Below, one piece after another: positions 1 to 64,000 of a DNA stretch of 64,000 nt. The stretch's first letter is position 1; every line of letters starts with the position of its first letter. The position numbers and the translations under genes were made by a program. The DNA is taken from positions 868,001-932,000 of the forward strand of contig NZ_QEOP01000001.1 of NCBI RefSeq assembly GCF_003097495.1. Direction: 5' to 3'. The notes beneath the pieces were generated by a model. It did not search any database and was not told the origin of the DNA. It saw nothing but the letters and a program-made list of their open reading frames with translations. Source of the DNA: Amnibacterium flavum. Lineage in GTDB: Bacteria; Actinomycetota; Actinomycetes; Actinomycetales; Microbacteriaceae.

Positions 1-3000
1 AGCTGGACCACCGCTCGCTTCTCCGAGTTCGGCAACACCGGCCCCGGTGCCACCGTCAACGCCAACCGCCCCCAGCTGAGCGCGAAGGACGCCGCCAACG
101 CGACGCCCGAGAAGTACCTCGCCGGCAAGGACGGCTGGAACCCCGTGGCCCCCACGGTCTCCGTCGCTCCCGCGGTTCCCTCCGGTGTGACCGCGACGGC
201 CGACTCCCGCGTCGTCCACCTCACCTGGAACGACGACATCTCGGCGAGCACCACCGGCTGGACCGTCTACCGCTCCACCGCCGGCGGAGTCGCTCAGAAG
301 ATCGCCTCGGTGAGCTCGCCCACCTACAGCGACACCACCGTCGAGAACGGCGTGAGCTACAGCTACAGCATCACCGCCGACTCCCGCTCCGGCGTCTCGT
401 CGGCTGCGAGCACCCCGGTCGACATCCTCGTCGCCGCGGCCCCGCTCGTCGTCGACATCACCGTCGATCCCGCGGCCACCGCCAACGGCACCTCGGTGTT
501 CACCACGCTCGCCTCGGCGCTCGCCGCAGCTCCCGCAGGAACCGCCACCAACCCGACGGTCATCCAGCTCGCTGCCGGTCGCTACGCCGAGTACGACGTG
601 GTCGACAAGCCGTACACGATCCTCGTCGGCGCCACCGGTGTCGCTCAGGACGTGGTGATCACGGGCAACCGCGCCGCAGGCACCCCGACCGGCACGACCA
701 CCGACGGTGTCGCCGACACCTACGGCACCTCGGGATCCGCGACCCTCGTGATCACGGGCAACAACGTGCAGCTCCGCGCACTGACCGTCGAGAACTCCTA
801 CGTCGAGGGCACCTACGCCAACGGCCAGGCAGTCGCTCTCCGCACGACCGGCGACAAGCTGGTCCTCGAGAACACGCGTCTCCTCGGCAACCAGGACACC
901 TTCTACGCGAACACCCCGAACACGGCGACCGGCTCCCGCGTCTACGTGCACGGCAGCTACATCGAGGGTGACGTCGACTTCGTCTTCGGACGCGCGACCG
1001 TCGTCATCGACGACAGCACGCTGAAGGCGCTCGACCACGGCACCTCGCCCAACGGCGCACTCACCGCGGCGAGCACGGACAAGAGCCAGAAGTACGGCTT
1101 CCTCATCACGGGCAGCCGTGTGATCGGCACTGCGCCCGACAACTCGCAGAACCTCGGCCGCCCCTGGCAGCCCGGGCAGAAGCAGGACGACGGCACGTCG
1201 ATCGCCGATGCGAACGCCATCGCCCAGGTCGTCGTCCGCGACAGCTGGCTCGGCCCGGTCGTCAGCACCTCGACGCCGTGGACCGACATGACCAACAGCG
1301 GCACCGTCACCAAGTGGCAGAGCGCCCGCTTCTTCGAGTACGGCAACACCGGACCCGGAGCAGCCACGGGAGACAACCACCCGCAGCTGACGGCGGCTCA
1401 GGCCGACGACTACACCGCTGAGGACTACCTCGCCGGTGCCGACGGCTGGAACCCGGTGGTCGAGCCGGCAGCCGACCTCGCCCCCGCGGCAGTCACGGGT
1501 CTCACCGCGACCGCCAACGAGAAGCAGGTCGGACTCAGCTGGAACGACGGCCCCGAGAGCGACACAGTCACCTACCGCGTGTATCGCTCCATCGGGTCCG
1601 ACGCCGTCGTAGCCGATGCCGCTCATCTCGTCGCCGAGGTCGCCAAGCCGACCTACCTCGACAAGGGCCTCGTCAACGGCACGGTTCACCACTACCTCGT
1701 GGTGGCAGTCGACCGCGCCGGCAACGCCTCGGCGCCGTCGATCACCGTCGACGCGACGCCGAACGTCGCGCCGCTCGTCGCCGACCTCACCGTCGCGCAG
1801 GACGGCAGCGGCGACTACACCTCGGTGCAGGCAGCGCTCACGGCCATCCAGCCGGGAACCGCGGCCAAGCCCAAGGTGATCATGGTCGCCCCGGGCACCT
1901 ACCACGAGGTCGTCATCTCCACGAAGGCCAACGTCATCCTCGCCGGCACCACGGGCAACGCCCGCGACGTCGTCATCGAGTTCGACAACGCCAACGGCAC
2001 GACCAAGTCGGGCACCACCTGCCCGGCCGTCACCGCCGCCACCTGCGGAACCGCGGGCAGCGCCACCGTCACCCTCTCGGGCGGCGGAGTGCAGGTGCGC
2101 GATCTCACGATCGCCAACACCTTCGACAAGGCGGCTCACCCCGAGATCGGCAACTTCAACACCCAGGCCGTCGCGCTCCGCGCCACCGGCGACCGTCAGG
2201 TGTACACGAACGTCCGTCTGCTCGGAGTCCAGGACACCCTGAACGCCGACGCGAGCGGAAACATCTCCGCCAATGGTTCGGGCTACCCGCGCCAGTACTA
2301 CGTGAACAGCTACATCGAGGGCAACGTCGACTTCGTCTTCGGACGAGCCACCGCCGTCTTCGACCGCGTCACGTTCTTCGCCAGCAACCACGCCGGAGGC
2401 ACGATCTTCGCCCCCAGCACTGCCAGCAAGAGCAACGGCTACCTGGTCGTCGACAGCCGCATCGCGAGTGACAACGACCCGGGCACCTTCGCCCTGGGCC
2501 GTCCGTGGCGCTCGTGGAGTGACGGGGCGTACCCCGACAACTCGCGCGGCGAGACGATCATCCGCAACACCTGGATCGCCGAGGGTATCTCGACGGGCCA
2601 GCCGTGGACGGACTTCGCGCCCAACGTCTGGACCGACGGCCGCTTCTTCGAGTACGGCAACACCGGGCCCGGGGCCACGGTGAACGCCAACCGCCCGCAG
2701 CTCAGCGCTGCTGACGCGGCGAACCGCACCGCGGTGTCCTACCTCGCGGGCTCCGATGGCTGGAACCCCGTGCTGGATGCCTCCGCCGATGTCCGTCCCG
2801 CGGCCCCCGCCGCACTGGACGCGGCTGTCGGCTCGGGTCAGGCCGTACTGACCTGGGACGAGAACACCGAGGCCGACGTCACGAGCTACCGCGTCTACCG
2901 CGATGGCGCCCCGATCGGGACGACCAGCAAGGCCGGCTACACCGACACGGGTCTCACCAACGACGTGGCCTACAGCTACGCGGTGACGGCGATCGACGCT

Positions 3001-5667
3001 CAGGGCACCGAGAGCGCCCTGTCGGCGCAGGTCTCGGTCACCCCGCGGCTCAAGATCGACGCCACGGTCGGCGACGGCGGATACGCCAGCCTCCAGGCTG
3101 CGGTGAACGCAGCCACCGGAAGCGGCGAGTGGGTCATCAAGGTCCTGCCCGGCACCTACACCGGCAACACCACGATCACGCGCAACAACGTGACGATCAT
3201 CGGTGGCGGCGCCGCGAACAGCGATGTCGTGCTCACGAGCGGAACCACGACCCCCACCCTGTCGATCACCGGATCGTCGGTGACCGTCCGCGGACTCTCG
3301 GTGGTCAACACCTCCACCGCGAGCAACAGCCCGGCCGTGTCGATGACCGGCGACAAGGTGCTGCTGCGCGGCGTCGCCCTCACCGGCACCGACCGCACGG
3401 TCTGGGCCGATGTGCCCACCGCCGGTGCGACATCACGCCAGATGATCGAAGCCTCGACCATCTCCGGCGCGAACAACGTCGTGCTCGGTCGAGCCACGCT
3501 GGTGATCCACGACACGGCCATCACGGCGACCCGCACCTCGGGCCTGCTGCTGGTGCCGAGCACCGTGGCGAACGGCGGCAAGGGCTTCCTCGTGACGAAC
3601 TCGACCATCACACCCGCAGCGGGCGTCTCCGACGTGCGACTCGGCGGTCCGTACACGCAGGGGACCACCACCGCTGCCAACTCTCCGCAGGCGATCATCC
3701 GCGACACCGTGCTGGCCTCCGGCATCAAGTCCAACCCCTGGATGGACTTCAACGGCGCCAAGTGGACGGATGCCCGCTTCGGCGAGTACGCCAACACGGG
3801 TGCCGGTGCCGCGGTCAACGCGAACCGTCCGCAGCTGTCGCCCGCCGAATCGGTGGATGCGACGGTGTCGAGCTGGCTGGGTGCCGCGACCTGGTACCCC
3901 GCGGTCGTCGACCCGGCCACCCCGGCCGACGTCACGGCGCCTGCCGCCCCCGCCGGAATCACCGCGACAGCGGGCGACGCCTCGGCGACGCTCACCTGGA
4001 CCGCCTCTGCTGATGCGGACCTCGCGGGCTACCGCGTGTACCGCTCGGTCGGCACCTCGGTGACGCCCGGAGTCGCGACTCTGGTCGCCACGCTCGGCGC
4101 GGTGAGCTCGTTCACCGACACGGGGCTCACGAACAACACCACGTACTCCTACGCGGTGAAGTCGTTCGACCAGGTCGGCAACGCCTCGGCTGCGGCCACC
4201 GCATCGGTCAAGCCCGCTGACACCGCGCCGCCCGCCACCCCGACCGGTCTCACGGCCACCGGCGGCGACAGCAAGGTGCTGCTGGCCTGGACCGCGAACA
4301 CCGAGGGCGACCTCGCCGGCTACAACGTGTACCGCGACGGCAACAAGCTGAACAGCGCGCTGCTGACCACTCCGGCATACACGGAGTCGGGTCTCGACAA
4401 CGGCACCGCGTACAGCTACTCGGTCAAGGCGGTGGACACCACCGGCCTGGAGTCGGCAGCGGCGACCGCGACGGCGACCCCCAAGGTCGGCGACGCGGCT
4501 CCTCCCGCAACCCCGACCGGAGTCGGCACGGTGCTCGGCAAGAACGCCGTGACGGTGAACTGGTCGGCAGTGGGAGACGGCGATCTGGCCGGCTACGACG
4601 TGGTCCGCGACGGAACCGTCGTCGGCTCGGTCGCAGCGGGAACCACCAGTTACACGGACACGGCCGTCGTGATCGGCACCGCGTACTCGTACACGGTGGT
4701 CGCGAAGGACACCGCATCGAACGCCTCGGCTGCCTCGGCGGCTGCCACCGCAATCCCGATCAAGGTGGACCTCGTGGTCGCCGCCGACGGAAGCGGCGAC
4801 GCGACAACGGTGGCTGCCGGCATCGGGCTGCTCGCTGACAACGCCGACTACGTGGCTCAGGGCTACCGCACGATCCTGGTCAAGCCGGGCACCTACACGG
4901 GTCTCGTCTCGAGCGGCAACCGCTACGGAGTCAAGGTCGTCGGCGCCACGTCGAACCCGGCCGACACCGTGATCACCGGCCCCGCCGGTGCGGTCGCGAC
5001 CGTGACCGTGTCGGGCAAGGAGTGGACGTTCAAGAACGTGACCATCGCCAGCACGGGAGCAGCAGCCGGTGGTCAGGCCACCGCCGTGCAGATCAAGGCC
5101 GGCGACAAGCAGGTGCTCGACAACGTGCGCCTGCTGGGTGACAAGCAGACTCTGCTCGTCTCCACCGCCAACGTGACCACGTTCAGCCGGGTCTACGTGA
5201 CCGGCTCGTACATCGAGGGCGGCGCCGACCTGATCCTGGGCCGCGCGATCACGGTGATCGACCGCAGCACCATCCACGTGCTCAACCGGCCGGGTGCCGC
5301 TCTGACCGACTCGTCGATCGACGCGTCGTCGCAGTACGGCTTCCTCATCACCGACAGCTCGATCGTCACCGATGGCAACCCCGGATCGATCTTCCTCGGA
5401 CGGCCGTATTCGACCCAGGGCAAGGCGCAGGTCGTCGTCCGCAACACCGACCTCGGAGCGGCGATCAACACGCCGCAGCCGTGGAAGGACTGGGACGCCG
5501 TCACCCTGTGGACCGCCGGACGCTTCAACGAGTACCAGAACACCGGTGCCGGAGCGGCGATCGTCGATCCCGCCAAGCGCCCTCAGCTGAGCGATGCTGA
5601 CGCGGCGAACTACACCGCGGCGAAGTACCTCGCGGGCACCGACGGCTGGAACCCCACCGGCCGCTGA
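1..5667 (+). CDS. Multidomain secreted pectin methylesterase / fibronectin-III protein (5' end outside window)
   Basis: The frame is open from base 1, so the true start and signal peptide lie upstream. Bases 1-140 encode the tail of an earlier esterase unit. Four more units follow (about 440-1460, 1780-2760, 3055-3900 and 4760-5660), separated by fibronectin-III domains; three of these lie in a row at 3915-4755. Units 1 and 2 keep the carbohydrate esterase 8 signature: QDT (892-900; 2230-2238), the second Asp in DFVFG (976; 2329) and GRPW. Such enzymes remove methyl esters from homogalacturonan outside the cell. In unit 3 the QDT position reads DRT, the second Asp is Asn and GRPW is GGPY; in unit 4 QDT reads KQT but the second Asp and the Arg remain. 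Each unit ends with a YLAG-DGWNP motif. No sorting signal is visible at the C terminus. The family call is secure; activity of units 3 and 4 is doubtful. Confidence 0.93.
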   Translation, partial: SWTTARFSEFGNTGPGATVNANRPQLSAKDAANATPEKYLAGKDGWNPVAPTVSVAPAVPSGVTATADSRVVHLTWNDDISASTTGWTVYRSTAGGVAQKIASVSSPTYSDTTVENGVSYSYSITADSRSGVSSAASTPVDILVAAAPLVVDITVDPAATANGTSVFTTLASALAAAPAGTATNPTVIQLAAGRYAEYDVVDKPYTILVGATGVAQDVVITGNRAAGTPTGTTTDGVADTYGTSGSATLVITGNNVQLRALTVENSYVEGTYANGQAVALRTTGDKLVLENTRLLGNQDTFYANTPNTATGSRVYVHGSYIEGDVDFVFGRATVVIDDSTLKALDHGTSPNGALTAASTDKSQKYGFLITGSRVIGTAPDNSQNLGRPWQPGQKQDDGTSIADANAIAQVVVRDSWLGPVVSTSTPWTDMTNSGTVTKWQSARFFEYGNTGPGAATGDNHPQLTAAQADDYTAEDYLAGADGWNPVVEPAADLAPAAVTGLTATANEKQVGLSWNDGPESDTVTYRVYRSIGSDAVVADAAHLVAEVAKPTYLDKGLVNGTVHHYLVVAVDRAGNASAPSITVDATPNVAPLVADLTVAQDGSGDYTSVQAALTAIQPGTAAKPKVIMVAPGTYHEVVISTKANVILAGTTGNARDVVIEFDNANGTTKSGTTCPAVTAATCGTAGSATVTLSGGGVQVRDLTIANTFDKAAHPEIGNFNTQAVALRATGDRQVYTNVRLLGVQDTLNADASGNISANGSGYPRQYYVNSYIEGNVDFVFGRATAVFDRVTFFASNHAGGTIFAPSTASKSNGYLVVDSRIASDNDPGTFALGRPWRSWSDGAYPDNSRGETIIRNTWIAEGISTGQPWTDFAPNVWTDGRFFEYGNTGPGATVNANRPQLSAADAANRTAVSYLAGSDGWNPVLDASADVRPAAPAALDAAVGSGQAVLTWDENTEADVTSYRVYRDGAPIGTTSKAGYTDTGLTNDVAYSYAVTAIDAQGTESALSAQVSVTPRLKIDATVGDGGYASLQAAVNAATGSGEWVIKVLPGTYTGNTTITRNNVTIIGGGAANSDVVLTSGTTTPTLSITGSSVTVRGLSVVNTSTASNSPAVSMTGDKVLLRGVALTGTDRTVWADVPTAGATSRQMIEASTISGANNVVLGRATLVIHDTAITATRTSGLLLVPSTVANGGKGFLVTNSTITPAAGVSDVRLGGPYTQGTTTAANSPQAIIRDTVLASGIKSNPWMDFNGAKWTDARFGEYANTGAGAAVNANRPQLSPAESVDATVSSWLGAATWYPAVVDPATPADVTAPAAPAGITATAGDASATLTWTASADADLAGYRVYRSVGTSVTPGVATLVATLGAVSSFTDTGLTNNTTYSYAVKSFDQVGNASAAATASVKPADTAPPATPTGLTATGGDSKVLLAWTANTEGDLAGYNVYRDGNKLNSALLTTPAYTESGLDNGTAYSYSVKAVDTTGLESAAATATATPKVGDAAPPATPTGVGTVLGKNAVTVNWSAVGDGDLAGYDVVRDGTVVGSVAAGTTSYTDTAVVIGTAYSYTVVAKDTASNASAASAAATAIPIKVDLVVAADGSGDATTVAAGIGLLADNADYVAQGYRTILVKPGTYTGLVSSGNRYGVKVVGATSNPADTVITGPAGAVATVTVSGKEWTFKNVTIASTGAAAGGQATAVQIKAGDKQVLDNVRLLGDKQTLLVSTANVTTFSRVYVTGSYIEGGADLILGRAITVIDRSTIHVLNRPGAALTDSSIDASSQYGFLITDSSIVTDGNPGSIFLGRPYSTQGKAQVVVRNTDLGAAINTPQPWKDWDAVTLWTAGRFNEYQNTGAGAAIVDPAKRPQLSDADAANYTAAKYLAGTDGWNPTGR

Positions 5668-5680
5668 TCTGCGGAGAACA

Positions 5681-5720
5681 CGAGAGCGGGGCCCGATGGA
5701 AATGTCGGGCCCCGCTCTCG
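5681..5720 (+). terminator. Intrinsic terminator hairpin
   Basis: A perfect 16-bp stem (5681-5696 with 5705-5720) closes an 8-base loop 13 bases after the pectinesterase stop codon. There is no clear T tract, as is usual in this group. It also lies 3' of the convergent gene at 5778-6095 and may serve both. Confidence 0.85.
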
Positions 5721-5777
5721 TCGCATCACCGACCGGCTCGCAGTTCTGAGCGCATCCGGGTCGCCCCGAGGCAGCCG

Positions 5778-6095
5778 TCAGCTCGAGGCGACGATGTGCA
5801 CATCCGCGCGCATCGACGAGTCCACGCCCGTCTGGGTCTCGAGGAGGTCGAACACGCGCTGGTGACCCTCGTCGAGCCTGGGGTCGGAGTAGTGCCGATC
5901 GAACGACGCTTGGTCTCGGTAGAACTCGAACGCCCACATGACATCGGGATTCTCGGCGTCACGACTCAGTGACCAGTCCGTCGGACCGTCAGGGTCACCC
6001 GAGTAATGCATGTCGGTGACCAGGTCGAAGAGCTCCTCGCCCTTACCTGCCTTTGCCTGGAAGCGCAGTACGACGCCAGGTTGATTGCTATTCAT
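5778..6095 (-). CDS. Antibiotic biosynthesis monooxygenase (ABM) domain protein
   Basis: A 105-residue protein made of one ferredoxin-like ABM domain: a beta strand near the start (GVVLRFQAKAGKGEEL), a helix, and the typical WAFEFYRDQASFDRHYSDP stretch around residues 53-71. Single-domain members are small dimeric cofactor-free oxygenases or stress-related quinol monooxygenases; the substrate cannot be told. The gene is divergent from a TetR regulator, and the 76-bp space between them holds two copies of a palindrome, so it is probably the target of that repressor. The ATG start follows a GGAG-type ribosome site about 8 bases away. Confidence 0.75.
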   Translation of the reverse strand: MNSNQPGVVLRFQAKAGKGEELFDLVTDMHYSGDPDGPTDWSLSRDAENPDVMWAFEFYRDQASFDRHYSDPRLDEGHQRVFDLLETQTGVDSSMRADVHIVASS

Positions 6096-6114
6096 GATGT
6101 CTCCTTCGAAGATT

Positions 6115-6151
6115 GGAATGCCGTTCCACTAGAAGTTTGGAACGCGATTCC
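6115..6151. promoter_or_regulatory. Paired TetR-type operators between ABM gene and tetR
   Basis: Two imperfect palindromes, GGAATGCCGTTCC (6115-6127) and GGAACGCGATTCC (6139-6151), are inverted copies of one site (consensus TGGAATNNCGTTCCA). The second overlaps the -35 element TTGGAA (6137-6142) of a promoter whose -10 (CAAGAT, 6160-6165, 17-base spacer) ends six bases before the tetR ATG. The layout predicts control of both genes by the regulator next door. Confidence 0.65.
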
Positions 6152-6171
6152 AGTCGTGTCAAGATGAAGCC

Positions 6172-6882
6172 ATGGAACCCAACGCATCGCAGCGCCGAGG
6201 ACGTCGTCCGGACGCGCTCTCCGCGAGCACGATCGTGGGCGCGGCGATCGGAATTCTGGACGTCGGAGGAGAATCCGCGCTGACGTTCCGCTCGCTGTCC
6301 GAAGTGCTTCAGACCGGTCCGGGCGCGATCTATCACCACCTCGCGAACAAGGGCGAGATCCTCGCGGCCGCCGCTGCCGAGGTCATCACGCGAGCGGTGT
6401 CTGAAGCGCGCCGAGACCGTGCGGACGGCGGTATCCGGGCGGTCATGCTCGCGCTGTTCGACGCGATCGACACCCACCCGTGGATCGGCGCTCAACTCGC
6501 TCAGGCACCCTGGCAGCCGGCGGTGCTCGAGATGCTCGAGAGCATCGGCGAGCACCTGGACGGTCTCGGAGTGGAGGAACGGCACCAATTCGCAGCCGCG
6601 ACGAGCTTGGTGAATTTCACGCTCGGCATGGCGAGCCAGTACGCCGCCGGAGCGCGCCTGTCCCGCGACTCGGACCGGGCATCGTTCCTGCAGAGGATCG
6701 CGAAAGAGTGGGCCAGTGAATCCAGCGCCATGACCCATCCCTTCGCCCGACGCATGGCCGGGCACCTCGCTGAGCACGACGACCGCCTCCAGTTCACCGC
6801 TGGGATCGAGTTCATCCTCGCCGGCATCACGTCGACTGCCATTCCGGAGAGCACTGGTCGCCGGTCCGCTGGCGAGCGCTGA
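6172..6882 (+). CDS. TetR/AcrR family transcriptional regulator
   Basis: A 236-residue regulator. Residues about 15-65 form the TetR DNA-binding domain; the recognition helix region reads TGPGAIYHHLANKGEIL, matching the family pattern in which an aromatic pair precedes the next helix. The rest is a helical ligand-binding and dimerisation domain. It is divergent from the ABM monooxygenase gene. The ATG lies only six bases after a possible -10 hexamer and has no ribosome site, so the message is probably leaderless. The effector is unknown. Confidence 0.85.
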   Translation: MEPNASQRRGRRPDALSASTIVGAAIGILDVGGESALTFRSLSEVLQTGPGAIYHHLANKGEILAAAAAEVITRAVSEARRDRADGGIRAVMLALFDAIDTHPWIGAQLAQAPWQPAVLEMLESIGEHLDGLGVEERHQFAAATSLVNFTLGMASQYAAGARLSRDSDRASFLQRIAKEWASESSAMTHPFARRMAGHLAEHDDRLQFTAGIEFILAGITSTAIPESTGRRSAGER

Positions 6883-7026
6883 GGCCGGATCGTCGCCCCG
6901 TGCGGAAGCGGGTATTCTCGCCCGAGGGATCGTCCTCTCGCGGCACCGGTAGGGGATTCTCGATCGGACCAGCGAGCCCGCTCGGTCGACGCGCCTTTCG
7001 GACCCACGGCCGAGACGGCCGGAGTG

Positions 7027-7404
7027 CTAACGGTCGCCGACGGGCGTGCTGAACAGGTTGACGACGTTCCCATCCGGGTCGCGGATGAGTGCCGATCGGT
7101 TGCCCCACGGCATCGTCGTCGGTGGGAGGACGACGTCCTCCTGCTCGACCTGGAGCCGGGCGAATTCACCGTCGACGTCACTGACTTCGAACTCGATCAA
7201 GACCGAACGGTTGGTCCCGGGGGTCACGGCGCCGCCGAGCATCGCAACCGTCGCTGTGCTCGCGATCGCCAGATTCGCACCTGGCCCGCTGAACTGCGCG
7301 AAGATCGGCGCGGGGCGCTCAGCCCGGTGTCCGATGACGCGTTCGTAGAAGGTGACGAGACCTTCGAGGTCGTCGGTGACGATGCGGATGGATGCGAATG
7401 GCAT
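7027..7404 (-). CDS. VOC family (glyoxalase/bleomycin-resistance fold) protein
   Basis: A 125-residue protein with the paired beta-alpha-beta-beta-beta layout of the vicinal oxygen chelate fold: IRIVTDDLEGLVTFYERVIG at the start and a closing ALIRDPDGNVVNLFS segment (about residues 104-118), which usually carries the last metal ligand; here the position reads Asn-Val-Val-Asn, so metal binding is uncertain. A strong AGGAGG site sits seven bases before the ATG. It lies downstream of, and in the same direction as, a WYL-type regulator, a common pairing. Reaction unknown. Confidence 0.8.
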   Translation of the reverse strand: MPFASIRIVTDDLEGLVTFYERVIGHRAERPAPIFAQFSGPGANLAIASTATVAMLGGAVTPGTNRSVLIEFEVSDVDGEFARLQVEQEDVVLPPTTMPWGNRSALIRDPDGNVVNLFSTPVGDR

Positions 7405-7502
7405 GGAAGGGCCTCCTGCGGTGATGACGACCTGGAGATCCCAGTCTCACCGGCTGCTGCGACACCGTGCTGTCGGTGTTTACGCAGTTCGTCTCGAATT
7501 GT

Positions 7503-8219
7503 TCAGTCCTCGTCGAGGACCGATCGCAGACGCCCGTACTGAATGGCGAGGCTCTCGGGACGGATCGAGCGCGGCTGAGGCCGCTCGTCCGTCAGCTCGA
7601 CAGACCGCATGCGGTCGCCGCGGAACGCGCGGACTCCTTCCCGGAGCCGGCACCAGGCGATGAGGTACCACTGCCCGTCTTTGCCGATGGAGCCGAGCGG
7701 CTCGACGTCGCGCACGGATTCCGATCCGGACTTGTCCTGGTAGCGCAGGCGCACCACGCGGTCCGATCGGAGCGCGGCAGCGAACTCCGTCGGCACCGTC
7801 CTGTTCTCGGTGCTTTCGAGGAAGTGGACTCGGGACGCGACGGCGGCGGCTCGTGCGGCGTCGGCGTCCGGCATGACCGCGAGGGTCTTCCGCGCCGCCG
7901 TTCGGGCGGCGTGCCGGAACGGGCTGTGTCGAAGTCCGCCGAGCCCGATCAGTATCGCGAGGGCCTCGTCCAACGTGAATCCCGCCGGGCCGAGGGTTGC
8001 GGAGGCGTCGATCGCATACCCGCCGGTCCGACCCGGTTCCGCCCAGATCGGTAGCCCGGACTGCTGCAACGCGGCGACGTCGCGCTCGATGGTTCTCACG
8101 GACACCTCGAACCGCTCAGCAAGCCGTCGAGCGCTGCGCGGACGCGGGGACACGGCTCGAAGCTCCTCGACGAGGGCATAGAGACGGTCGGTTCGGTTCA
8201 CCCCGCAATCATCTGCCAT
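7503..8219 (-). CDS. YafY-type HTH/WYL-domain transcriptional regulator
   Basis: A 238-residue regulator from the ATG at 8219, chosen because the helix-turn-helix begins a few residues later; upstream codons in frame encode low-complexity sequence and an in-frame GTG at 8201 is a further option. An N-terminal winged helix (RRLAERFEVSVRTIERDVAAL, in two parts about residues 27-50) is followed by a WYL domain near residues 150-200 with the motif QWYLIAW and then GVRAFRGDRM. WYL domains sense small ligands or nucleic acids. The neighbouring VOC gene downstream is the likely target. Confidence 0.82.
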   Translation of the reverse strand: MADDCGVNRTDRLYALVEELRAVSPRPRSARRLAERFEVSVRTIERDVAALQQSGLPIWAEPGRTGGYAIDASATLGPAGFTLDEALAILIGLGGLRHSPFRHAARTAARKTLAVMPDADAARAAAVASRVHFLESTENRTVPTEFAAALRSDRVVRLRYQDKSGSESVRDVEPLGSIGKDGQWYLIAWCRLREGVRAFRGDRMRSVELTDERPQPRSIRPESLAIQYGRLRSVLDED

Positions 8220-8310
8220 CCGCCGCGAGCTTGCCGTCGACGGCGGTACCATCCCTGAGCTCTCCGAAGAAGAGGACCGAAGCGCCCCCGCTGCACGGGC
8301 GCGCACGGCG

Positions 8311-8354
8311 GCATGTAGAGACAACGGGGGACGGTGCATGCAGAGACGACGGGG
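8311..8354. repeat. Two direct repeats, 25-bp period
   Basis: The 19-base element GCATGYAGAGACRACGGGG occurs at 8311-8329 and again at 8336-8354 with two differences, giving a 25-bp start-to-start spacing. It lies between the WYL regulator and the Imm35-like gene. Phased direct repeats can be protein-binding sites; the role here is unknown. Confidence 0.5.
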
Positions 8355-8418
8355 AAGGGGATTGAATTGCTAGTGAACCGGGCGGACAAAGCGTGTGATC
8401 CGTTGAGGAGGACCCGAA

Positions 8419-8490
8419 ATGAGCACCCGACCCAAGGCGAGTGGCATCCTGAGCCACGCCCTCGGCATCCACCTCGAGCAGATTGCCTGA
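8419..8490 (+). CDS. Possible 23-residue ORF with strong ribosome binding site
   Basis: An ATG at 8419 has a near-ideal site (GAGGAGG ending about seven bases upstream) and encodes MSTRPKASGILSHALGIHLE plus three residues before TGA at 8490. Nine bases later the Imm35-like gene starts, and its own ribosome site (GAGG) overlaps this stop codon, suggesting coupled translation. It could be a leader peptide, the remnant of a lost partner gene, or chance. No family is recognised. Confidence 0.35.
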   Translation: MSTRPKASGILSHALGIHLEQIA

Positions 8491-8499
8491 GGTCGGCAC

Positions 8500-9240
8500 A
8501 TGAGAAGTCTGGACGAAGCGAGAACGCACGCGGCCGCGCTTCTGGCGCAGGTGGTGGCGAGAAACGGCGTCGAGGTTGCCTTCTTCGCAGGGCAGTTCGG
8601 TGTGCCTGAACATGAGGACCACGGCGACGTCTGGGTGTTCAACTGGCAGAGCGTGGGGTACCTCCGCACCGGCGATGCCCGCGATCAGCTCCTGATCGGA
8701 CCTATCGTCGTGCCGAAAGATGACCGACCCGCGGTTCATCTCGGCACCGCCGACACGACCGAGGATGAGGTCGAGCGCTGGAGGAAGCGCTCCGAGTGGG
8801 ATGCCGACCCGCTGATCCGAGAGTGGGCGGAGCGACTCGGAATGTCGTTGCCCTCGTCGGGGCCGGACGTCGTGCGGGGTTTCGGCGACATGGAGGTCGA
8901 CTTCGAATTGCAGCGCCGTGCCGGTCGCTTCGTCGTCGTCCGTGTCAGCCGAGGAGTTCCCCAGGTGCAGGGCAGCTTCGCAACCGAGCAAGATGGAGAC
9001 CGCTTCCTGTTGATACAGCTGATCAATGTTTGGCGCTCCGAACAGAGACGACCCGCAATGTGGCGGGACGAGCTCGCGGCTGGCGTCGCTCTCGACGAGG
9101 GACCGACGAGCGTCGACCTCCGATGGGAGGCGGGAGAAGCCGAGTTCCCGGGCGGTCGTCTCGGGGTGGCCGGAGCAACCCAGTTCAGTCACGCGATCGG
9201 TCGCTCGCTCGAGCAGATCAGCCACGCGCTCAGTCGGTGA
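8500..9240 (+). CDS. Imm35/YrhB-like putative immunity protein with an extra C-terminal domain
   Basis: A 246-residue cytosolic protein without signal or membrane segments. Residues about 1-100 resemble the Imm35 (YrhB) fold of polymorphic-toxin immunity proteins: a helix, then DVWVFNWQSVGYLRTGD, LLIGPIVVPKDD and a following HLGTAD strand. Residues about 130-190 form a second segment (DFELQRRAGRFVVVRVSRG, then ATEQDGDRFLL) that looks like another small beta-rich domain, possibly also immunity-like. No toxin gene or secretion gene is adjacent. The assignment rests on pattern resemblance only and could be wrong. Confidence 0.5.
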   Translation: MRSLDEARTHAAALLAQVVARNGVEVAFFAGQFGVPEHEDHGDVWVFNWQSVGYLRTGDARDQLLIGPIVVPKDDRPAVHLGTADTTEDEVERWRKRSEWDADPLIREWAERLGMSLPSSGPDVVRGFGDMEVDFELQRRAGRFVVVRVSRGVPQVQGSFATEQDGDRFLLIQLINVWRSEQRRPAMWRDELAAGVALDEGPTSVDLRWEAGEAEFPGGRLGVAGATQFSHAIGRSLEQISHALSR

Positions 9241-9328
9241 GCTCGCACCCCGAGCCTGTGTTGTTCGGGATTCGCTCTCTTTTCATGCGGGAGACGTCAT
9301 CGTCTTGCGAGGTCGGGATGGTGTCGCC

Positions 9329-9481
9329 TCACGATTCACGGCTCCCGTGTCCGTCACGACGCCGTCCATCGGCGGTGTCTGCGATGCGCTCGAGAGCCAC
9401 GGCGATACGCCTCAGCGCCGCGAGCAGGCTGATCGTCGCGAGGACGACCGCAGCGATGACCACGAGGATGAGCCAGTCCAT
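9329..9481 (-). CDS. Short single-pass membrane protein (50 residues)
   Basis: From the ATG at 9481 the reading frame encodes one hydrophobic helix (DWLILVVIAAVVLATISLLA) directly after Met, then a basic and amphipathic stretch (ALRRIAVALERIADT) and a charged tail ending at 9329. This build (membrane anchor, short helix, polar tail) is common among real small actinobacterial membrane proteins. It sits downstream of the MMPL exporter gene in the same direction, 80 bp from its stop codon. No ribosome site is evident, so translation is not certain. Confidence 0.55.
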   Translation of the reverse strand: MDWLILVVIAAVVLATISLLAALRRIAVALERIADTADGRRRDGHGSRES

Positions 9482-9560
9482 GTATCGACGCTAACCGATG
9501 CGCCGCCGAGCGGCCGATCGGGGCGGTCGCGAAGGACGAGCGACGACGCAGCGGATCTGG

Positions 9561-12074
9561 TCAGTTGGCAGGATCGGCCTCGACGAGGTGGTGCTTGCGC
9601 TCGAGCGCGGCGCCCTCCACGTCGACATCGGGCACGATGCGGTCGAGCCATCTCGGCAGCCACCATGCGCCCTCTCCGACGAGGTGCATGAGCGCCGGCA
9701 CGATGAGCATCCGCACGACGAACGCGTCGATGAGCACACCGACCGCGAGACCGAAGCCGAAACCGCGGACGATGGTCGCGTCGGCGAAGATGAACCCGCT
9801 GAACACCGAGATCATGATCAGCGCCGCAGCGGTGACCACGGAGCGTCCGGCCCTGAAGCCCTCCGCCACCGCGAGTCGAGCCGGGGATCCGTGGACGAAA
9901 GCCTCCCGCATGCCCGAAGCGAGGAACAGCTGGTAATCCATCGCGAGGCCGAACAGGATGCCGACGAGGATCACCGGGAGGAAGCTCAAGACCGGCCCGG
10001 TGTTCTGGATGCCGATGAATTCGGCACCCCAGCCCCATTGGAACACCGCGGTCAGTGCGCCGAACGTCGCGAAAAGGGACAGCATGAAGCCGCCGGTCGC
10101 GATGAGCGGCACGAGCAGCGAACGGAACACCACGATCATGATCAGGAGCGAGAGTCCGACGACGACCGTGAGATACAGCGGAAGGACGTCGGCCAGGTTC
10201 TCGGAGATGTCGATGTTGATCGCCGCCTGCCCGGCGACGCCCAGGGTGATGTCGCCGTCGATGGCCGGCATCGCTCGCAGAGCCCGCACCAGTTCGTCGG
10301 TCGACACGCTGTTCGGGCCCTCATCGGGGATCACCTGGAAAGCGGCGAGACGGTTGTCGTCGGAGACGGCGATGGGCGCGACAGCGCTCACGGAGTCCTC
10401 GTCCGAGATGGCCTCGGCCACGGCGAGCTGGGCTTCGGTGACCTGATCGTCATCGAGCCCGGCAGGCAGATCGGCGGTGACCAGCAGTGGACCGGTCGCT
10501 CCCTCGCCGAACGCGTCGGAGGTGATCATGTAGGCGTTGTAGGTCGTCGAACCCTGCGGTTCCGATGATCCGTCGGGCAGGCCGAGGCGCATCGACAGAG
10601 CGGGCGTCGCGATGGCGAGCAGAGCGGCGGCGCCAACGATGACGGTGAGCACGGCGCGGATGGTGGACATCGGGCGGACCGGCTTGCCCGCGGCGTGATT
10701 GTGTCCCGCTTCGACGCGTGCGCGGCGGCGACGCGAGAGCAGACGCCTTCCGACCAGTCCGAGAATGGCAGGCGTCAGTGTGACGGCGATCAGCACCGCG
10801 ACGGCGACGCAGGCGGCGCCCACGGTTCCCATCAGTCCGAGGAACGGCACGCCGGTGACGTTGAGCGCGAGCAGCGCGACGACGACCGTGGCTCCCGCGA
10901 AGACGACCGCATTGCCGGCGGTGCCGTTCGCGAGCCCGATGGACTCTCGGACCTCCGCGCCCTGAAGCAGCTGTTTGCGGTGCCTGTTCACGATGAAGAG
11001 CGAGTAGTCGATGCCGACCGCGAGCCCCAGCATGACGCCGAGAACCGGGGTGACGGACGCCATCTGCACGACGCCCGAGAACGCGAGCGACCCGACGACC
11101 CCGATGGCGACTCCGACGATGGCGGTGACGATCGGCAGGCTGGCGGCGATGACCGAGCCGAGCATGACGAGCAGCACGATGGCGGCGAATGCGACACCCA
11201 CGACCTCTCCCGGGCCGAGGATCTCGGGCACTCCCTGTGCGATGTCGGTCGAGATGGCGACCTCGACGCCGTCGATCGGCGTGGACTCGAAATGCTCGAT
11301 GACGGCCTGCTTGCTCTCCTCGGACAGTTCGAGACGGGGTTCGGTGAACGCGATGTTGACGAGCGCGGCGGTCTCGTCCTCCGACACGGTGCGGATGCCG
11401 GCAGCGAGGTCGAGCAGGCGGGCGCCGGTCTCGAGCTTCGCGCTCTGCGTCTCGAGTTCGGCGCGCGACGTGTCGAGCTGGGTCTGGCCGTCGGTCAGCT
11501 GCTGGCGCTGCGCGTCGAGCCCGGCCTGCTGGGCCTCGATCGCCGCGAGTGCCTGGTCGGGGGCGGGGCTCAGCGACGCTTGCTCGCGCGCCGCGTCGAG
11601 CTGGGTCTGGGCGGCGTCGAGCTGCGCGATACCGGCATCGATCTGGTCCTGCGCCTGCTGGAGCTGGGCGGTGCCGTCGGTGATCTGGGTGCGCCCGTCG
11701 GCGATCGTCTGCGCCTGTTCGGCTCGCTGGGCTTCGGTGTCGAACGGGTCGACCACGTTGGCGACGTCGGGGAGATCGACGGCACCGGCCGCGAGGTCGC
11801 TGATCTCCGCGCGCTGCTCGTCGGTGAACGCCTCGCCGTTCTCCGTCTCGAACGCGATGGTGCCGGATGCTCCGCCGAAATCGGGCAGCTTGTCCTCGAG
11901 CTCCGCGATGACCTCGGAGGAGGCGGTCCCGGGGATGTCGAAGCTCGACGAGAGGCCCTTGAAGCCGATGAGGAACCCGCCGACGGCGATGGCGAGAACG
12001 ACCAACCAGGCGCCGATCACGATCCAGGCGCGGCGGGCCGAGAGACGGCCGAGTCGATAGAGCAGTTCGGCCAC
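9561..12074 (-). CDS. MMPL/RND family transporter
   Basis: An 837-residue membrane protein with the duplicated RND plan: one transmembrane helix near residues 15-37, a large outside domain, five helices, then the same again. GDx-like and GIDYSLFIVNRHRKQ (near residue 360) and the matching MDYQLFLASGMREAF in the second half are family hallmarks. Such proteins export lipids, drugs or siderophores using the proton gradient. The first outside domain carries an unusual insert, about residues 110-225, of repeated Q-, D- and A-rich heptads (AQTQLDAAREQ, DGQTQLDTSRAELETQ) that should form a coiled coil. A TetR gene is divergent at 12158, so drug- or lipid-responsive control is likely. Confidence 0.9.
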   Translation of the reverse strand: MAELLYRLGRLSARRAWIVIGAWLVVLAIAVGGFLIGFKGLSSSFDIPGTASSEVIAELEDKLPDFGGASGTIAFETENGEAFTDEQRAEISDLAAGAVDLPDVANVVDPFDTEAQRAEQAQTIADGRTQITDGTAQLQQAQDQIDAGIAQLDAAQTQLDAAREQASLSPAPDQALAAIEAQQAGLDAQRQQLTDGQTQLDTSRAELETQSAKLETGARLLDLAAGIRTVSEDETAALVNIAFTEPRLELSEESKQAVIEHFESTPIDGVEVAISTDIAQGVPEILGPGEVVGVAFAAIVLLVMLGSVIAASLPIVTAIVGVAIGVVGSLAFSGVVQMASVTPVLGVMLGLAVGIDYSLFIVNRHRKQLLQGAEVRESIGLANGTAGNAVVFAGATVVVALLALNVTGVPFLGLMGTVGAACVAVAVLIAVTLTPAILGLVGRRLLSRRRRARVEAGHNHAAGKPVRPMSTIRAVLTVIVGAAALLAIATPALSMRLGLPDGSSEPQGSTTYNAYMITSDAFGEGATGPLLVTADLPAGLDDDQVTEAQLAVAEAISDEDSVSAVAPIAVSDDNRLAAFQVIPDEGPNSVSTDELVRALRAMPAIDGDITLGVAGQAAINIDISENLADVLPLYLTVVVGLSLLIMIVVFRSLLVPLIATGGFMLSLFATFGALTAVFQWGWGAEFIGIQNTGPVLSFLPVILVGILFGLAMDYQLFLASGMREAFVHGSPARLAVAEGFRAGRSVVTAAALIMISVFSGFIFADATIVRGFGFGLAVGVLIDAFVVRMLIVPALMHLVGEGAWWLPRWLDRIVPDVDVEGAALERKHHLVEADPAN

Positions 12075-12123
12075 AGTCAGTTCCTCATCCGTCGGGTGCG
12101 AGCTTCGCTCAATCTACAATACG

Positions 12124-12151
12124 AGACGTTGCGTCTTGCTGAAGATATGAT
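12124..12151 (+). promoter_or_regulatory. Operator and leaderless promoter of tetR
   Basis: The palindrome AGACG-TTG-CGTCT (12124-12136) overlaps the expected -35 region, and a clear -10 hexamer TATGAT (12146-12151) ends six bases before the GTG start at 12158. This predicts a leaderless message and self-repression, with shared control of the divergent MMPL gene. Confidence 0.6.
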
Positions 12152-12157
12152 GGGGAT

Positions 12158-12742
12158 GTGAGCGAACAACGACGTGGCGCGGTCCGCAGTGAAGCGTCGC
12201 GTGTTGCAATCCTGAACGCCACCGCGGCGCTCTTCGCCGAAAAGGGCTACGAGCACCTCTCCATCGAAGCGATCGCCGCCGAGGCGGGCGTCGGCAAGCA
12301 GACGATCTACCGCTGGTGGCCCACCAAGAGCGCCCTGGTAGCCGAATGCATGATCGAGGGCTTCCTCATGCCGGGAGGGGCGATCCCGCTCAACTCGGGT
12401 GATATCCGCAGCGATCTCGAGGCGTGGGTGGTGGCCGTATTCCGCTTCACCGAGGACCCGGACAACGACGTGCTGATCCGCTCGCTCGTCGCGGCGGCGT
12501 CCGATAACGGTGACATCGGGCGCCGCCTCCACGATCGACTCGGCGCCTCGTCCGAGCTCACCGAGCGGCTAGCCGCCGCTGTTCGGGCCGGAGAGGTCCG
12601 CCCGGATCTGCCCATCGCCGATGTCGGTGAAGTGCTGGTCGGCGCGGTGGTGCTGCGCATCCTGACCCGAGAACCGACGGACGAGAAGCTTCCGACCCGC
12701 CTGGTCGACATCGTCCTCGGCGGTCCGCGCCCCGTCGCGTGA
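12158..12742 (+). CDS. TetR/AcrR family transcriptional regulator
   Basis: A 194-residue regulator starting with GTG. Residues about 12-60 are the TetR DNA-binding domain (ILNATAALFAEKGYEHLSIE, then GVGKQTIYRWWPTKSALV). The C-terminal part is a helical domain of the type common in actinobacterial repressors of exporters. It is divergent from the MMPL transporter with an 83-bp gap carrying a palindrome, so the exporter is its probable target. The ligand is unknown. Confidence 0.88.
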   Translation: MSEQRRGAVRSEASRVAILNATAALFAEKGYEHLSIEAIAAEAGVGKQTIYRWWPTKSALVAECMIEGFLMPGGAIPLNSGDIRSDLEAWVVAVFRFTEDPDNDVLIRSLVAAASDNGDIGRRLHDRLGASSELTERLAAAVRAGEVRPDLPIADVGEVLVGAVVLRILTREPTDEKLPTRLVDIVLGGPRPVA

Positions 12743-12878
12743 TGTCACCCCTACTGGGGCAGGCGCGCGCCGCGCCCTCTTCCTACGCTTGAGCTAACCC
12801 GTCGAGTGCCGTTCTCTGAACGCGCTCAGCGCTTCACCCGAGCGCATACCCCCACCCCACCCGAGAGTCACCCACCCA

Positions 12879-14201
12879 ATGATTCGTCCCTTCGCGCGCG
12901 CCATCGCGGCCGCTGTCATCGCCATGATCCTCGGTGCAGGCATCGCCGTCACCGCCACGGCTCTGCCCGCCTCCGCCGAGAACCTCGGCGTCTCGGCCAA
13001 TTGCTCGACCCTCACCGTGAAGCCGAACGGCTTCGCGTCGAAGGGCGAGGTGCGCGTCCTCGTCGACGGCGAGGTCCAGACCGAGGGGACCGACGACGGG
13101 TGGCGCAGCTTCAAGGGCAGCTTCAGCGGCGTCTACACCTTCGAGCCCACGGTCGCCCACGACTACGAGGTCCAGATCAACTCCTTCGGCGCGGACAGCG
13201 ACGGACGCGGCTTCGCGCCGGGAACGGGGTACGACGCGACCTACACCGGTCCGACCACGGCGTGCGCGCCGGTCGATATCGCCGCCGCCGCCTCGAACTG
13301 CGTGTCGCCGAGTCGGATCGACAAGCAGTCGATCAATCTGACCTTCTCCGAGCTGCGCCGCAGCGTCACCTACCTCGCGGAGGTTGTTCTGAACGGAGAT
13401 GTCGTCACCCACTTCCAGTTCCGGACCGCCCCCGTCGTGCAGAAGACGTTCAGCGGCCTGACGGCCGGGGAGAAGTACGAGATCCGGTTGACGGACCAGT
13501 CCGACGACTCCCTCTCCGCCCGCGCCTTCGTGCCGATCGCCGGATGCGCCGACCGCTCGACGGTGACTCTGACCGCGGGGGAGTGCGCACCGCGTTCGGG
13601 CGGCAGCTCACTGTCCGCTGAACTCACCGGACTGGTCGATGGCCGCGAGTACACGCTCGCCGTCTCCCAGTCGGCCGGCGACCGCTCGTCCCGCGCTGTC
13701 GCGGGCGGCAAGGACACCGTCGTGACCTTCGCGGATGTCCCCGCCGGCGCCTACACCGTCACCCTCTCGGACGACGCCGCACCCCGGGTGACCACCTCCG
13801 AACCCGTCACGGTCGCCGAGTGCGCTGACGGCTCCGGCGCCGGAGGCGCGGCGGGTCCGGGATCCTCCAGTGGCACCGCGTCGAGCGGCAGCACCACCGG
13901 TTCGGTTGCCACCAGTCACGCGGGACGGCTCGGCGGTCGCTCCACGTCGGCGTCGCAGGCGGCAGGCAGCACCGAGACGAGCGCCTCCGCCGGGATCGTC
14001 GAGGACGGCACGCCCGCCGTCGACACCCCGGTCGGCTCCGCTCCTCAGACCGACGCCGCCGAGCAGCTTCCGACTCTCGCGGCGGACGCATCCAGCGATC
14101 AGACCGGTGTTCAGGCCGTCTGGACCATCGGCGCCCTGGCCGCCGTGCTGCTCATCGCCGGCCTCTTCCTCTTCTTCGGTCTCCGTCGCCGGCGCGCCTG
14201 A
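12879..14201 (+). CDS. Secreted, C-terminally membrane-anchored surface protein of unknown function
   Basis: A 440-residue protein with a classical signal peptide (hydrophobic stretch about residues 8-30, predicted cleavage after LPASA). Three similar beta-rich modules follow, each built around a pair of Cys residues (for example ANCSTLTVKPNGF, then TTACAPVD; NCVSPSRID, then AGCADRS; GECAPRSGG, then AECADGS), suggesting repeated disulfide-bonded Ig-like domains. A Gly/Ser/Thr-rich spacer (about 315-400) leads to a transmembrane helix and an RRRRA tail. No LPXTG is present; SDQTG lies where the sorting motif would be. Not assigned to a named family. Confidence 0.7.
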   Translation: MIRPFARAIAAAVIAMILGAGIAVTATALPASAENLGVSANCSTLTVKPNGFASKGEVRVLVDGEVQTEGTDDGWRSFKGSFSGVYTFEPTVAHDYEVQINSFGADSDGRGFAPGTGYDATYTGPTTACAPVDIAAAASNCVSPSRIDKQSINLTFSELRRSVTYLAEVVLNGDVVTHFQFRTAPVVQKTFSGLTAGEKYEIRLTDQSDDSLSARAFVPIAGCADRSTVTLTAGECAPRSGGSSLSAELTGLVDGREYTLAVSQSAGDRSSRAVAGGKDTVVTFADVPAGAYTVTLSDDAAPRVTTSEPVTVAECADGSGAGGAAGPGSSSGTASSGSTTGSVATSHAGRLGGRSTSASQAAGSTETSASAGIVEDGTPAVDTPVGSAPQTDAAEQLPTLAADASSDQTGVQAVWTIGALAAVLLIAGLFLFFGLRRRRA

Positions 14202-14264
14202 GGCGGCGGGTCGGAGGTCCGCTGACTCCTGAGCCCACCTCAAGGTGAGCGTGCCAGCGTCGGG

Positions 14265-14999
14265 ATGGTGACCGACTCAGCTCGCGATGCCCCCGATACG
14301 ACTCCGGCAGACGACGTATCCGGCCTCCGGCTGCGCTGGCCCGACGCGGTGACGCAGGACCCCGATCTGGACGCGTTGGTCATCGATGTCGTCAACACCG
14401 GATCAGAGGTCTGGAGACCCGCGAGCACTCGACTGCTGGTCGTGGGGGCGCTGTTAGCGCAGGCGTCCGACAGCGGAGGATTCTCCTTCGGCTACGTGGG
14501 CGGCGCGGGAGACCGCATCCCGCTCGGGCCGGGGGAGTACGCGCGGGTTCCGGTCCGGCTGGCGCCGTTCGACTGGAGTTCCGCGGTCCCAGGGCCCCAC
14601 CTCGTGCGTGCCGCGCTGGTGGCGCCGGGCCTCGTCGTGGATCCGCCGCTCGTCGTCGAGCTGACGCAGGAGCGAATCGATCGGGTGCGGTCTGAGCAGG
14701 CGCCCGACCCTGCGGTGGAGGTGCGCCACAGAAGACGTCTGGACGAACAGCTCTCCGGGCTGCGGGCGATGCTCACGGCATCCGAGCGTCTCGGGGATGT
14801 GGCCGCAGCGGTCGCCTCCGCATCGGACGAGGAGGACGGTGTCGCCCGCATCGCCGCCGTGCTCGGGTGCGGTCCCGACGCTGCCCGGCAGGTGTTCGGC
14901 TCGCCCCTCCACCGTCTGAGGTCCTCGAGCTCGCTCGACGCTGAGGTCGCCCGAGTGCTGAGGCGGATGGAGGGGCTGCCGGATCCGGAGAACCCCTAG
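14265..14999 (+). CDS. Hypothetical protein with an Ig-like N-terminal part and GyrA/ParC-tail-like C-terminal helices
   Basis: A 244-residue soluble protein. Residues about 15-125 look like a beta-sandwich (LDALVIDVVNTGSEVWRP, LGPGEYARVPVRLAPFDW). Residues about 145-240 read as two long helices: RRRLDEQLSGLRAMLTASER, an IAAVLGCGPDAARQVF turn, then a PLHRLRSSSSLDAEVARVL segment. That rhythm recalls the helical end of the type IIA topoisomerase A subunit breakage domain, without any DNA-cleavage region. Function unknown. It converges on the gene at 15028. Confidence 0.6.
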   Translation: MVTDSARDAPDTTPADDVSGLRLRWPDAVTQDPDLDALVIDVVNTGSEVWRPASTRLLVVGALLAQASDSGGFSFGYVGGAGDRIPLGPGEYARVPVRLAPFDWSSAVPGPHLVRAALVAPGLVVDPPLVVELTQERIDRVRSEQAPDPAVEVRHRRRLDEQLSGLRAMLTASERLGDVAAAVASASDEEDGVARIAAVLGCGPDAARQVFGSPLHRLRSSSSLDAEVARVLRRMEGLPDPENP

Positions 15000-15019
15000 C
15001 CCGCCCTGAGGCGGGAGGG
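14994..15019. terminator. GC-rich hairpin between convergent genes
   Basis: CCCGCC (15000-15005) pairs with GGCGGG (15010-15015) around a CTGA loop. CCCT and AGGG can extend the stem after a two-base bulge. It lies between two convergent stop codons and may act in both directions. Confidence 0.55.
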
Positions 15020-15027
15020 GTGGCGTG

Positions 15028-15408
15028 TCAGGCCGAGTACCAGGCCTGCTCGCGAGCCTGGACGAGGGCATCGCGGTATTCGCGGCGCGAGGCCGGGGAG
15101 AGGTGGACGCCGCCGTCGGCACCCGCCCGCTCGAGCTCGGTCTTCGCCTCGTCGATGTTGCCGATCTCGAGCTGCGCGAGTCCGGCTTCGAGCGAGCACT
15201 CGGCTTCGAGCAGCACGCGGCGCACGCCGGGGACGAGGGTCGAGTCGCTGCAGCGCATCCGCGCCGACAGGGCTGCGACGACCGCGTGATGCGGCCGTCC
15301 GCTGAGTCGCAAGGTGCGCGCGCGCTCGATCTCGCCCTCGATGGAGTCGGCGACGGAGGTCGCCGCGGAGACGGCATGCGAAACGTAATTAAGAGATGTC
15401 GGGTTCAT
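15028..15408 (-). CDS. Small helical protein of unknown function
   Basis: A 126-residue, mostly helical protein (MNPTSLNYVSHAVSAATSVA at the start; later HHAVVAALSARMRC and LAQLEIGNIDEAKTELERAG), with a spacing that could form TPR-like helix pairs. An in-frame GTG at 15468 would give 20 more residues, but it overlaps a good -10 hexamer, so the ATG at 15408 with its GAGAGG site is preferred. No catalytic motif is seen. It stands alone between two convergent or tandem genes. Confidence 0.6.
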   Translation of the reverse strand: MNPTSLNYVSHAVSAATSVADSIEGEIERARTLRLSGRPHHAVVAALSARMRCSDSTLVPGVRRVLLEAECSLEAGLAQLEIGNIDEAKTELERAGADGGVHLSPASRREYRDALVQAREQAWYSA

Positions 15409-15466
15409 CAGAAGATGCCTCTCGGGTAGGACCTCCATCGGGTGAACGGAGGTTGAGACATCCGCC

Positions 15467-15495
15467 ACCCTACGAGTGACTCGAGGGCATGTAAA
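15467..15495 (-). promoter_or_regulatory. Promoter of the 15028-15408 gene
   Basis: On the minus strand TTTACA (15490-15495) and TAGGGT (15467-15472) are separated by exactly 17 bases. The predicted start point near 15460 gives a leader of about 50 bases before the ATG at 15408. Confidence 0.65.
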
Positions 15496-15532
15496 GGGGG
15501 CGTCCCTCTAACGGGGGGCGCTCGGCGACGGC

Positions 15533-16549
15533 TCAGCGCGAGGTGGACGAGGGCGCGGCCGTGCTCCCACGGTACGTGATCTCGAGAGGTGCGGCGATGA
15601 GCCCGGGTGCTGTCGGCGTGGCGCCCGCGAGGATCCCGAGCACCAGACGAGCCGCCGCGCGCCCCTGTTTCGACGGCGCCTGCGCGACGGTGGTCAGGTC
15701 GAACAGGGCTGAGAGGGGGTGGTCGTCGATGGCGATGACGGACAGGTCCTCCGGCACGGTCAGACCTCTGGTGCGGGCGGCGAGGATCGCGCCGACGGCC
15801 ACCTCGTCGCTCGCTGCCGCGATCGCGGTGGGCAGGGTCTCGGCTCGCTCGAGGAACTCCAGGACGGCCGTGTAGGCCTCGGCCGTCGTCATCTCGCATG
15901 GCGCAACGTCCGCCCCCTCGCTGAGACCGGCGCTCGCCATCTCGAGCCGGAACCCCTCACGGCGCCTGCTGTGCACCGCGGTCGCCGTTCCGTCGATCGG
16001 CCCGCCGAGATGGAGGATCCTGCGGTGCCCCAGGTCGATGAGGTGCCTGGTGATCAAGCGCGACGCGGCGATGTCGTCGATGCCCACGGTCGTCGCGCCG
16101 GGGAGCTGACTGCCGACCCCGACCACGGGCTTGCGCAGCGAGAAGAGAGGTCCCACATCGTCGGAGGCGAAGTCCATGCCCACGGCGATGACGGCGTCGA
16201 CCCGTTTCCGGACGAGGAAGTAGTCGAACACCCGGGCGCGCTGATCGGCATCCCCGCGCAGTCGGTACAGGGTCAGGTCGTAGCCGTCCTCGAGCAGGGC
16301 CTCCTCGACGCCATCGATGACCTCGGCGAAGAACCAGCGGTTGATGTAGGGGCTCACCACCCCGATGTTGCGGGTGCGTCCGGTGACGAGGCTGGCTGCA
16401 TTCGTCGACGCGACGTAGCCGAGGTCGAGGGCCGCCTGGGTGACGAGGAGCCGGGTTCGCTCGGACACGTAGCCGGTGCCGCTGAGCGCGCGGGACGCCG
16501 TCGCCTTCGACACGCCGGCGAGGCGCGCGACGTCGGCCAGGGACTTCAC
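15533..16549 (-). CDS. LacI family transcriptional regulator
   Basis: A 338-residue repressor. The GTG at 16549 is chosen because it follows an AAGGAAGG site and opens directly into the LacI helix-turn-helix (SLADVARLAGVSKATASRAL); upstream in-frame codons run through the promoter. The rest is the periplasmic-binding-protein-like sensor domain with the usual IGVVSPYINRWFFAEVI start and an IAAASDEVAVGAI segment near residue 255. It is divergent from an oligosaccharide importer, and matching palindromes lie in both promoters, which indicates local repression and self-control. The inducer is presumably the imported sugar. Confidence 0.9.
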   Translation of the reverse strand: MKSLADVARLAGVSKATASRALSGTGYVSERTRLLVTQAALDLGYVASTNAASLVTGRTRNIGVVSPYINRWFFAEVIDGVEEALLEDGYDLTLYRLRGDADQRARVFDYFLVRKRVDAVIAVGMDFASDDVGPLFSLRKPVVGVGSQLPGATTVGIDDIAASRLITRHLIDLGHRRILHLGGPIDGTATAVHSRRREGFRLEMASAGLSEGADVAPCEMTTAEAYTAVLEFLERAETLPTAIAAASDEVAVGAILAARTRGLTVPEDLSVIAIDDHPLSALFDLTTVAQAPSKQGRAAARLVLGILAGATPTAPGLIAAPLEITYRGSTAAPSSTSR

Positions 16550-16602
16550 GGGATCCTTCCTTGGATCGACCGGAGCCGCGTCACGCGTCGTTGTGCGATG
16601 TA

Positions 16603-16654
16603 TGGAACCGGTCCCAGAGACGTACACCATAACGCCGTGCCCGCGGGCTGTCAC
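16603..16654 (-). promoter_or_regulatory. lacI promoter with LacI-type operator
   Basis: Minus-strand GTGACA (16649-16654) and TATGGT (16626-16631) have a 17-base spacer. The palindrome TGGAACCGGTCCCA (16603-16616) lies just downstream of the predicted start point, fitting autoregulation. Confidence 0.6.
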
Positions 16655-16714
16655 GCCGGCCGCCGACCGAGGACCTGCTGTTTCCGAATCGTGATCTTGG
16701 GAATCCGGGCCGAC

Positions 16715-16763
16715 TTGCATCGCTGAGAGCGCTCGCTTACGTTCCTTTATGGAACCGGTTTCG
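16715..16763 (+). promoter_or_regulatory. Importer promoter with LacI operator and a GAGCGCTC box
   Basis: TTGCAT (16715-16720) and TACGTT (16738-16743) are 17 bases apart. TGGAACCGGTTTCG (16750-16763), a second copy of the local LacI site, sits on the predicted start point. Between -35 and -10 lies TGAGAGCGCTCGCT (16724-16737), which matches 11 of 14 positions of the CelR/CebR operator TGGGAGCGCTCCCA and may add a second input. Confidence 0.6.
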
Positions 16764-16860
16764 CACGCCGCCGCCACCGCGGAGCGGGCGAGCCGCCACC
16801 TGCACCAGGGCGTTCTGGTCACGATGGCCGGTCGCTGAATCTCAAAGAGGAGAGGAAACC

Positions 16861-18189
16861 ATGAGCGCAACACTGCGTCGTCGCCTCATCATCCCCGCCG
16901 CCATCGCGACCGCTGCCGGTCTCGCGCTGAGCGGCTGTACCGGCGACATCGCCGAGCAGGATGCGGCTGACGTCGACTGCACGCCCTACGAGGACTACGG
17001 CACTTTCGACGGCGAAGAGGTCACCATCTCGGGCACCATCGTCGAGACCGAGGCGGACCGCCTCATCGCCTCGTGGGCCGACTTCGCCACGTGCACCGAC
17101 ATCAACATCGAGTACCAGGGCACCCGCGACTTCGAGTCGACCATCGCCCAGCTCGCCGAGGGCGGTAACGCCCCCGACATCGGAATCGTCCCCCAGCCCG
17201 GCCTCGTCGCACTGCTCGCGGGCAACGGCTACCTCGAGCCGGCCCCGGCCGAGGTCGAGGCCAACGTCGACGAGTTCTGGACGCCCGACTGGAAGAAGTA
17301 CAGCACCATCGACGGCACCTTCTACGGCGCCCCGATGCTCGCCAGCGTCAAGGGCTACATCTGGTACTCCCCGGCCGAGTTCGAGGAGAAGGGCTATGAG
17401 ATCCCGACCACTCTCGACGAGCTCATGACCCTGACCCAGACCATCGCGGACGAGGGCGACCACCTGCCCTGGTGCGCCGGCATGGAGTCCGGCGAGGCGA
17501 CCGGCTGGCCCGGAACCGACTGGATCGAGGACTTCGTCCTCCGCCAGGCCGGCCCCGAGGTCTACGACCAGTGGGTCACCCACGAGATCCCCTTCAACGA
17601 CCCGCAGATCGTCGCGGCGTTCGACGCGGCCGGTGAGTACCTGAAGAACCCCGACTACATCGACACGCAGTCGCTCATCAGCACCCCGTTCCAGGAAGGC
17701 GGACTCGCCATCCTCGACGGAACCTGCTCGCTGCACCACCAGGCGTCGTTCTACGAGGTCAACTGGGGTGACGGCGTGACCGTCGCTCCCGACGGCGACG
17801 TCTACGCGTTCCTCATGCCCCCGGTCGAGGCCGGTGGCGAGCTGCAGGTCACGGGTGGTGGCGAGACCGTCGTCGCGTTCCGCTCCAGCCCCGCGATCAC
17901 CGCGGTCCTCACCCACATGTCGTCCGACACCTTCGCGCAGCTGCGCGTCGAACAGGGCGGCACCGTGAGCGCGAACAACGGCGTCGACGCCAGCACCGCG
18001 TCCAGCCCGCTGCTCCAGCAGACGATCGAGATCCTCCAGGACCCGAACACCACGTTCCGCTATGACGGTTCCGATCTCATGCCCGGCGCGGTCGGTTCGA
18101 ACTCCTTCTGGAAGGGAATCGTGTCGTGGCTGACCGGCGGGAGCACGCAGGACACGGTCGATTCGATCGAGTCCAGCTGGCCCTCCTGA
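16861..18189 (+). CDS. Carbohydrate ABC transporter solute-binding lipoprotein (AglE-like)
   Basis: A 442-residue family 1 solute-binding protein. The signal peptide ends in the lipobox LSGC with Cys26 as the lipid-carrying residue. The mature part shows the family hallmarks LAEGGNAPDIGIVPQPG and FYGAPMLASVKGYIWYSP. Similar proteins serve alpha-glucoside or related oligosaccharide importers. A GAGGAGAGG site precedes the ATG. It heads a three-gene operon with two permeases; no ATPase is encoded, so a shared MsiK-type ATPase is expected from elsewhere in the genome. Substrate specificity is inferred only from overall resemblance. Confidence 0.88.
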   Translation: MSATLRRRLIIPAAIATAAGLALSGCTGDIAEQDAADVDCTPYEDYGTFDGEEVTISGTIVETEADRLIASWADFATCTDINIEYQGTRDFESTIAQLAEGGNAPDIGIVPQPGLVALLAGNGYLEPAPAEVEANVDEFWTPDWKKYSTIDGTFYGAPMLASVKGYIWYSPAEFEEKGYEIPTTLDELMTLTQTIADEGDHLPWCAGMESGEATGWPGTDWIEDFVLRQAGPEVYDQWVTHEIPFNDPQIVAAFDAAGEYLKNPDYIDTQSLISTPFQEGGLAILDGTCSLHHQASFYEVNWGDGVTVAPDGDVYAFLMPPVEAGGELQVTGGGETVVAFRSSPAITAVLTHMSSDTFAQLRVEQGGTVSANNGVDASTASSPLLQQTIEILQDPNTTFRYDGSDLMPGAVGSNSFWKGIVSWLTGGSTQDTVDSIESSWPS

Positions 18190-18213
18190 TCGAGGTAGTC
18201 GGCTACTAGGGTG

Positions 18214-18247
18214 AGGGGCGGAGTCGCGATCATGCGGCTCCGCCCCT
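18214..18247 (+). terminator. Intercistronic hairpin after the solute-binding protein gene
   Basis: A 14-bp stem (18214-18227 with 18234-18247, one G-U pair) and six-base loop lie between the binding-protein gene and its first permease. It probably lowers downstream expression or protects the upstream message. Confidence 0.7.
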
Positions 18248-18301
18248 GCACCACCTAGCTGCACCCATTCATTCAGCGTCGAACGAAGGGATACGAGCAA
18301 C

Positions 18302-19273
18302 GTGACCACAGCTGATCTGATCGGCAAGATAATCCAGATCGTCGGGGGCCTGGCGATATTCGCCGCCGTCGTCGGTCTCGTCCTGTTCCTCGTCGACAGG
18401 GCACCGAAGCGGGGCCGCGACTTCCTGCAGCTCGCGGCCTTCGTCGCACCGGCGATCATCCTCCTCGTCGTGGGACTGATCTATCCGGCGGTCCGCACCA
18501 CGTCCCTCGCGTTCTTCAACGCGGGCGGCGACTTCACCGGCTTCGACAACTTCGTCTGGGCGTTCACCCAGCCCGATGCCCTGCGCACCCTGCTCAACAC
18601 GGTCATCTGGGTCGTCCTGGTGCCGACCCTGTCGACGATCATCGGCCTCGCCTACGCGGTCTTCATCGACAAGAGCCGCGGCGAGAAGTTCTTCAAGGCC
18701 CTCGTCTTCATGCCCATGGCCATCTCGTTCGTCGGCGCCGGAATCATCTGGCGCTTCGTCTACGACTTCAAGTCGCAGGGACGCGACCAGATCGGTCTGC
18801 TCAACGCCATCGTCGTCGCGTTCGGCGGCGAGCCGGTGCAGTGGCTGCAAGCCTCGCCGCTCAACACCTTCCTCCTCATCGTCGTCATGGTCTGGATCCA
18901 GACCGGATTCGCGATGGTCGTCCTCTCCGCCGCGATCAAGGGCGTTCCGACCGAGCAGCTCGAAGCGGCTCAGCTCGACGGAACGAGCGCGTGGCAGCGG
19001 TTCATCAACGTGACGGTCCCCGGCATCCGCAGCTCGCTGGTGGTCGTCGTCACGACCATCTCGATCGCGACCCTGAAGGTCTTCGACATCGTCCGCACCA
19101 TGACGGCAGGAAACTTCGAGACCAGCGTGGTCGCCAACGAGATGTACACGCAGGCGTTCCGCGCCAACGAGCCGGGCCGTGGATCCGCTCTCGCGGTGAT
19201 CCTGTTCCTGCTCGTGCTCCCGATCGTCATCTACAACGTCCGAGTCCTCCGCCAGCAGAGGGAAGTCCGATGA
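18302..19273 (+). CDS. Carbohydrate ABC transporter permease (AglF-like, MalF class)
   Basis: A 323-residue inner-membrane permease starting with GTG. Two N-terminal hydrophobic segments precede the binding-protein-dependent transport domain. The cytoplasmic EAA loop, which contacts the ATPase, reads EAAQLDGTSAWQRFINVTVP (near residues 220-240). The extra N-terminal helix and length match the longer of the two permeases in alpha-glucoside-type systems. It overlaps the next permease gene by four bases (ATGA), implying coupled translation. Confidence 0.88.
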   Translation: MTTADLIGKIIQIVGGLAIFAAVVGLVLFLVDRAPKRGRDFLQLAAFVAPAIILLVVGLIYPAVRTTSLAFFNAGGDFTGFDNFVWAFTQPDALRTLLNTVIWVVLVPTLSTIIGLAYAVFIDKSRGEKFFKALVFMPMAISFVGAGIIWRFVYDFKSQGRDQIGLLNAIVVAFGGEPVQWLQASPLNTFLLIVVMVWIQTGFAMVVLSAAIKGVPTEQLEAAQLDGTSAWQRFINVTVPGIRSSLVVVVTTISIATLKVFDIVRTMTAGNFETSVVANEMYTQAFRANEPGRGSALAVILFLLVLPIVIYNVRVLRQQREVR

Positions 19274-20259
19274 GCGCAACACCCGTCGACCTGCCCATCC
19301 CCGGCAGCCGCACCACCAAGGGTGCGATCGAACTGGCCGAAGAGGGCCAGACGCAGACGATGCGCGTCAAGCGCCGCCTCACCTCGCGCGGGGCGACCAT
19401 CGCGGCGCTCATCATCGCCGTGCTGTGGACCACCCCCACCTTCGGTCTGTTCATCTCGTCGTTCCGGCCCGCCGCCGACATCCAGAGCTCCGGCTGGTGG
19501 ACCTGGTTCACGAACCCGTCGCTGACGCTCGAGAACTACCAGGAGGTGCTGCTGTCGACGTCACAGTCGTCACCTCAGCTGGGCGCCTACTTCGCGAACT
19601 CGCTGTTCATCGCGATCCCGGCGACGGTGTTCCCGCTCGTGCTCGCCTCCATGGCCGCGTACGCATTCGCATGGATCAAGTTCCGCGGCAGCGGTGCCCT
19701 GTTCATCCTGATCTTCGCCCTGCAGATCGTTCCCCTGCAGATGGCGCTGATCCCGCTGCTCCAGCTGTTCAGCGCGGTGCTGCGGCCCGGGCAGCAGTGG
19801 CTGCATGACGTCATCCCGTTCATCCCGACGCAGAACTACCTGCCGATCTGGATCGCGCACACGATCTTCGCGCTCCCGTTGGCGATCTTCCTGCTGCACA
19901 ACTTCATCTCGGAGATCCCCGGCGAGGTCATCGAGGCCGCGAAGGTCGACGGGGCGAGCCACACGCAGGTGTTCTTCCGCATCGTTCTTCCCCTGGCGCT
20001 GCCGGCGATCGCGTCGTTCGCGATCTTCCAGTTCCTGTGGGTGTGGAACGACCTTCTAGTGGCCCTGATCTTTTCGGGCGGTACGCAGGACGCGGCACCG
20101 CTCACCCAACGATTGGCGGAGCTCACCGGTTCGAGAGGCCAGGAGTGGCAGCGATTGACAGCCGCGGCGTTCGTCTCCCTGGTCGTCCCGCTGATCGTCT
20201 TCTTCAGCCTCCAGCGCTACTTCGTGCGGGGCCTCCTCGCGGGCTCCACGAAGGGCTGA
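19270..20259 (+). CDS. Carbohydrate ABC transporter permease (AglG-like, MalG class)
   Basis: A 329-residue permease whose ATG at 19270 overlaps the previous stop codon. About six transmembrane helices are visible; the EAA loop reads EAAKVDGASHTQVFFRIVLP near residue 225, and the end (YFVRGLLAGSTKG) is typical of MalG-type partners. With the upstream permease it should form the membrane channel of the importer. The operon ends in a 13-bp hairpin that belongs to the repeat family starting at 20269. Confidence 0.88.
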   Translation: MSATPVDLPIPGSRTTKGAIELAEEGQTQTMRVKRRLTSRGATIAALIIAVLWTTPTFGLFISSFRPAADIQSSGWWTWFTNPSLTLENYQEVLLSTSQSSPQLGAYFANSLFIAIPATVFPLVLASMAAYAFAWIKFRGSGALFILIFALQIVPLQMALIPLLQLFSAVLRPGQQWLHDVIPFIPTQNYLPIWIAHTIFALPLAIFLLHNFISEIPGEVIEAAKVDGASHTQVFFRIVLPLALPAIASFAIFQFLWVWNDLLVALIFSGGTQDAAPLTQRLAELTGSRGQEWQRLTAAAFVSLVVPLIVFFSLQRYFVRGLLAGSTKG

Positions 20260-20268
20260 CGCCGGCGC

Positions 20269-20445
20269 TTCGACGGGCTCAGCGAGCGGCCTCCGCCCGT
20301 TGAGCCCGTCGAAACGAGCGGTGTGGTGTCGCTGCCCGTTGAGCTCGTCGAAACGAGCGGTGTGATGTTGCTGCCCGTTGAGCTCGTCGAAACGAGCGGT
20401 GTGATGTTGCTGCCCGTTGAGCTCGTCGAAACGAGCGGTGTGATG
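20269..20445. repeat. Hairpin plus four tandem 39-bp repeat units
   Basis: TTCGACGGGCTCA (20269-20281) pairs perfectly with TGAGCCCGTCGAA (20301-20313). From 20296 the unit beginning CCCGTTGAGC recurs at 20335, 20374 and 20413, an exact 39-bp period; the last copy is cut short at the stop codon of the GIY-YIG gene. The first copy has CCCGTC where the others have CTCGTC. The core resembles dispersed intergenic palindromes of actinobacteria and may serve as terminator of the importer operon. Confidence 0.85.
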
Positions 20446-20772
20446 TCACCACGGCGTGATCGTCGGCAGGTGATCCGTTCTGATATGCATCCTCGACGGC
20501 TTCACGCCTCGCGCCCAGAGGCCGGAGTCGTATCGCCCTTCGATCAGCGCCAGCTTCTTTGCGCGGCTCCAGCCCTGCACCTTCTTCTCGAACGCGAAGG
20601 CTTCGCTGATCCGGTCGAACCGGGCGCACCAGATCAGGCGGACGGGAAGACGACGGCGCGTGTAGGCGGCTCCCTCACCGCGCTGATGCTGCTCGAACCT
20701 TTGGGCGAGCGCGGAGGTGCTGCCGACGTAGAGCGTCGCGTCGGAGCATTCGAGGATGTAGACCCAGCCCAT
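20446..20772 (-). CDS. GIY-YIG domain nuclease-like protein
   Basis: A 108-residue protein from the ATG at 20772, chosen because the GIY-YIG fold begins at once: MGWVYILECSDATLYVGSTS, followed by QRFEQHQRGEGAAYTRRRLP. The Tyr of VYIL and YVG, the Arg after the second motif (ALAQRFEQH) and a later Glu (EAFAFEKKVQGWSRAKK) match the short UhpC/UPF0213-type members. These are stand-alone predicted endonucleases of unclear role. The gene is bracketed by members of one repeat family: the 39-bp array ends at its stop codon and a second cluster begins about 110 bp upstream of its start. Confidence 0.85.
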   Translation of the reverse strand: MGWVYILECSDATLYVGSTSALAQRFEQHQRGEGAAYTRRRLPVRLIWCARFDRISEAFAFEKKVQGWSRAKKLALIEGRYDSGLWARGVKPSRMHIRTDHLPTITPW

Positions 20773-20882
20773 GAACCGAGTGAAGCGTGAGCGCGACGAC
20801 GTTGAACCGTGCGAGCGTCGATCGGTGCACAAGCCGGCACCAGGTCGATCTGTGGAGGAACGACCGGCGGCGGTCCCCGTCG

Positions 20883-20995
20883 CTTCGACGGGCTCAGCGG
20901 GCGGGCTGGGTGTGAGGACGACGCCCGTTGAGCTTGTCGAAACGTGCGGAGGTGCTGTTTTCGGCCCTTCGCTTCGACGGGCTCAGCGGGCGGGC
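20883..20995. repeat. Second cluster of the TTCGACGGGCTCA repeat family
   Basis: CTTCGACGGGCTCAGCGGGC occurs at 20883 and again at 20971 in the same orientation. An inverted, slightly changed copy (CCCGTTGAGCTTGTCGAAAC) lies at 20923-20942. The copies can fold into hairpins with each other. Confidence 0.8.
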
Positions 20996-21008
20996 GGGGC
21001 CCGGCGGG

Positions 21009-21653
21009 TCAGGACGGGGGGAGGGCGTCGAGCATCGACTGCATCAGCGTGATCTCCGCTGCTTGGCTCTTGGAGATCGTGGTCGCCAGTGCCCGCACCG
21101 AGGGGTCGTCGGTGCGTTCGAGCGCTCCGTCGGCCATCTCGACGGCGCCCTTGTGGTGCGCGATCATCAGCGTCAGGAAGATGCGATCCGCCTCGACGCC
21201 GGTCGCGGCCGTCAGCTCGTCGATCGACTCCTCGCTCGCCATGCCCGGCATCACGCCGGACTCCCCGGGCGCACTCGAATGGCCGCCGTGCTCATCGCCC
21301 ATCCAGCTCATGGCGGGAGCCGCCGAGAACTGGGGGAGACCCCACTGGGTCAGCCAGCCGTACATCTGACCCGACTGCTGAGCCTGCGTCGTCGCGATGT
21401 CGTACGACAGGGTCCGCACGTCGGGGTCGTCGGTGCGCAGATATTCGAGCATGGCCAGTTCGACGCCCTGGTTGTGGTGCACCTGCATGTCGCGGGCGAA
21501 CCCGGCCGCCGCACTCGTCGTCGTCGGGGTGGGCGTGACCAGGGTGCTCGCGCGGCCGCCGGCGAAGCCGATGCCGCCCGCGACGATCGCCGCGATCGCG
21601 ACGGCGATTAGCAGCGACCAGCGGAACCTGCGATCAAACCCGGCCTGGGCCAT
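21009..21653 (-). CDS. DUF305 domain protein, membrane anchored
   Basis: A 214-residue protein with one N-terminal transmembrane segment (about residues 12-32) and two DUF305 repeats outside the membrane. Each has the helix signature with a His pair: DMQVHHNQGVELAMLE and LMIAHHKGAVEMADGALE. A Met/His-rich linker (WMGDEHGGHS, GVMPGMAS) between them is suggestive of metal binding, and some DUF305 proteins bind copper. The ATG at 21653 is preferred over an in-frame GTG at 21677 because of a GGCGGAG site. It overlaps the end of the DUF3105 gene by 20 bases, so the two are translated together. Confidence 0.82.
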   Translation of the reverse strand: MAQAGFDRRFRWSLLIAVAIAAIVAGGIGFAGGRASTLVTPTPTTTSAAAGFARDMQVHHNQGVELAMLEYLRTDDPDVRTLSYDIATTQAQQSGQMYGWLTQWGLPQFSAAPAMSWMGDEHGGHSSAPGESGVMPGMASEESIDELTAATGVEADRIFLTLMIAHHKGAVEMADGALERTDDPSVRALATTISKSQAAEITLMQSMLDALPPS

Positions 21654-22323
21654 CGACTCCGCCTGTGCACGGCGCACCCGGCTCGGGTGCGTCCTCGCTC
21701 TGCCAGTACTCCTCGAAGAACGCCGAGATGGCGTCGGAGTCGACGCTGTCGAGCTTCAGCTGCGCGTCCCACGCGCTGACCGCGACCGCGGTGTCCATGT
21801 CGGGGAACGGGGAGAGGACCGCGTAGGTGGACGGCATGAGCGAGCGGAGCTCGGCGATGTCGTCGTCGCTCACCGCGTCGGGGTCGTAGGTCAGCCACAC
21901 GGCACCGTGCTCGAGGGCGTGGACGGCGTTCTCGTTCGGAACCGGCTCGGAGTAGACGCCGCAGTTCAGCCACACCGGGTTGTGCGGGCCGCCCGCGGGA
22001 GGAGTCTGCGGATAGTCGACGGGCGTCGACACGTGGGTTGCCTCGTTCTCGAACGTCTCGACACCGGCGACCGTGCTGCCGGAGCTGCCGGCCTCGTACT
22101 TCGCCGAACCGGGGATGAGGACGATGGAGGTGACGATGAGGCCGACGACGACCACACCGCCGACGATCGCGGAGATGATGCCGATGCGCTTGTTGCGCGC
22201 CTTCCGCGCCTGCTCGGCTTTGAACTTCGCGGTCTTCTCGGCCCTCTGCGCCTCGCGCTGCTGCTTGACCGTCTGCTGCTTCACGGCGGGGGGTACGGCG
22301 TTGTCGCCGGCCTTCGGGTTCAT
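21634..22323 (-). CDS. DUF3105 domain membrane-anchored protein
   Basis: A 229-residue protein. The ATG at 22323 has an AGGAG site five bases away. A highly charged cytosolic start (QQREAQRAEKTAKFKAEQAR) is followed by one transmembrane helix (IGIISAIVGGVVVVGLIVTS) and an outside domain with DUF3105 hallmarks: PPAGGPHNPVWLNCGVYSEP, then NAVHALEHGAVWLTYDP. Two Cys residues (in NCGVY and near the end in APCTGG) may bond. DUF3105 and DUF305 genes are often neighbours in actinobacteria. Function unknown; conserved His and Cys leave a metal or redox role possible. Confidence 0.82.
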   Translation of the reverse strand: MNPKAGDNAVPPAVKQQTVKQQREAQRAEKTAKFKAEQARKARNKRIGIISAIVGGVVVVGLIVTSIVLIPGSAKYEAGSSGSTVAGVETFENEATHVSTPVDYPQTPPAGGPHNPVWLNCGVYSEPVPNENAVHALEHGAVWLTYDPDAVSDDDIAELRSLMPSTYAVLSPFPDMDTAVAVSAWDAQLKLDSVDSDAISAFFEEYWQSEDAPEPGAPCTGGVDGPGRV

Positions 22324-22502
22324 GGAGCTCCTGCATGGTCGGCCCTGGGGGCGGTGGCGCCGCCGGCGCGTCCGGCAGCGGGTCGAGCCTAACCGAGGTG
22401 GTTGACCCGTCAACGGTCGGGCTCGCGGCGGCGACGTTCTTGTCCGCCGAAGGCGAAGGGTATGCGGGCTTGCTGTCAGTAGGGCCGACGTAGGCTCCTC
22501 GG

Positions 22503-24386
22503 GTGACTATGAGTGGTGGAGGGCGCCCCCGTCGGGGAGTGGCGTCGAGCGACACCGAGGCGCAGAAGGCCGCCAACGCGACAGCGCCCAAGGTCGACCA
22601 CCTCCTGCGGCGCATCGGTCACCTGTTCGCACCCCACCGCGCGATGCTCACCCTGACGATCGCGCTCGTTCTCATCGACGCGGCCCTGACCGTCGCCCCG
22701 CCCCTCCTCACGCAGCAGGCCTTCGATCGCGGCCTGTTCCCCGAGGGCGGCCCGAACATCCCGGTGCTGGCCGAACTGGTCGGGCTGATGATCCTCATCT
22801 GGGTCGTCTCAGCCGGCCTCGGCATCTGGCAGACCTACCTGACGGCCACGATCGGCAACAACGTCATGGGCACCATGCGCGTCGATCTGTTCCGGCACCT
22901 CCAGGCGATGGAGCTGGGGTTCTTCACCCGAACCAAGACGGGTGTCATCCAGTCGCGCCTCGCGAACGACGTCGGCGGTGTCGCCGGCGTGCTGAGCAAC
23001 ACCGTGTCGAGCGTCATCGGGAACCTGGTGACGGTCATCGCGGCCCTCGTCGCGATGCTGCTCCTCAGCTGGCAGCTCACCCTGATCGCCGTGGTCCTCC
23101 TGCCGCTGCTGGCGCTCGCGCAGCGCAGGGTCGGCCGGGTCCGGGCGAGGATCGCGACCCAGACCCAGGAATCGCTGTCCGACATGACCGCGATCACCCA
23201 GGAGACCCTGAGCGTGTCCGGCATCCTCCTGGCCAAGAGCTTCGGGCGCCAGGAGAGCGAGACCGAGCGGTACGCGGGCGAGAACCGACGTCAGATCGGG
23301 CTCCAGGTGCGGCAGGCGATGAGCGGGCAGGGCTTCTTCGCGCTAGTTCAGATCTTCCTGTCCATCGTTCCCGCCGTCATCTACCTCGTCTCCGCCTACC
23401 TCATCGAGGGCGGCGCCGATCTGACCGCCGGCACGATCGTCGCCTTCACGACGGTGCAGGCGCGGCTGATGTGGCCACTGCTGGGCCTGATGAGGGTGGC
23501 ACTCGACCTGCAGACCTCTGCCGCTCTCTTCGCGCGGATCTTCGAGTACTTCGATCTCAGGCCCACGATCGCGGATCCCGCCGTCCCCGAGAGCATCGGA
23601 CTCGGCGATCCGGTGGGCAGGGTCGAGTTCCGCGACGTCGCGTTCTCCTACCCCGACCAGACCGGGTCGCACGCGCGCATCCTGAAGGACGTCTCGTTCG
23701 TCGCCGAGCCCGGGCAGCGCATCGCGTTCGTCGGAGCCTCGGGCGCGGGGAAGACCACGATCAGCTACCTGATCCCGCGCTTCTACGATGCGACAGGCGG
23801 TGCCGTCATGATGGGCGGCCACGACGTGCGCAACCTGCGGCAGCAGGAGGTGCTCGACCAGATCGGGATCGTCAGCCAGGAGACCTATCTGTTCCACGCG
23901 ACCATCCGCGAGAACCTCCTCTACGCCAAACCCGACGCGACGGAGGGCGAGATGCGACGCGCGGCCGAGGCCGCATCGATCTCGGCGACGATCGAGGCGT
24001 TCCCCGACGGGTACGACACCGTCGTGGGGGAGCGCGGGTACCGGCTGTCCGGAGGGGAGAAGCAGCGCATCGCGATCGCCCGGGTGCTGCTGAAGGATCC
24101 TCCCGTCCTCCTCCTCGACGAGGCGACGAGCGCGCTCGACTCGGTGTCGGAGCGGGCGGTCCAGGAGGCCCTGGACGAGGCGTCCGCGGGTCGCACCACC
24201 ATCGCGATCGCGCACCGGCTGTCGACCGTCGTCGACGCCGACATCATCCACGTCGTCGACCGCGGCCGGATCGTCGAGAGCGGAACCCACGACGACCTGC
24301 TCGCCCGGGGCGGCGCGTATGCCGCCCTCGCCGCGAGGCAGGGGCTCACGACGACGCCCCGGCAGGATGCGGCACTCGAGGCGTGA
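22503..24386 (+). CDS. ABC exporter, fused membrane and ATPase domains
   Basis: A 627-residue half-transporter. Residues about 45-340 hold six transmembrane helices of the type I exporter fold; residues about 375-610 are the ATPase with Walker A GASGAGKTT (near 410), the signature LSGGEKQR (near 515) and Walker B VLLLDEATSAL (near 535), followed by the switch His in IAHRLS. It should act as a homodimer or with an unseen partner; the cargo is unknown. The GTG start lies six bases after a TAGGCT -10-like hexamer (22491-22496), which suggests a leaderless message; an ATG two codons later is an alternative. Confidence 0.9.
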   Translation: MTMSGGGRPRRGVASSDTEAQKAANATAPKVDHLLRRIGHLFAPHRAMLTLTIALVLIDAALTVAPPLLTQQAFDRGLFPEGGPNIPVLAELVGLMILIWVVSAGLGIWQTYLTATIGNNVMGTMRVDLFRHLQAMELGFFTRTKTGVIQSRLANDVGGVAGVLSNTVSSVIGNLVTVIAALVAMLLLSWQLTLIAVVLLPLLALAQRRVGRVRARIATQTQESLSDMTAITQETLSVSGILLAKSFGRQESETERYAGENRRQIGLQVRQAMSGQGFFALVQIFLSIVPAVIYLVSAYLIEGGADLTAGTIVAFTTVQARLMWPLLGLMRVALDLQTSAALFARIFEYFDLRPTIADPAVPESIGLGDPVGRVEFRDVAFSYPDQTGSHARILKDVSFVAEPGQRIAFVGASGAGKTTISYLIPRFYDATGGAVMMGGHDVRNLRQQEVLDQIGIVSQETYLFHATIRENLLYAKPDATEGEMRRAAEAASISATIEAFPDGYDTVVGERGYRLSGGEKQRIAIARVLLKDPPVLLLDEATSALDSVSERAVQEALDEASAGRTTIAIAHRLSTVVDADIIHVVDRGRIVESGTHDDLLARGGAYAALAARQGLTTTPRQDAALEA

Positions 24387-24448
24387 CGCCGTCCGACGAC
24401 CGAACAGGGGGTTGGCGTCCGCCGACTCCGTCCGGCTACGATGAGCGG

Positions 24449-24481
24449 GTGTTCGTGACCTGTTGCTGTCGGCGCCCGTAG
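24449..24481 (+). CDS. Polycysteine leader peptide (uORF), probable cysteine attenuator of cbs-metB
   Basis: GTG at 24449 begins a ten-residue peptide MFVTCCCRRP ending in TAG at 24481. Three consecutive Cys codons (24461-24469) stand out. A -10-like TACGAT (24437-24442) ends six bases before the GTG, with TTGGCG (24412-24417, 19-base spacer) as a weak -35, so the leader is probably leaderless. The genes downstream make cystathionine from cysteine and homocysteine. UUCUCCGA (24485-24492), just after the uORF, can pair with UCGAGAA (24547-24553) at the cbs ribosome site. Leaderless polycysteine uORFs of this kind act as cysteine-responsive attenuators in mycobacteria; the mechanism here is inferred. 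Confidence 0.72.
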   Translation: MFVTCCCRRP

Positions 24482-24559
24482 GCGTTCTCCGACCCCACCT
24501 GTCACCGCCGTGAGCCCCAGGACTCCGTCCGCTCCGGCCATTCGAATCGAGAAGAATCG

Positions 24560-25924
24560 ATGAAGTACGCGAACACCGTGCTCGACCTCATCGGCGGCAC
24601 CCCGCTCGTCAAGCTCAACCACGTCACCGACGGAATCGCCGCGACGGTCCTCGTCAAGGTCGAATACCTCAACCCCGGCGGATCGTCGAAGGATCGCATC
24701 GCGGTCAACATCATCGACGCCGCGGAGCGCGACGGGCTCCTGAAGCCGGGTGGCACCATCGTCGAACCCACCTCGGGCAACACGGGAGTGGGTCTCGCTC
24801 TGGTCGCGCAGCAGCGGGGCTACCGCTGCGTCTTCGTCCTTCCCGACAAGGTGGGCGAGGACAAGCGCAACGTGCTGACCGCCTACGGTGCCGAGGTCGT
24901 CGTCACTCCGACGTCCGTCGCCCCCGATGACCCCGAGTCGTACTACAGCGTCTCCGACCGCCTCGCACGCGAGATCCCGGGCGCATTCAAGCCCGACCAG
25001 TACTCGAATCCCAACGGGCCTCGCTCCCACTACGAGTCGACCGGTCCCGAGATCTGGGCCGACACGGACGGGCGGATCACCCACTTCGTCGCGGGCGTCG
25101 GCACCGGCGGGACGATCAGCGGCACCGGGCGCTACCTCAAGGAGGCGTCGGCGGGAGCCGTGACCATCGTGGGAGCCGACCCCGAGGGTTCCGTCTACTC
25201 GGGAGGCACCGGGCGCCCCTATCTCGTCGAGGGAGTCGGCGAGGACTTCTGGCCGACCGCCTACGACCCGGGCGTCGTCGACGAGATCGTCGCCGTCAGC
25301 GACCAGGAGTCGTTCGACATGACGCTGCGGCTCGCCCGTGAAGAGGGACTCCTCGTCGGCGGGTCGAGCGGGCTGGCGGTGGCCGCGGCGCTGCGCATGG
25401 CCCGCGACCTGCCCGAGGACGCCGTCGTCGTGGCTCTTCTGCCCGACGGGGGCCGCGGCTACCTCGGCAAGATCTTCAGCGACAGGTGGATGCGCTCCTA
25501 CGGCTTCGCCCAGCTGAGCGACGAGCGGTCCGTGGCCGATGTCGTCGGCGCGAAGACCGGCAAGCTCCCGGGACTCGTCTACGCGATGCCCGACTCGACG
25601 GTCCGCGACACGATCGCCACTCTGCAGCGCTACGACGTGTCGCAGCTCCTCGTACTCAACGTCGAACCGCCCGTCGTGATGGGCGAGGTCGTCGGCACAA
25701 TCAGCGAGCGCGCACTCCTCGACCTCGTCTTCAGCGGTCGTGCGGCCCTGACGGATCCGATCGGCGGATTCGTCGAGGAGCGGCTGCCCCTCATCGGACT
25801 CCGCGAGCCCGTATCCGCCGCACGCGCGGCCCTCGGCACCGCGGATGCTCTGCTCGTCACCGACGGAGGCAAGCCCTCCGCCGTCCTCACCCGTTCGGAC
25901 CTGCTCAGCTTCCTCTCCGAGTGA
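24560..25924 (+). CDS. cbs: Cystathionine beta-synthase
   Basis: A 454-residue pyridoxal-phosphate enzyme of the cysteine synthase family. Lys44 in NPGGSSKDRIA is the cofactor-binding residue; SGNTG (72-76) and GVGTGGTISGTGRYLKE (around 180) bind substrate and phosphate. Unlike cysteine synthase, the protein continues into a pair of CBS domains (about 335-454), the build of actinobacterial cystathionine beta-synthase. It joins serine (or cysteine) and homocysteine, the first reverse transsulfuration step. It lies 41 bp before metB, probably one transcript, behind the polycysteine leader. O-phosphoserine-type activity cannot be excluded. Confidence 0.92.
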   Translation: MKYANTVLDLIGGTPLVKLNHVTDGIAATVLVKVEYLNPGGSSKDRIAVNIIDAAERDGLLKPGGTIVEPTSGNTGVGLALVAQQRGYRCVFVLPDKVGEDKRNVLTAYGAEVVVTPTSVAPDDPESYYSVSDRLAREIPGAFKPDQYSNPNGPRSHYESTGPEIWADTDGRITHFVAGVGTGGTISGTGRYLKEASAGAVTIVGADPEGSVYSGGTGRPYLVEGVGEDFWPTAYDPGVVDEIVAVSDQESFDMTLRLAREEGLLVGGSSGLAVAAALRMARDLPEDAVVVALLPDGGRGYLGKIFSDRWMRSYGFAQLSDERSVADVVGAKTGKLPGLVYAMPDSTVRDTIATLQRYDVSQLLVLNVEPPVVMGEVVGTISERALLDLVFSGRAALTDPIGGFVEERLPLIGLREPVSAARAALGTADALLVTDGGKPSAVLTRSDLLSFLSE

Positions 25925-25965
25925 CGCGAGCCCCCGACTCTTCCGACCAAGGAAACGCCTTCCCC

Positions 25966-27120
25966 ATGACTGAATCGCAGCAGGCCTTCAACACCCGTGC
26001 CATCCACGCCGGCCAGGAGTTCGACCCCACCACCGGAGCGGTCGTCCCTCCGATCTACCAGACGTCGACGTTCGTCCAGGACGGCATCGGCGGGTTCCGG
26101 GGCGGCTACGAGTACGCGCGCAGCGGCAACCCCACGAGGTCGTCGCTCGAGACGCTCATCGCATCGCTGGAGTCCGGCACGCACGGCATCGCGTTCTCGT
26201 CCGGACTCGCGGCCGAGGACGCGATCCTGCGCTCGACCCTGGCGAGCGGCGACCACATCGTGCTGGGCAACGACGTGTACGGCGGCACCCACCGCCTGAT
26301 CAACCGCCTGCACGTGCCCACCGGGGTCGAGCTGACGACGGTCGAGATGTCCGACTCCGACGCGGTCCGCGCGGCCCTGCGCCCGACGACCAAGGTGCTC
26401 TGGGTCGAGACGCCCAGCAACCCGCTGATGAAGATCACCGACATCGCCGAGCTCGTCGAGATCGGGCACGCGGCAGGCGTCACGGTCGTCGTCGACAACA
26501 CCTTCGCCTCACCGGCGCTCCAGCAGCCGCTGCTCCTCGGCGCCGACGTCGTCGTGCACTCCACGACCAAGTACATCGGCGGGCACTCCGATGTGCTCGG
26601 CGGGGCCGTGGTGACCAGCGACGACGAACTCGCCGAGAAGGTCCGCTTCGTCCAGTTCGCCGCCGGCGCGGTGCTCGCCCCCTTCGAGGCGTGGCTCACC
26701 GTCCGCGGCATCAAGACCCTCGCGGTCCGCATGGAGCGCCACTCGAGCAACGCGCTCGCCGTCGCCCAGCACTTCGCCGAGCATCCCGCCATCGAGCGCG
26801 TCTACTACCCGGGGCTCGAGTCGCACCCCGGGCACAGGATCGCCGCGACCCAGATGTCGGGGTTCGGCGGCATGCTCTCGGTGTCCCTCCGCGATGGCGA
26901 GGGGGCGGCCCGTCGCCTCGCCGAGTCGACCAAGCTGTTCCAGCTGGCCGAGTCGCTCGGAGGCGTGGAGTCGCTCATCGGCTACCCGAGCGAGATGACC
27001 CACGCCTCGGTGCGCGGGACGCCGCTCGAAGTGGCGCCCAACATCGTCCGGATCTCGGTCGGCATCGAGGATGTCGCCGATCTGATCGCCGATCTGGAGA
27101 GCGCTCTTCCCCGAGTCTGA
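25966..27120 (+). CDS. metB: Cystathionine gamma-synthase
   Basis: A 384-residue PLP enzyme of the Cys/Met metabolism family. The start is the ATG at 25966 opening into TRAIHAGQEFDPTTGAVVPP. Hallmarks are YEYARSGNPTR (49-59, cofactor phosphate contacts from the partner subunit), VDNTFASP (177-184) and the cofactor Lys202 in HSTTKYIGGHSD. It makes cystathionine from an O-acylhomoserine and cysteine, the forward transsulfuration step; the cystathionine gamma-lyase reaction is an alternative within this family. Following cbs is the usual actinobacterial order, and the pair balances cysteine and methionine pools. Confidence 0.9.
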   Translation: MTESQQAFNTRAIHAGQEFDPTTGAVVPPIYQTSTFVQDGIGGFRGGYEYARSGNPTRSSLETLIASLESGTHGIAFSSGLAAEDAILRSTLASGDHIVLGNDVYGGTHRLINRLHVPTGVELTTVEMSDSDAVRAALRPTTKVLWVETPSNPLMKITDIAELVEIGHAAGVTVVVDNTFASPALQQPLLLGADVVVHSTTKYIGGHSDVLGGAVVTSDDELAEKVRFVQFAAGAVLAPFEAWLTVRGIKTLAVRMERHSSNALAVAQHFAEHPAIERVYYPGLESHPGHRIAATQMSGFGGMLSVSLRDGEGAARRLAESTKLFQLAESLGGVESLIGYPSEMTHASVRGTPLEVAPNIVRISVGIEDVADLIADLESALPRV

Positions 27121-27523
27121 TGCGGTTTTCCGCTTGTTTCCGCCCGCGAATGGGGGCGCTCTCATAACGATCCGGTCACAGCTCGGAGCCTCAGTGTGAG
27201 AGCGGTTCCAGGTTTTCCGCGGGAACATCGGGTTTCGGGTGAATAACGCTCCGGCGACGATTCGGATACGGGTGCTCCAAGCGTTCGCATAGACCTGATC
27301 GGTGGGCTAACGTCTTCCAGTCACAACTTGTCAGCCGTGCGAAAGCGCGGCGAATGAGGGGTTACGACGCAGTAATCACAGTTCCGGACCCACGAGGGTT
27401 CCAGAGGGGAATCGGCGCTCAGCACGATCCAGGCAGCCAGAGACGGACTGCCTTCTGACATGCCAGGCACTGGTGCCTCCACGGACTTCTCGTCCGGCAT
27501 CACAGTTCCTCGAAAGGAAGACC
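27121..27523 (+). other. 403-bp intergenic region with candidate promoter for the first ChvE operon
   Basis: No convincing gene is seen on either strand. TTCGCA (27284-27289) and TAACGT (27308-27313) form a possible promoter with an 18-base spacer, leaving a long leader of about 200 bases. A short palindrome GGCACTGGTGCC lies at 27466-27477. TCACA (27176) and TGTGA (27195) recall the LacI half-sites near 31.6 kb, but the spacing differs. The long leader could hold regulation, though no known riboswitch was recognised. Confidence 0.4.
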
Positions 27524-28648
27524 ATGTCACGAGCGAAGAGACTCCTGACCGTCCTGGTCGCCACCGGCGTTGTCGCCGGCCTGGCGGCATGTGCACCTCC
27601 CGCGGGCTCCAGCGGCGGCGGCGCCGAGGGTGACGGCGGCATCGACTGCAACGTCGGCATCTCGATGCCGACCCGCAGCCTCGAGCGTTGGATCAACGAC
27701 GGCGAAGGCCTCAAGTCCAAGCTCGAAGACGACGGCTGCACCGTCGACCTGCAGTACGCAGACAACAAGACCGACCAGCAGATCAGCCAGATCCAGAACC
27801 AGGTCGCCGGTGGCGCCAAGATCCTCGTGGTCGCGGCTGTCGACGGTCTGACTCTCGGCCCGGCTCTCGAGGACGCCAAGTCGCAGGACGTCACCGTCAT
27901 CGCCTACGACCGTCTGATCAACGGCACCGACGCGGTGGACTACTACGCCACGTTCGACAACTACAAGGTGGGCCAGCTCCAGGGTCAGTTCATCGAAAAC
28001 CAGCTCGGCCTCGCCGACGGCGCGGGCCCGTTCAACTTCGAGCCCTTCGCCGGCAGCCCCGACGACAACAACGCCGGCTTCTTCTTCCAGGGTGCATGGG
28101 ACGTCCTGCTCCCCTACGTGGAGAGCGGCCAGCTCGTGATCCCGTCCGGCAAGCTCTCGGCGACCAACGACGACTGGAAGTCGATCGGAATCCTCGGTTG
28201 GGGTTCGGACGACGCTCAGGCTGAGATGGACAACCGTCTGCAGTCGTTCTACACCGGCGGCCAGAAGGTCCAGGTCGTCCTCTCCCCGAACGACAGCCTC
28301 GCGCTCGGTATCGAGCAGTCGCTTTCGTCGGCCGGCTACACGCCCGGTTCGGACTGGCCCATCATCACGGGTCAGGACGCCGACAAGGCGAACGTCGAGG
28401 CGATCCTCGCCGACCGTCAGTCGATGACGGTCTGGAAGGACACCCGCGAGCTGGGCAACCAGGTCCAGAAGATGATCCAGGCGATCGTCGCCGGTGACGA
28501 GGTCGAGGTCAACGACACCGAGACCTACGACAACGGCAACAAGGTCGTCCCGTCCTTCCTGCTCGACCCCCAGGTGGTCGTGAAGGATGACGTGCAGTCG
28601 CTTCTGATCGACTCGGGCTTCCTCAAGGCAGCTGACGTCGGACTCTGA
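27524..28648 (+). CDS. chvE: Multiple-monosaccharide ABC transporter solute-binding lipoprotein
   Basis: A 374-residue type I (ribose/galactose-like) binding protein. The ATG at 27524 follows GAAAGGAAG. The signal peptide ends in LAAC with Cys23 lipidated, then a Gly-rich linker. Ligand-pocket landmarks are SMPTRSLERWINDG, VIAYDRLINGTDAVDYYATF and [14 protein letters not shown], all characteristic of ChvE/MmsB-type proteins that bind xylose, arabinose, galactose or glucose. It heads a binding protein-ATPase-permease operon. A paralogue with the same layout begins at 33694. The exact sugar cannot be read from sequence. Confidence 0.9.
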   Translation: MSRAKRLLTVLVATGVVAGLAACAPPAGSSGGGAEGDGGIDCNVGISMPTRSLERWINDGEGLKSKLEDDGCTVDLQYADNKTDQQISQIQNQVAGGAKILVVAAVDGLTLGPALEDAKSQDVTVIAYDRLINGTDAVDYYATFDNYKVGQLQGQFIENQLGLADGAGPFNFEPFAGSPDDNNAGFFFQGAWDVLLPYVESGQLVIPSGKLSATNDDWKSIGILGWGSDDAQAEMDNRLQSFYTGGQKVQVVLSPNDSLALGIEQSLSSAGYTPGSDWPIITGQDADKANVEAILADRQSMTVWKDTRELGNQVQKMIQAIVAGDEVEVNDTETYDNGNKVVPSFLLDPQVVVKDDVQSLLIDSGFLKAADVGL

Positions 28649-28658
28649 TTCCGAAACC

Positions 28659-28694
28659 AAGTCGGCGGCGGCTCTCACGGGCCGCCGCCGACTT
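28659..28694 (+). terminator. Intercistronic hairpin after chvE
   Basis: A perfect 14-bp stem (28659-28672 with 28681-28694) with an eight-base loop lies 10 bases after the chvE stop and 50 bases before gguA. Partial termination or 3'-end protection would keep binding-protein levels above those of the ATPase. Confidence 0.75.
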
Positions 28695-28744
28695 ACCCTT
28701 GTGACACACCCCTGGTGCAGACGCCAGGTGACTTCGGAGAGAGC

Positions 28745-30292
28745 ATGAGCAACAACCCGATCCTGACGATGACCGACATCGTCAAGGACTTCAACGGCGT
28801 CAAGGCGCTGAACGGCGTGAGCATCACCGTCGCCCGCGGCGAGGTGCACGCGATCTGCGGCGAGAACGGCGCAGGCAAGTCGACGCTCATGAAGGTGCTG
28901 AGCGGCGTCTACCCCCACGGCAGCTTCGACGGAACGATCAAGTTCGAAGACAAAGAGGTCTCGTACCGTTCCATCAACGACAGCGAGCACGACGGCATCG
29001 TCATCATCCACCAGGAGCTCGCGCTCAGCCCCTACCTCTCGATCGCCGAGAACATCTTCCTCGGTAACGAGATCCAGAAGGGCGGGGTGATCGACTGGAA
29101 CAAGACCAACTCCGAGGCGGTCAAGCTGCTCGCCCGCGTGGGTCTCGATGAGAATCCCGCGACGAAGATCCTCGAGCTGGGCGTCGGCAAGCAGCAGCTC
29201 GTCGAGATCGCCAAGGCGCTGTCGAAGCGGGTCAAGCTGCTCATCCTCGACGAGCCGACCGCCGCGCTGAACGACGACGACTCGGCCCACCTGCTCGACC
29301 TGATCAACCACCTGCGCGAGCAGGGCATCACCTCGATCATCATCAGCCACAAGTTGAAGGAGATCCGGGCCATCGCCGACACGGTGACCGTGATCCGCGA
29401 CGGCTCCACGATCGAGGCGTTCCCCGTCGAGGACAGCGACTCGATCGAGACCCGCATCATCCGCGACATGGTGGGACGCTCGCTCGACAACCAGTTCCCG
29501 CCGCGCGATCCGCACATCGGCGGCGAGAAGTTCCGGGTCGAGCACTGGAACGCCTACCACCCGGTCGACGTCAACCGGAAGGTCGTCGACGACGCCTCCT
29601 TCCACGTGAACGCGGGCGAGATCGTCGGCTTCGCGGGCCTCATGGGTGCCGGCCGCACCGAGCTCGCCATGAGCATCTTCGGCCGCTCCTACGGCAACTC
29701 GATCACCGGCAAGGTGTTCAAGGACGGCGTCGAGATCTCCACCAAGACCGTCGACGAGGCGATCAAGAACGGCCTCGCCTACGCCACAGAGGACCGCAAG
29801 CGCTACGGCCTCAACCTGATCGGCAGCATCACGGTCAACGTGTCCGCGGCCGCGCTGGGCAAGCTCGCCAAGCTCGGGGTCATCGACCGCAACCGCGAGT
29901 ACGCGGTGGCCGAGGACTACCGCAAGAAGATGAACATCAAGACCTCCTCGGTCTCGGCGCTCACCGGGAGGCTCTCGGGCGGCAACCAGCAGAAGGTCGT
30001 CCTGAGCAAGTGGATCTACTCCGGTCCCGACGTGCTCATCCTCGACGAGCCGACGCGAGGCATCGACGTCGGAGCCAAGTACGAGATCTACGGCATCATC
30101 AACGAGCTGGCGGCCCAGGGCAAAGCCGTGATCGTCATCTCGTCCGAACTGCCCGAACTGATCGGCCTCGCCGATCGCATCTACACCATCTCCGAAGGTC
30201 GCATCACCGGTGAGTTGTCCCGCGAGGACGCGACCCAGGAGAACCTCATGCGCTACATGACCGCAGGACGCACCGAAGGAGCCAGCAAGTGA
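28745..30292 (+). CDS. gguA: Multiple-monosaccharide ABC transporter ATPase
   Basis: A 515-residue protein with two fused ATPase domains. The first has Walker [10 protein letters not shown] (39-47) and Walker [12 protein letters not shown]; the second has the degenerate GLMGAGRTE in place of Walker A but a full LSGGNQQK signature and [14 protein letters not shown], as usual in the RbsA/MmsA/GguA class. ATG at 28745 with GGAGAGAG upstream. It overlaps the permease gene by four bases. This intact copy could also power the second importer, whose ATPase gene is broken. Confidence 0.92.
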
Positions 30293-31497
30293 CCACGACA
30301 GCCCCCGAGCAGGCGGGCCCCGCCGCTTCGCCGTCCGAGCCCGGCAAGCCGCGCCGCCGCGTCCGGCTCGACCTGCGCCAGTACGGCATCCTCGCCGCAC
30401 TCGCGGTCATCATCCTGCTGTTCCAGGTGCTCACCGGTGGCCGTCTGCTCTACCCGGGCAACGTCAGCAACCTGATCCAGCAGAACGCCTACGTCCTGAT
30501 CCTCGCGATCGGCATGGTCATCGTCATCATCGCCGGCCACATCGACCTGTCGGTCGGTTCGGTCGTCGCGACGGTCGGCGCCATCGCGGCCCTCTCGATG
30601 CAGTCGTGGGGTCTGCCGTGGTACATCGCGGTCATCCTGTCGCTCGTCGTCGGCGCGGTGATCGGCGCCTGGCAGGGGTTCTGGGTCGCGTTCGTCGGCA
30701 TACCGGCGTTCATCGTGACCCTGGCGGGCATGCTCGTCTTCCGTGGGCTCGCCCTCGTGCTGCTCACCGGCGGAACGATCAGCGGTCTGCCGCAGGAGTT
30801 CAACGCGATCGGCTCGGGCACGCTCCCCACAGCCGGCAGCCCCGACCTGGTGACCTTCGCCATCGGCATCATCGCCTCGCTCGCCGTGGTGTTCAGCCAG
30901 CTGCGCACCCGCGCCACGCTTCGCAAGCTCGAGCTGCCCCGTGAGCGTGCGGTGTCCTTCTGGGTGAAGATCGCGATCGCGGTCCTCGCGATCATGTACG
31001 TGAGCTACCTGCTCGCCTACAACCGCGGCACCCCGATCATCCTGCTGATCCTCGCCGCGCTGGTGCTGATCTACTCGTTCGTCCTCAACCGCACGGTGTT
31101 CGGCCGTCACGTCTACGCGATGGGTGGAAACCTGTTCGCCGCGCAGATGTCGGGCGTGAAGACGAAGTGGGTCAACTTCTTCATCTTCGTCAACATGGGT
31201 CTGCTCGCCGGCCTCGCCGGTGTCGTCAGCACCGCTCGCGCCGGTAGCGCCGTCGCCTCGGCCGGTCAGAGCTTCGAGCTCGACGCCATCGCCGCGGTCT
31301 TCATCGGCGGTGCGGCGGTCCAGGGTGGAGTCGGTACCGTCATCGGCGCCGTCATCGGTGGTCTGGTCATGGGTGTCCTCAACCAGGGTCTGTCGATCCT
31401 CTCGGTCGACGCCGCATGGCAGCAGGTCATCAAGGGCCTCGTGCTCCTCCTCGCCGTCGCGTTCGACGTGATCAGCAAGCGCCGCTCCGGCCGCTGA
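30289..31497 (+). CDS. gguB: Multiple-monosaccharide ABC transporter permease
   Basis: A 402-residue permease with about ten hydrophobic helices. Typical segments are [20 protein letters not shown] (near residue 80), [20 protein letters not shown] and [20 protein letters not shown] near 340. The central insert (about 190-235, [20 protein letters not shown]) distinguishes GguB/MmsB from ribose permeases. The GTG start overlaps the gguA stop codon. A strong terminator follows at 31510, so the operon ends here. Confidence 0.92.
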
Positions 31498-31509
31498 TCG
31501 ATCGCAGTT

Positions 31510-31543
31510 CGATGGGTCGGAACCTCCGGGTTCCGACCCATCG
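31510..31543 (+). terminator. Terminator of the first chvE-gguA-gguB operon
   Basis: A perfect 14-bp stem (31510-31523 with 31530-31543) and six-base loop are followed by GTCGTTT. It lies 13 bases after the gguB stop codon. Confidence 0.85.
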
Positions 31544-31578
31544 GTCGTTTCCGCGACACCGGGAGAGCGCCAAGTGAC

Positions 31579-31626
31579 TGTCACATCCGGCGGAAGCGCC
31601 CGATGTGACAAGGTCGGCTGTCACAT
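31579..31626. promoter_or_regulatory. Three TGTCACAT half-sites upstream of lacI
   Basis: TGTCACATC (31579-31587) and GATGTGACA (31602-31610) form a perfect inverted repeat. A third TGTCACAT starts at 31619. A possible -10, CATAAT (31638-31643), follows. They match the arms of the palindrome at 32814-32829, so the regulator encoded next is the likely binder. Confidence 0.6.
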
Positions 31627-31684
31627 ATCCCGCGGTGCATAATGGTCGCGCCGCCGCATACTGCGGAAGCAGTGAGGGTCAGCG

Positions 31685-32722
31685 TTGTCCACCGAGAGCA
31701 CCGACGGGTCGGCGGGACGCGGCGCTGACCGTGCCGCGAGCATCCGCGACGTCGCTCGCCTGGCCGATGTGTCGCACCAGACGGTCTCCCGGGTGCTCAA
31801 CAACCACCCGAGCATCCGCGACACCACCCGCGACCGTGTGCTCGCCGCGATGGAGCAGCTGCAATACCGACCGAATCGGGCCGCCCGCGCGCTCGTGACC
31901 AGCCGGTCGCGGACCATTGGCATCCTGACCTCGACCCGAGCGCACTACGGGCCCTCCACGAGCATCCAGTCGGTCGAGGCGGCCGCGCGCGAGGCGGACT
32001 ACACCGTCGTCACCGCGAACGCTCCGCATCCCGACGAGGCCACGATCGTGGACGCCTTCGACCACCTCATCGATCAGGCCGTCGAGGGGATCGTGATCAT
32101 CGCGCCCCAGGTGCGGGTGTTCTCCGCCATCGAGAGGATGAATCTCCGCGTTCCCTACGTGACGCTGCAATCGACGCACGAGCTGGGGGCGAACGCGGTG
32201 CACGTCGACCAGATGGCGGGGGCCCGCGCCGCGACCCGGCACCTCATCGAACTCGGACACCGCAGCATCTACCACCTGGCCGGTCCCCAGGACTGGATCG
32301 AGGCGGAGGCGAGGATGCGCGGCTTCCTCGCCGAGATGTCCGACAACGACGTGCCGACGACCGCACCGATCCTCGGGGACTGGACGGCCGACTTCGGGTA
32401 CCGCGCCGGCACGGAGCTCCTGCGCTTCCGCGACTTCACAGCGGTCTTCTCCTCGAACGACCAGATGGCCCTCGGTCTGCTGCACGCGATCCGCGACGCC
32501 GGTCTCGACTGCCCGCGCGACATCAGCGTGGTCGGGTTCGACGACATCCCCGAGGCGTCGCACTTCTGGCCGCCCCTCACGACCGTGAGTCAGGACTTCG
32601 CCGAGATCGGCCGCCGCTGCGTCGAACTGCTGCTCGGCAGGATCGCCGGCGAGGCTCCTCAGGGGCCGCCGATCACCCCCGCACTCATCGTCAGGAACTC
32701 GACCTCCCATCCCGCATTCTGA
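31685..32722 (+). CDS. LacI family transcriptional regulator
   Basis: A 345-residue repressor starting with TTG after a GAGGG site. The helix-turn-helix (IRDVARLADVSHQTVSRVL, about 20-38) and hinge (RPNRAARALVTSRS) lead into a sugar-sensing domain with SSNDQMALGLLHAIRDAGLD and SVVGFDDIPEASHFWPPLTT near the end. It stands between two paralogous monosaccharide importers and directly before the AraD-like aldolase gene. Matching palindromes lie upstream of itself and of the aldolase, so it probably controls the aldolase-chvE2 operon and itself, with a pentose or its derivative as inducer. Confidence 0.9.
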   Translation: MSTESTDGSAGRGADRAASIRDVARLADVSHQTVSRVLNNHPSIRDTTRDRVLAAMEQLQYRPNRAARALVTSRSRTIGILTSTRAHYGPSTSIQSVEAAAREADYTVVTANAPHPDEATIVDAFDHLIDQAVEGIVIIAPQVRVFSAIERMNLRVPYVTLQSTHELGANAVHVDQMAGARAATRHLIELGHRSIYHLAGPQDWIEAEARMRGFLAEMSDNDVPTTAPILGDWTADFGYRAGTELLRFRDFTAVFSSNDQMALGLLHAIRDAGLDCPRDISVVGFDDIPEASHFWPPLTTVSQDFAEIGRRCVELLLGRIAGEAPQGPPITPALIVRNSTSHPAF

Positions 32723-32771
32723 TCTCGCACGGGCCCGTCGGGGCGTTACCGAAGCGAGACCGAACCCGGGA

Positions 32772-32829
32772 TTGACAGCCTGAGGCGCGCTGGGCTTAGT
32801 ATTGCCCCGGTCAATGTGACCGTTCACAT
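32772..32829 (+). promoter_or_regulatory. Promoter and LacI operator of the aldolase operon
   Basis: A consensus TTGACA (32772-32777) and TAGTAT (32797-32802; 19-base spacer, or TTAGTA with 18) are followed by the palindrome ATGTGACCGTTCACAT (32814-32829), just after the predicted start point. A repressor bound there would block early elongation or initiation. Confidence 0.75.
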
Positions 32830-32864
32830 CGAAGACGACGTGACCAGGACGATGAGGTGCTGAC

Positions 32865-33566
32865 GTGGGTTTCTCTCCCGAGATCGAAGTCGCCATCGTC
32901 CGTGCCCGCGCCGAGTTGAGCCGCTCCCACCACGACCTCGTCCGTCGCGATCTGGTCACCTCCGACGAGGCGCAGATCTCCGTCCGCGTCCCCGGGGCCG
33001 ACCTCCTGGTCATCACCTCCGTCGACGTCCACTACGACGACGTCGCACCGGAGAACCTGGTCGTCTGCGATCTGCGTGGAGTGGTCGCCAGCGACAGCCT
33101 GGGCAGCGAGCTCTCGCCCGCGCTCGAGGCGGCGGCTCATGGATACCTGTACCGCACGATGCCCGAGGTCGGCGCGGTCGTGCACACGCACTCGCCCTAT
33201 GCGGTCGCCTGGGCCGCCATCTCCGAGCCCATCCCGAGCGTCCTCACGACCGTTGCGGCCCGCTTCGGCGGCGACATCCCGGTGGGTCCGCTCGTGACCT
33301 CGAGCGACGAATCCCTCGGACACGCGATCGCCGACGTCCTGGCCGGGGCGCGCTCGCGGGCCGTGCTCATGCGCGGACACGGACCGTTCACCGTCGGTGC
33401 CGATGCACGGGCCGCCGTCGATCGGGCCCTCCAGGTCGAGGAGGTGGCGCGAGCCGTCTATCTCGCCCGCGGAGTCGGCGATCCGCAGGCGCTCGCGCAG
33501 ACCGATGTCGATGCGCTCTTCGCGGCGCGCGACGCACCCGGCTCGCGATTGGCGGCTCCCGCATGA
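32865..33566 (+). CDS. Class II aldolase/adducin family protein, L-ribulose-5-phosphate 4-epimerase-like
   Basis: A 233-residue metal-dependent sugar-phosphate enzyme. [17 protein letters not shown] (about 105-120) supplies two of the zinc-binding His residues, and [15 protein letters not shown] (about 168-182) supplies the third; both are laid out as in AraD and fuculose-phosphate aldolase. Length matches AraD (about 230). The GTG start follows GAGG. It lies between a LacI regulator and a pentose-type importer, so interconversion of pentulose 5-phosphates is most likely, but retro-aldol cleavage of another sugar phosphate is possible. Confidence 0.8.
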
Positions 33567-33693
33567 CGGGCGGGCCGACTCCGACCCATCGGACGCCACC
33601 GGCGCCGATCACCAGACCTCGGACCGCGTGTCCGGGACATCCCAGGAAGCCTCTCGACAACGGCGTCCGAAGCGAAAAACGAAAGGAAACACA

Positions 33694-34821
33694 GTGAAGA
33701 AGAAGGCACTGGTCGCATTCGCGGCCGCTGGCGCACTCCTCGCCTCGCTGGCTGCGTGCAGCAGCGGCGGCGACTCAGGCGGGGGTGACGCAGGAGCGGG
33801 CGGCGGCGAGCTCGTCGGCGTCGCGATGCCCACGCAGTCGTCCGAGCGCTGGATCGCGGACGGCAACAACGTCAAGGAGCAGCTCGAGGACGAAGGGTTC
33901 ACCGTCGACCTCCAGTACGCCGAGGACGACATCCCGACCCAGATCAGCCAGATCGAGAACATGATCACCAAGGGTGCGGTCGCCCTCATCGTGGCCGCGA
34001 AGGACGGATCGGCTCTGACCACCGTCCTCGAAGAGGCAGCCAGCCAGGACATCGCCGTCATCGCGTACGACCGACTCCTCGTCGACACCGACGCGGTGAG
34101 CTACTACGCGACGTTCGACAACTACCTCGTCGGCCAGCAGCAGGCCTACTCGGTGCTCAACGGGCTCGGTCTGACCGACCTCGACGGCAAGGCTCTCCCG
34201 GACGCCCCCGCAGGGCCGTTCAACATCGAACTGTTCGCCGGCTCGCCCGACGACAACAACGCCACGTTCTTCTTCAACGGGTCGATGGACGTCCTGCAGC
34301 CTTACATCGATGACAAGACCCTCGTCGTGAAGTCGGGTCAGACCGACTTCCAGGTCGTCGCCACGCAGGACTGGAAGCTCGAGAACGCCCAGTCGCGCAT
34401 GGAGGACCTGCTCACGTCCACCTACTCGGACGGCACCCAGGTCGACGCGGTCCTGTCGCCCTACGACGGACTGAGCCGTGGAATCATCTCCGCACTCACC
34501 GACGCCGGCTACGCGGTCGGACCGGACTGGCCCATCATCTCGGGTCAGGACGCCGAGCTCGACTCGGTCAAGGCCATCGTCGACGGCGAGCAGTACGCGA
34601 CGATCTTCAAGGACACTCGCGAACTCGCTGCCGAAGCGGTCAAGATGACCATTGCCGTCCTGAACGGCGAGGAGCCCGAGGTCAACAACACGACCGACTA
34701 CGACAACGGAGTGAAGGTCGTCCCGTCCTACCTCCTGAGCCCGGTCATCGTCACCAAGGAGAACGTCACGTCCGCCCTGGTCGACACCGGTTACTGGACG
34801 CAGGACGAGATCGACGGCTGA
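33694..34821 (+). CDS. chvE: Second ChvE-type monosaccharide-binding lipoprotein
   Basis: A 375-residue paralogue of the protein at 27524. The GTG at 33694 follows AAAGGA and opens a lipoprotein signal (LAAC, Cys22). It shares the key segments [36 protein letters not shown] and [14 protein letters not shown]. Differences in the second half (for example [20 protein letters not shown] against NDSLALGIEQSLSSAGYTPG) suggest a different sugar preference. It lies 127 bp after the aldolase gene and should be in the same LacI-controlled unit. Confidence 0.9.
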
Positions 34822-34837
34822 TAGTCGACCTCTGAGT

Positions 34838-34869
34838 CCGGTGGCGGCCGTTCCGACGGCCGCCACCGG
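34838..34869 (+). terminator. Intercistronic hairpin after the second chvE
   Basis: A perfect 14-bp stem (34838-34851 with 34856-34869) closed by a TCCG tetraloop lies between chvE2 and the ATPase gene, in the same place as the hairpin of the first operon. Confidence 0.78.
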
Positions 34870-34932
34870 GCTCCTGCAGGATCAGCCCCGCCCGGAAGAT
34901 CAGCCCCCACCAGAAAGAGTCGGATCCGGAAA

Positions 34933-36461
34933 ATGACTACGAACATCTTGGAGATGCGCAGCATCACCAAAGAGTTCCCCGGCGTCAAGGCGCTGCAGAA
35001 CGTCTCCCTGAACGTCGCCCGCGGCGAGGTGCACGCCATCTGCGGTGAGAACGGCGCGGGGAAGTCGACGCTCATGAAGGTGCTCTCCGGGGTCTACCCG
35101 TTCGGCACCTACACCGGCGACATCGTCTTCGAGAACGAGACGCTCGAACTCGGCAACATCCGCGACAGCGAAGCCAAGGGCATCGTCATCATCCATCAGG
35201 AGCTGGCGCTCAGCCCTTATCTGTCGATCGCCGAGAACATCTTCCTCAACAACGAGATCAGGGTCGCTTCGGCCTCATCGACTGGCAGAAGACCAACGCG
35301 GAGGCGCAGACGCTGCTGACCCGCGTCGGCCTGCGCGAGAAGTCGACGACCAAGATCATGGACATCGGCGTCGGCAAGCAGCAGCTCGTCGAGATCGCCA
35401 AGGCGCTGTCCAAGCGCGTGAAGCTGCTGATCCTCGACGAGCCGACGGCCGCCCTCAACGACGAGGACTCCGATCACCTGCTCGATCTGATCCTGCAGCT
35501 CAAGGAGCAGGGCATCACGAGCATCATCATCAGCCACAAGCTGAACGAGATCAAACGCATCGCCGACTCCGTCACGGTCATCCGCGACGGCAAGAGCATC
35601 GAGACGATGACCAAGGACGAGGTGAGCGAGGACCGCATCATCAAGGACATGGTCGGCCGGGACCTCGAGCACCGCTATCCCGACCACACGCCGTCGATCG
35701 GAGACGAGATCCTCCGGGTCGAGAACTGGACGGCCCACCACCCCCAGGACACGAGCCGGGTCGTCGTCGACAACGTCAACCTCTCGGTGCGTCGGGGCGA
35801 GATCGTCGGCATCGCCGGCCTCATGGGTGCCGGTCGGACCGAGTTCGCGATGAGCCTGTTCGGCCGTTCGTACGGCGCGAAGATCAGCGGCAAGGTGTTC
35901 AAGAACGGCCAGGAGATCAAGACCCGGACGGTCACCGAGGCGATCGAGAACGGGCTCGCCTACGTGACCGAGGATCGCAAGCTCTACGGTCTCAATCTGA
36001 TCGAGGACATCAAGCGCAACATCTCGCTCGCCTCGCTCAAGAAGCTCGAACGGCTCGGACTCATCGACGACGGCAAGGAGTTCGACGTCGCGAACGAGTA
36101 CCGCAGGAGCATGAACATCAAGTCGCCGACCGTGCTGGCGAAGACGGGCAAGCTGTCCGGCGGCAACCAGCAGAAGGTGGTGCTATCGAAGTGGATCTAC
36201 TCCGACCCCGACGTGCTGATCCTCGATGAGCCGACCCGAGGGATCGACGTCGGAGCCAAGTACGAGATCTACACGATCATCAACAGGCTCGCGGCCGAGG
36301 GCAAGGGCATCATCGTGATCTCGTCGGAGCTGCCCGAGCTGCTCGGCATCTGCGATCGCATCTACGCGATCTCGGAGGGCAGGATCACGGGCGAACTGCC
36401 CATCGAAGGAGCAACCCCCGAGGTGCTCATCAAGTACATGACCATGGAAGCACCCCGATGA
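34933..36461 (+). pseudogene. gguA: Second GguA-type ATPase gene, interrupted by a one-base frameshift
   Basis: The N-terminal part (from 34933; Walker [10 protein letters not shown]) is collinear with the intact copy at 28745 up to [12 protein letters not shown], then runs into nonsense and stops at 35319. The expected continuation ([11 protein letters not shown], then [21 protein letters not shown] and [10 protein letters not shown]) is in the next frame up to 36461. Adding one C after base 35259 (ATCAGG to ATCCAGG) restores a 509-residue protein, close to the 515 of the paralogue. Both halves are otherwise undamaged, so this is either a very recent mutation or a read/assembly error. If real, the importer may borrow the intact GguA. 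Confidence 0.85.
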
Positions 36462-36488
36462 GGGTCTCGACGAGGAGCCGGAACTGAC

Positions 36489-37742
36489 ATGACCAACACT
36501 GAAATCCGTCCGGGAGGCGGCCCGGTGGGCACCGAGGAGATCGGTCCGCCCCAGAACCGGTTCACCGCGGCGATCGCCCACATCCTCGCCGACCTCGGCA
36601 AGAACGGCATCTTCATCGCGCTGATCGTGGTGATCGCCCTCTTCGGAGTGCTCACGAACGGCATCCTGCTCCGCCCGCAGAACATCTCCAACCTGATCGT
36701 GCAGAACGGCTACATCCTGATCCTCGCGATCGGGATGGTGCTCGTCATCGTCGCCGGCCACATCGACCTGTCCGTCGGTTCGGTCGCGGCGTTCGTCGGC
36801 GCGATCTCGGGCGTGTTCGCGGTGCGGATGGGCCTCGACTGGTGGCTCGCGATCCTGCTCTCGCTGCTCGTCGGCGCCATCGTCGGCGCGTGGCAGGGGT
36901 TCTGGATCGCCTACGTCGGGATACCCGCGTTCATCGTCACCCTCGCGGGCATGCTCATCTTCCGCGGGGCTGCGCTGATCGTGCTGGGCAGCTCGAACAT
37001 CGGCTCGTTCCCCGCGGAGTACCGCTCCCTCGGGAACGGCTTCATCGAGCTGGCCCCCATCGACCTGGGGCCGAGGTCGTCGCTCGACCTCGTCACCCTG
37101 TCGGTCGGTGCGATCGCGATCATCGGGCTCATCGTGCAGCAGCTGCGCACGCGCGTGGGGCGTCAGAAGTACGGGCAGGACACCGAGCCGCTCGCCTTCT
37201 TCATCGCCAAGCTGGTGCTGGTGTCGGCGGGTATCGGGTTCTTCTTCTACTCGCTCGCCGCGGCCAAGGGCATCCCCGTCACGCTGATCATCCTGGGCGT
37301 TCTGGTGCTGATCTACACGACCGTCGCGAACAGGACCGTGTTCGGCCGGCACATCTTCGCCATCGGCGGAAACAGGCACGCGGCCGAACTGTCGGGCATC
37401 AAGACGCGGTCCGTCGACTTCTGGCTGTTCGTCAACATGGGCGTGCTGGCCGCGATCGCGGGCGTCATCTTCACCGCACGCCTCAACATCGCCGGTCCCC
37501 AGGCCGGTGACGGCTTCGAGCTGGAGGCCATCTCGGCGGCCTTCATCGGAGGCGCGGCGGTGCAGGGCGGTGTCGGCACGATCAGCGGCGCCATCATCGG
37601 TGGATTCATCATCGGCGTGCTCAACAACGGCATGTCCATCCTGAGCATCGGAAGCGACTGGCAGCAGGCGGTGAAGGGCCTCGTGCTCCTGCTGGCTGTG
37701 GCCTTCGACGTCTTCAACAAGCGCCGCTCGGGCGGACGCTGA
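36489..37742 (+). CDS. gguB: Second GguB-type monosaccharide permease
   Basis: A 417-residue permease paralogous to the one at 30289. It has [40 protein letters not shown] and [20 protein letters not shown] in the same order, and a longer insert around residues 185-245. It begins 27 bp after the broken ATPase gene. The reading frame shows no damage, which argues against long-term decay of the operon and favours a recent or artefactual frameshift upstream. The unit ends at a strong hairpin at 37748. Confidence 0.92.
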   Translation: MTNTEIRPGGGPVGTEEIGPPQNRFTAAIAHILADLGKNGIFIALIVVIALFGVLTNGILLRPQNISNLIVQNGYILILAIGMVLVIVAGHIDLSVGSVAAFVGAISGVFAVRMGLDWWLAILLSLLVGAIVGAWQGFWIAYVGIPAFIVTLAGMLIFRGAALIVLGSSNIGSFPAEYRSLGNGFIELAPIDLGPRSSLDLVTLSVGAIAIIGLIVQQLRTRVGRQKYGQDTEPLAFFIAKLVLVSAGIGFFFYSLAAAKGIPVTLIILGVLVLIYTTVANRTVFGRHIFAIGGNRHAAELSGIKTRSVDFWLFVNMGVLAAIAGVIFTARLNIAGPQAGDGFELEAISAAFIGGAAVQGGVGTISGAIIGGFIIGVLNNGMSILSIGSDWQQAVKGLVLLLAVAFDVFNKRRSGGR

Positions 37743-37747
37743 GTCCT

Positions 37748-37781
37748 CGGGGTGCTGCGGCGGTCTCGCCGCGGCACCCCG
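37748..37781. terminator. Terminator between convergent gguB2 and the MDMPI-family gene
   Basis: A 15-bp stem (37748-37762 with 37767-37781, one G-U pair) with a GTCT loop lies five bases after the gguB2 stop and 24 bases after the stop of the convergent gene. Confidence 0.85.
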
Positions 37782-37805
37782 AAGCGCCTTCGGCGGGCTT
37801 CGGCG

Positions 37806-38468
37806 TCAGCTGGAGGAGTCTGCGGGCTCGGCGGAATCTGCGCGCTTCGCACCCGGCCGGTCGAAGAACGGAGTCACGTCGCGGCCGCCGAGCCAGCACA
37901 CGAGCTCGCCCGCGGTGCCCCGGATCGCGGGTCCCGCTCCGATCAGCCAATCGGCGTCGGCCGCGACGAGCGAGCGACCCACCAGTACGCCGCGGAGCGG
38001 GGTGGGGGCGGCGGCCGCCAGGCCGAGAGCGACAGCACCGGATGCGCGAGGCTCGACCGGGTCGGCGACCTCCAGCGGCACAGTGACGTCGTAGGCGTGC
38101 TGGACGACGGCGGTCAGTGCGCCGAGACCGCGCCGACCGGAACCGGCGGCGAACTCCTCGCCCCGGTGACGCAGCGCGGCCGTCATCTCCGTCGGTTCGA
38201 CGGCCGACGCTGAGCCGCGCCTCAGCAGTGCGCGCGGCTCCAACGCGCGGACGAGATCCGCGATCGTCTCCGCGACGCTCGGTCGGCCGTGCCCGCGTCT
38301 CGGGGTGAGCGCATCCGACGCCCACTGCTCGTCGGTCAGCGAATCGAGCGCCGAGGCGAGCGCCATCAGAGTGCGCCCGGTGTACGGGCGCCAGTCGCTG
38401 CTGACCGACGACTCGTCCTCGCCGGCGCGGCGCTGACTGAACGGCAGCTGCTGCCAGACATCGGACAT
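37806..38468 (-). CDS. Mycothiol-dependent maleylpyruvate isomerase (MDMPI/DinB-like) family protein
   Basis: A 220-residue protein. The ATG at 38468 opens the MDMPI-like region (WRPYTGRTLMALASALDSLT with a later SVAETIADLV helix). The C-terminal half has the actinobacterial pattern ending ADADWLIGAGPAIRGTAGEL, then VCWLGGRD, common to proteins of the TIGR03083 type. These are predicted mycothiol- or metal-dependent enzymes of unknown reaction. The typical metal-binding His triad is not clear in this copy. It is downstream of xylB in the same direction with an 85-bp gap; any link to xylose use is unproven. Confidence 0.7.
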   Translation of the reverse strand: MSDVWQQLPFSQRRAGEDESSVSSDWRPYTGRTLMALASALDSLTDEQWASDALTPRRGHGRPSVAETIADLVRALEPRALLRRGSASAVEPTEMTAALRHRGEEFAAGSGRRGLGALTAVVQHAYDVTVPLEVADPVEPRASGAVALGLAAAAPTPLRGVLVGRSLVAADADWLIGAGPAIRGTAGELVCWLGGRDVTPFFDRPGAKRADSAEPADSSS

Positions 38469-38553
38469 GTCCGTCAGCGTACGCCGACGCGGACCGCCGG
38501 CGCATTCACGGCAGCCGTGCGGGGACGTCCTGCTCGGACGCCCCCGGTGGGCG

Positions 38554-39981
38554 TCAGTAGATGGCGCGGGCGGCCGCGTAGGCCTCGCGGATCTCTGGGC
38601 GGGTGTCGGATGCAGGACGGGCGATGATGCTGACCGACCACTCCGGGCGGACGCCGGTGAGCGCCCACGCGGCCTGAACCGCCGCACCGGAGGCGACGTA
38701 CTCACCGGGCTCGGGGATCTCGACCTGGGCATCGAAGACCTGCGCGGCGATCGCCTGCACGGCGTCGTTCTGCGCCGCACCGCCGATCAGCAGGACGCGC
38801 TTCTCGCGGAGGCCGACGGCGCGGACGGCGTCGAGCCCATCGGCGAGGGCGCACAGCATGCCCTCGATCGCGGCGCGAGCCAGGTTCGGGCGCGTCGTGG
38901 ACGCGAGGGACATCCCGGAGAGTGTCGCCTTCGCATCGGGCAGGTTGGGGGTGCGCTCGCCCTCGAAGTAGGGCACGAGCACGAGACCGTCGGCTCCGGG
39001 AGCGGCCTCGAGCGCCAGGTCGCCGAGCGCCGTGTGGTCGACTCCGAGAAGCGCGGTCGTCACGTCGAGGATGCGCGCGGCGTTCAGGGTGGCGACGAGC
39101 GGCAGGAACAGCCCGGACGCGTCGGCGAATCCGGCGACCGTGCCCGTCGGGTCGGCGGAGGCGACCTGTGTGACGGCGAAGACGGTTCCGCTCGTGCCGA
39201 TGGACACGACGACATCGCCCTCTTCGGCACCGAGACCGAGTGCGGCCCCCGCGTTGTCACCGGCACCGGGCCCGACGACGATGCCCTCCGGCACGCCGGC
39301 GTCGGCCTGGGCGACTGTGGTGCCCGCGAGCTCGGACGGACCGAGGACCCGGGGGAGGACGGCGTCGTGGCCGAGGGCGGCGACGAGCAGATCGCGGTCG
39401 TACTCGCCAGCGCCGGGGTTCCAGTACGAGGTTCCGCTCGCATCCGACCGGTCGGTGACGAGAGCGGACAGGTCGGGACCGAGCGGGCTCTCGCCCTGGG
39501 GGCCGTAGCCCAGCAGGCGCCACGTCAGCCAGTCGTGGGGGAGTGCGACCGCGGCGACCTTGGCCGCGTTCTCGGGCTCCGCGTCGCGAAGCCAGCGGAG
39601 CTTCGTGGCGGTGAACGACGCGACGGGCGTCGAGCCGGTGCGCTTGATCAGATCCTCGGCGCCGAACTCCTCGATGAGCGCCTTCGCAGCGGCGGAGGAG
39701 CGGGTGTCGTTCCAGAGGAGCGCGTCGCGGATGACGGCGCCCGACTCGTCGAGCACGACCATGCCGTGCTGCTGACCGGCGACCGAGATGGCGGCGACGT
39801 CATCGAGACCGCCCGCGTCGGCGATCGCCGTCTGCAGGGCCGCCCACCAGGCGGCGGGATCGACCTCGGTGCCGACCGGGTGCGTCGCACGACCCGAGCG
39901 GATCATCTGACCCGACTCGAGGTCCCTGACTACGATCTTGCAGCTCTGGGTCGAGGAATCGACACCGGCGACGAGCGTCAT
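38554..39981 (-). CDS. xylB: Xylulokinase
   Basis: A 475-residue FGGY-family sugar kinase. [10 protein letters not shown] (6-15) is the first phosphate loop, [10 protein letters not shown] the substrate-contact segment, and [11 protein letters not shown] the second phosphate loop; Asp242 in GPGAGDNAG is the expected catalytic base. [19 protein letters not shown] near residue 400 binds adenosine. It phosphorylates D-xylulose to xylulose 5-phosphate after isomerisation of xylose. The ATG at 39981 follows GAAGAGAAG. It lies downstream of xylA, separated by a 10-bp hairpin, and is probably co-transcribed. Confidence 0.94.
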
Positions 39982-40050
39982 TGCTTCTCTTCTCTGAAGG
40001 CGGGTGAATCCCGGGAGTTGGTTCAAGCGCCGGCGGGCGGCGCAGAAAGG

Positions 40051-40095
40051 CCCGGCTCCGACCCTACGGCAGAAGCCGCAGACGCCGGAGCCGGG
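40051..40095 (-). terminator. Intercistronic hairpin between xylA and xylB
   Basis: CCCGGCTCCG (40051-40060) pairs with CGGAGCCGGG (40086-40095), and the enclosed sequence holds a small CGGC-AGAA-GCCG hairpin. Its position mirrors the hairpins inside the importer operons and may lower xylB relative to xylA. Confidence 0.6.
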
Positions 40096-40113
40096 TCCGA
40101 TTCGTGCGAAGGG

Positions 40114-41304
40114 TCAGCGCGCGCCGAGCAGGTGCTCGGTGGCGAGCTGCTGCAGGCGGACGAAGCCGAAGCCCTTGCCGTTGAAGTACGCCGAGGCGTC
40201 GAAGTCCTCGTACGCCGAACGGTCGGCGAGGATGTCGTCGTAGCTCTCGCCCTCGTTCAGGGTCGGGACCGACAGCTCGGTGACCTTCGAGGCCTCGAGT
40301 GCCTCCTGGACCTCGGGGTCGGCGCGGAATGCGGCAGCGCGCTCCTTGAGGAGGAGGTAGTTGCGCATGTTCGCGGCGGCCGAGTCCCAGACTCCGGTCT
40401 CGTCCTCGGTGCGGCTCGGCTTGTAGTCGAAGTGGCGGGGACCGTCGTAGGCCTTGCCGCCCGCGGGGCCGCCGTTCTCGAGGAGGTCGACGAGGGCGAA
40501 CGCGTTGTACAGGTCGCCGTGACCGAAGACGAGGTCCTGGTCGTACTTGATGCCGCGCTGGCCGTTGAGGTCGATGTGGTAGAGCTTCTCGTGGTACAGC
40601 GCCTGCGCGATTCCGGCGGCGAAGTTGAGTCCCGCCATCTGCTCGTGGCCGACCTCGGGGTTGACGCCGACCAGCTCGGGGCGCTCGAGGCTGTTGATGA
40701 AGGCGAGTGCGTGGCCGAGCGTCGGGAGCAGGATGTCGCCGCGGGGCTCGTTGGGCTTGGGCTCGATCGCGAAGCGGATGTCGTAACCCTTGTCGGTCAC
40801 GTAGTCGCCCAGCAGGTTGACGGCCTCGCGGTAGCGCTCGAGCGCCTGGCGGATGTCCTTCGCGGAGTCGTACTCGGCGCCTTCGCGGCCACCCCACATG
40901 ACGAACGTCTTCGCGCCGAGCTCGGCGGCGAGGTCGATGTTGCGGAGGACCTTGCGGAGCGCGAAGCGACGGATGGCGCGGTCGTTCGAGGTGAAGCCGC
41001 CGTCCTTGAAGACCGGAGCGCTGAAGAGGTTGGTGGTCACCATCGGCACGATGAGGCCGGTGTCGGCGAGAGCCTGCTTGAGGCGGTCGATCTGGTTCTG
41101 ACGCTCGGCGTCGGTCGAGCCGAAGGCGAAGAGGTCGTCATCGTGGAACGTGAGGCCGTACGCACCCAGTTCGTTGAGCTTCTCGACGACGTGGACGACG
41201 TCGAGGTTGCTGCGGGTCGGGCCGCCGAACGGGTCGGCTCCCGTGTAGTCGACGGTCCAGAGACCGAAGGAGAACTTATCGGCGCGGGTAGGTGCGTCAG
41301 CCAT
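40114..41304 (-). CDS. xylA: Xylose isomerase
   Basis: A 396-residue class I xylose isomerase, the short actinobacterial form. His54 and Asp57 in TFHDDDLF form the ring-opening pair. [23 protein letters not shown] and [16 protein letters not shown] carry the two-metal site ligands. It converts D-xylose to D-xylulose (and glucose to fructose in vitro). The ATG at 41304 is used because the conserved N terminus begins there. A consensus promoter lies at 41354-41382, and a ROK regulator is divergent, the standard xylose-regulon layout. Confidence 0.96.
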
Positions 41305-41353
41305 GGTGGGTCCTGTCTGTTTCAACATCATCGGTGAGAATGTTCTAGGCGCC

Positions 41354-41392
41354 AACTTATTCGCCCTGCGGGCAGGTGTCAAACGATAAGGT
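41354..41392. promoter_or_regulatory. Divergent xylA / ROK promoters
   Basis: For xylA, minus-strand TTGACA (41377-41382) and TAAGTT (41354-41359) have a 17-base spacer. For the ROK gene, TAAGGT (41387-41392) ends six bases before its GTG. CTTATTCG (41356-41363) and CGATAAG (41384-41390) form an inverted repeat covering both promoters, a candidate XylR operator. Confidence 0.7.
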
Positions 41393-41398
41393 CAAGCC

Positions 41399-42595
41399 GT
41401 GGAGACCGCTCGCAACAACGATGAACTGCGCAGGGCGAACCTGTCGCGCGTTCTGTCGATGCTGCACCAGAGCGGGCCGCAGGCGCGCACGGAACTGACC
41501 CGCCGGACCGGGCTCAACCGGTCGACGATCGGCGGGATCATCGCCGATCTGGCCGCCGTCGGACTGGTCGAGGAATCGTGGACGACCGGCTCAGAACCTC
41601 GGGGCGTCGGCAGGCCGAGCCCCACGGCGGCGACGACCGGTCGAGCCGTCGCCATCGCGCTGAACCCCGAGCTCGACGCGGTCTCCGCGGCTGCCGTGAC
41701 GCTCGGCGGTGTGGTGCTGCAGCGCACCCGCCGAGAGCTGGCCTCTCCCGTCACGGTCGACGAGGCGCTCGAGATCTCCGCCGAACTGGTCGCGGACCTC
41801 ATCGCAGGGATGAGTGCTGACGCGGTCCTGGTCGGCATCGGGGTCGCTGTCCCCGGTCTCGTGAGCGGGGTCGACGGCATCGTCCGGAACGCCCCGCACC
41901 TCGGCTGGTCCGAGTCGACCTTCGCGGCCGACCTCGCCGAGCTGACCGGCATTCCGACCTCCATCGCGAACGATGCCGCCGTCGGTGCGCGCGCCGAGCG
42001 CATCTTCGGAGCGGGTCGCGGCGTCGACGACCTCGTCTACCTCAACGGCGGTGCCAGCGGCATCGGCGGCGGAGTCCTGTCGGAGGGCCGCGCGGTGCGC
42101 GGGGTCGACGGCTACGCGGGGGAGTTCGGTCACATGCTGGTGCCGACCGTCGACGGGGCCGCTCGCCTCGAGGACGTGGTCGAGCGCTCGGCCCTGCTGA
42201 GTGCGCTCGATCTGACCAGCGCAGACGAGCGCACGCTGCATCGACGCCTCGTCGAGGATGCGACCGACGAGGTGCGCGCCGAGGTCGAGCGGCAGGCGAG
42301 AGTGCTCGCGGTGGCGATCGCGAACGTCATCACCACCCTCAACCCTCGTCTCGTCGTGCTCGGAGGGTTCCTCGCCTCGCTCCTCGCCACCGCGCCCGAG
42401 ACCGTGCGAGCCCAGGTGGCCGCGAGCGCACTGCGCGAGCCGATGGCCACGGCCGAGGTCGTTCCCGCCGAGCTGGGACCCGACCTGCTGTTCATCGGGG
42501 CCGCCGAGCTCGCCTTCGAGGCGGTGCTCTCCGATCCGCTGGCCACGATGGAACGCGACTCCTCCTCATCCTCGCGGCCGTCGGGGCGGCCGTGA
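41399..42595 (+). CDS. ROK family transcriptional regulator (XylR/NagC type)
   Basis: A 398-residue regulator. An N-terminal winged helix (RVLSMLHQSGPQARTELTRR, then TGLNRSTIGGIIADL, about 12-45) precedes a ROK sugar-kinase-like domain with VGIGVAVPGLVSGVDGIVRN (near 145) and NDAAVGARAERIFGAGRG (near 190). The usual ROK zinc motif is absent, as in several regulators. It is divergent from xylA, so it is the probable xylose repressor. The GTG start directly follows a -10 hexamer, predicting a leaderless message. It overlaps the next ROK gene by four bases. Confidence 0.88.
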   Translation: METARNNDELRRANLSRVLSMLHQSGPQARTELTRRTGLNRSTIGGIIADLAAVGLVEESWTTGSEPRGVGRPSPTAATTGRAVAIALNPELDAVSAAAVTLGGVVLQRTRRELASPVTVDEALEISAELVADLIAGMSADAVLVGIGVAVPGLVSGVDGIVRNAPHLGWSESTFAADLAELTGIPTSIANDAAVGARAERIFGAGRGVDDLVYLNGGASGIGGGVLSEGRAVRGVDGYAGEFGHMLVPTVDGAARLEDVVERSALLSALDLTSADERTLHRRLVEDATDEVRAEVERQARVLAVAIANVITTLNPRLVVLGGFLASLLATAPETVRAQVAASALREPMATAEVVPAELGPDLLFIGAAELAFEAVLSDPLATMERDSSSSSRPSGRP

Positions 42596-43737
42596 GCGCG
42601 GCGCCCCCCAGCTGGCCCGACCTCCCCGCATCGCACCGCCGGGTCCTGCTCGAACTGCTGATCCACGGCGAGGAGTCGCGGGTGCGTCTCGCCGAGCGGA
42701 TCGACATGTCGCGTGCGAGCCTCACTCGGATCGTGCGCGAACTCGTCGAGCTCGGCTTCGTCATCGAGGGGCAGTCCCGGCCGAGTGTCACGAGGGGACG
42801 GCCGCAGGAGATGCTGCACCTGCGGGCCGATGCTGCACGGTTCGTCGGCATCAAGCTCACGGGGGACGCGCTCTACGCGGTGCTGCTCGATCTCGAGGCG
42901 AGTGTCATCGACCGGCGCGAAGAGGCTCTCGCCTCCCGCGACCCCGACTCGGTCGTCGACCTGATCCGCCAGGTGACCGATGAACTCCTCGGCGACCACG
43001 CCGTGCCCGCGGTCATCGGCATCGGCCTCGCGGGCGACGTGCTCCGGCAGGGCGAGGTCGAGGTGGTCGAACGGTCCAACTTCCTCGGTTGGGACCCGCC
43101 GGTCCCGCTGCGCTCGCTCGTCGAGCGGGCCACCTGCATCCGCACCGTCGTCACCAACGACGTGCACGCCCTCGCGGGTGCCCACCACTGGTTCGGCAGC
43201 GGCGACGAGGACGAGTCGATCGTGGTCTACGGCCTCGGTGCCGGCATCGGCAGCGGTGTGGTCATCGACGGCGATCTGATGGAGGGCGTGCACGGGCGGA
43301 GCGGCCGGGTGGGCCACGCTCGGATCGGCGGCGCGGGGCGGGTCTGCGACAACGGCCACACCGACTGCGTGCACAGCTTCATCACCATGCCCGCGATCGA
43401 GCACAACGCCGGCGTCGCGCCCGGCGAGTACGCGCTCGCGGTGAGTCGCGCCCACCAGGGCGATCCCGTCGCGCTCGACTCGTTCCGCCGAGCGGCCTTC
43501 GCCCTGGGAGCCGTGATCGCCGAGTCGGTCAACGCGTTCGACCCCGGCGCCGTGAGCGTGATGGGGGAGGGGCTCGACATGCTCGACCTCGCGCCCGAGG
43601 AGGTCCCTCGCGCGCTCGCCGAGTATCTCGAGCAGCTCTCGCCCGACGACGTGAGGATCGAGCGGCCCCGGTTCGACTTCGGTCTCTACGCTCGCGGGGC
43701 GGCGGTATCGGCGATGCGCACGGTTCTCTCCTCGTAA
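42592..43737 (+). CDS. Second ROK family transcriptional regulator
   Basis: A 381-residue regulator coupled to the first by a GTGA overlap. A winged helix (about 15-60, RVRLAERIDMSRASLTRIVR) is followed by a ROK domain with IGIGLAGDVLRQGEVEVVER, NDVHALAGAHHWFGSG and GLGAGIGSGVVIDGDLMEG. The zinc-motif region reads GRVCDNGHTDCVHSF, keeping two Cys and two His. Only a few bases later, the palindrome TTTTGTC-GCTT-GACAAAA at 43741 begins, just before an alpha-xylosidase operon. It probably regulates that operon, perhaps sensing a xylose-bearing oligosaccharide or phosphosugar. Confidence 0.86.
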   Translation: MSAAPPSWPDLPASHRRVLLELLIHGEESRVRLAERIDMSRASLTRIVRELVELGFVIEGQSRPSVTRGRPQEMLHLRADAARFVGIKLTGDALYAVLLDLEASVIDRREEALASRDPDSVVDLIRQVTDELLGDHAVPAVIGIGLAGDVLRQGEVEVVERSNFLGWDPPVPLRSLVERATCIRTVVTNDVHALAGAHHWFGSGDEDESIVVYGLGAGIGSGVVIDGDLMEGVHGRSGRVGHARIGGAGRVCDNGHTDCVHSFITMPAIEHNAGVAPGEYALAVSRAHQGDPVALDSFRRAAFALGAVIAESVNAFDPGAVSVMGEGLDMLDLAPEEVPRALAEYLEQLSPDDVRIERPRFDFGLYARGAAVSAMRTVLSS

Positions 43738-43740
43738 TTG

Positions 43741-43758
43741 TTTTGTCGCTTGACAAAA
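43741..43758 (+). promoter_or_regulatory. Palindromic operator overlapping a -35 element
   Basis: TTTTGTC (43741-43747) and GACAAAA (43752-43758) are perfect arms around GCTT. TTGACA (43750-43755) lies inside, so binding would cover the -35 of the importer-GH31-GH1 operon. A clear -10 was not found. The second ROK protein is the prime candidate. Confidence 0.6.
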
Positions 43759-43784
43759 TCAAATCCCGTGCCTGAAGCTGTACC

Positions 43785-43798
43785 CGGGAGCGCTCCCA
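43785..43798 (+). promoter_or_regulatory. CelR/CebR-like operator
   Basis: CGGGAGCGCTCCCA matches 13 of 14 positions of the LacI-family CelR/CebR operator TGGGAGCGCTCCCA, known from cellulose and cellobiose regulons of actinobacteria. It sits 45 bases before the solute-binding-protein ATG. No CelR-like gene is in this operon, so the regulator would act from elsewhere. Confidence 0.7.
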
Positions 43799-43842
43799 GA
43801 GAGGGCGCTCGGCACACAGCACCCAAGCAAAGGAGCTTCTCT

Positions 43843-45141
43843 ATGCGTTCACGGCGATCTCGGTGGATTGCATCCGCCGCCGCTCTCACGGTCAGCGCCC
43901 TGGCGCTCGCCGGCTGCTCGGCCTCCGGGTCCGGCGAAGACGACAACACTCTGAAGCTGTGGCACTTCGAAGCCCAGAACAGCGCGATGGGCATCGCCTG
44001 GGATGAGGCGATCAAGGTCTTCGAAGAGGAGACCGGCGCCAAGGTCGAGTACGAGGAGAAGGCCTTCGAGCAGATCCGCTCGACCGCCAGCCAGGTCCTC
44101 AACTCCGACCAGGCCCCCGACATCCTCGAGTACAACAAGGGCAACGCGACGGCCGGCCTCCTCGCCAGCCAGGGCCTGCTGACCCCGATCACCGACGCCG
44201 TCGACGAGTACGGATGGGCGGACAAGCTCGCCCCCGCGCTCCAGACCACCGCTCGCTACAGCGAAGACGGAGTCATGGGCTCCGGCGACTGGTACGGAAT
44301 CCCCAACTACGGCGAGTACGTGACCATGTACTACAACAAGGACGCCTTCGCCGCGAAGGGCATCGAGGTCCCGACCACGCTCGCCGAGCTCGAGACCGCT
44401 ATGGACGCGTTCGTCGCCGACGGCACCACCCCTCTCGCGGAGGCGGCACTCGAGTACCCGCTGGGGCAGCTCTGGTACCAGCTCGCGCTGAGCAAGTCGG
44501 ACCGCCAGTGGGTCAACGACTACCAGCTCTACGAGAACCCGGTCGACTGGACCGGCGAGCCGCTCACCTACGCGACCGACACCCTCACCGACTGGACGGA
44601 CGCCGGCTACATCTCGACCGACGCGACCGGCCTGAAGGCTGAGGACGCCGGAGTTTCGTTCATCAACGGCGAGAGCCCGCTGTTCTTCTCCGGCAGCTGG
44701 TGGTACGGCCGCTTCGTCGACGAGATCGACTCGTTCGACTGGGGCATCTTCCAGTTCCCCGAGTCCGAGCTGAGCCTCGGTTCCGCCGGCAACATGTGGG
44801 TCGTCCCCGCGAACGCGAAGAACCCCGACCTGGCCTACAAGTTCATCGACATCACGATGCGCCCCGAGATCCAGGCCCTGATCGGCAACAACGGCGGTCT
44901 GCCCGTCGCGGCCGACGTCGCCGACATCACGGACCCGAAGAGCCAGGAGCTGATCGAGGGCTTCAACGCGGTCAACGAGGAGGACGGTCTGGCCTTCTAC
45001 CCCGACTGGCCCACGCCGACGTTCTACGACGACATCGTCGCCAACCTGCAGGAGCTCTTGAACGGCACGAAGGACACCGACGGCGTGCTCACGACGCTCG
45101 GTGACGGCTACGACTCGTACGTCGAGGACTTCCGCAAGTAG
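43843..45141 (+). CDS. Carbohydrate ABC transporter solute-binding lipoprotein
   Basis: A 432-residue family 1 binding protein. ATG at 43843 with AAAGGAG eight bases upstream. The signal peptide ends in LAGC (Cys25). NTLKLWHFEAQNSAMGIAWD and VLNSDQAPDILEYNKGNATA open the mature domain; FFSGSWWYGRF is a typical late pocket segment. It is the first gene of a unit with two permeases, an alpha-xylosidase and a beta-glucosidase, so xyloglucan-derived or related xylosyl/glucosyl oligosaccharides are the likely cargo. No ATPase is encoded locally. Confidence 0.88.
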   Translation: MRSRRSRWIASAAALTVSALALAGCSASGSGEDDNTLKLWHFEAQNSAMGIAWDEAIKVFEEETGAKVEYEEKAFEQIRSTASQVLNSDQAPDILEYNKGNATAGLLASQGLLTPITDAVDEYGWADKLAPALQTTARYSEDGVMGSGDWYGIPNYGEYVTMYYNKDAFAAKGIEVPTTLAELETAMDAFVADGTTPLAEAALEYPLGQLWYQLALSKSDRQWVNDYQLYENPVDWTGEPLTYATDTLTDWTDAGYISTDATGLKAEDAGVSFINGESPLFFSGSWWYGRFVDEIDSFDWGIFQFPESELSLGSAGNMWVVPANAKNPDLAYKFIDITMRPEIQALIGNNGGLPVAADVADITDPKSQELIEGFNAVNEEDGLAFYPDWPTPTFYDDIVANLQELLNGTKDTDGVLTTLGDGYDSYVEDFRK

Positions 45142-45148
45142 TCGGTCC

Positions 45149-45182
45149 GCGGTCCCGTCGGCCTCGCGGCCGACGGGACCGC
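45149..45182 (+). terminator. Intercistronic hairpin after the solute-binding protein gene
   Basis: A perfect 15-bp stem (45149-45163 with 45168-45182) with a TCGC loop starts eight bases after the stop codon and precedes the first permease gene by about 50 bases. Confidence 0.78.
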
Positions 45183-45230
45183 CAACCAGGCCGCGCGCAG
45201 CGTTCGCGCGGTCGGTCAGAGGTGGGAAGC

Positions 45231-46205
45231 ATGGCAACACAGGTTCCGTTCGTGCGCGCACAGCGCCCGAAGAAGCAGCGCGAGGTGAGCGCGTTCCCCG
45301 ACCGGGGTGGACGCGCCGCGGGATGGTGGCTCTACCTCATCCCGGGTCTCGCCCTCCTCACGTTCGTCGTGCTGATCCCGCTCGTCTGGAACGTGTACCT
45401 CTCCTTCACGGAGTACCGGGGCATCCGTCCTCCCGAGTGGATCGGGCTCGAGAACTGGGTCAAGCTCATCGGCGACGAGGAGTTCTGGGCCTCGTTCCGG
45501 AACACGATCGCGATGATCGTCGCGATGGTCATCGTGCCGACGGTGCTCGGCCTGCTGATCGCGGCCGTGCTCTTCGACATCGTCGGACGCAAGTTCGGCG
45601 GCCGGACCGCCAGCTTCCTCCGCGCCACGTACTACCTGCCGCAGATCCTCCCCGTCGCCGTCGCCGGCATCGTGATCGGCTGGATCCTCCGGCCGCAGAA
45701 CGGTGCGCTCAACGAGATCCTCGGCTACGTGGGGCTCGGGGACCTCGCCCACAACTGGCTGGGGAGCCCCGACACCGCGCTCCTCAGCATCATGGTCGTG
45801 CTCATCTGGGTGCAGCTCGGCTACCCCGTCGTCATCTTCATGGCGGCGCTGCAGCGAGTCGACCCCGAGCTCTACGAGGCGGCGGAACTCGACGGCGCCG
45901 GCTGGTGGCAGCGCTTCCGCGCGATCACCGTCGGCATGATCCGCCCCGAGATCTTCGTCGTCACCCTCACCTGCACGATCGCGGCGCTGAAGGTGTTCGG
46001 CCCCATCTACGTGCTGACCCGCGGCGGGCCCGGAACGAGCACGCTTGTGCCGAGCTACTACGCGTACAGCGAGTTCTTCCAATCGCAGCAGGTGGGCTAC
46101 GGAGCCACCATCGCGACCGCTCTCACCATCCTCATCGGCATCGTCGCCGTCTTCTTCCTCCGCGCGCAGAGCGCAGCGGAGCGCGCAGACCGGGAGGGCC
46201 TGTGA
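45231..46205 (+). CDS. Carbohydrate ABC transporter permease (MalF class)
   Basis: A 324-residue permease. The ATG at 45231 is preferred over an in-frame GTG at 45222, which would overlap the GAGGTGGGA ribosome site. About six membrane helices are present, with the EAA loop EAAELDGAGWWQRFRAITVG near residues 220-240. It overlaps the next permease gene by four bases (GTGA). Together they form the channel for the GH31/GH1 operon importer. Confidence 0.88.
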   Translation: MATQVPFVRAQRPKKQREVSAFPDRGGRAAGWWLYLIPGLALLTFVVLIPLVWNVYLSFTEYRGIRPPEWIGLENWVKLIGDEEFWASFRNTIAMIVAMVIVPTVLGLLIAAVLFDIVGRKFGGRTASFLRATYYLPQILPVAVAGIVIGWILRPQNGALNEILGYVGLGDLAHNWLGSPDTALLSIMVVLIWVQLGYPVVIFMAALQRVDPELYEAAELDGAGWWQRFRAITVGMIRPEIFVVTLTCTIAALKVFGPIYVLTRGGPGTSTLVPSYYAYSEFFQSQQVGYGATIATALTILIGIVAVFFLRAQSAAERADREGL

Positions 46206-47110
46206 CCACCTCGACCCCCGCGCTGACCGTCCCGGCGGCGACCGAGGGCACGGCGAACCGGCCGGCCCCGCGTCAGAACAAGCGCAACAAGCCCACCGGT
46301 GTCGACATCCTCGTTCTGGTGCTGACGATCGTCGGCGCCATCGCGATCGCCTTCCCGTTCCTCTTGATCCTCATCAACTCGTTCAAGTCGCCGGCCGACT
46401 ACAACAGCACGGGCCCTCTCTCGTTCCCGGGCTCGCTGTACCTCGACGGCATCGTGAACTTCTGGGAGCGGGTCAACTTCCCCGAGAAGCTGTGGAACTC
46501 GATCTGGATCTCGGGAACCGTCGCGGTCTTCGCGGTCGTCATCTCGGTGCTCAACGCCTTCGCGATCGGCATCGGGCGCATCCGAGGCAACACCTGGGTG
46601 GTGCTCGCGTTCCTGCTCGCGAACCTGCTGCCCCAGGAGGCACTGCTCTACCCGCTCTACAACATGTTCAAGGCCGTCGGGCTGTACAACAACCCGTGGT
46701 CGGTGGTGATCATCTTCACCGTCATCCAGAGCGCGTTCGGCACCTACCTGCTGGCCTCCGTGTTCGGGACCTTCCCGAAGGAGGTCCTCGAGGCGGCGGC
46801 GCTCGACGGCGCATCGCGTTGGACGACGCTGTGGCGGGTCATCGTGCCGATCAGCAGGCCGACGCTCAGCGTTCTGCTCATCTTCTTCTTCATCTGGACG
46901 TGGAACGAGTTCCTGATCCCGCTCACCTTCCTGGTCGACAACTCGACCCAGACGGTGCCGGTCGCGATCAGCGTGCTCCAGGGCGACCGACTCATGGATG
47001 TCACGACGACGAGCGCCTCCGCGCTCCTCGGCGTCATCCCGACGCTCATCTTCTTCCTCATCTTCCAGCGCACCCTGACCCGCGGTATCACCGCGGGCGC
47101 GGTCAAGTAG
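46202..47110 (+). CDS. Carbohydrate ABC transporter permease (MalG class)
   Basis: A 302-residue permease starting with GTG at 46202. The N terminus is polar (residues 1-30), followed by six helices; the EAA loop reads EAAALDGASRWTTLWRVIVP near residue 205, and the protein ends in RTLTRGITAGAVK, the standard MalG-type end. It is followed after 46 bp by the alpha-xylosidase gene. Confidence 0.88.
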   Translation: MTTSTPALTVPAATEGTANRPAPRQNKRNKPTGVDILVLVLTIVGAIAIAFPFLLILINSFKSPADYNSTGPLSFPGSLYLDGIVNFWERVNFPEKLWNSIWISGTVAVFAVVISVLNAFAIGIGRIRGNTWVVLAFLLANLLPQEALLYPLYNMFKAVGLYNNPWSVVIIFTVIQSAFGTYLLASVFGTFPKEVLEAAALDGASRWTTLWRVIVPISRPTLSVLLIFFFIWTWNEFLIPLTFLVDNSTQTVPVAISVLQGDRLMDVTTTSASALLGVIPTLIFFLIFQRTLTRGITAGAVK

Positions 47111-47156
47111 CACCCGCTCCACCATCACCGGCTCCGGCCGGACCCGAAAGGTCACC

Positions 47157-49499
47157 ATGAAGTTCACCGACGGTTTCTGGCAGCTTCGCCCAGGAGTCGA
47201 CGCGCTCTACGCCCGCGAGATCTACGACGTTGACGTCGCGGGGCGCGAGATCGTCCTGACCGCACCGACGGTCCCGATCACCTCGCGCGGCGCGACGCTC
47301 AACCGTCCGACCTTCACGGTCACGCTGTGGTCGCCGTCGGTCGGCGTGATCGGCGTTCGGGCCGAGCACTTCCAGGGGCGCCCGCGCCCGATGGGCTTCG
47401 ACCTCGTCGGCGCGGCTCCGGACGGCGTCGGCACGGTCGAGACGCTCGAGGACGGCACCACCCGTCTCGTCTCAGGCGACCTCGTCGCCACGGTCCGCGA
47501 GAAGGGCCCGTGGGGCATCGAGTTCACCTCGAACGGCCGCGTCCTCACCGCGAGCGGTCTGAAATCACTCGGCTACATGACGCTGGCGCCCGACGCACAG
47601 GTCGACGGCGGGCCGGTCGGGAACGCCCGTGCCGCCACGAGTGCGCCGAGCTCGCGCACCTACATCCACGAGCAGCTCGACCTGAGCGTCGGCGAGACCA
47701 TCTACGGCCTCGGCGAACGCTTCGGCCCGGTCGTCAAGAACGGCCAGACCGTCGACATCTGGAACGCCGACGGCGGAACCTCCAGCGAGCAGGCCTACAA
47801 GAACGTCCCCTTCCACCTGTCGAGCCGCGGCTACGGCGTGCTCGTGAACGACGCGGGCGCCGTCAGCTACGAGGTCGGCTCCGAGGCCGTCGAGCGCGTC
47901 CAGTTCTCCGTCCCCGGCGAGAGCATCGAGTACTTCATCGTCGACGGGCCGACCCCGAAGGACGTGCTCACCCGCTACACCGAGCTCACCGGTCGGCCCG
48001 CCGAGGTGCCCGCCTGGTCGTTCGGGCTGTGGCTCACGACGAGCTTCACGACCGACTACGACGAGGCGACCGTCAACGAGTTCATCGACGGGATGATGGA
48101 GCGCGACCTGCCGCTCGGCGTCTTCCACTTCGACTGCTTCTGGATGCGCGAGTTCAACTGGTGCGACTTCGAGTGGGATCCCCGCGTCTTCCCGGATCCC
48201 GACGGCATGCTCGCGCGTCTGCACGAGCGCGACCTGCGGGTCTGCGTCTGGATCAATCCGTACATCGCCCAGCGCTCGCCGCTGTTCCGCGAGGGCGCGG
48301 ACGCCGGCTACCTGGTGAAGCGTCCCGACGGCTCGGTCTGGCAGTGGGACCTCTGGCAGGCGGGCATGGCTCTCGTCGACTTCACCAACCCCGAGGCGAC
48401 GGCCTGGTACCAGGGCAAACTGCGGGCGCTGCTCGATCAGGGCGTCGACTGCTTCAAGACCGACTTCGGCGAGCGAATCCCGCTCGAGGTCGACTACTTC
48501 GACGGCTCCGCCCCCGACCGCATGCACAACATGTACACGCAGCTGTACAACAAGGCCGTGTTCGACGTGCTCGAGGAGCAGCGCGGCAAGGGCGATGCCG
48601 TCCTGTTCGCGCGCTCGGCGACCGCCGGTGGGCAGCAGCTCCCTGTGCACTGGGGCGGCGACTCGACCTCGACCTACTCGTCGATGGCCGAGACGCTGCG
48701 CGGCGGACTCTCGCTCTCGCTCAGCGGCTTCGGGTTCTGGAGCCACGACATCGGCGGTTTTGAGGGGACGCCCGACGCGGGAGTGTTCAAGAGGTGGGTG
48801 GCGTTCGGTCTGCTCGGCAGCCACTCGCGTCTGCACGGCTCGAACTCCTACCGGGTGCCGTGGGTGTTCGACGACGGCAGTGAGGCCGAGGGGCAGAGCG
48901 CGGTGGAGGTCACCCGCAAGTTCCTGAAGCTCAAGCTCCAGCTGATGCCGTACCTCTACGCCGCGGGCCGCGAGGCGAGCGCGACCGGCATCCCCGTGAT
49001 GCGGCCGATGCTGCTCGAGTTCCCCGAGGACCAGACCGCGCGCCAGCTCGACCGCCAGTACATGCTCGGCGCCGACGTGCTCGTCGCGCCCGTCTTCGAC
49101 GCCGCGGGTGAGGTGGAGTTCTACCTGCCCGCAGGCATCTGGACCAACCACTGGACCGGTGAGCGCGTCGAGGGCGGCCGCTGGCTGCGCGAGACGCACG
49201 GGTTCGACTCCCTGCCCCTCTACATCCGCGGCGGGGCCGTACTGCCGTGGGGTGCGCGCACCGACAAGGCCGACTACGACTATCTCGACGGACTCGTGCT
49301 CGAACTGCACCCCGACGGGCGCGACGGATCTCGTACCCTCGAGGTGACGACGCCCGACGGACGTGTCGCGACGTTCGAGGTCGAGACGAGCGCATCCGGC
49401 GCCGTCGTCAGCTCGGATTCGCCGGCCGCATTCTCGGTCCGGCTCCCCGGCGGCGACCCGGTTGCCGCCTCATCTGGAAAGGCCGGCCTCGAATGGTGA
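47157..49499 (+). CDS. yicI: GH31 alpha-xylosidase
   Basis: A 780-residue cytosolic glycoside hydrolase of family 31. An N-terminal beta-sandwich (about 1-270) precedes the catalytic barrel: [20 protein letters not shown] (near 320-340) marks alpha-xylosidases, Asp436 in KTDFGE is the nucleophile and Asp502 in HWGGDSTS the acid/base. Length fits YicI (about 770). It releases xylose from isoprimeverose-type ends of xyloglucan fragments brought in by the upstream importer; xylose then enters the xylAB route encoded nearby. It overlaps the beta-glucosidase gene by seven bases. No signal peptide. Confidence 0.93.
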
Positions 49500-50920
49500 C
49501 GTCAGGTTCCCCCGACTACCGCGACGGCGGACTCGAGTTCGCCCCCGACTTCGTCATCGGCTCGGCGACCGCGTCGTACCAGATCGAGGGCGCCGCCTTC
49601 GAGGACGGGCGCGGGCCGTCGATCTGGGACACGTACTCCCACACTCCCGGCAACATCTGGAACGACGACAACGGCGACGTGGCCGACGACCACTACCACC
49701 GTGTCGATTCCGACCTCGACCTGATGGCCGACCTGGGTCTCGACTCGTACCGTTTCTCGATCGCGTGGCCGCGCATCCAGGCCACCGGTTCGGGTCCGGC
49801 GAACGAGAGGGGACTCTCGTTCTACTCGCGTCTCGTCGACGGGCTCCTCGAGCGGGGGATCCGACCCATCGCCACCCTGTACCACTGGGACCTCCCGCAG
49901 GCTCTCGAGGATCAGGGCGGCTGGACCGCTCGCGCCACCGCGGAGCGCTTCGCCGAGTACGCCGAGATCGCGGCTCGGGCGCTCGGGGACCGCGTGCACA
50001 CCTGGACGACTCTCAACGAGCCGTGGTGCTCGGCCTATCTCGGCTACGGCTCCGGCGCTCACGCCCCCGGCCGGACCGACGGAGCCGCGGCTCTCTCGGC
50101 GGTCCACCACCTCAACCTCGCGCACGGTCTCGCGGTGAGCGCCATCCGCTCCGCCGCCACGAACGACCCCGACCTGTCGGTCACGCTCAACTTCCACGTG
50201 ATCCGCGGCGACGACGAGACGACCCCCGAGGCGCGCCGTCGCATCGACGCGCTGGCGAACCGGGCGTTCACCGGCCCGATGCTGAAAGGCGAGTACCCGG
50301 CAGACCTGATCGAGGACACCGCGTCGGTCACCGACTGGTCGTTCCTCCGCGACGGCGACACGGAGCTCATCCACCAGCCGATCGACGTTCTCGGCGTCAA
50401 CTACTACTCGACCGTGACAGTCAAGATGTGGGACGGCGTCTCGCCGCGGCAGAACGCCGACGGGCACAAGGACGTGGGCGGATCGCCGTGGCCGGGCAGC
50501 CGCGATGTCGAGTTCCTGACCCAGCCGGGGCCGTACACGGAGATGGGCTGGAACATCGCCCCCGACGGACTCGAGGAGCTGCTGCTCGATCTGCACGAGC
50601 AGTTCCCCGATCAGCCGCTCATGATCACCGAGAACGGGGCCGCCTTCGCGGACGAGGTCGTCGACGGCGAGGTGCACGACGCCGACCGCGTCGACTACCT
50701 CAACCGGCACTTCACCGCGGCGCACCGGGCGATCGAGAAGGGCGTCGACCTGCGCGGGTACACCGTCTGGTCGCTGCTCGACAACTTCGAGTGGGGCTAC
50801 GGCTACTCGAAGCGGTTCGGCATCGTCCGCGTCGACTACGACACGCAGCTGCGCACCGTGAAGGACAGCGGCAAGTGGGTCGCCCGGACGATCCGGGATC
50901 GGCGCACTCCGTCGGTGTGA
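49493..50920 (+). CDS. GH1 beta-glucosidase
   Basis: A 475-residue family 1 enzyme. ATG at 49493 overlaps the previous gene; a GTG follows directly. The conserved start ([20 protein letters not shown]) and [20 protein letters not shown] are present; Glu176 in TTLNEPW is the acid/base and Glu380 in ITENGAA the nucleophile. It lacks a signal peptide and should split cellobiose-like or de-xylosylated glucan fragments in the cytosol, working after the alpha-xylosidase. Beta-galactoside or fucoside side activity is possible in this family. Confidence 0.94.
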
Positions 50921-51045
50921 GTTCCGGTCGATCCGGGGGAGGCGTCGTCGTCCCGCGGGCCGACGACGGAGGTTCCCCGCTGGTCACCTTTCGCACGTCG
51001 GTCATATGCTCGGGGTATCACCAAATCCGATCAGAAGGACTCTCG

Positions 51046-52047
51046 ATGACGCGACCTATCACTCTGTTCACCGGCCAGTGGGCCGATCTGCCCTTCGAAG
51101 AGGTGGCCCGACTCGCCGGCGAGTGGGGATTCGACGGGCTGGAGATCGCCTGCTGGGGCGATCATCTCGACCCCAACCGCGGCGCAACCGACGATGATTA
51201 CATCGCGGATCGTCTCGAGATCCTCAAGCGCAACAACCTCGAGGTGTTCACGATCGCGAACCACCTCAAAGGACAGGCGGTGTGCGACGACCCGATCGAC
51301 GCCCGCCACCGCGACATCCTCCCCGACTCCGTGTGGGGCGACGGCGACCCCGACGGGGTCCGCGCCCGCGCTGCGGAGGAGATGAAGAACACCGCCCGCA
51401 CGGCGGCCCGACTCGGGGCGAAGACCGTGACCGGATTCACCGGATCATCGATCTGGAAGTACGTCGCGATGTTCCCGCCGGTCGCCGCCGAGCTCGTCGA
51501 GGCCGGCTACCGCGACTTCGCCGACCGCTGGAACCCCATCCTCGACGTGTTCGATGAGGTGGGCGTCCGCTTCGCGAGCGAGACGCACCCGAGCGAGATC
51601 CACTACGACTACTGGACGACCAAGGCGGCGCTCGACGCCATCGAGCACCGCGAGGCGTTCGGCATCAACTGGGACCCCAGTCACTTCGTCTGGCAGGACC
51701 TCGACTCGGTCGGGTACCTCTGGGACTTCCAGGACCGCATCTACCACGTGCACGCCAAGGACACGAAGAAGCGCCTGAACGGCCGCAACGGGCGTCTCGG
51801 CTCGCACCTGGCCTGGGCGGATCCCCGCCGCGGCTGGGACTTCATCTCGGTCGGCCACGGCGACGTGCCGTGGGAGGACGCGTTCCGCATGCTGAACGCC
51901 ATCGGCTACGAGGGTCCTCTCTCGGTCGAATGGGAGGACGCCGGCATGGATCGTCTCATCGGAGCCCCCGAGGCACGCGCCTTCGTGGAGAAGTTCAGCT
52001 TCGACGCACCAGGGAGCGCCTTCGACGCCGCGTTCAGCACGCGCTGA
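51046..52047 (+). CDS. Sugar phosphate isomerase/epimerase family TIM-barrel protein
   Basis: A 333-residue AP-endonuclease-2-type barrel. ATG at 51046 with AGAAGGA six bases before it. Predicted metal ligands are Glu in [14 protein letters not shown], Asp/His in [11 protein letters not shown], His in [10 protein letters not shown] and Glu in [11 protein letters not shown]. This subgroup is common in sugar operons, where members isomerise or epimerise keto- or inositol-type sugars. It is separated from the GH1 gene by 125 bp and ends in its own terminator, so it may be independently expressed. Substrate unknown. Confidence 0.82.
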
Positions 52048-52055
52048 TCGCACCT

Positions 52056-52102
52056 GTTCGGGACCTCCCCACTCCCTGAGGGCTGGCGGGGAGGTCTCGA
52101 AC
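52056..52102 (+). terminator. Terminator after the TIM-barrel gene
   Basis: A 15-bp stem (52056-52070 with 52088-52102, one G-U pair) with a 17-base loop begins eight bases after the stop codon. Confidence 0.7.
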
Positions 52103-52198
52103 CTGTGCAGGCCGAGTGATCGGGCCATGAGTTACTGAAGTACCGCGGGCGCCGAGGTTGCCGCTTTCGCATCCATCGTCGATCCAGAAAGCAGCCCC

Positions 52199-53425
52199 GT
52201 GTCCGTCAGCCATCCCGGCGACAGTCTGACCCGTCCGAAGCGCATCCTCTACATCGTCGTCCTCGGGGCCCTGGTCGGTCTCGGGCCGTTCACGATCGAC
52301 CTGTACCTGCCGGCCTTCCCCGCCCTCACCGAGGACTTCGGGGTAGGCGACGCGGTCATCCAGCTGACACTGACGGGAACGACCATCGGGTTCGGGCTCG
52401 GGCAACTGTTCGTGGGCCCGTGGAGCGACCGGGTCGGGCGCCGCATCCCCCTCCTCGTCGCCACGGGGCTGCACATCGTGGCATCCCTCGGTGCCGCGCT
52501 CTCGCCCGATGTCGTCGTGCTCGGCGGCTTCCGAGTGCTGCAGGGCATCGGCGCAGCGGGGGGCGGAGTGGTCGCGATGGCCATGGTGCGGGACATGTTC
52601 GGCGGTCGCCCGCTGGTCCGCATGCTCTCGCGCCTCGCTCTGGTCACCTCGCTCGCGCCGATCCTCGCCCCCGTCATCGGCAGCCAGCTCCTGCGCATCA
52701 CCGACTGGCGCGGCATCTTCTACGTGCTCGCCGCCTACGGACTTTTCGTCCTCCTCGCCGCGGGGCTCTCGATCGGGGAGACGATGCCCGCGCGCGGCCC
52801 GGATGCGGAAGCGCGTCGAACAGTCGGCGAGCGGTACCGCGCGCTCTTCACCGATCGGATCTTCGTCGGAATCGCGCTGCTCGGTGGCATGATGTTCTCC
52901 GGGCTGTTCTCCTACCTCTCCGCGTCGCCGTTCCTCTTCCAGGAGGTCTTCGACCTGTCGCCCCAGGAGTTCGGGCTGCTCTTCGGCATCAACTCGGTCG
53001 GGATCCTGGTCGGCAATCAGACGGCGTCGAGGCTCACGAAGGTCGTCGGTCCGCAGTGGATACTCGCCTGTACGACGGCGGTCCAGGTGCTCTCATCGGC
53101 CGCGATCGTCATCGGCGTCCTGCTCGGTTTCGGGTTCGTCGGCATCGTGATCCCGTTGTTCCTCTTCATCCTCTGCTGCGGCTTCGCATTCCCGTGCATC
53201 CAGGTGATCGCCCTCGCGCATCACGGCAAGGAGGCGGGGACCGCGGCATCGATCCTCGGCGCGGCGAACTTCGGCCTCGCCGGCCTCATCTCGCCCGTCG
53301 TCGGCGCGCTCGGGATCTCGTCCGCTCTGCCGATGGGCTCGGTGATGCTGGCGACCGCCCTGATCGGCACCGCGTCGCTCTGGTTCATCGTGCGCCCGCG
53401 CACCGTGCCGGCGCTCGAAGACTGA
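52199..53425 (+). CDS. Bcr/CflA-type MFS drug exporter
   Basis: A 408-residue transporter with 12 predicted helices. GPFTIDLYLPAFPALTEDFG in helix 1, QLFVGPWSDRVGRRIPLL in the loop between helices 2 and 3 (the MFS motif A), and RVLQGIGAAGGGVVAMAMVR in helix 4 are typical of the Bcr/CflA drug:proton antiporters. The GTG start at 52199 has only a weak ribosome site. It stands alone, ending at a shared hairpin with the convergent antiporter operon. Cargo unknown. Confidence 0.88.
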   Translation: MSVSHPGDSLTRPKRILYIVVLGALVGLGPFTIDLYLPAFPALTEDFGVGDAVIQLTLTGTTIGFGLGQLFVGPWSDRVGRRIPLLVATGLHIVASLGAALSPDVVVLGGFRVLQGIGAAGGGVVAMAMVRDMFGGRPLVRMLSRLALVTSLAPILAPVIGSQLLRITDWRGIFYVLAAYGLFVLLAAGLSIGETMPARGPDAEARRTVGERYRALFTDRIFVGIALLGGMMFSGLFSYLSASPFLFQEVFDLSPQEFGLLFGINSVGILVGNQTASRLTKVVGPQWILACTTAVQVLSSAAIVIGVLLGFGFVGIVIPLFLFILCCGFAFPCIQVIALAHHGKEAGTAASILGAANFGLAGLISPVVGALGISSALPMGSVMLATALIGTASLWFIVRPRTVPALED

Positions 53426-53429
53426 CGAA

Positions 53430-53479
53430 CTGCCCACTTCGGGCACTTTCCGGGCGCGAACACTGCCCGAAGCGGGCAG
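53430..53479. terminator. Bidirectional hairpin between convergent genes
   Basis: A 16-base stem with one A-C mismatch (53430-53445 with 53464-53479) and an 18-base loop fills the 55-bp space between two convergent stop codons. Confidence 0.75.
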
Positions 53480-53480
53480 G

Positions 53481-54680
53481 TCAGCCGGCGGCGGCCTGCG
53501 CCGCCCTGCGTGCATCGCCGCGTCGGCGCACCGCCGCCTTGAACCGCTCGGTGTCGGGGATGCGGGCGAGCATGGGGCCGGCGATCACGGTGATGAGCAC
53601 ATAGGCGGTGGCGAGCGGGGCGAGCTGCGGTTCGACGCCCGCGCTGACGGCGAGACCCGCGATGACGATCGAGAACTCGCCTCGGGCGGTGAGGGCGAAG
53701 CCGGCGCGCCAGCGACCGGGAACCCCGATGCCCGCCCGCTTCGCGGCCAGATAGCCGGTCACGACCTTCGTCGAGATCGTGATGGCGGCGAGCACGAGGG
53801 CCGGGATCAGGACGGGAACGATCGCCACCGGATCGGTCGAGAGCCCGAAGAACACGAAGAACACCGTGGCGAAGAGGTCGCGCAGGGGAGTGAGAACGCG
53901 TTCGGCGGAATGCGCGACCTGGCCCGAGAGGGCGATGCCGACGAGGAACGCGCCGACCGCGGCGGAGACGTTGGCCTGCTGGGCGAGACCGGCGACGAGA
54001 AGGGTGAGGCCGAGCACACCGAGCAGCAGCGACTCGGGCTGGTTCTCGGCGAACAGCTTGGAGATGAGGCGTCCGTGGCGGAGGGCCAGGTAGAGGATGA
54101 CGAGCACGACGACGACGGCGACGATCAGCGTTGTCGCACCCGCCAGTAAGCCGGCGCCGATGAGCAGGGTCGACAGCAGGGGCAGGTAGAAGGCCATGGC
54201 CAGGTCTTCGATGACGAGCACCGACAGGATGGTCGGCGTCTCGCGGTTGCCGAGTCGGCCGAGATCGCCGAGCACCTTCGCGACCACACCGGACGACGAG
54301 ACCCAGGTCACCCCGGCCAGAGCGACGGCGGCGATCGGACCCCAGCCGAGGATGAGCGCGAACGCGGCACCGGGCAGTGCATTGAGCGCGGCATCGATGA
54401 GTCCGGCGATTCGGGAGCGCTTCAGCGAGACCAGCAGCTCAGAGGCGGTGTACTCGAGCCCCAGCATCGCAAGAAGGAGGATGACGCCGATCTCGCTGCC
54501 GACCTCGAGGAAGTCCTCGCTCGCGGCGAGGGGCAGCCAGCCGCCGTGCCCGAAGGCGAGTCCCGCGAGCAGGTAGAGCGGGATCGGGGAGATCCCGAAG
54601 CGACCGCCGAGTCGGCCGAGGAGGCTGAGCCCGAGCAGGAGGGCGCCCACCTCGACGAGTAGAAGGGTGGTGTCGCTCAC
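53481..54680 (-). CDS. Cation/proton antiporter membrane subunit (CPA2, KhtU/KefB-like)
   Basis: A 399-residue membrane protein with about 12 helices, starting with GTG at 54680 (residues further upstream are arginine-rich noise over the partner gene). Family segments are FGHGGWLPLAASEDFLEVGS, LLLAMLGLEYTASELLVSLK, TWVSSSGVVAKVLGDL and VLVIEDLAMAFYLPLL, the last with the ion-binding Asp. There is no C-terminal nucleotide-binding domain; instead a separate TrkA-C protein is encoded just upstream. Such pairs exchange K+ or Na+ for H+ and aid pH and osmotic balance. Confidence 0.87.
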   Translation of the reverse strand: MSDTTLLLVEVGALLLGLSLLGRLGGRFGISPIPLYLLAGLAFGHGGWLPLAASEDFLEVGSEIGVILLLAMLGLEYTASELLVSLKRSRIAGLIDAALNALPGAAFALILGWGPIAAVALAGVTWVSSSGVVAKVLGDLGRLGNRETPTILSVLVIEDLAMAFYLPLLSTLLIGAGLLAGATTLIVAVVVVLVILYLALRHGRLISKLFAENQPESLLLGVLGLTLLVAGLAQQANVSAAVGAFLVGIALSGQVAHSAERVLTPLRDLFATVFFVFFGLSTDPVAIVPVLIPALVLAAITISTKVVTGYLAAKRAGIGVPGRWRAGFALTARGEFSIVIAGLAVSAGVEPQLAPLATAYVLITVIAGPMLARIPDTERFKAAVRRRGDARRAAQAAAG

Positions 54681-54687
54681 TCGCGGA

Positions 54688-55182
54688 TCAGCCGGCGCCG
54701 TGCGTGAGCAGCTCGGCCAGGGCGTCGAGGCCCTCGCGAGTGCCGACGGCGACGACGGTGTCACCGGAATGCAGGGGCGCCGTCGGCGAGGGCGACGGCT
54801 CGATCTGGCCGTCGCGCGCGATCGCGACGATGGAGGTGCCGGTGCGGGTGCGCGCCTTGGTGTCGCCGAGGACACCGCCGACGTAGGGCGAGTCGGCGGG
54901 GAGCACGAGCTGCTCGGTGAAGAGACCGGTCGCCTGCTCGCCGATGCCGGTGAGCTGGCTCATCATGACCGAAGCGCCGAGCACATCGGCGAGAGCGGCG
55001 GCCTCGTCGTCGGTGAGCTTGATCGACTCGCGGCAGGCGTCGGGATCGTCGATGTCGTAGAGCGCGAGGTTGCGCTGACCGTCCCGGAGGGCGATGACGC
55101 CCACACGTCGACCGGCTTCGGTCAGCACGTCGTGGCGCGTGCCGATACCCGGCAGGTCGACCTTCTCGATACGGACAGTCAC
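54688..55182 (-). CDS. TrkA-C domain regulatory subunit of the cation/proton antiporter (KhtT-like)
   Basis: A 164-residue cytosolic protein. An N-terminal region (RIEKVDLPGIGTRHDVLTEA) typical of KhtT/YhaT precedes a TrkA-C domain at about 80-160 (LVLPADSPYVGGVLGDTKAR, then ALHSGDTVVAVGTREGL-like end, here APLHSGDTVVAVGTREGLDA). KhtT binds a nucleotide signal and opens KhtU. It precedes the antiporter gene by seven bases, so they form one operon. Confidence 0.87.
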   Translation of the reverse strand: MTVRIEKVDLPGIGTRHDVLTEAGRRVGVIALRDGQRNLALYDIDDPDACRESIKLTDDEAAALADVLGASVMMSQLTGIGEQATGLFTEQLVLPADSPYVGGVLGDTKARTRTGTSIVAIARDGQIEPSPSPTAPLHSGDTVVAVGTREGLDALAELLTHGAG

Positions 55183-55269
55183 CCAGGAACGGTAGCACCT
55201 AGTGAGGACCGTCCCGCCGCCGTTCGCCGCAGGCCGAGCGGTGGGGCGTCGCCGATCCTCGCGGCGGAC

Positions 55270-56274
55270 TCAGGCCGGCGCCGCGGCCTCGAACAGGTCG
55301 CGGTGTCCCCGGGTCATCGCGAAAGCGGAGTGCGTGTCCGCCTCGAGCCAGTCGTGGCCGCCCCACTCGCTGCAGACGAAGCCCGAGTAGCCGGTGGCCT
55401 CCAGCGCGGATCGGATCTCGCGTGTCGGTCCGCTGACCCGATCATCGTCGTCGACGAGGTCCCAGTACTTGAGATGAACGGACGTCGTATCGGCGAGGAA
55501 GTCCTCCCATTCCGCCACCTGGGAGCAGCCGAACCTCCGGAACGGCATCTCGAGTCGGCGGAGAGCGGGCGGGGCGAGTCGCAGTGGTTCGGCGAGGGCC
55601 TGCAGTCGGGTCCAAGCATCGGGGCGGCGGCCCCGCCAGAGGTCGTCGGCGGCGGACAGAAGCTCCTCGGTGGCGCCCGACGCGATCAGGCTGTCGCGCC
55701 AGGTGACCGGGAAGGCGGCCATCACCAGACTCGAGTCGAAGACGAACCCGATGGACTCGGTGTCGTATCGCGCGCGCAACTCGCGGTGGCGGTCGATCGC
55801 GGGGGAGTCGGGCCGGGCGCCGCCCTGCACCTCCTCCAGGAGCTTCACGTCGAGACGCTCGAGGTCGGGGATGAGCGAGGAGATAAAGTCGGCGGACAGC
55901 GCCCCCAGCCCGACGCGGGCACCGAAGAAACCGACCGTCGCCGCCGCCTCGAGCTGACGGAGGACGAACATCCGGAGCTCCTCCTGATCGCGCCGGCCGC
56001 GGCTGTCGATCCGGATGTCGGCGTAGATCCCGAGCATGGTGGGAGTCGCACCCACGCGCTGGATCGCGTCTCGCGTGCGTGCTGCCTCGTCCTCATCGAT
56101 AGCGGGGAAGCTCGCGAAATGCTGGGCGGCATCCACTTCGATCGCGGTCGCGAGCCCGCTCGAGACGATCTCCTGGATCAGCTCATCGGGCGATGCCGCG
56201 CCCTCCATCAGTTCGTTCGTGAACGAGTAGAGGGTCGTCGCCCAGGTGGTATCGGTGGTGTCGGTCGTCGTCAT
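55270..56274 (-). CDS. TIM-barrel protein resembling the C-glycoside deglycosidase alpha subunit (second copy)
   Basis: A 334-residue isomerase/epimerase-fold barrel. The predicted metal ligands fall in the same order as in the protein at 59948: Glu147/148 in VKLLEEVQGG, Asp180 in GFVFDSSLV, His267 in SVHLKYWDL and Glu303 in VCSEWGGHD. It is more distant than that copy and has an Arg/Asp-rich middle part. It is divergent from the beta-like gene at 56340, with 65 bp between them; the ATG follows AGAAGGA. Pairing with that beta-like protein in one complex is an inference; a simple sugar isomerase is the alternative. Confidence 0.68.
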   Translation of the reverse strand: MTTTDTTDTTWATTLYSFTNELMEGAASPDELIQEIVSSGLATAIEVDAAQHFASFPAIDEDEAARTRDAIQRVGATPTMLGIYADIRIDSRGRRDQEELRMFVLRQLEAAATVGFFGARVGLGALSADFISSLIPDLERLDVKLLEEVQGGARPDSPAIDRHRELRARYDTESIGFVFDSSLVMAAFPVTWRDSLIASGATEELLSAADDLWRGRRPDAWTRLQALAEPLRLAPPALRRLEMPFRRFGCSQVAEWEDFLADTTSVHLKYWDLVDDDDRVSGPTREIRSALEATGYSGFVCSEWGGHDWLEADTHSAFAMTRGHRDLFEAAAPA

Positions 56275-56304
56275 CGTCGTCCTTCTCGCTCGTTGTCGTG
56301 GTCA

Positions 56305-56333
56305 TTGACTTCATTCCGTCGGGTGCATAGGTT
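56305..56333 (+). promoter_or_regulatory. Leaderless promoter of the beta-like gene at 56340
   Basis: TTGACT (56305-56310) and TAGGTT (56328-56333) have a 17-base spacer. The -10 ends six bases before the ATG at 56340, so transcription should start at or next to the A of the start codon. Confidence 0.7.
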
Positions 56334-56339
56334 CGCCGC

Positions 56340-56708
56340 ATGAGTACACAGACGTACGTCCTCCGGCCGGACAGCCTTCGCCGTCGCGAAGGCGGGGCCA
56401 CCCTCCTGGTGGGTCTTCCCTGGTACCGGGCCCTGCCGTGGGCCGGAGTCGCAGCCGTGCAGGTGACTTTCGACGGCCGTCCCGTCGACGTCCTGTCGAT
56501 CGACGGAGGGCCCGTCGCCGCGACGCAGCGCCAGGACTACTGGTCCCTCCAGCACCGGGCCGAGCTTCACCTGGGGGAGGAAGCCCCGAGCGGTCGGACG
56601 ACCGTGGCTCTCCATGTTGACCTCCGAATCCCGGGACCGACGAAGCCCGACGGATCCCCGATGGACTACCGCTTCGAGACCCAGCGCGAACTCGTCGCGG
56701 ATATTTGA
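56340..56708 (+). CDS. Small DUF6379-like protein, possible second C-glycoside deglycosidase beta subunit
   Basis: A 122-residue beta-rich protein. The stretch PWYRALPWAGVAAVQVTFDG (about 31-50), a Trp in the following acidic segment (QRQDYWSLQHRAELHLG) and a closing TVALHVDLRIP strand line up with the beta subunit at 60960 (YYRGLGLSMVDFDLEVDGQP, DDRWGFGEAATL, HYHQRLRIS). It is divergent from the TIM-barrel gene at 55270 and precedes the importer genes. Read as the small partner of that barrel protein. Resemblance is by motif only. Confidence 0.62.
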   Translation: MSTQTYVLRPDSLRRREGGATLLVGLPWYRALPWAGVAAVQVTFDGRPVDVLSIDGGPVAATQRQDYWSLQHRAELHLGEEAPSGRTTVALHVDLRIPGPTKPDGSPMDYRFETQRELVADI

Positions 56709-56720
56709 AGTTCTGACACT

Positions 56721-56765
56721 TTCGGAACCCGGGCGACTGCGTCTATTGTGGCACTCGAGAGTACC
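56721..56765 (+). promoter_or_regulatory. Promoter and palindromic operator of the importer-deglycosidase operon
   Basis: TTCGGA (56721-56726) and TATTGT (56744-56749) have a 17-base spacer. GGCACTCGAGAGTACC (56750-56765), a palindrome of the form GGNACTC-NN-GAGTNCC, covers the predicted start point. No regulator gene is adjacent. Confidence 0.55.
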
Positions 56766-56803
56766 TACCGCAGTAACTCCCACTCAATCACAGAAGGTCA
56801 ATG

Positions 56804-58108
56804 ATGCCCATTCAGTCGAAACAACGCCGTCGGCTCCTGCTCGCCGTCGGTGTCACCGCAGTCGCCGGGCTCGCGCTCGGCGCGTGCTCGTCTCCCGCTC
56901 CTGAGGCCTCGAGCGATCCCGACGCACCCGTCTCACTCCGCCTCTCCGTCGAAGCGGGCGCCGTCGACGCGCCCGTGGCCGTCCTCGCCGCCAAGTACTC
57001 CGAGGAGCATCCGAACATCACCTTCGAGGTCGAGGCGGTTCCGAACGAGCAGTACGGCGAGGTTCTCCGCACTCAGCTCCAGGGCGGCAACGCGCCCGAC
57101 GTGTTCTACGTCACGGGCGGAAACGGCAACGCGCACTCGGCTCTCCCGCTCGCCGAGGCGGGCTACCTGGTCGACCTCTCCGGCACCGTCGCCGAGGAAC
57201 TCTTCACCGACTCGACGCGGTCGCTGAGTGAGTACGACGGCAAGATCTGGACGCAGCCCTACGACTTCGTGCCGATCGTGAACAACTACAACGTCACGGT
57301 GGCCGAGGAGCTCGGCATCGAGCTTCCGTTCACCTCCGTCGACGATGTCCTCGACGCCTGCGCTGTCGCCACCGACGCCGGCAAGACCCTCCTCCGGCTC
57401 GCCGGTGCGGCGGTGCCGAACGCGGGCCTCACCACGCTGCAGATGGCGGCGACGCGCGTCTACGCCGACGACCCGGAGTGGAACCAGAAGCGCCTCGACG
57501 GCGACGTGACCTTCGCCGACACCAAGGGCTGGACCGAGTCCCTCGAGCTCATCCTCGAGCTGCGCGACGCGGGCTGCTTCCAGGAGGGCGTCGAGGCCGG
57601 CGTCATCGCCGACAACGTGCCGGCCATCGCCGCAGGAACCTCGCTCGGTGGATTCGCGCCCGGCGGCCAGGTCGGCGACCTCCGTCGGGTGAACCCCGAC
57701 AACGAGTACCTCTCGACCGCCTTCCCGGGCGACAAGGGCGAGAAGTGGATGTTCGCATCGCCGACCAACATGCTCGCCCTCAACGCATCGTCGGATGAGG
57801 CGAAGCAGAAGGCCGGCATGGACTTCCTGGCCTGGCTCGCCGAACCGGAGAACGCGGATGAGCTCGCCGCAACCAGCGGAAACCTCTCCATCCGTGCCGG
57901 TTCGGGTGCGGCTCTGCCGGACCAGTACCAGTACATCTCCGACTACTTCACCGACGAGAGCTACCAGCCCCTCGCCAACCTGCAGTGGCCGAGCCCCGAG
58001 GTGTACAACACGCTCGGGACCGGAGTCCAGGGGCTGCTGACCGGTCAGACGACCGTCGACGCCGTCCTCAAGGCCATGGACGCCGCTTGGGATTCAGCCG
58101 CAGGCTGA
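56804..58108 (+). CDS. ABC transporter solute-binding lipoprotein of the C-glycoside locus
   Basis: A 434-residue family 1 binding protein. Of two adjacent ATGs (56801, 56804) the second has the better spacing from AGAAGG. The lipobox is LGAC (Cys28 counted from this start). LRTQLQGGNAPDVFYVTGGN and IWTQPYDFVPIVNNYNV are family-typical, and LAAGTSLGGFAPGG-like loop sequence (here AAGTSLGGFAPGGQVG) lies near residue 280. It leads a unit of two permeases and the alpha/beta deglycosidase-like pair, so its cargo is probably a glycoside or an unusual sugar. No ATPase nearby. Confidence 0.85.
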   Translation: MPIQSKQRRRLLLAVGVTAVAGLALGACSSPAPEASSDPDAPVSLRLSVEAGAVDAPVAVLAAKYSEEHPNITFEVEAVPNEQYGEVLRTQLQGGNAPDVFYVTGGNGNAHSALPLAEAGYLVDLSGTVAEELFTDSTRSLSEYDGKIWTQPYDFVPIVNNYNVTVAEELGIELPFTSVDDVLDACAVATDAGKTLLRLAGAAVPNAGLTTLQMAATRVYADDPEWNQKRLDGDVTFADTKGWTESLELILELRDAGCFQEGVEAGVIADNVPAIAAGTSLGGFAPGGQVGDLRRVNPDNEYLSTAFPGDKGEKWMFASPTNMLALNASSDEAKQKAGMDFLAWLAEPENADELAATSGNLSIRAGSGAALPDQYQYISDYFTDESYQPLANLQWPSPEVYNTLGTGVQGLLTGQTTVDAVLKAMDAAWDSAAG

Positions 58109-58118
58109 TCCCGCCCAC

Positions 58119-58150
58119 CGGCGCCGGCGGGGGTCACCCCGCCGGCGCCG
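58119..58150 (+). terminator. Intercistronic hairpin after the solute-binding protein gene
   Basis: A perfect 14-bp stem (58119-58132 with 58137-58150) with a GTCA loop starts 10 bases after the stop codon and 30 bases before the permease start. Confidence 0.78.
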
Positions 58151-58179
58151 TTCCACTCCAACTGAGGAAGATACGCAAC

Positions 58180-59112
58180 GTGGCAATCTCTCCGGCCCCC
58201 CAAGTGACCGCTCGACGCAGAGGCAGAGCCTCTGGTCCCGACTACGGCAGCAGACTCTTCGCCTCGTGGTGGTGGGCGATCCCCGCACTCGTGGCCTCGC
58301 TGCTGATCCACTACGTGGCCGTGGCAGCGGGTGGAACCTTCGCTTTCACCAACTGGAAGGGCATCGGCTCATTCGAGTGGGTCGGCCTCGACAACTTCGT
58401 GAAGATCTTCTCGGGTGATCTCGGCCGGACGGCCATCGTCAACACGCTCATCCTGGCCTTCGGCTTCGTCGTGGGCACCAACCTGCTGGGGGTCCTCCTG
58501 GCGCTGGGGCTCAACCGCGGGGTCAAGACGCGTTACTTCCTCCGCGTCGTGATCTTCATGCCCACGGTCCTCAGCCCGCTCGCCGTGTCCTACATCTGGC
58601 GGTTCATCTACCAGCCGGAGGGGCCGCTCAACTCGTTCCTCGGCAGCGTCGGTCTCGAGTCGTGGCAGAGGACCTGGCTCGCCGATCCGACCACCTCGCT
58701 CTGGACGATCCTCATCGTCATGGTCTGGCAGAGCACCGGCCTCGTCATGGTCATCTACCTCGCCGGCCTGGCGGGCGTGCCGCAGGAACTCGAGGAGGCC
58801 GCAGCCATCGACGGGGCCAGTGTCTTCCAGCGCTTCCGGCTCGTCGTCTTCCCACTGATCCGACCCTCGTTCGTCATCGCGTCGACGCTCATGCTCATCC
58901 AGGGCCTTCGGGTCTTCGACCAGGTCATGGCGCTCACCGGAGGAGGCCCGTTCAACGCCACCGAGACCCTCGCCACGCAGGTCTACAAGCAGACCTTCGC
59001 CTACGGCCAGTTCGGCTACGGCGCGGCCCTGTCGCTTGTCCTGACCGTCCTCATCATCGTCATCTCGCTGGCGCAGATGGCACTCACGAGCAGCCGAGAG
59101 GGGAAGAGCTGA
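58180..59112 (+). CDS. ABC transporter permease (MalF class) of the C-glycoside locus
   Basis: A 310-residue permease. The GTG at 58180 with GAGGAAG upstream is used; codons before it cover the hairpin. Six helices are visible; the EAA loop reads EAAAIDGASVFQRFRLVVFP near residue 210, followed by QGLRVFDQVMALTGGGP, a standard MalF-type segment. It overlaps the next permease by one base. Confidence 0.87.
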   Translation: MAISPAPQVTARRRGRASGPDYGSRLFASWWWAIPALVASLLIHYVAVAAGGTFAFTNWKGIGSFEWVGLDNFVKIFSGDLGRTAIVNTLILAFGFVVGTNLLGVLLALGLNRGVKTRYFLRVVIFMPTVLSPLAVSYIWRFIYQPEGPLNSFLGSVGLESWQRTWLADPTTSLWTILIVMVWQSTGLVMVIYLAGLAGVPQELEEAAAIDGASVFQRFRLVVFPLIRPSFVIASTLMLIQGLRVFDQVMALTGGGPFNATETLATQVYKQTFAYGQFGYGAALSLVLTVLIIVISLAQMALTSSREGKS

Positions 59113-59951
59113 TGTTCAACAGATATACGCCGGCCACGTTCATCCGCGAGGTCCTCCTCATCCTCGCGACCATCGTGGTGCTGTTCCCCTTCTACCTGCT
59201 CGTCGTCATGGCGCTGAAGGGCACCAAGGAGGCCACGGTCTCGTCTCCGGTCGCACTGCCGACCGCGCCGACCCTCGAGAATTTCGCCACCGTGCTGTCG
59301 GGCGAGGGCAGCCGCAACGTGCTCATGGGCCTGCTGAACAGCACGATCATCACGGTCGGCAGCGTGGTGATGCTCATCATCCTCGGCTCGGTGGCCGCTT
59401 ATGCGATCGCCCGGCGGCCCGGTCGGCTCGGCGGCGCCGCGTATGTCAGCTTCGTGGTCGGCATCATCCTGCCCTTCCAGCTCGCGATCATCCCGACCTA
59501 CGTCGCACTCCGGGTCCTCGGCCTGCTCGGCACCCACGTCGGCATGATCCTGCTCTACACGGGCCTGCTCATGCCGCTGACCGTGTTCCTCTACACCGGG
59601 TTCGCCCGGGCGCTGCCGAGGGACTACGAGGAAGCCGCCGCCATCGACGGCGCGAGCAAGATCCGCATCTTCGTGAAGATCGTGTTCCCGCTGCTGGCGC
59701 CCGCCACCGGAACCGTCGCCATCCTGACCGGTCTCATCGTCTGGAACGACTTCTTCAACGCGCTCATCTTCCTGAGCGGATCGAGGTCGACGACCCTGCC
59801 GGTCATGGTCTACAGCTTCGTCGGAGAGAACGTCACGGCGTGGAACCTCGTGTTCACCGTCGTCATCATCTCGATGATCCCCATCCTCGCGTTCTACCTG
59901 TTCGCGCAGAAGAAGTTCATCCAAGGATTCGCTGGAGGTATGAAGGGTTGA
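59112..59951 (+). CDS. ABC transporter permease (MalG class) of the C-glycoside locus
   Basis: A 279-residue permease from the ATG at 59112 (overlapping the previous TGA). Six helices; EAA loop EAAAIDGASKIRIFVKIVFP near residue 180; end FIQGFAGGMKG. It overlaps the TTG start of the alpha-subunit gene by four bases, tying transport and catabolism into one translational unit. Confidence 0.87.
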   Translation: MFNRYTPATFIREVLLILATIVVLFPFYLLVVMALKGTKEATVSSPVALPTAPTLENFATVLSGEGSRNVLMGLLNSTIITVGSVVMLIILGSVAAYAIARRPGRLGGAAYVSFVVGIILPFQLAIIPTYVALRVLGLLGTHVGMILLYTGLLMPLTVFLYTGFARALPRDYEEAAAIDGASKIRIFVKIVFPLLAPATGTVAILTGLIVWNDFFNALIFLSGSRSTTLPVMVYSFVGENVTAWNLVFTVVIISMIPILAFYLFAQKKFIQGFAGGMKG

Positions 59952-60937
59952 CCCACAACATCAAGAGAGGCGTGAGCCTCTACAGCTACCAGGAAGAGGT
60001 CTTCCTCGGGAAGCTCGATCTCGAGTCGGCCATCGCCGCGTCCGCTGCATTCGGGGCGAACGGCATCGAGATCATCCCCGAGCAGTCCTTCGACAACTTC
60101 CCGAACCTGACCGACGAGCAGGTGGCGAACTGGTTCGCTCTGCATGAGAAGTACGGGACCGTTCCCACGGCCTACGACATGTTCATCGACCTCAAGCGTC
60201 GCGCCGACCGGCTGATGACGCTGGAGGAGGGGCTCGAGTCCATCCGTCGCGACATCGACCTCGCCGACCGACTGGGTACCAAGGTCATCCGCGTCATCAT
60301 CAACACGCCCCCCGAGGTCTACGAGCACGCTGCGCCCTACGCGGAGGAGAAGGGGATCAAGCTCGCGCTCGAGATCCACGCTCCCATGAGGTACGACCAC
60401 CGCTGGGTCCAGCAGTTCCTCGAGATCATCCACCGCGTCGACAGCCCCTCGCTCGGACTGCTGCCCGACATGGGCACGTTCGTGCGGATCTTCCCGCGCG
60501 TCGTGTCCGAGCGGGCGCTCCGCGACGGCGGCACGCCGAAGCTGGTCGACCACATCGTCAAGGTCTACAACGACCACCCCACCGACCTGCAGACCCTGAG
60601 CCGCGAGATCGCGTGGCGCGGAGGCAATGCCGTCGACATGGGCCTCGCCGCCGCGGCGACGGGCTACAACTGGGTCGAGCCGTCGACGCTCATCCCGCAC
60701 ATGCCCTACCTGTTCCACATCCAGGCCAAGTTCTACGAGATGGTCGACGACACCCACGAGTACTCGATCCCGTACGACGAGATCATCCCCCTGCTGATTG
60801 ACCACGGCTACAACGGCTACCTCTCGAGCGAGTACGAGGGCAACCGTCACATCCAGGACGTCGAGCCGGTCGACAGCGTCGAGCAGGTGCGCCGCCAGCA
60901 CGCCATGTTCGTGAAGCTGCTCGGCGAAGCCGACTGA
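59948..60937 (+). CDS. TIM-barrel protein, probable C-glycoside deglycosidase alpha subunit
   Basis: A 329-residue barrel starting with TTG at 59948 (GGAGGTATGAAGGG upstream). Predicted metal ligands are Glu142 (LALEIHAP), Asp174 (GLLPDMGTF), His257 (LFHIQAKFYEM) and Glu295 (YLSSEYEGNRH). The start, RGVSLYSYQEEVFLGKLDLE, and the whole layout match alpha subunits of C-glycoside deglycosidases (the CarBC, DfgAB, DgpBC group), manganese-dependent lyases that split 3-keto C-glycosides into aglycone and anhydro-keto sugar. The beta-subunit gene follows after 22 bases. Other isomerase/epimerase activities remain possible. Confidence 0.78.
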   Translation: MTHNIKRGVSLYSYQEEVFLGKLDLESAIAASAAFGANGIEIIPEQSFDNFPNLTDEQVANWFALHEKYGTVPTAYDMFIDLKRRADRLMTLEEGLESIRRDIDLADRLGTKVIRVIINTPPEVYEHAAPYAEEKGIKLALEIHAPMRYDHRWVQQFLEIIHRVDSPSLGLLPDMGTFVRIFPRVVSERALRDGGTPKLVDHIVKVYNDHPTDLQTLSREIAWRGGNAVDMGLAAAATGYNWVEPSTLIPHMPYLFHIQAKFYEMVDDTHEYSIPYDEIIPLLIDHGYNGYLSSEYEGNRHIQDVEPVDSVEQVRRQHAMFVKLLGEAD

Positions 60938-60959
60938 CCCCGACCACGAGGAGATCACC

Positions 60960-61349
60960 ATGTTCGACCGTTACATCATCGTGGAAGACACGCTCCGCAA
61001 CGTCGAGGGCGACGACGCCGTCACCGGTTACGCCGTCGACACCCGCATCGGCTACTACCGCGGCCTCGGCCTGTCGATGGTCGACTTCGACCTCGAGGTC
61101 GACGGCCAGCCGATCCCGAAGGATCGGATCACCTTCCGCGTCCACGACACCGACTACCCGGCGACCTCCCTCGGAGACGTCTACGACGACAGGTGGGGCT
61201 TCGGAGAAGCAGCGACGCTGATCGTCGACCAGCCGGGCGGGCTCGCCTCGGGGGAGCACGAGGTGCACTACCACCAGCGGCTCCGCATCTCGTACCTGCC
61301 CGTGCCCAGTCAGAACGACGACACCAAGGTCATGTCGGTCGCTGGGTGA
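60960..61349 (+). CDS. DUF6379 protein, probable C-glycoside deglycosidase beta subunit
   Basis: A 129-residue beta-sandwich protein: FDRYIIVEDTLRNVEGDD at the start, RIGYYRGLGLSMVDFDLEVD (about 36-55), DRWGFGEAATLIVDQPGGLA and HYHQRLRISYLPVPSQNDD near the end. This pattern is the small subunit found with the TIM-barrel alpha subunit in C-glycoside deglycosidases, where it completes the active site and the assembly. ATG at 60960 with GAGGAG seven bases upstream. Its position directly after the alpha gene supports one complex. Confidence 0.8.
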   Translation: MFDRYIIVEDTLRNVEGDDAVTGYAVDTRIGYYRGLGLSMVDFDLEVDGQPIPKDRITFRVHDTDYPATSLGDVYDDRWGFGEAATLIVDQPGGLASGEHEVHYHQRLRISYLPVPSQNDDTKVMSVAG

Positions 61350-61362
61350 CGAACCACGCTGA

Positions 61363-61398
61363 GACGGATCCGGCCGGCAGCTCTCCGCCGGATCCGTC
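61363..61398 (+). terminator. 12-bp hairpin ending at the MFS start codon
   Basis: GACGGATCCGGC (61363-61374) and GCCGGATCCGTC (61387-61398) pair perfectly around a 12-base loop. The 3' arm ends on the base before the ATG at 61399. It could be a terminator for the deglycosidase operon or a fold that limits MFS translation, since no other ribosome site is present. Confidence 0.6.
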
Positions 61399-62700
61399 AT
61401 GAGCACGGCGCTCGCGGCCGACAGCGAGCGCGGCACCTTCCGGGCGCTGCGCCACCGGGACTTCCGGCTCTGGATCATCGGTCTGCTGCTCTCGAGCATC
61501 GGTACCTGGATGCAGATCACCGCGCAGGACTGGACCGTTCTCACGATCCTCACCGACGAGGACGCGAGCTCCCTCGCCCTGGTGATCGCCCTGCAGACCG
61601 TGCCGCAGCTCCTGCTCCTTCCCGTCGCGGGCTATGTCACCGACCGGTTCTCGCGCCGCCGGGTGCTCGCCGTCACCCAGGTCTGGATGGCCTGCGCGGC
61701 GGTCGCGCTCGGGGTGCTCGTACTCACCGGCGTCGCCCAGTACTGGCACGTCTGCCTGATGGCCGCCACCCTCGGAATCGCCCAGGCGTTCGATGCGCCG
61801 GCACGCCAGACCTTCGTGGTCGACCTCCTCCCGCCGAGCGGACTCAGCAACGGGATCGCGCTGGGCGGCGCCACCTTCAACCTGGCCCGCCTCATCGGCC
61901 CCGCCATCGCCGGCGTGCTGATCGGCCAGGTCGGTCCCGGCTGGATCTTCCTCGCCAACGGCGTCTCGTTCTCGGCGATGCTGATCGCCTTGTCGCTGAT
62001 GCGGCTCGAATCGGCCCAGCCCCGGCCGAGACCCGAATCGGGCCTGAAGTCGATGCTCAGCGGGATCTCTTACGTCGTGCATCACCAGGACATCCGAATC
62101 CTCGTACTCCTGGTATTCCTCGTCCTCGGCTGCGTCGGGGCGGCGATGAACCTCCTCGTGATCTCGACGGCGACCATGGTCTTCGATGTGGGCGCCGAGG
62201 CGTTCGGTCTGCTCACGTCGTTCATGGCCGTTGGCTCCGTCATCGGGGCTCTCTTCGTCGCCGGGCGACGCGAGCCGAAACTGAAGTTCCTGCTCGGGAG
62301 CATCTCCCTGATCGGCGTCTCGCTATGGGTGGCGTCCGCGATGCCGACGTTCGTCGCCTTCGCCTGCGTCATGCCCGTGCTGGGGTTCGGGCTCATCGCC
62401 TCTCTCGCCACCTGCAACGCCGCCGTCCAGGTTCGAACCGATCCCGCGATCCGCGGACGGGTGATGGGCGTCTACATCGCCGCATGGATGGCCGGATCAC
62501 CGGTCGGCGCACTGGTCTTCGGCGCGATCGTCGACGGCGCGGGTGCGCGGGCGGCGCTCGCCGCAGCCGGGGGAGTCACGCTGGCTGCCGCGGCGGGAGC
62601 TGCGGTGCTCTTCGGGCTTCGGCGCACCGGTCGCCCCGGGGCGGACGCGTCGACGGATCCGTCCACGTCGGCTCTCGATCCCCGGGAGGAACGAGCGTGA
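61399..62700 (+). CDS. MFS transporter (EntS/MFS_3-like)
   Basis: A 433-residue, 12-helix transporter. FRALRHRDFRLWIIGLLLSS at the start, DRFSRRRVLAVTQVWMACAA (motif A region) and DAPARQTFVVDLLPPSGLSN are hallmarks of the EntS-like exporters. The tail (about 405-433) is polar. It follows the deglycosidase beta gene after 49 bp and a hairpin. Export of an aglycone or keto sugar is conceivable, but these proteins are found in many contexts. Confidence 0.85.
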   Translation: MSTALAADSERGTFRALRHRDFRLWIIGLLLSSIGTWMQITAQDWTVLTILTDEDASSLALVIALQTVPQLLLLPVAGYVTDRFSRRRVLAVTQVWMACAAVALGVLVLTGVAQYWHVCLMAATLGIAQAFDAPARQTFVVDLLPPSGLSNGIALGGATFNLARLIGPAIAGVLIGQVGPGWIFLANGVSFSAMLIALSLMRLESAQPRPRPESGLKSMLSGISYVVHHQDIRILVLLVFLVLGCVGAAMNLLVISTATMVFDVGAEAFGLLTSFMAVGSVIGALFVAGRREPKLKFLLGSISLIGVSLWVASAMPTFVAFACVMPVLGFGLIASLATCNAAVQVRTDPAIRGRVMGVYIAAWMAGSPVGALVFGAIVDGAGARAALAAAGGVTLAAAAGAAVLFGLRRTGRPGADASTDPSTSALDPREERA

Positions 62701-62708
62701 TGCGACGG

Positions 62709-63449
62709 TCAGCCGCGGCGGGCCCTCGCGATGGCGTCCCGAGCCTCCGGCGAACGGAACAGGGCGAGCGACTTCGCGACCAGCGCCGCGGCGTCGCGAT
62801 CGAGCGCGGTGATGGCTTCGACGTTGAGAATGGCCTTCGATTCGCGGAGGCCCTGAGGGTCGGCCCGCAGCAGGGAGTCGGCGATCGCCTGCACGACGGA
62901 GTCGAGCTCCGCCCGCGGGGCCGTATGCGTGACCAGGCCGAGTCTCGCCGCCTCGTCCGCGGTGATGGACTCGCCGGTCAGGAACAGGCGCGCGGCATCT
63001 CGCGAAGCGAGTCGGCGGAGGACGGTCGCCGACACGACCACCGGGGCGAGGCCCAGCCGCGCCTCGGTGAAGGCGAAGTCCACCTCGTCGGCGGCGACCA
63101 CGAAGTCGGCAGCGCCCAGGATGCCCAGGCCACCGGCGCGGGCCGCCCCGTGAACCCGTGCGATCACGGGCACCGGCGAGTCGAGGATGTCGCGCAGCAG
63201 TCCGACCAGAAGCTCCAGCGCGAGCCGCAGGCGCTCGGGGTCCTGCTCCTTCAGGTCGAGCCCCGCGCAGAACGCCGGCCCCTCTGCGGCGATCACGACG
63301 ACCCGGGCATTTCGACGCGCCTCGGCCAGGCCCTCCCTGATCCCCTCGACCAGCTCGGGGGTCAGCGCGTTCCTGTTGTGCGGACTGGTCAGTGTGATCG
63401 TCAGGATTTCCTGCGATTGGACCTGCGCGACGGAGGCCGTATATTCCAT
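62709..63449 (-). CDS. Enoyl-CoA hydratase/isomerase family protein
   Basis: A 246-residue crotonase-fold enzyme. The ATG at 63449 with AAGGTGG five bases upstream is chosen; a GTG at 63458 would overlap that site. The oxyanion-hole segments are AEGPAFCAGLDLKE and HGAARAGGLGILGAADFVVA, and EARLGLAPVVVSATVLRRL follows where the usual second Glu would lie. It is divergent from the amidohydrolase gene. That setting suggests hydration or lyase chemistry on an aromatic acyl-CoA, such as a hydroxycinnamoyl-CoA, but the substrate is not shown by sequence. Confidence 0.85.
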   Translation of the reverse strand: MEYTASVAQVQSQEILTITLTSPHNRNALTPELVEGIREGLAEARRNARVVVIAAEGPAFCAGLDLKEQDPERLRLALELLVGLLRDILDSPVPVIARVHGAARAGGLGILGAADFVVAADEVDFAFTEARLGLAPVVVSATVLRRLASRDAARLFLTGESITADEAARLGLVTHTAPRAELDSVVQAIADSLLRADPQGLRESKAILNVEAITALDRDAAALVAKSLALFRSPEARDAIARARRG

Positions 63450-63451
63450 AG

Positions 63452-63473
63452 TAACCACCTTAGTAGTTAGTAT
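63452..63473. promoter_or_regulatory. Palindrome and leaderless promoter between the divergent aromatic genes
   Basis: TAACCACCTTAGTAGTTA (63452-63469) has the form TAACYAC-N4-GTRGTTA and covers the space between the two genes. TAGTAT (63468-63473) ends seven bases before the amidohydrolase ATG. A MarR- or TetR-type repressor site is a reasonable reading. Confidence 0.55.
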
Positions 63474-63480
63474 TGGGGCG

Positions 63481-64000
63481 ATGAGAAAACTAGATCTGCA
63501 CTGCTACCCGGGCACACCAGAGTGGGTGCGCTCGCAGGGGCCGTTCGCGGCGGCGCTCGCCGAGTACTGGAACAAGCCGTGGGACGGCCGACCCGAGCAG
63601 GATGTCGTCGATGACATCCGCGCCGCGGGCATGCAGGCCCTCCTCGTGGCCTTCGACATCGAGAGCATCCACGAGAACTCGCCCGCCTTCCAGAACCAGG
63701 AGGTGGCCGCCATGCGCGACCGCCATCCCGATGTCTTCGTCGGGGCCTGGGGAGCCGTCGATCCGTTCAAGGGCGAAGCGGCCCTCGTCGAGATCGAGCG
63801 CACCGCGCGCGAGGACGGCGTGCTCGGATTGCACTTCCACCCGATCATGGGCCGCTACCGGGTCGACTCGCCCGAGCTGCGCCCCATCTTCGAGTTGATG
63901 CGGGATCTCGGGCTCGTCGCCATGGTCGACGTCGGCACCACCGGCATGGGCGCCGGCTTGCCGGGCGGCCTCGGCTCGCGGATCGACAACGCGCACCCGA
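63481..64000 (+). CDS. Amidohydrolase family protein, hydroxycinnamate-pathway hydrolase-like (3' end outside window)
   Basis: The first 173 residues are visible and the frame is open to the right edge. RKLDLHCYPGTP begins the barrel; HPDVFVGAWGAVDPFKGEAA (about 77-96), GVLGLHFHPIMGRYR and VDVGTTGMGAGLPGG follow. The last two segments closely recall 4-hydroxyphenyl-beta-ketoacyl-CoA hydrolases (CouO type), which finish CoA-dependent shortening of p-hydroxycinnamate side chains. The first metal motif reads His-Cys instead of His-X-His, as in some members that lack a metal pair. A leaderless promoter precedes it and an enoyl-CoA hydratase gene is divergent. A decarboxylase of the same superfamily is the alternative. 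Confidence 0.72.
   Translation, partial: MRKLDLHCYPGTPEWVRSQGPFAAALAEYWNKPWDGRPEQDVVDDIRAAGMQALLVAFDIESIHENSPAFQNQEVAAMRDRHPDVFVGAWGAVDPFKGEAALVEIERTAREDGVLGLHFHPIMGRYRVDSPELRPIFELMRDLGLVAMVDVGTTGMGAGLPGGLGSRIDNAHP

Follow-up and report, generated by a model that had tools for sequence, protein, structure and literature searches.

What a second alpha/beta protein pair with the folds of C-glycoside deglycosidases (CGDs) does beside a first such pair and a set of importer genes is the question raised by this locus. Within the window (the whole 64,000-nucleotide stretch of Amnibacterium flavum DNA that was analyzed), the segment 55270-62700 contains two CGD-fold alpha/beta pairs flanking a binding protein and two permeases (Table 1). 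Pair 1 consists of alpha1/beta1 (59948-61349) and pair 2 of alpha2/beta2 (55270-56708), and the homology of both to CGD subunits is far beyond chance. Re-derived gene calls bore out the genes and coordinates listed in an earlier note on this DNA, and its view of a CGD-type locus with importer genes of its own is supported by the CGD matches together with the binding-protein and permease domains. The divergent alpha2 and beta2 genes are separated by 65 nt, the TTG start codon of alpha1 overlaps the stop of permease 2, and the 22-nt gap between alpha1 and beta1 contains a GAGGAG motif. The locus appears to let a soil-type actinobacterium import and dismantle plant C-glycosides, among which a flavone C-glucoside is a plausible candidate substrate. 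The reading preferred here, with a probability of about 0.4, is a module for the import and cleavage of C-glycosides in which alpha2/beta2 is a His-less companion, most likely a keto-C-glycoside isomerase.

Table 1. Features of the locus and a related barrel gene, in window coordinates
Feature	Position	Strand	Basis
alpha2, barrel with the CGD alpha fold, Gln/Gly ("Q") clade	55270..56274	-	Sequence and fold matches
beta2, partner gene with the CGD beta fold, divergently oriented to alpha2	56340..56708	+	Sequence and fold matches
Extracellular solute-binding protein (SBP_bac_8 / SBP_bac_1)	56801..58108	+	Pfam domains
ABC permease 1 (BPD_transp_1)	~58180..59112	+	Pfam; GTG start inferred
ABC permease 2 (BPD_transp_1)	59112..59951	+	Pfam; overlaps permease 1
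alpha1, alpha subunit most closely related to the D. aerius CGD	59948..60937	+	8QVC_A match
beta1, CGD beta subunit (PF19906)	60960..61349	+	Pfam
MFS_3-type exporter gene, downstream of beta1; role in module uncertain	61399..62700	+	Pfam
TIM barrel, AtHYD homologue	51046..52047	+	131 bits to AtHYD; 527 bits to 2ZDS

Pair 1 is the more conventional in homology. The best PDB match of alpha1 is the Deinococcus aerius CGD (8QVC_A, 332 bits) and that of beta1 is the beta subunit of the same enzyme (93 bits); beta1 also matches PF19906 ("CGDB") at 123.9 bits (cut-off 27.6). The alpha1 protein groups in the CGD alpha clade, retains the catalytic His and the helper Glu in the alignment, and is encoded next to this CGDB beta subunit. 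The residue aligned to the metal ligand H269 of AgCGD2 is, however, Gln (FHIQAKFYEM versus FHVHAKFYEM in 8QVC), so that of the ligand set (two Glu, Asp, His and Lys) the His alone is replaced and the other four are kept. The same change is present in the N. aerilata orthologue. Because this ligand is missing, pair 1 is called CGD-like and its lyase activity putative, and the case for alpha1/beta1 as an ordinary lyase is weakened. The proposal that both barrels keep a Glu-Asp-His-Glu order thus holds for alpha2 and fails for alpha1, whose ligand His is Gln in the 8QVC alignment. The His of alpha1 that was probably used for that proposal sits two residues before the ligand position.

Pair 2 is more divergent in sequence. 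The best PDB match of alpha2 is 7DNM_A, the AgCGD2 alpha subunit, at 117 bits (182 bits using a clade profile). Its single-chain structure prediction (mean pLDDT 93.6) includes the fold and the lid helices; only CGD alpha chains or fused CGD chains are found among the best 16 PDB matches of this model, with AgCGD2 at the top (TM 0.87), and the structural neighbors that follow the CGDs include ketose 3-epimerases. For beta2 itself no Pfam match was obtained. It matches the D. aerius CGD beta subunit at E 7e-4. When 38 members of its alignment were scanned, 31 had a PF19906 match with E no higher than 0.01, and its predicted single chain has only CGD beta chains or fused CGD chains among its best 17 PDB matches. 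For neither barrel of the locus is the best match a non-CGD sugar isomerase, by sequence in both cases and also by fold for alpha2. In the active site of alpha2, all five metal ligands are kept (E148, D180, H267, K269 and E303), with Q150 in place of the catalytic His (H149 in AgCGD2) and G305 in place of the helper Glu (E307), a double loss that the earlier note does not mention. Pair 2 therefore carries the CGD alpha and beta folds on adjacent genes and the metal-ligand set; lacking both the catalytic His and the helper Glu, it is not filed as a CGD.

This residue pattern is shared by a whole group of proteins. Gln and Gly occur together with all five metal ligands in 80/80 Q alignment rows (78 genes, the N. 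aerilata gene being contained three times), while His and Glu are found in 96/96 other alpha rows, which are mostly neighbors of Q genes and not an independent sample; the count covers 176 of 199 rows, the other 23 being aligned over <240 residues or not matched again. Genome contigs were scanned with the peptide patterns [VFY]H[LV]K[FYW]WDL and EWGGH[ED]W, which are biased toward the Gly and toward the His and Lys ligands but leave the Gln free, and the best 80 of 89 relatives were taken. All 18 members derived from whole-protein similarity, with no residue filter, have Gln and Gly. The Q sequences form one clade with a support of 100/100 in a 75-row tree. R247 and W271 are fixed in 45/45 members and an acid at position 308 in 44/45, such that the Q site looks rewired and not decaying. 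E148 and E303 are likewise invariant (45/45), and the residues matching them are presumably the catalytic acid/base pair of ketose 3-epimerases. A beta gene adjoins 75 of the 77 Q alpha genes. Nei-Gojobori dN/dS values with Jukes-Cantor correction between the window and N. aerilata, calculated for six genes, are 0.215 for alpha2, 0.336 for beta2, 0.089 for alpha1, 0.280 for beta1, 0.198 for the binding protein and 0.115 for permease 1. Decay of pair 2 into pseudogenes is ruled out by the clade-invariant pattern and these values. The suggestion that the second pair has another substrate is partly right, and the evidence goes further, to a separate conserved clade. As alpha2 belongs to a clade without the general base needed in the tested eliminases, labeling it simply a second deglycosidase is unjustified.

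The Q clade was found in 21 of 398 genomes of the family, all of them within the 24 that have canonical CGD alphas (at most five candidates were scored per genome, and the genomes are related, so this nesting does not represent independent events). Canonical CGD alphas without the Q clade occur in three genomes (G063, G080 and G193). Among 384 class-level genomes, four have matches at E up to 1e-50; true Q members are present only in two genomes of the window's own family, G000 and G262, and the matches in G673 and G683 are canonical by residues. A scan of named genomes revealed Q members in Micrococcaceae and Kribbellaceae, and plasmid records gave 13 weak matches (23-30% identity) by similarity only. 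Arthrobacter globiformis, Microbacterium trichothecenolyticum and Pseudarthrobacter siccitolerans each carry Q as a third pair in their CGD clusters; in A. globiformis it lies ~3 kb from AgCGD2. The companion is not indispensable, given the three CGD genomes without it and the statement of Mori et al. (PMC8563793) that no other PuCGD-like product was found in Microbacterium sp. 5-2b. The Q pair of the window is located outside the usual cluster, beside the importer and alpha1/beta1, and its substrate may therefore differ.

The best-surviving alternative, possible but on balance doubtful, is that alpha2/beta2 is a keto-glycoside beta-eliminase for a substrate class outside that of CGDs (another sugar, or an O-linked or acidic aglycone), with the adjacent glutamates or acid 308 as the base and Arg247 holding the aglycone. 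The fold, lid, beta partner and metal ligands are those of CGDs, the importer adjoins the window pair, and the clade combines a new conserved acid with a fixed Arg247 where AgCGD2 has the cavity-lining Met249. Nevertheless, the C- and O-glycoside eliminases examined by mutagenesis rely on the His: its mutants retain 1.8% activity in MiCGD and 10.4% in PuCGD (Mori et al. 2021, PMC8563793), and that of AtOGE has no activity (Bitter et al. 2023, PMC10628242). Both this His and the helper Glu are gone from every Q row, and a private substrate alone would leave the 21/21 co-occurrence with canonical CGDs unexplained.

A ROK gene is present in the flanks (within 8 kb) of 59/65 fully flanked Q loci and absent in six, which, along with the loss of both acid/base residues in all Q rows, would suit a non-catalytic paralogue that serves the CGDs or the ROK-type product in binding, sensing or assembly. 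The retention of five metal ligands in 80/80 rows and the further fixed active-site residues make this unlikely. An AtHYD-like hydratase gene also lies within 8 kb in 48 of these 65 loci (absent in 17). Action of alpha2/beta2 on the free sugar product, whether by hydrating 2-hydroxy-3-keto-glucal or at a later keto-sugar stage, could account for a constant CGD companion whatever the aglycone, but is improbable, because this homologue, also present in the window, appears to fill the hydration step and because a free sugar makes the lid and beta subunit unnecessary. The view of the earlier note that both pairs are ordinary CGDs differing in aglycone preference draws on their homology to CGDs and on the A. 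globiformis precedent of two CGDs with different preference (PMC8563793), and is the least probable of all, with the catalytic residues absent across the clade of alpha2 and the metal-ligand His absent from alpha1.

The isomerase reading, one of several that the same residue pattern allows, is placed within a larger gene set. Two GMC oxidoreductase genes homologous to C-glycoside 3-oxidases are located at C1:934859-937994, 2.9-6.0 kb right of the window, where (or elsewhere) such an enzyme had been expected; the best solved relatives of both are 8QVE, 7QF8 (P. siccitolerans) and 7DVE (MtCarA). By homology, the C-glycoside catabolic gene set thus includes its 3-oxidase. A Gfo/Idh/MocA gene lies further right, and canonical CGD pairs occur in the same genome at C1:949428-952224. 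We infer for the window organism a pathway in which the binding protein and permeases would bring the glycoside in, the 3-oxidases would generate the 3-keto sugar, and alpha1/beta1 together with the canonical pairs would cleave the glycosidic C-C bond through metal-assisted beta-elimination. The freed 2-hydroxy-3-keto-glucal would then be hydrated by the AtHYD-like barrel at 51 kb, and the Gfo/Idh/MocA enzyme would reduce 3-keto-glucose. With its metal ligands, lid and beta subunit, alpha2/beta2 probably still binds an aglycone-bearing sugar; lacking the His by which the C2 proton is abstracted during elimination, it would not be an ordinary deglycosidase. Its most likely activity is proton shuffling on a keto sugar via the metal-bound glutamates, as in ketose 3-epimerases, which would turn the spontaneously formed 2-keto C-glycoside into the CGD-cleavable 3-keto form (or bring about 2-epimerization). 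Against this reading, 2-keto-puerarin appears to revert quickly on its own, with no enzyme involved.

More broadly, and only tentatively, alpha2/beta2 could represent an undescribed CGD-derived alpha/beta complex of soil actinobacterial pathways, in which the elimination base has been lost and the metal-Glu pair isomerizes or epimerizes keto-C-glycosides, so that the CGD-resistant 2-keto form is rescued. In the window organism, such a complex would have been recruited beside a transporter operon with a metal-altered deglycosidase. No His-less CGD pair was seen to be named in the openly accessible literature covered by the searches. Tested keto-glycoside beta-eliminases of this kind depend on one His, and here a whole sister clade has given it up while keeping the metal ligands, fixing new active-site residues and being found only in CGD-carrying genomes (21/21), including three species in which C-glycoside chemistry was worked out. 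Either a step is missing from the picture of C-glycoside breakdown, or elimination is possible without the base. A CGD-type annotation alone should also not be equated with deglycosidase activity.

Among known systems, the D. aerius CGD (8QVC/8UMC) is the top PDB relative of both window pair 1 subunits, with the ligand His where the window and N. aerilata alpha1 proteins have Gln; its gene cluster is reportedly the subject of a 2024 paper in J Mol Biol. AgCGD2 (AgCarB2-C2, PDB 7DNM/7DNN) from A. globiformis is the closest relative of alpha2 by sequence and fold and the best fold match of beta2. It shares the metal ligands and four-helix lid with alpha2, and its His149, Glu307 and Met249 correspond to Gln, Gly and Arg in the Q clade. 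According to Mori et al. (PMC8563793), PuCGD/DgpBC, EuCGD/DfgAB and MiCGD/CarBC have the same alpha/beta architecture and metal site, and the lid is present in PuCGD and AgCGD2; unlike the Q clade, these enzymes use a conserved His. The Agrobacterium AtOGE/AtHYD pathway (PMC10628242) follows a similar logic of oxidation, elimination, hydration and reduction, with AtHYD, whose homologue is found in the window, as the 2-hydroxy-3-keto-glucal hydratase. AtOGE has neither beta subunit nor lid and is unrelated to CGDs in sequence, yet it is also His-dependent.

The second of the two C-glycoside deglycosidase (CGD)-like pairs, alpha2 and beta2, in all probability (roughly 0.85) belongs to a companion complex with a catalysis distinct from that of the CGDs, an assignment firmer than that of its exact reaction. 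All genes named in the earlier note are present in the window sequence, and the locus is real and had mostly been read well. In an HMM search, beta1 of pair 1 matches PF19906 ('C-glycoside deglycosidase beta subunit'), and two further PF19906 genes lie elsewhere in the genome (C1:950430 and C1:950870), which has 3.57 Mb and of which the window is C1:868001-932000. The Pfam search gives no match for beta2, which is too divergent. Its relatives (31 of 38 scanned match PF19906), its best sequence matches and the fold predicted for it (mean pLDDT 92.5; best 17 PDB matches all CGD) nevertheless assign it to the family of the CGD betas.

Alpha2 differs from the characterized enzymes in its active site. 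Aligned with AgCGD2 of Arthrobacter globiformis (residue numbers from Mori et al., PMC8563793), it conserves Glu147, Asp179, His269, Lys271 and Glu305, while His149 is replaced by Gln and Glu307 by Gly. The same paper gives 1.8% (MiCGD) and 10.4% (PuCGD) activity left in mutants of this His, and 1.9% and 49.8% in those of the Glu; in AtOGE, the equivalent His mutant is described as lacking any activity (Bitter et al., PMC10628242). A survey therefore addressed whether alpha2 is a single oddity or a type. Relatives at E ≤1e-40 occur in 18 of 398 family genomes, and all 18 aligned proteins (one per genome, the window's among them) carry Gln and Gly. A named-genome scan followed, in which the best 80 of 89 relatives were taken as loci. 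Their barrel genes, together with six from the two Naasia genomes, gave 176 rows that could be read over 240 or more aligned residues. The alpha2-type proteins, termed the Q clade, have Gln, Gly and all five metal ligands in 80/80 rows (78 genes with repeats removed), the other alphas have His and Glu in 96/96, and none of the 176 rows is a mixed His/Gln and Glu/Gly form. In a 75-row tree, the 28 Q members form one group (support 100/100) found in all 200 bootstrap trees. A 45-row alignment shows Arg247, Trp271 and Trp309 fixed in 45/45 Q members and an acid at 308 in 44/45; Arg247 occupies the position of AgCGD2 Met249, part of the cavity (PMC8563793). In the structure predicted for alpha2 (mean pLDDT 93.6), helices that would form the lid are present, and the 16 closest PDB matches are all chains of CGDs.

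In 75 of 77 Q loci, no more than 200 nt separate the Q alpha domain from a beta domain, which is on the same strand in 55 and divergent, as in the window, in 20. Of the two exceptions, L077 has its nearest identified beta at a distance of 3.4 kb, and L120 is truncated by the end of its contig. Among the 65 Q loci with full 8-kb flanks, neighbors include a ROK-type gene (59), a Gfo/Idh/MocA gene (49), an AtHYD-like barrel (48), an AgCGD2-like alpha (45), the other canonical alpha (39) and a GMC oxidase (32). A 264-aa protein at L113:4257-5051 has no Pfam match at E ≤1e-5; 38 of these 65 loci have a match to a related P. siccitolerans protein in the vicinity of the Q pair. At E ≤1e-60, the Q clade occurs in 21 of 398 family genomes (profile A2) and canonical alphas in 24 (profile A4); all 21 fall within the 24, and both sets cover the same 12 of 85 genera. 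Under independence of the genomes, an assumption that does not hold, such nesting would have a chance of ~10^-31. Actinobacterial-type Q loci on contigs filed as Stenotrophomonas maltophilia P13 (L120) and Planococcus sp. APC 4015 (L143) are likely contamination.

The 3-oxidase, absent from the window, had been expected beyond it, and two GMC oxidase homologues lie 2.9-6.0 kb past its right edge, scoring 338-437 bits to their best three solved relatives: the P. siccitolerans oxidase (7QF8), the C-glycoside 3-oxidase MtCarA (7DVE) and 8QVE, which we take to be the D. aerius oxidase. The Gfo/Idh/MocA oxidoreductase sought past the 64 kb is likewise present and could perform the final reduction. 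With oxidase, CGD, AtHYD-like and Gfo/Idh/MocA homologues found, the genome thus has homologues for all four steps of the scheme of Bitter et al., namely oxidation, elimination, hydration and reduction (PMC10628242). GH31 and GH1 glycoside hydrolase genes (window 47157-50920) adjoin the AtHYD-like barrel and perhaps form with it a wider glycoside-catabolic island. Near the oxidases, enoyl-CoA hydratase, amidohydrolase_2, SDR, AMP-binding ligase and thiolase genes (window 62709-63458, on to C1:944020) could serve aglycone degradation. Two more tandem xylose-isomerase-like barrel genes lie close to the two oxidases (locus L005:7855-9791).

Features of the CGD loci and candidate pathway genes (C1, contig positions; otherwise window positions)
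Feature	Position	Remark
alpha2	55270-56274 (-)	pair 2
beta2	56340-56708 (+)	pair 2
alpha1	59948-60937	pair 1
beta1	60960-61349	pair 1
TIM barrel	51046-52047	homologue of AtHYD, 2-hydroxy-3-keto-glucal hydratase (8RO4, 131 bits)
C-glycoside 3-oxidase homologue 1	C1:934859-936385	best solved relatives 8QVE, 7QF8, 7DVE
C-glycoside 3-oxidase homologue 2	C1:936390-937994	best solved relatives 8QVE, 7QF8, 7DVE
alpha1'	C1:949428-950423	first gene of the canonical CGD pairs
beta1'	C1:950427-950819	after alpha1'
beta2'	C1:950816-951223	after beta1'
alpha2'	ends C1:952224	after beta2', followed by the Gfo/Idh/MocA gene
Gfo/Idh/MocA gene	C1:952221-953243	candidate for the last reduction

Alpha1 of pair 1 is nearest to the D. 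aerius C-glucosyl deglycosidase (8QVC, 332 bits) and keeps the catalytic His and Glu. Its residue aligned to AgCGD2 His269, a metal ligand (PMC8563793), is Gln, as in the 92% identical orthologue of Naasia aerilata; His is kept in related alphas of two Microbacterium strains (L075, L076) and in alpha1'. The dN/dS of 0.09 between the window and N. aerilata points to strong purifying selection on alpha1, so that decay is an unlikely cause of the change. A His two residues upstream, which would face the same direction in a beta strand, might stand in as ligand.

In N. aerilata, a matching set of ~15 kb has the same order: two oxidase-like genes (judged by eye, from the likeness of their first residues to those of the two oxidases here), exporter, beta1, alpha1, permease 1, binding protein, beta2 and divergent alpha2. 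The Q members of the window, N. aerilata and two Microbacterium strains form a separate branch (support 100/99). As in the window, the Q gene of each of the three relatives has a beta diverging from it, beyond which come a binding protein, a permease and an alpha of the EYEGN type that resembles alpha1. Both Microbacterium genomes carry another Q gene elsewhere (L125, L126). A second Q-type alpha of N. aerilata (its C1:322860-323614; L022/L027) is spread over two frames, as would be expected of a broken gene or a reading error. The same matches recur near both ends of the N. aerilata contig (~2-31 kb and 3349-3378 kb) at nearly constant spacing, which may reflect a circular chromosome whose overlapping ends were left unjoined.

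Published schemes have the His remove the C2 proton and aid aglycone departure. Without it, the metal-bound glutamates of pair 2 would be left to act. In ketose 3-epimerases, which share the fold and come after CGDs in the alpha2 fold search, glutamates of this kind shift protons at carbons adjoining a carbonyl. Pair 2 would then hold a keto-C-glycoside, polarize its carbonyl and move a proton without expelling the aglycone, resulting in isomerization. Such an isomerase would meet a need: C-glycosides in the 3-keto form are described as drifting towards the 2-keto form, a shift that went to completion with nothofagin in the reported test, and 2-keto-nothofagin is described as not used by PuCGE; against this need, 2-keto-puerarin seems to revert quickly unaided. 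Isomerization would account for the link with CGD genomes, for the retention of lid and beta subunit and for the presence of a hydratase of its own in the pathway, and is put forward as a tentative, rather doubtful assignment of the exact reaction.

Q members also occur in Microbacterium trichothecenolyticum DSM 8608, P. siccitolerans 4J27 and A. globiformis NBRC 12137, in the last near AgCGD2 (located by exact match of a fragment). Taborda et al. describe two CGD pairs close to the P. siccitolerans oxidase, and the passages concerned make no mention of a third (PMC10646112). Loci L017 and L021 encode CGDs with beta and alpha in a single open frame, which are a further CGD of these genera; these one-frame proteins resemble the M. 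testaceum CGD chain (8QRZ, 435 residues).
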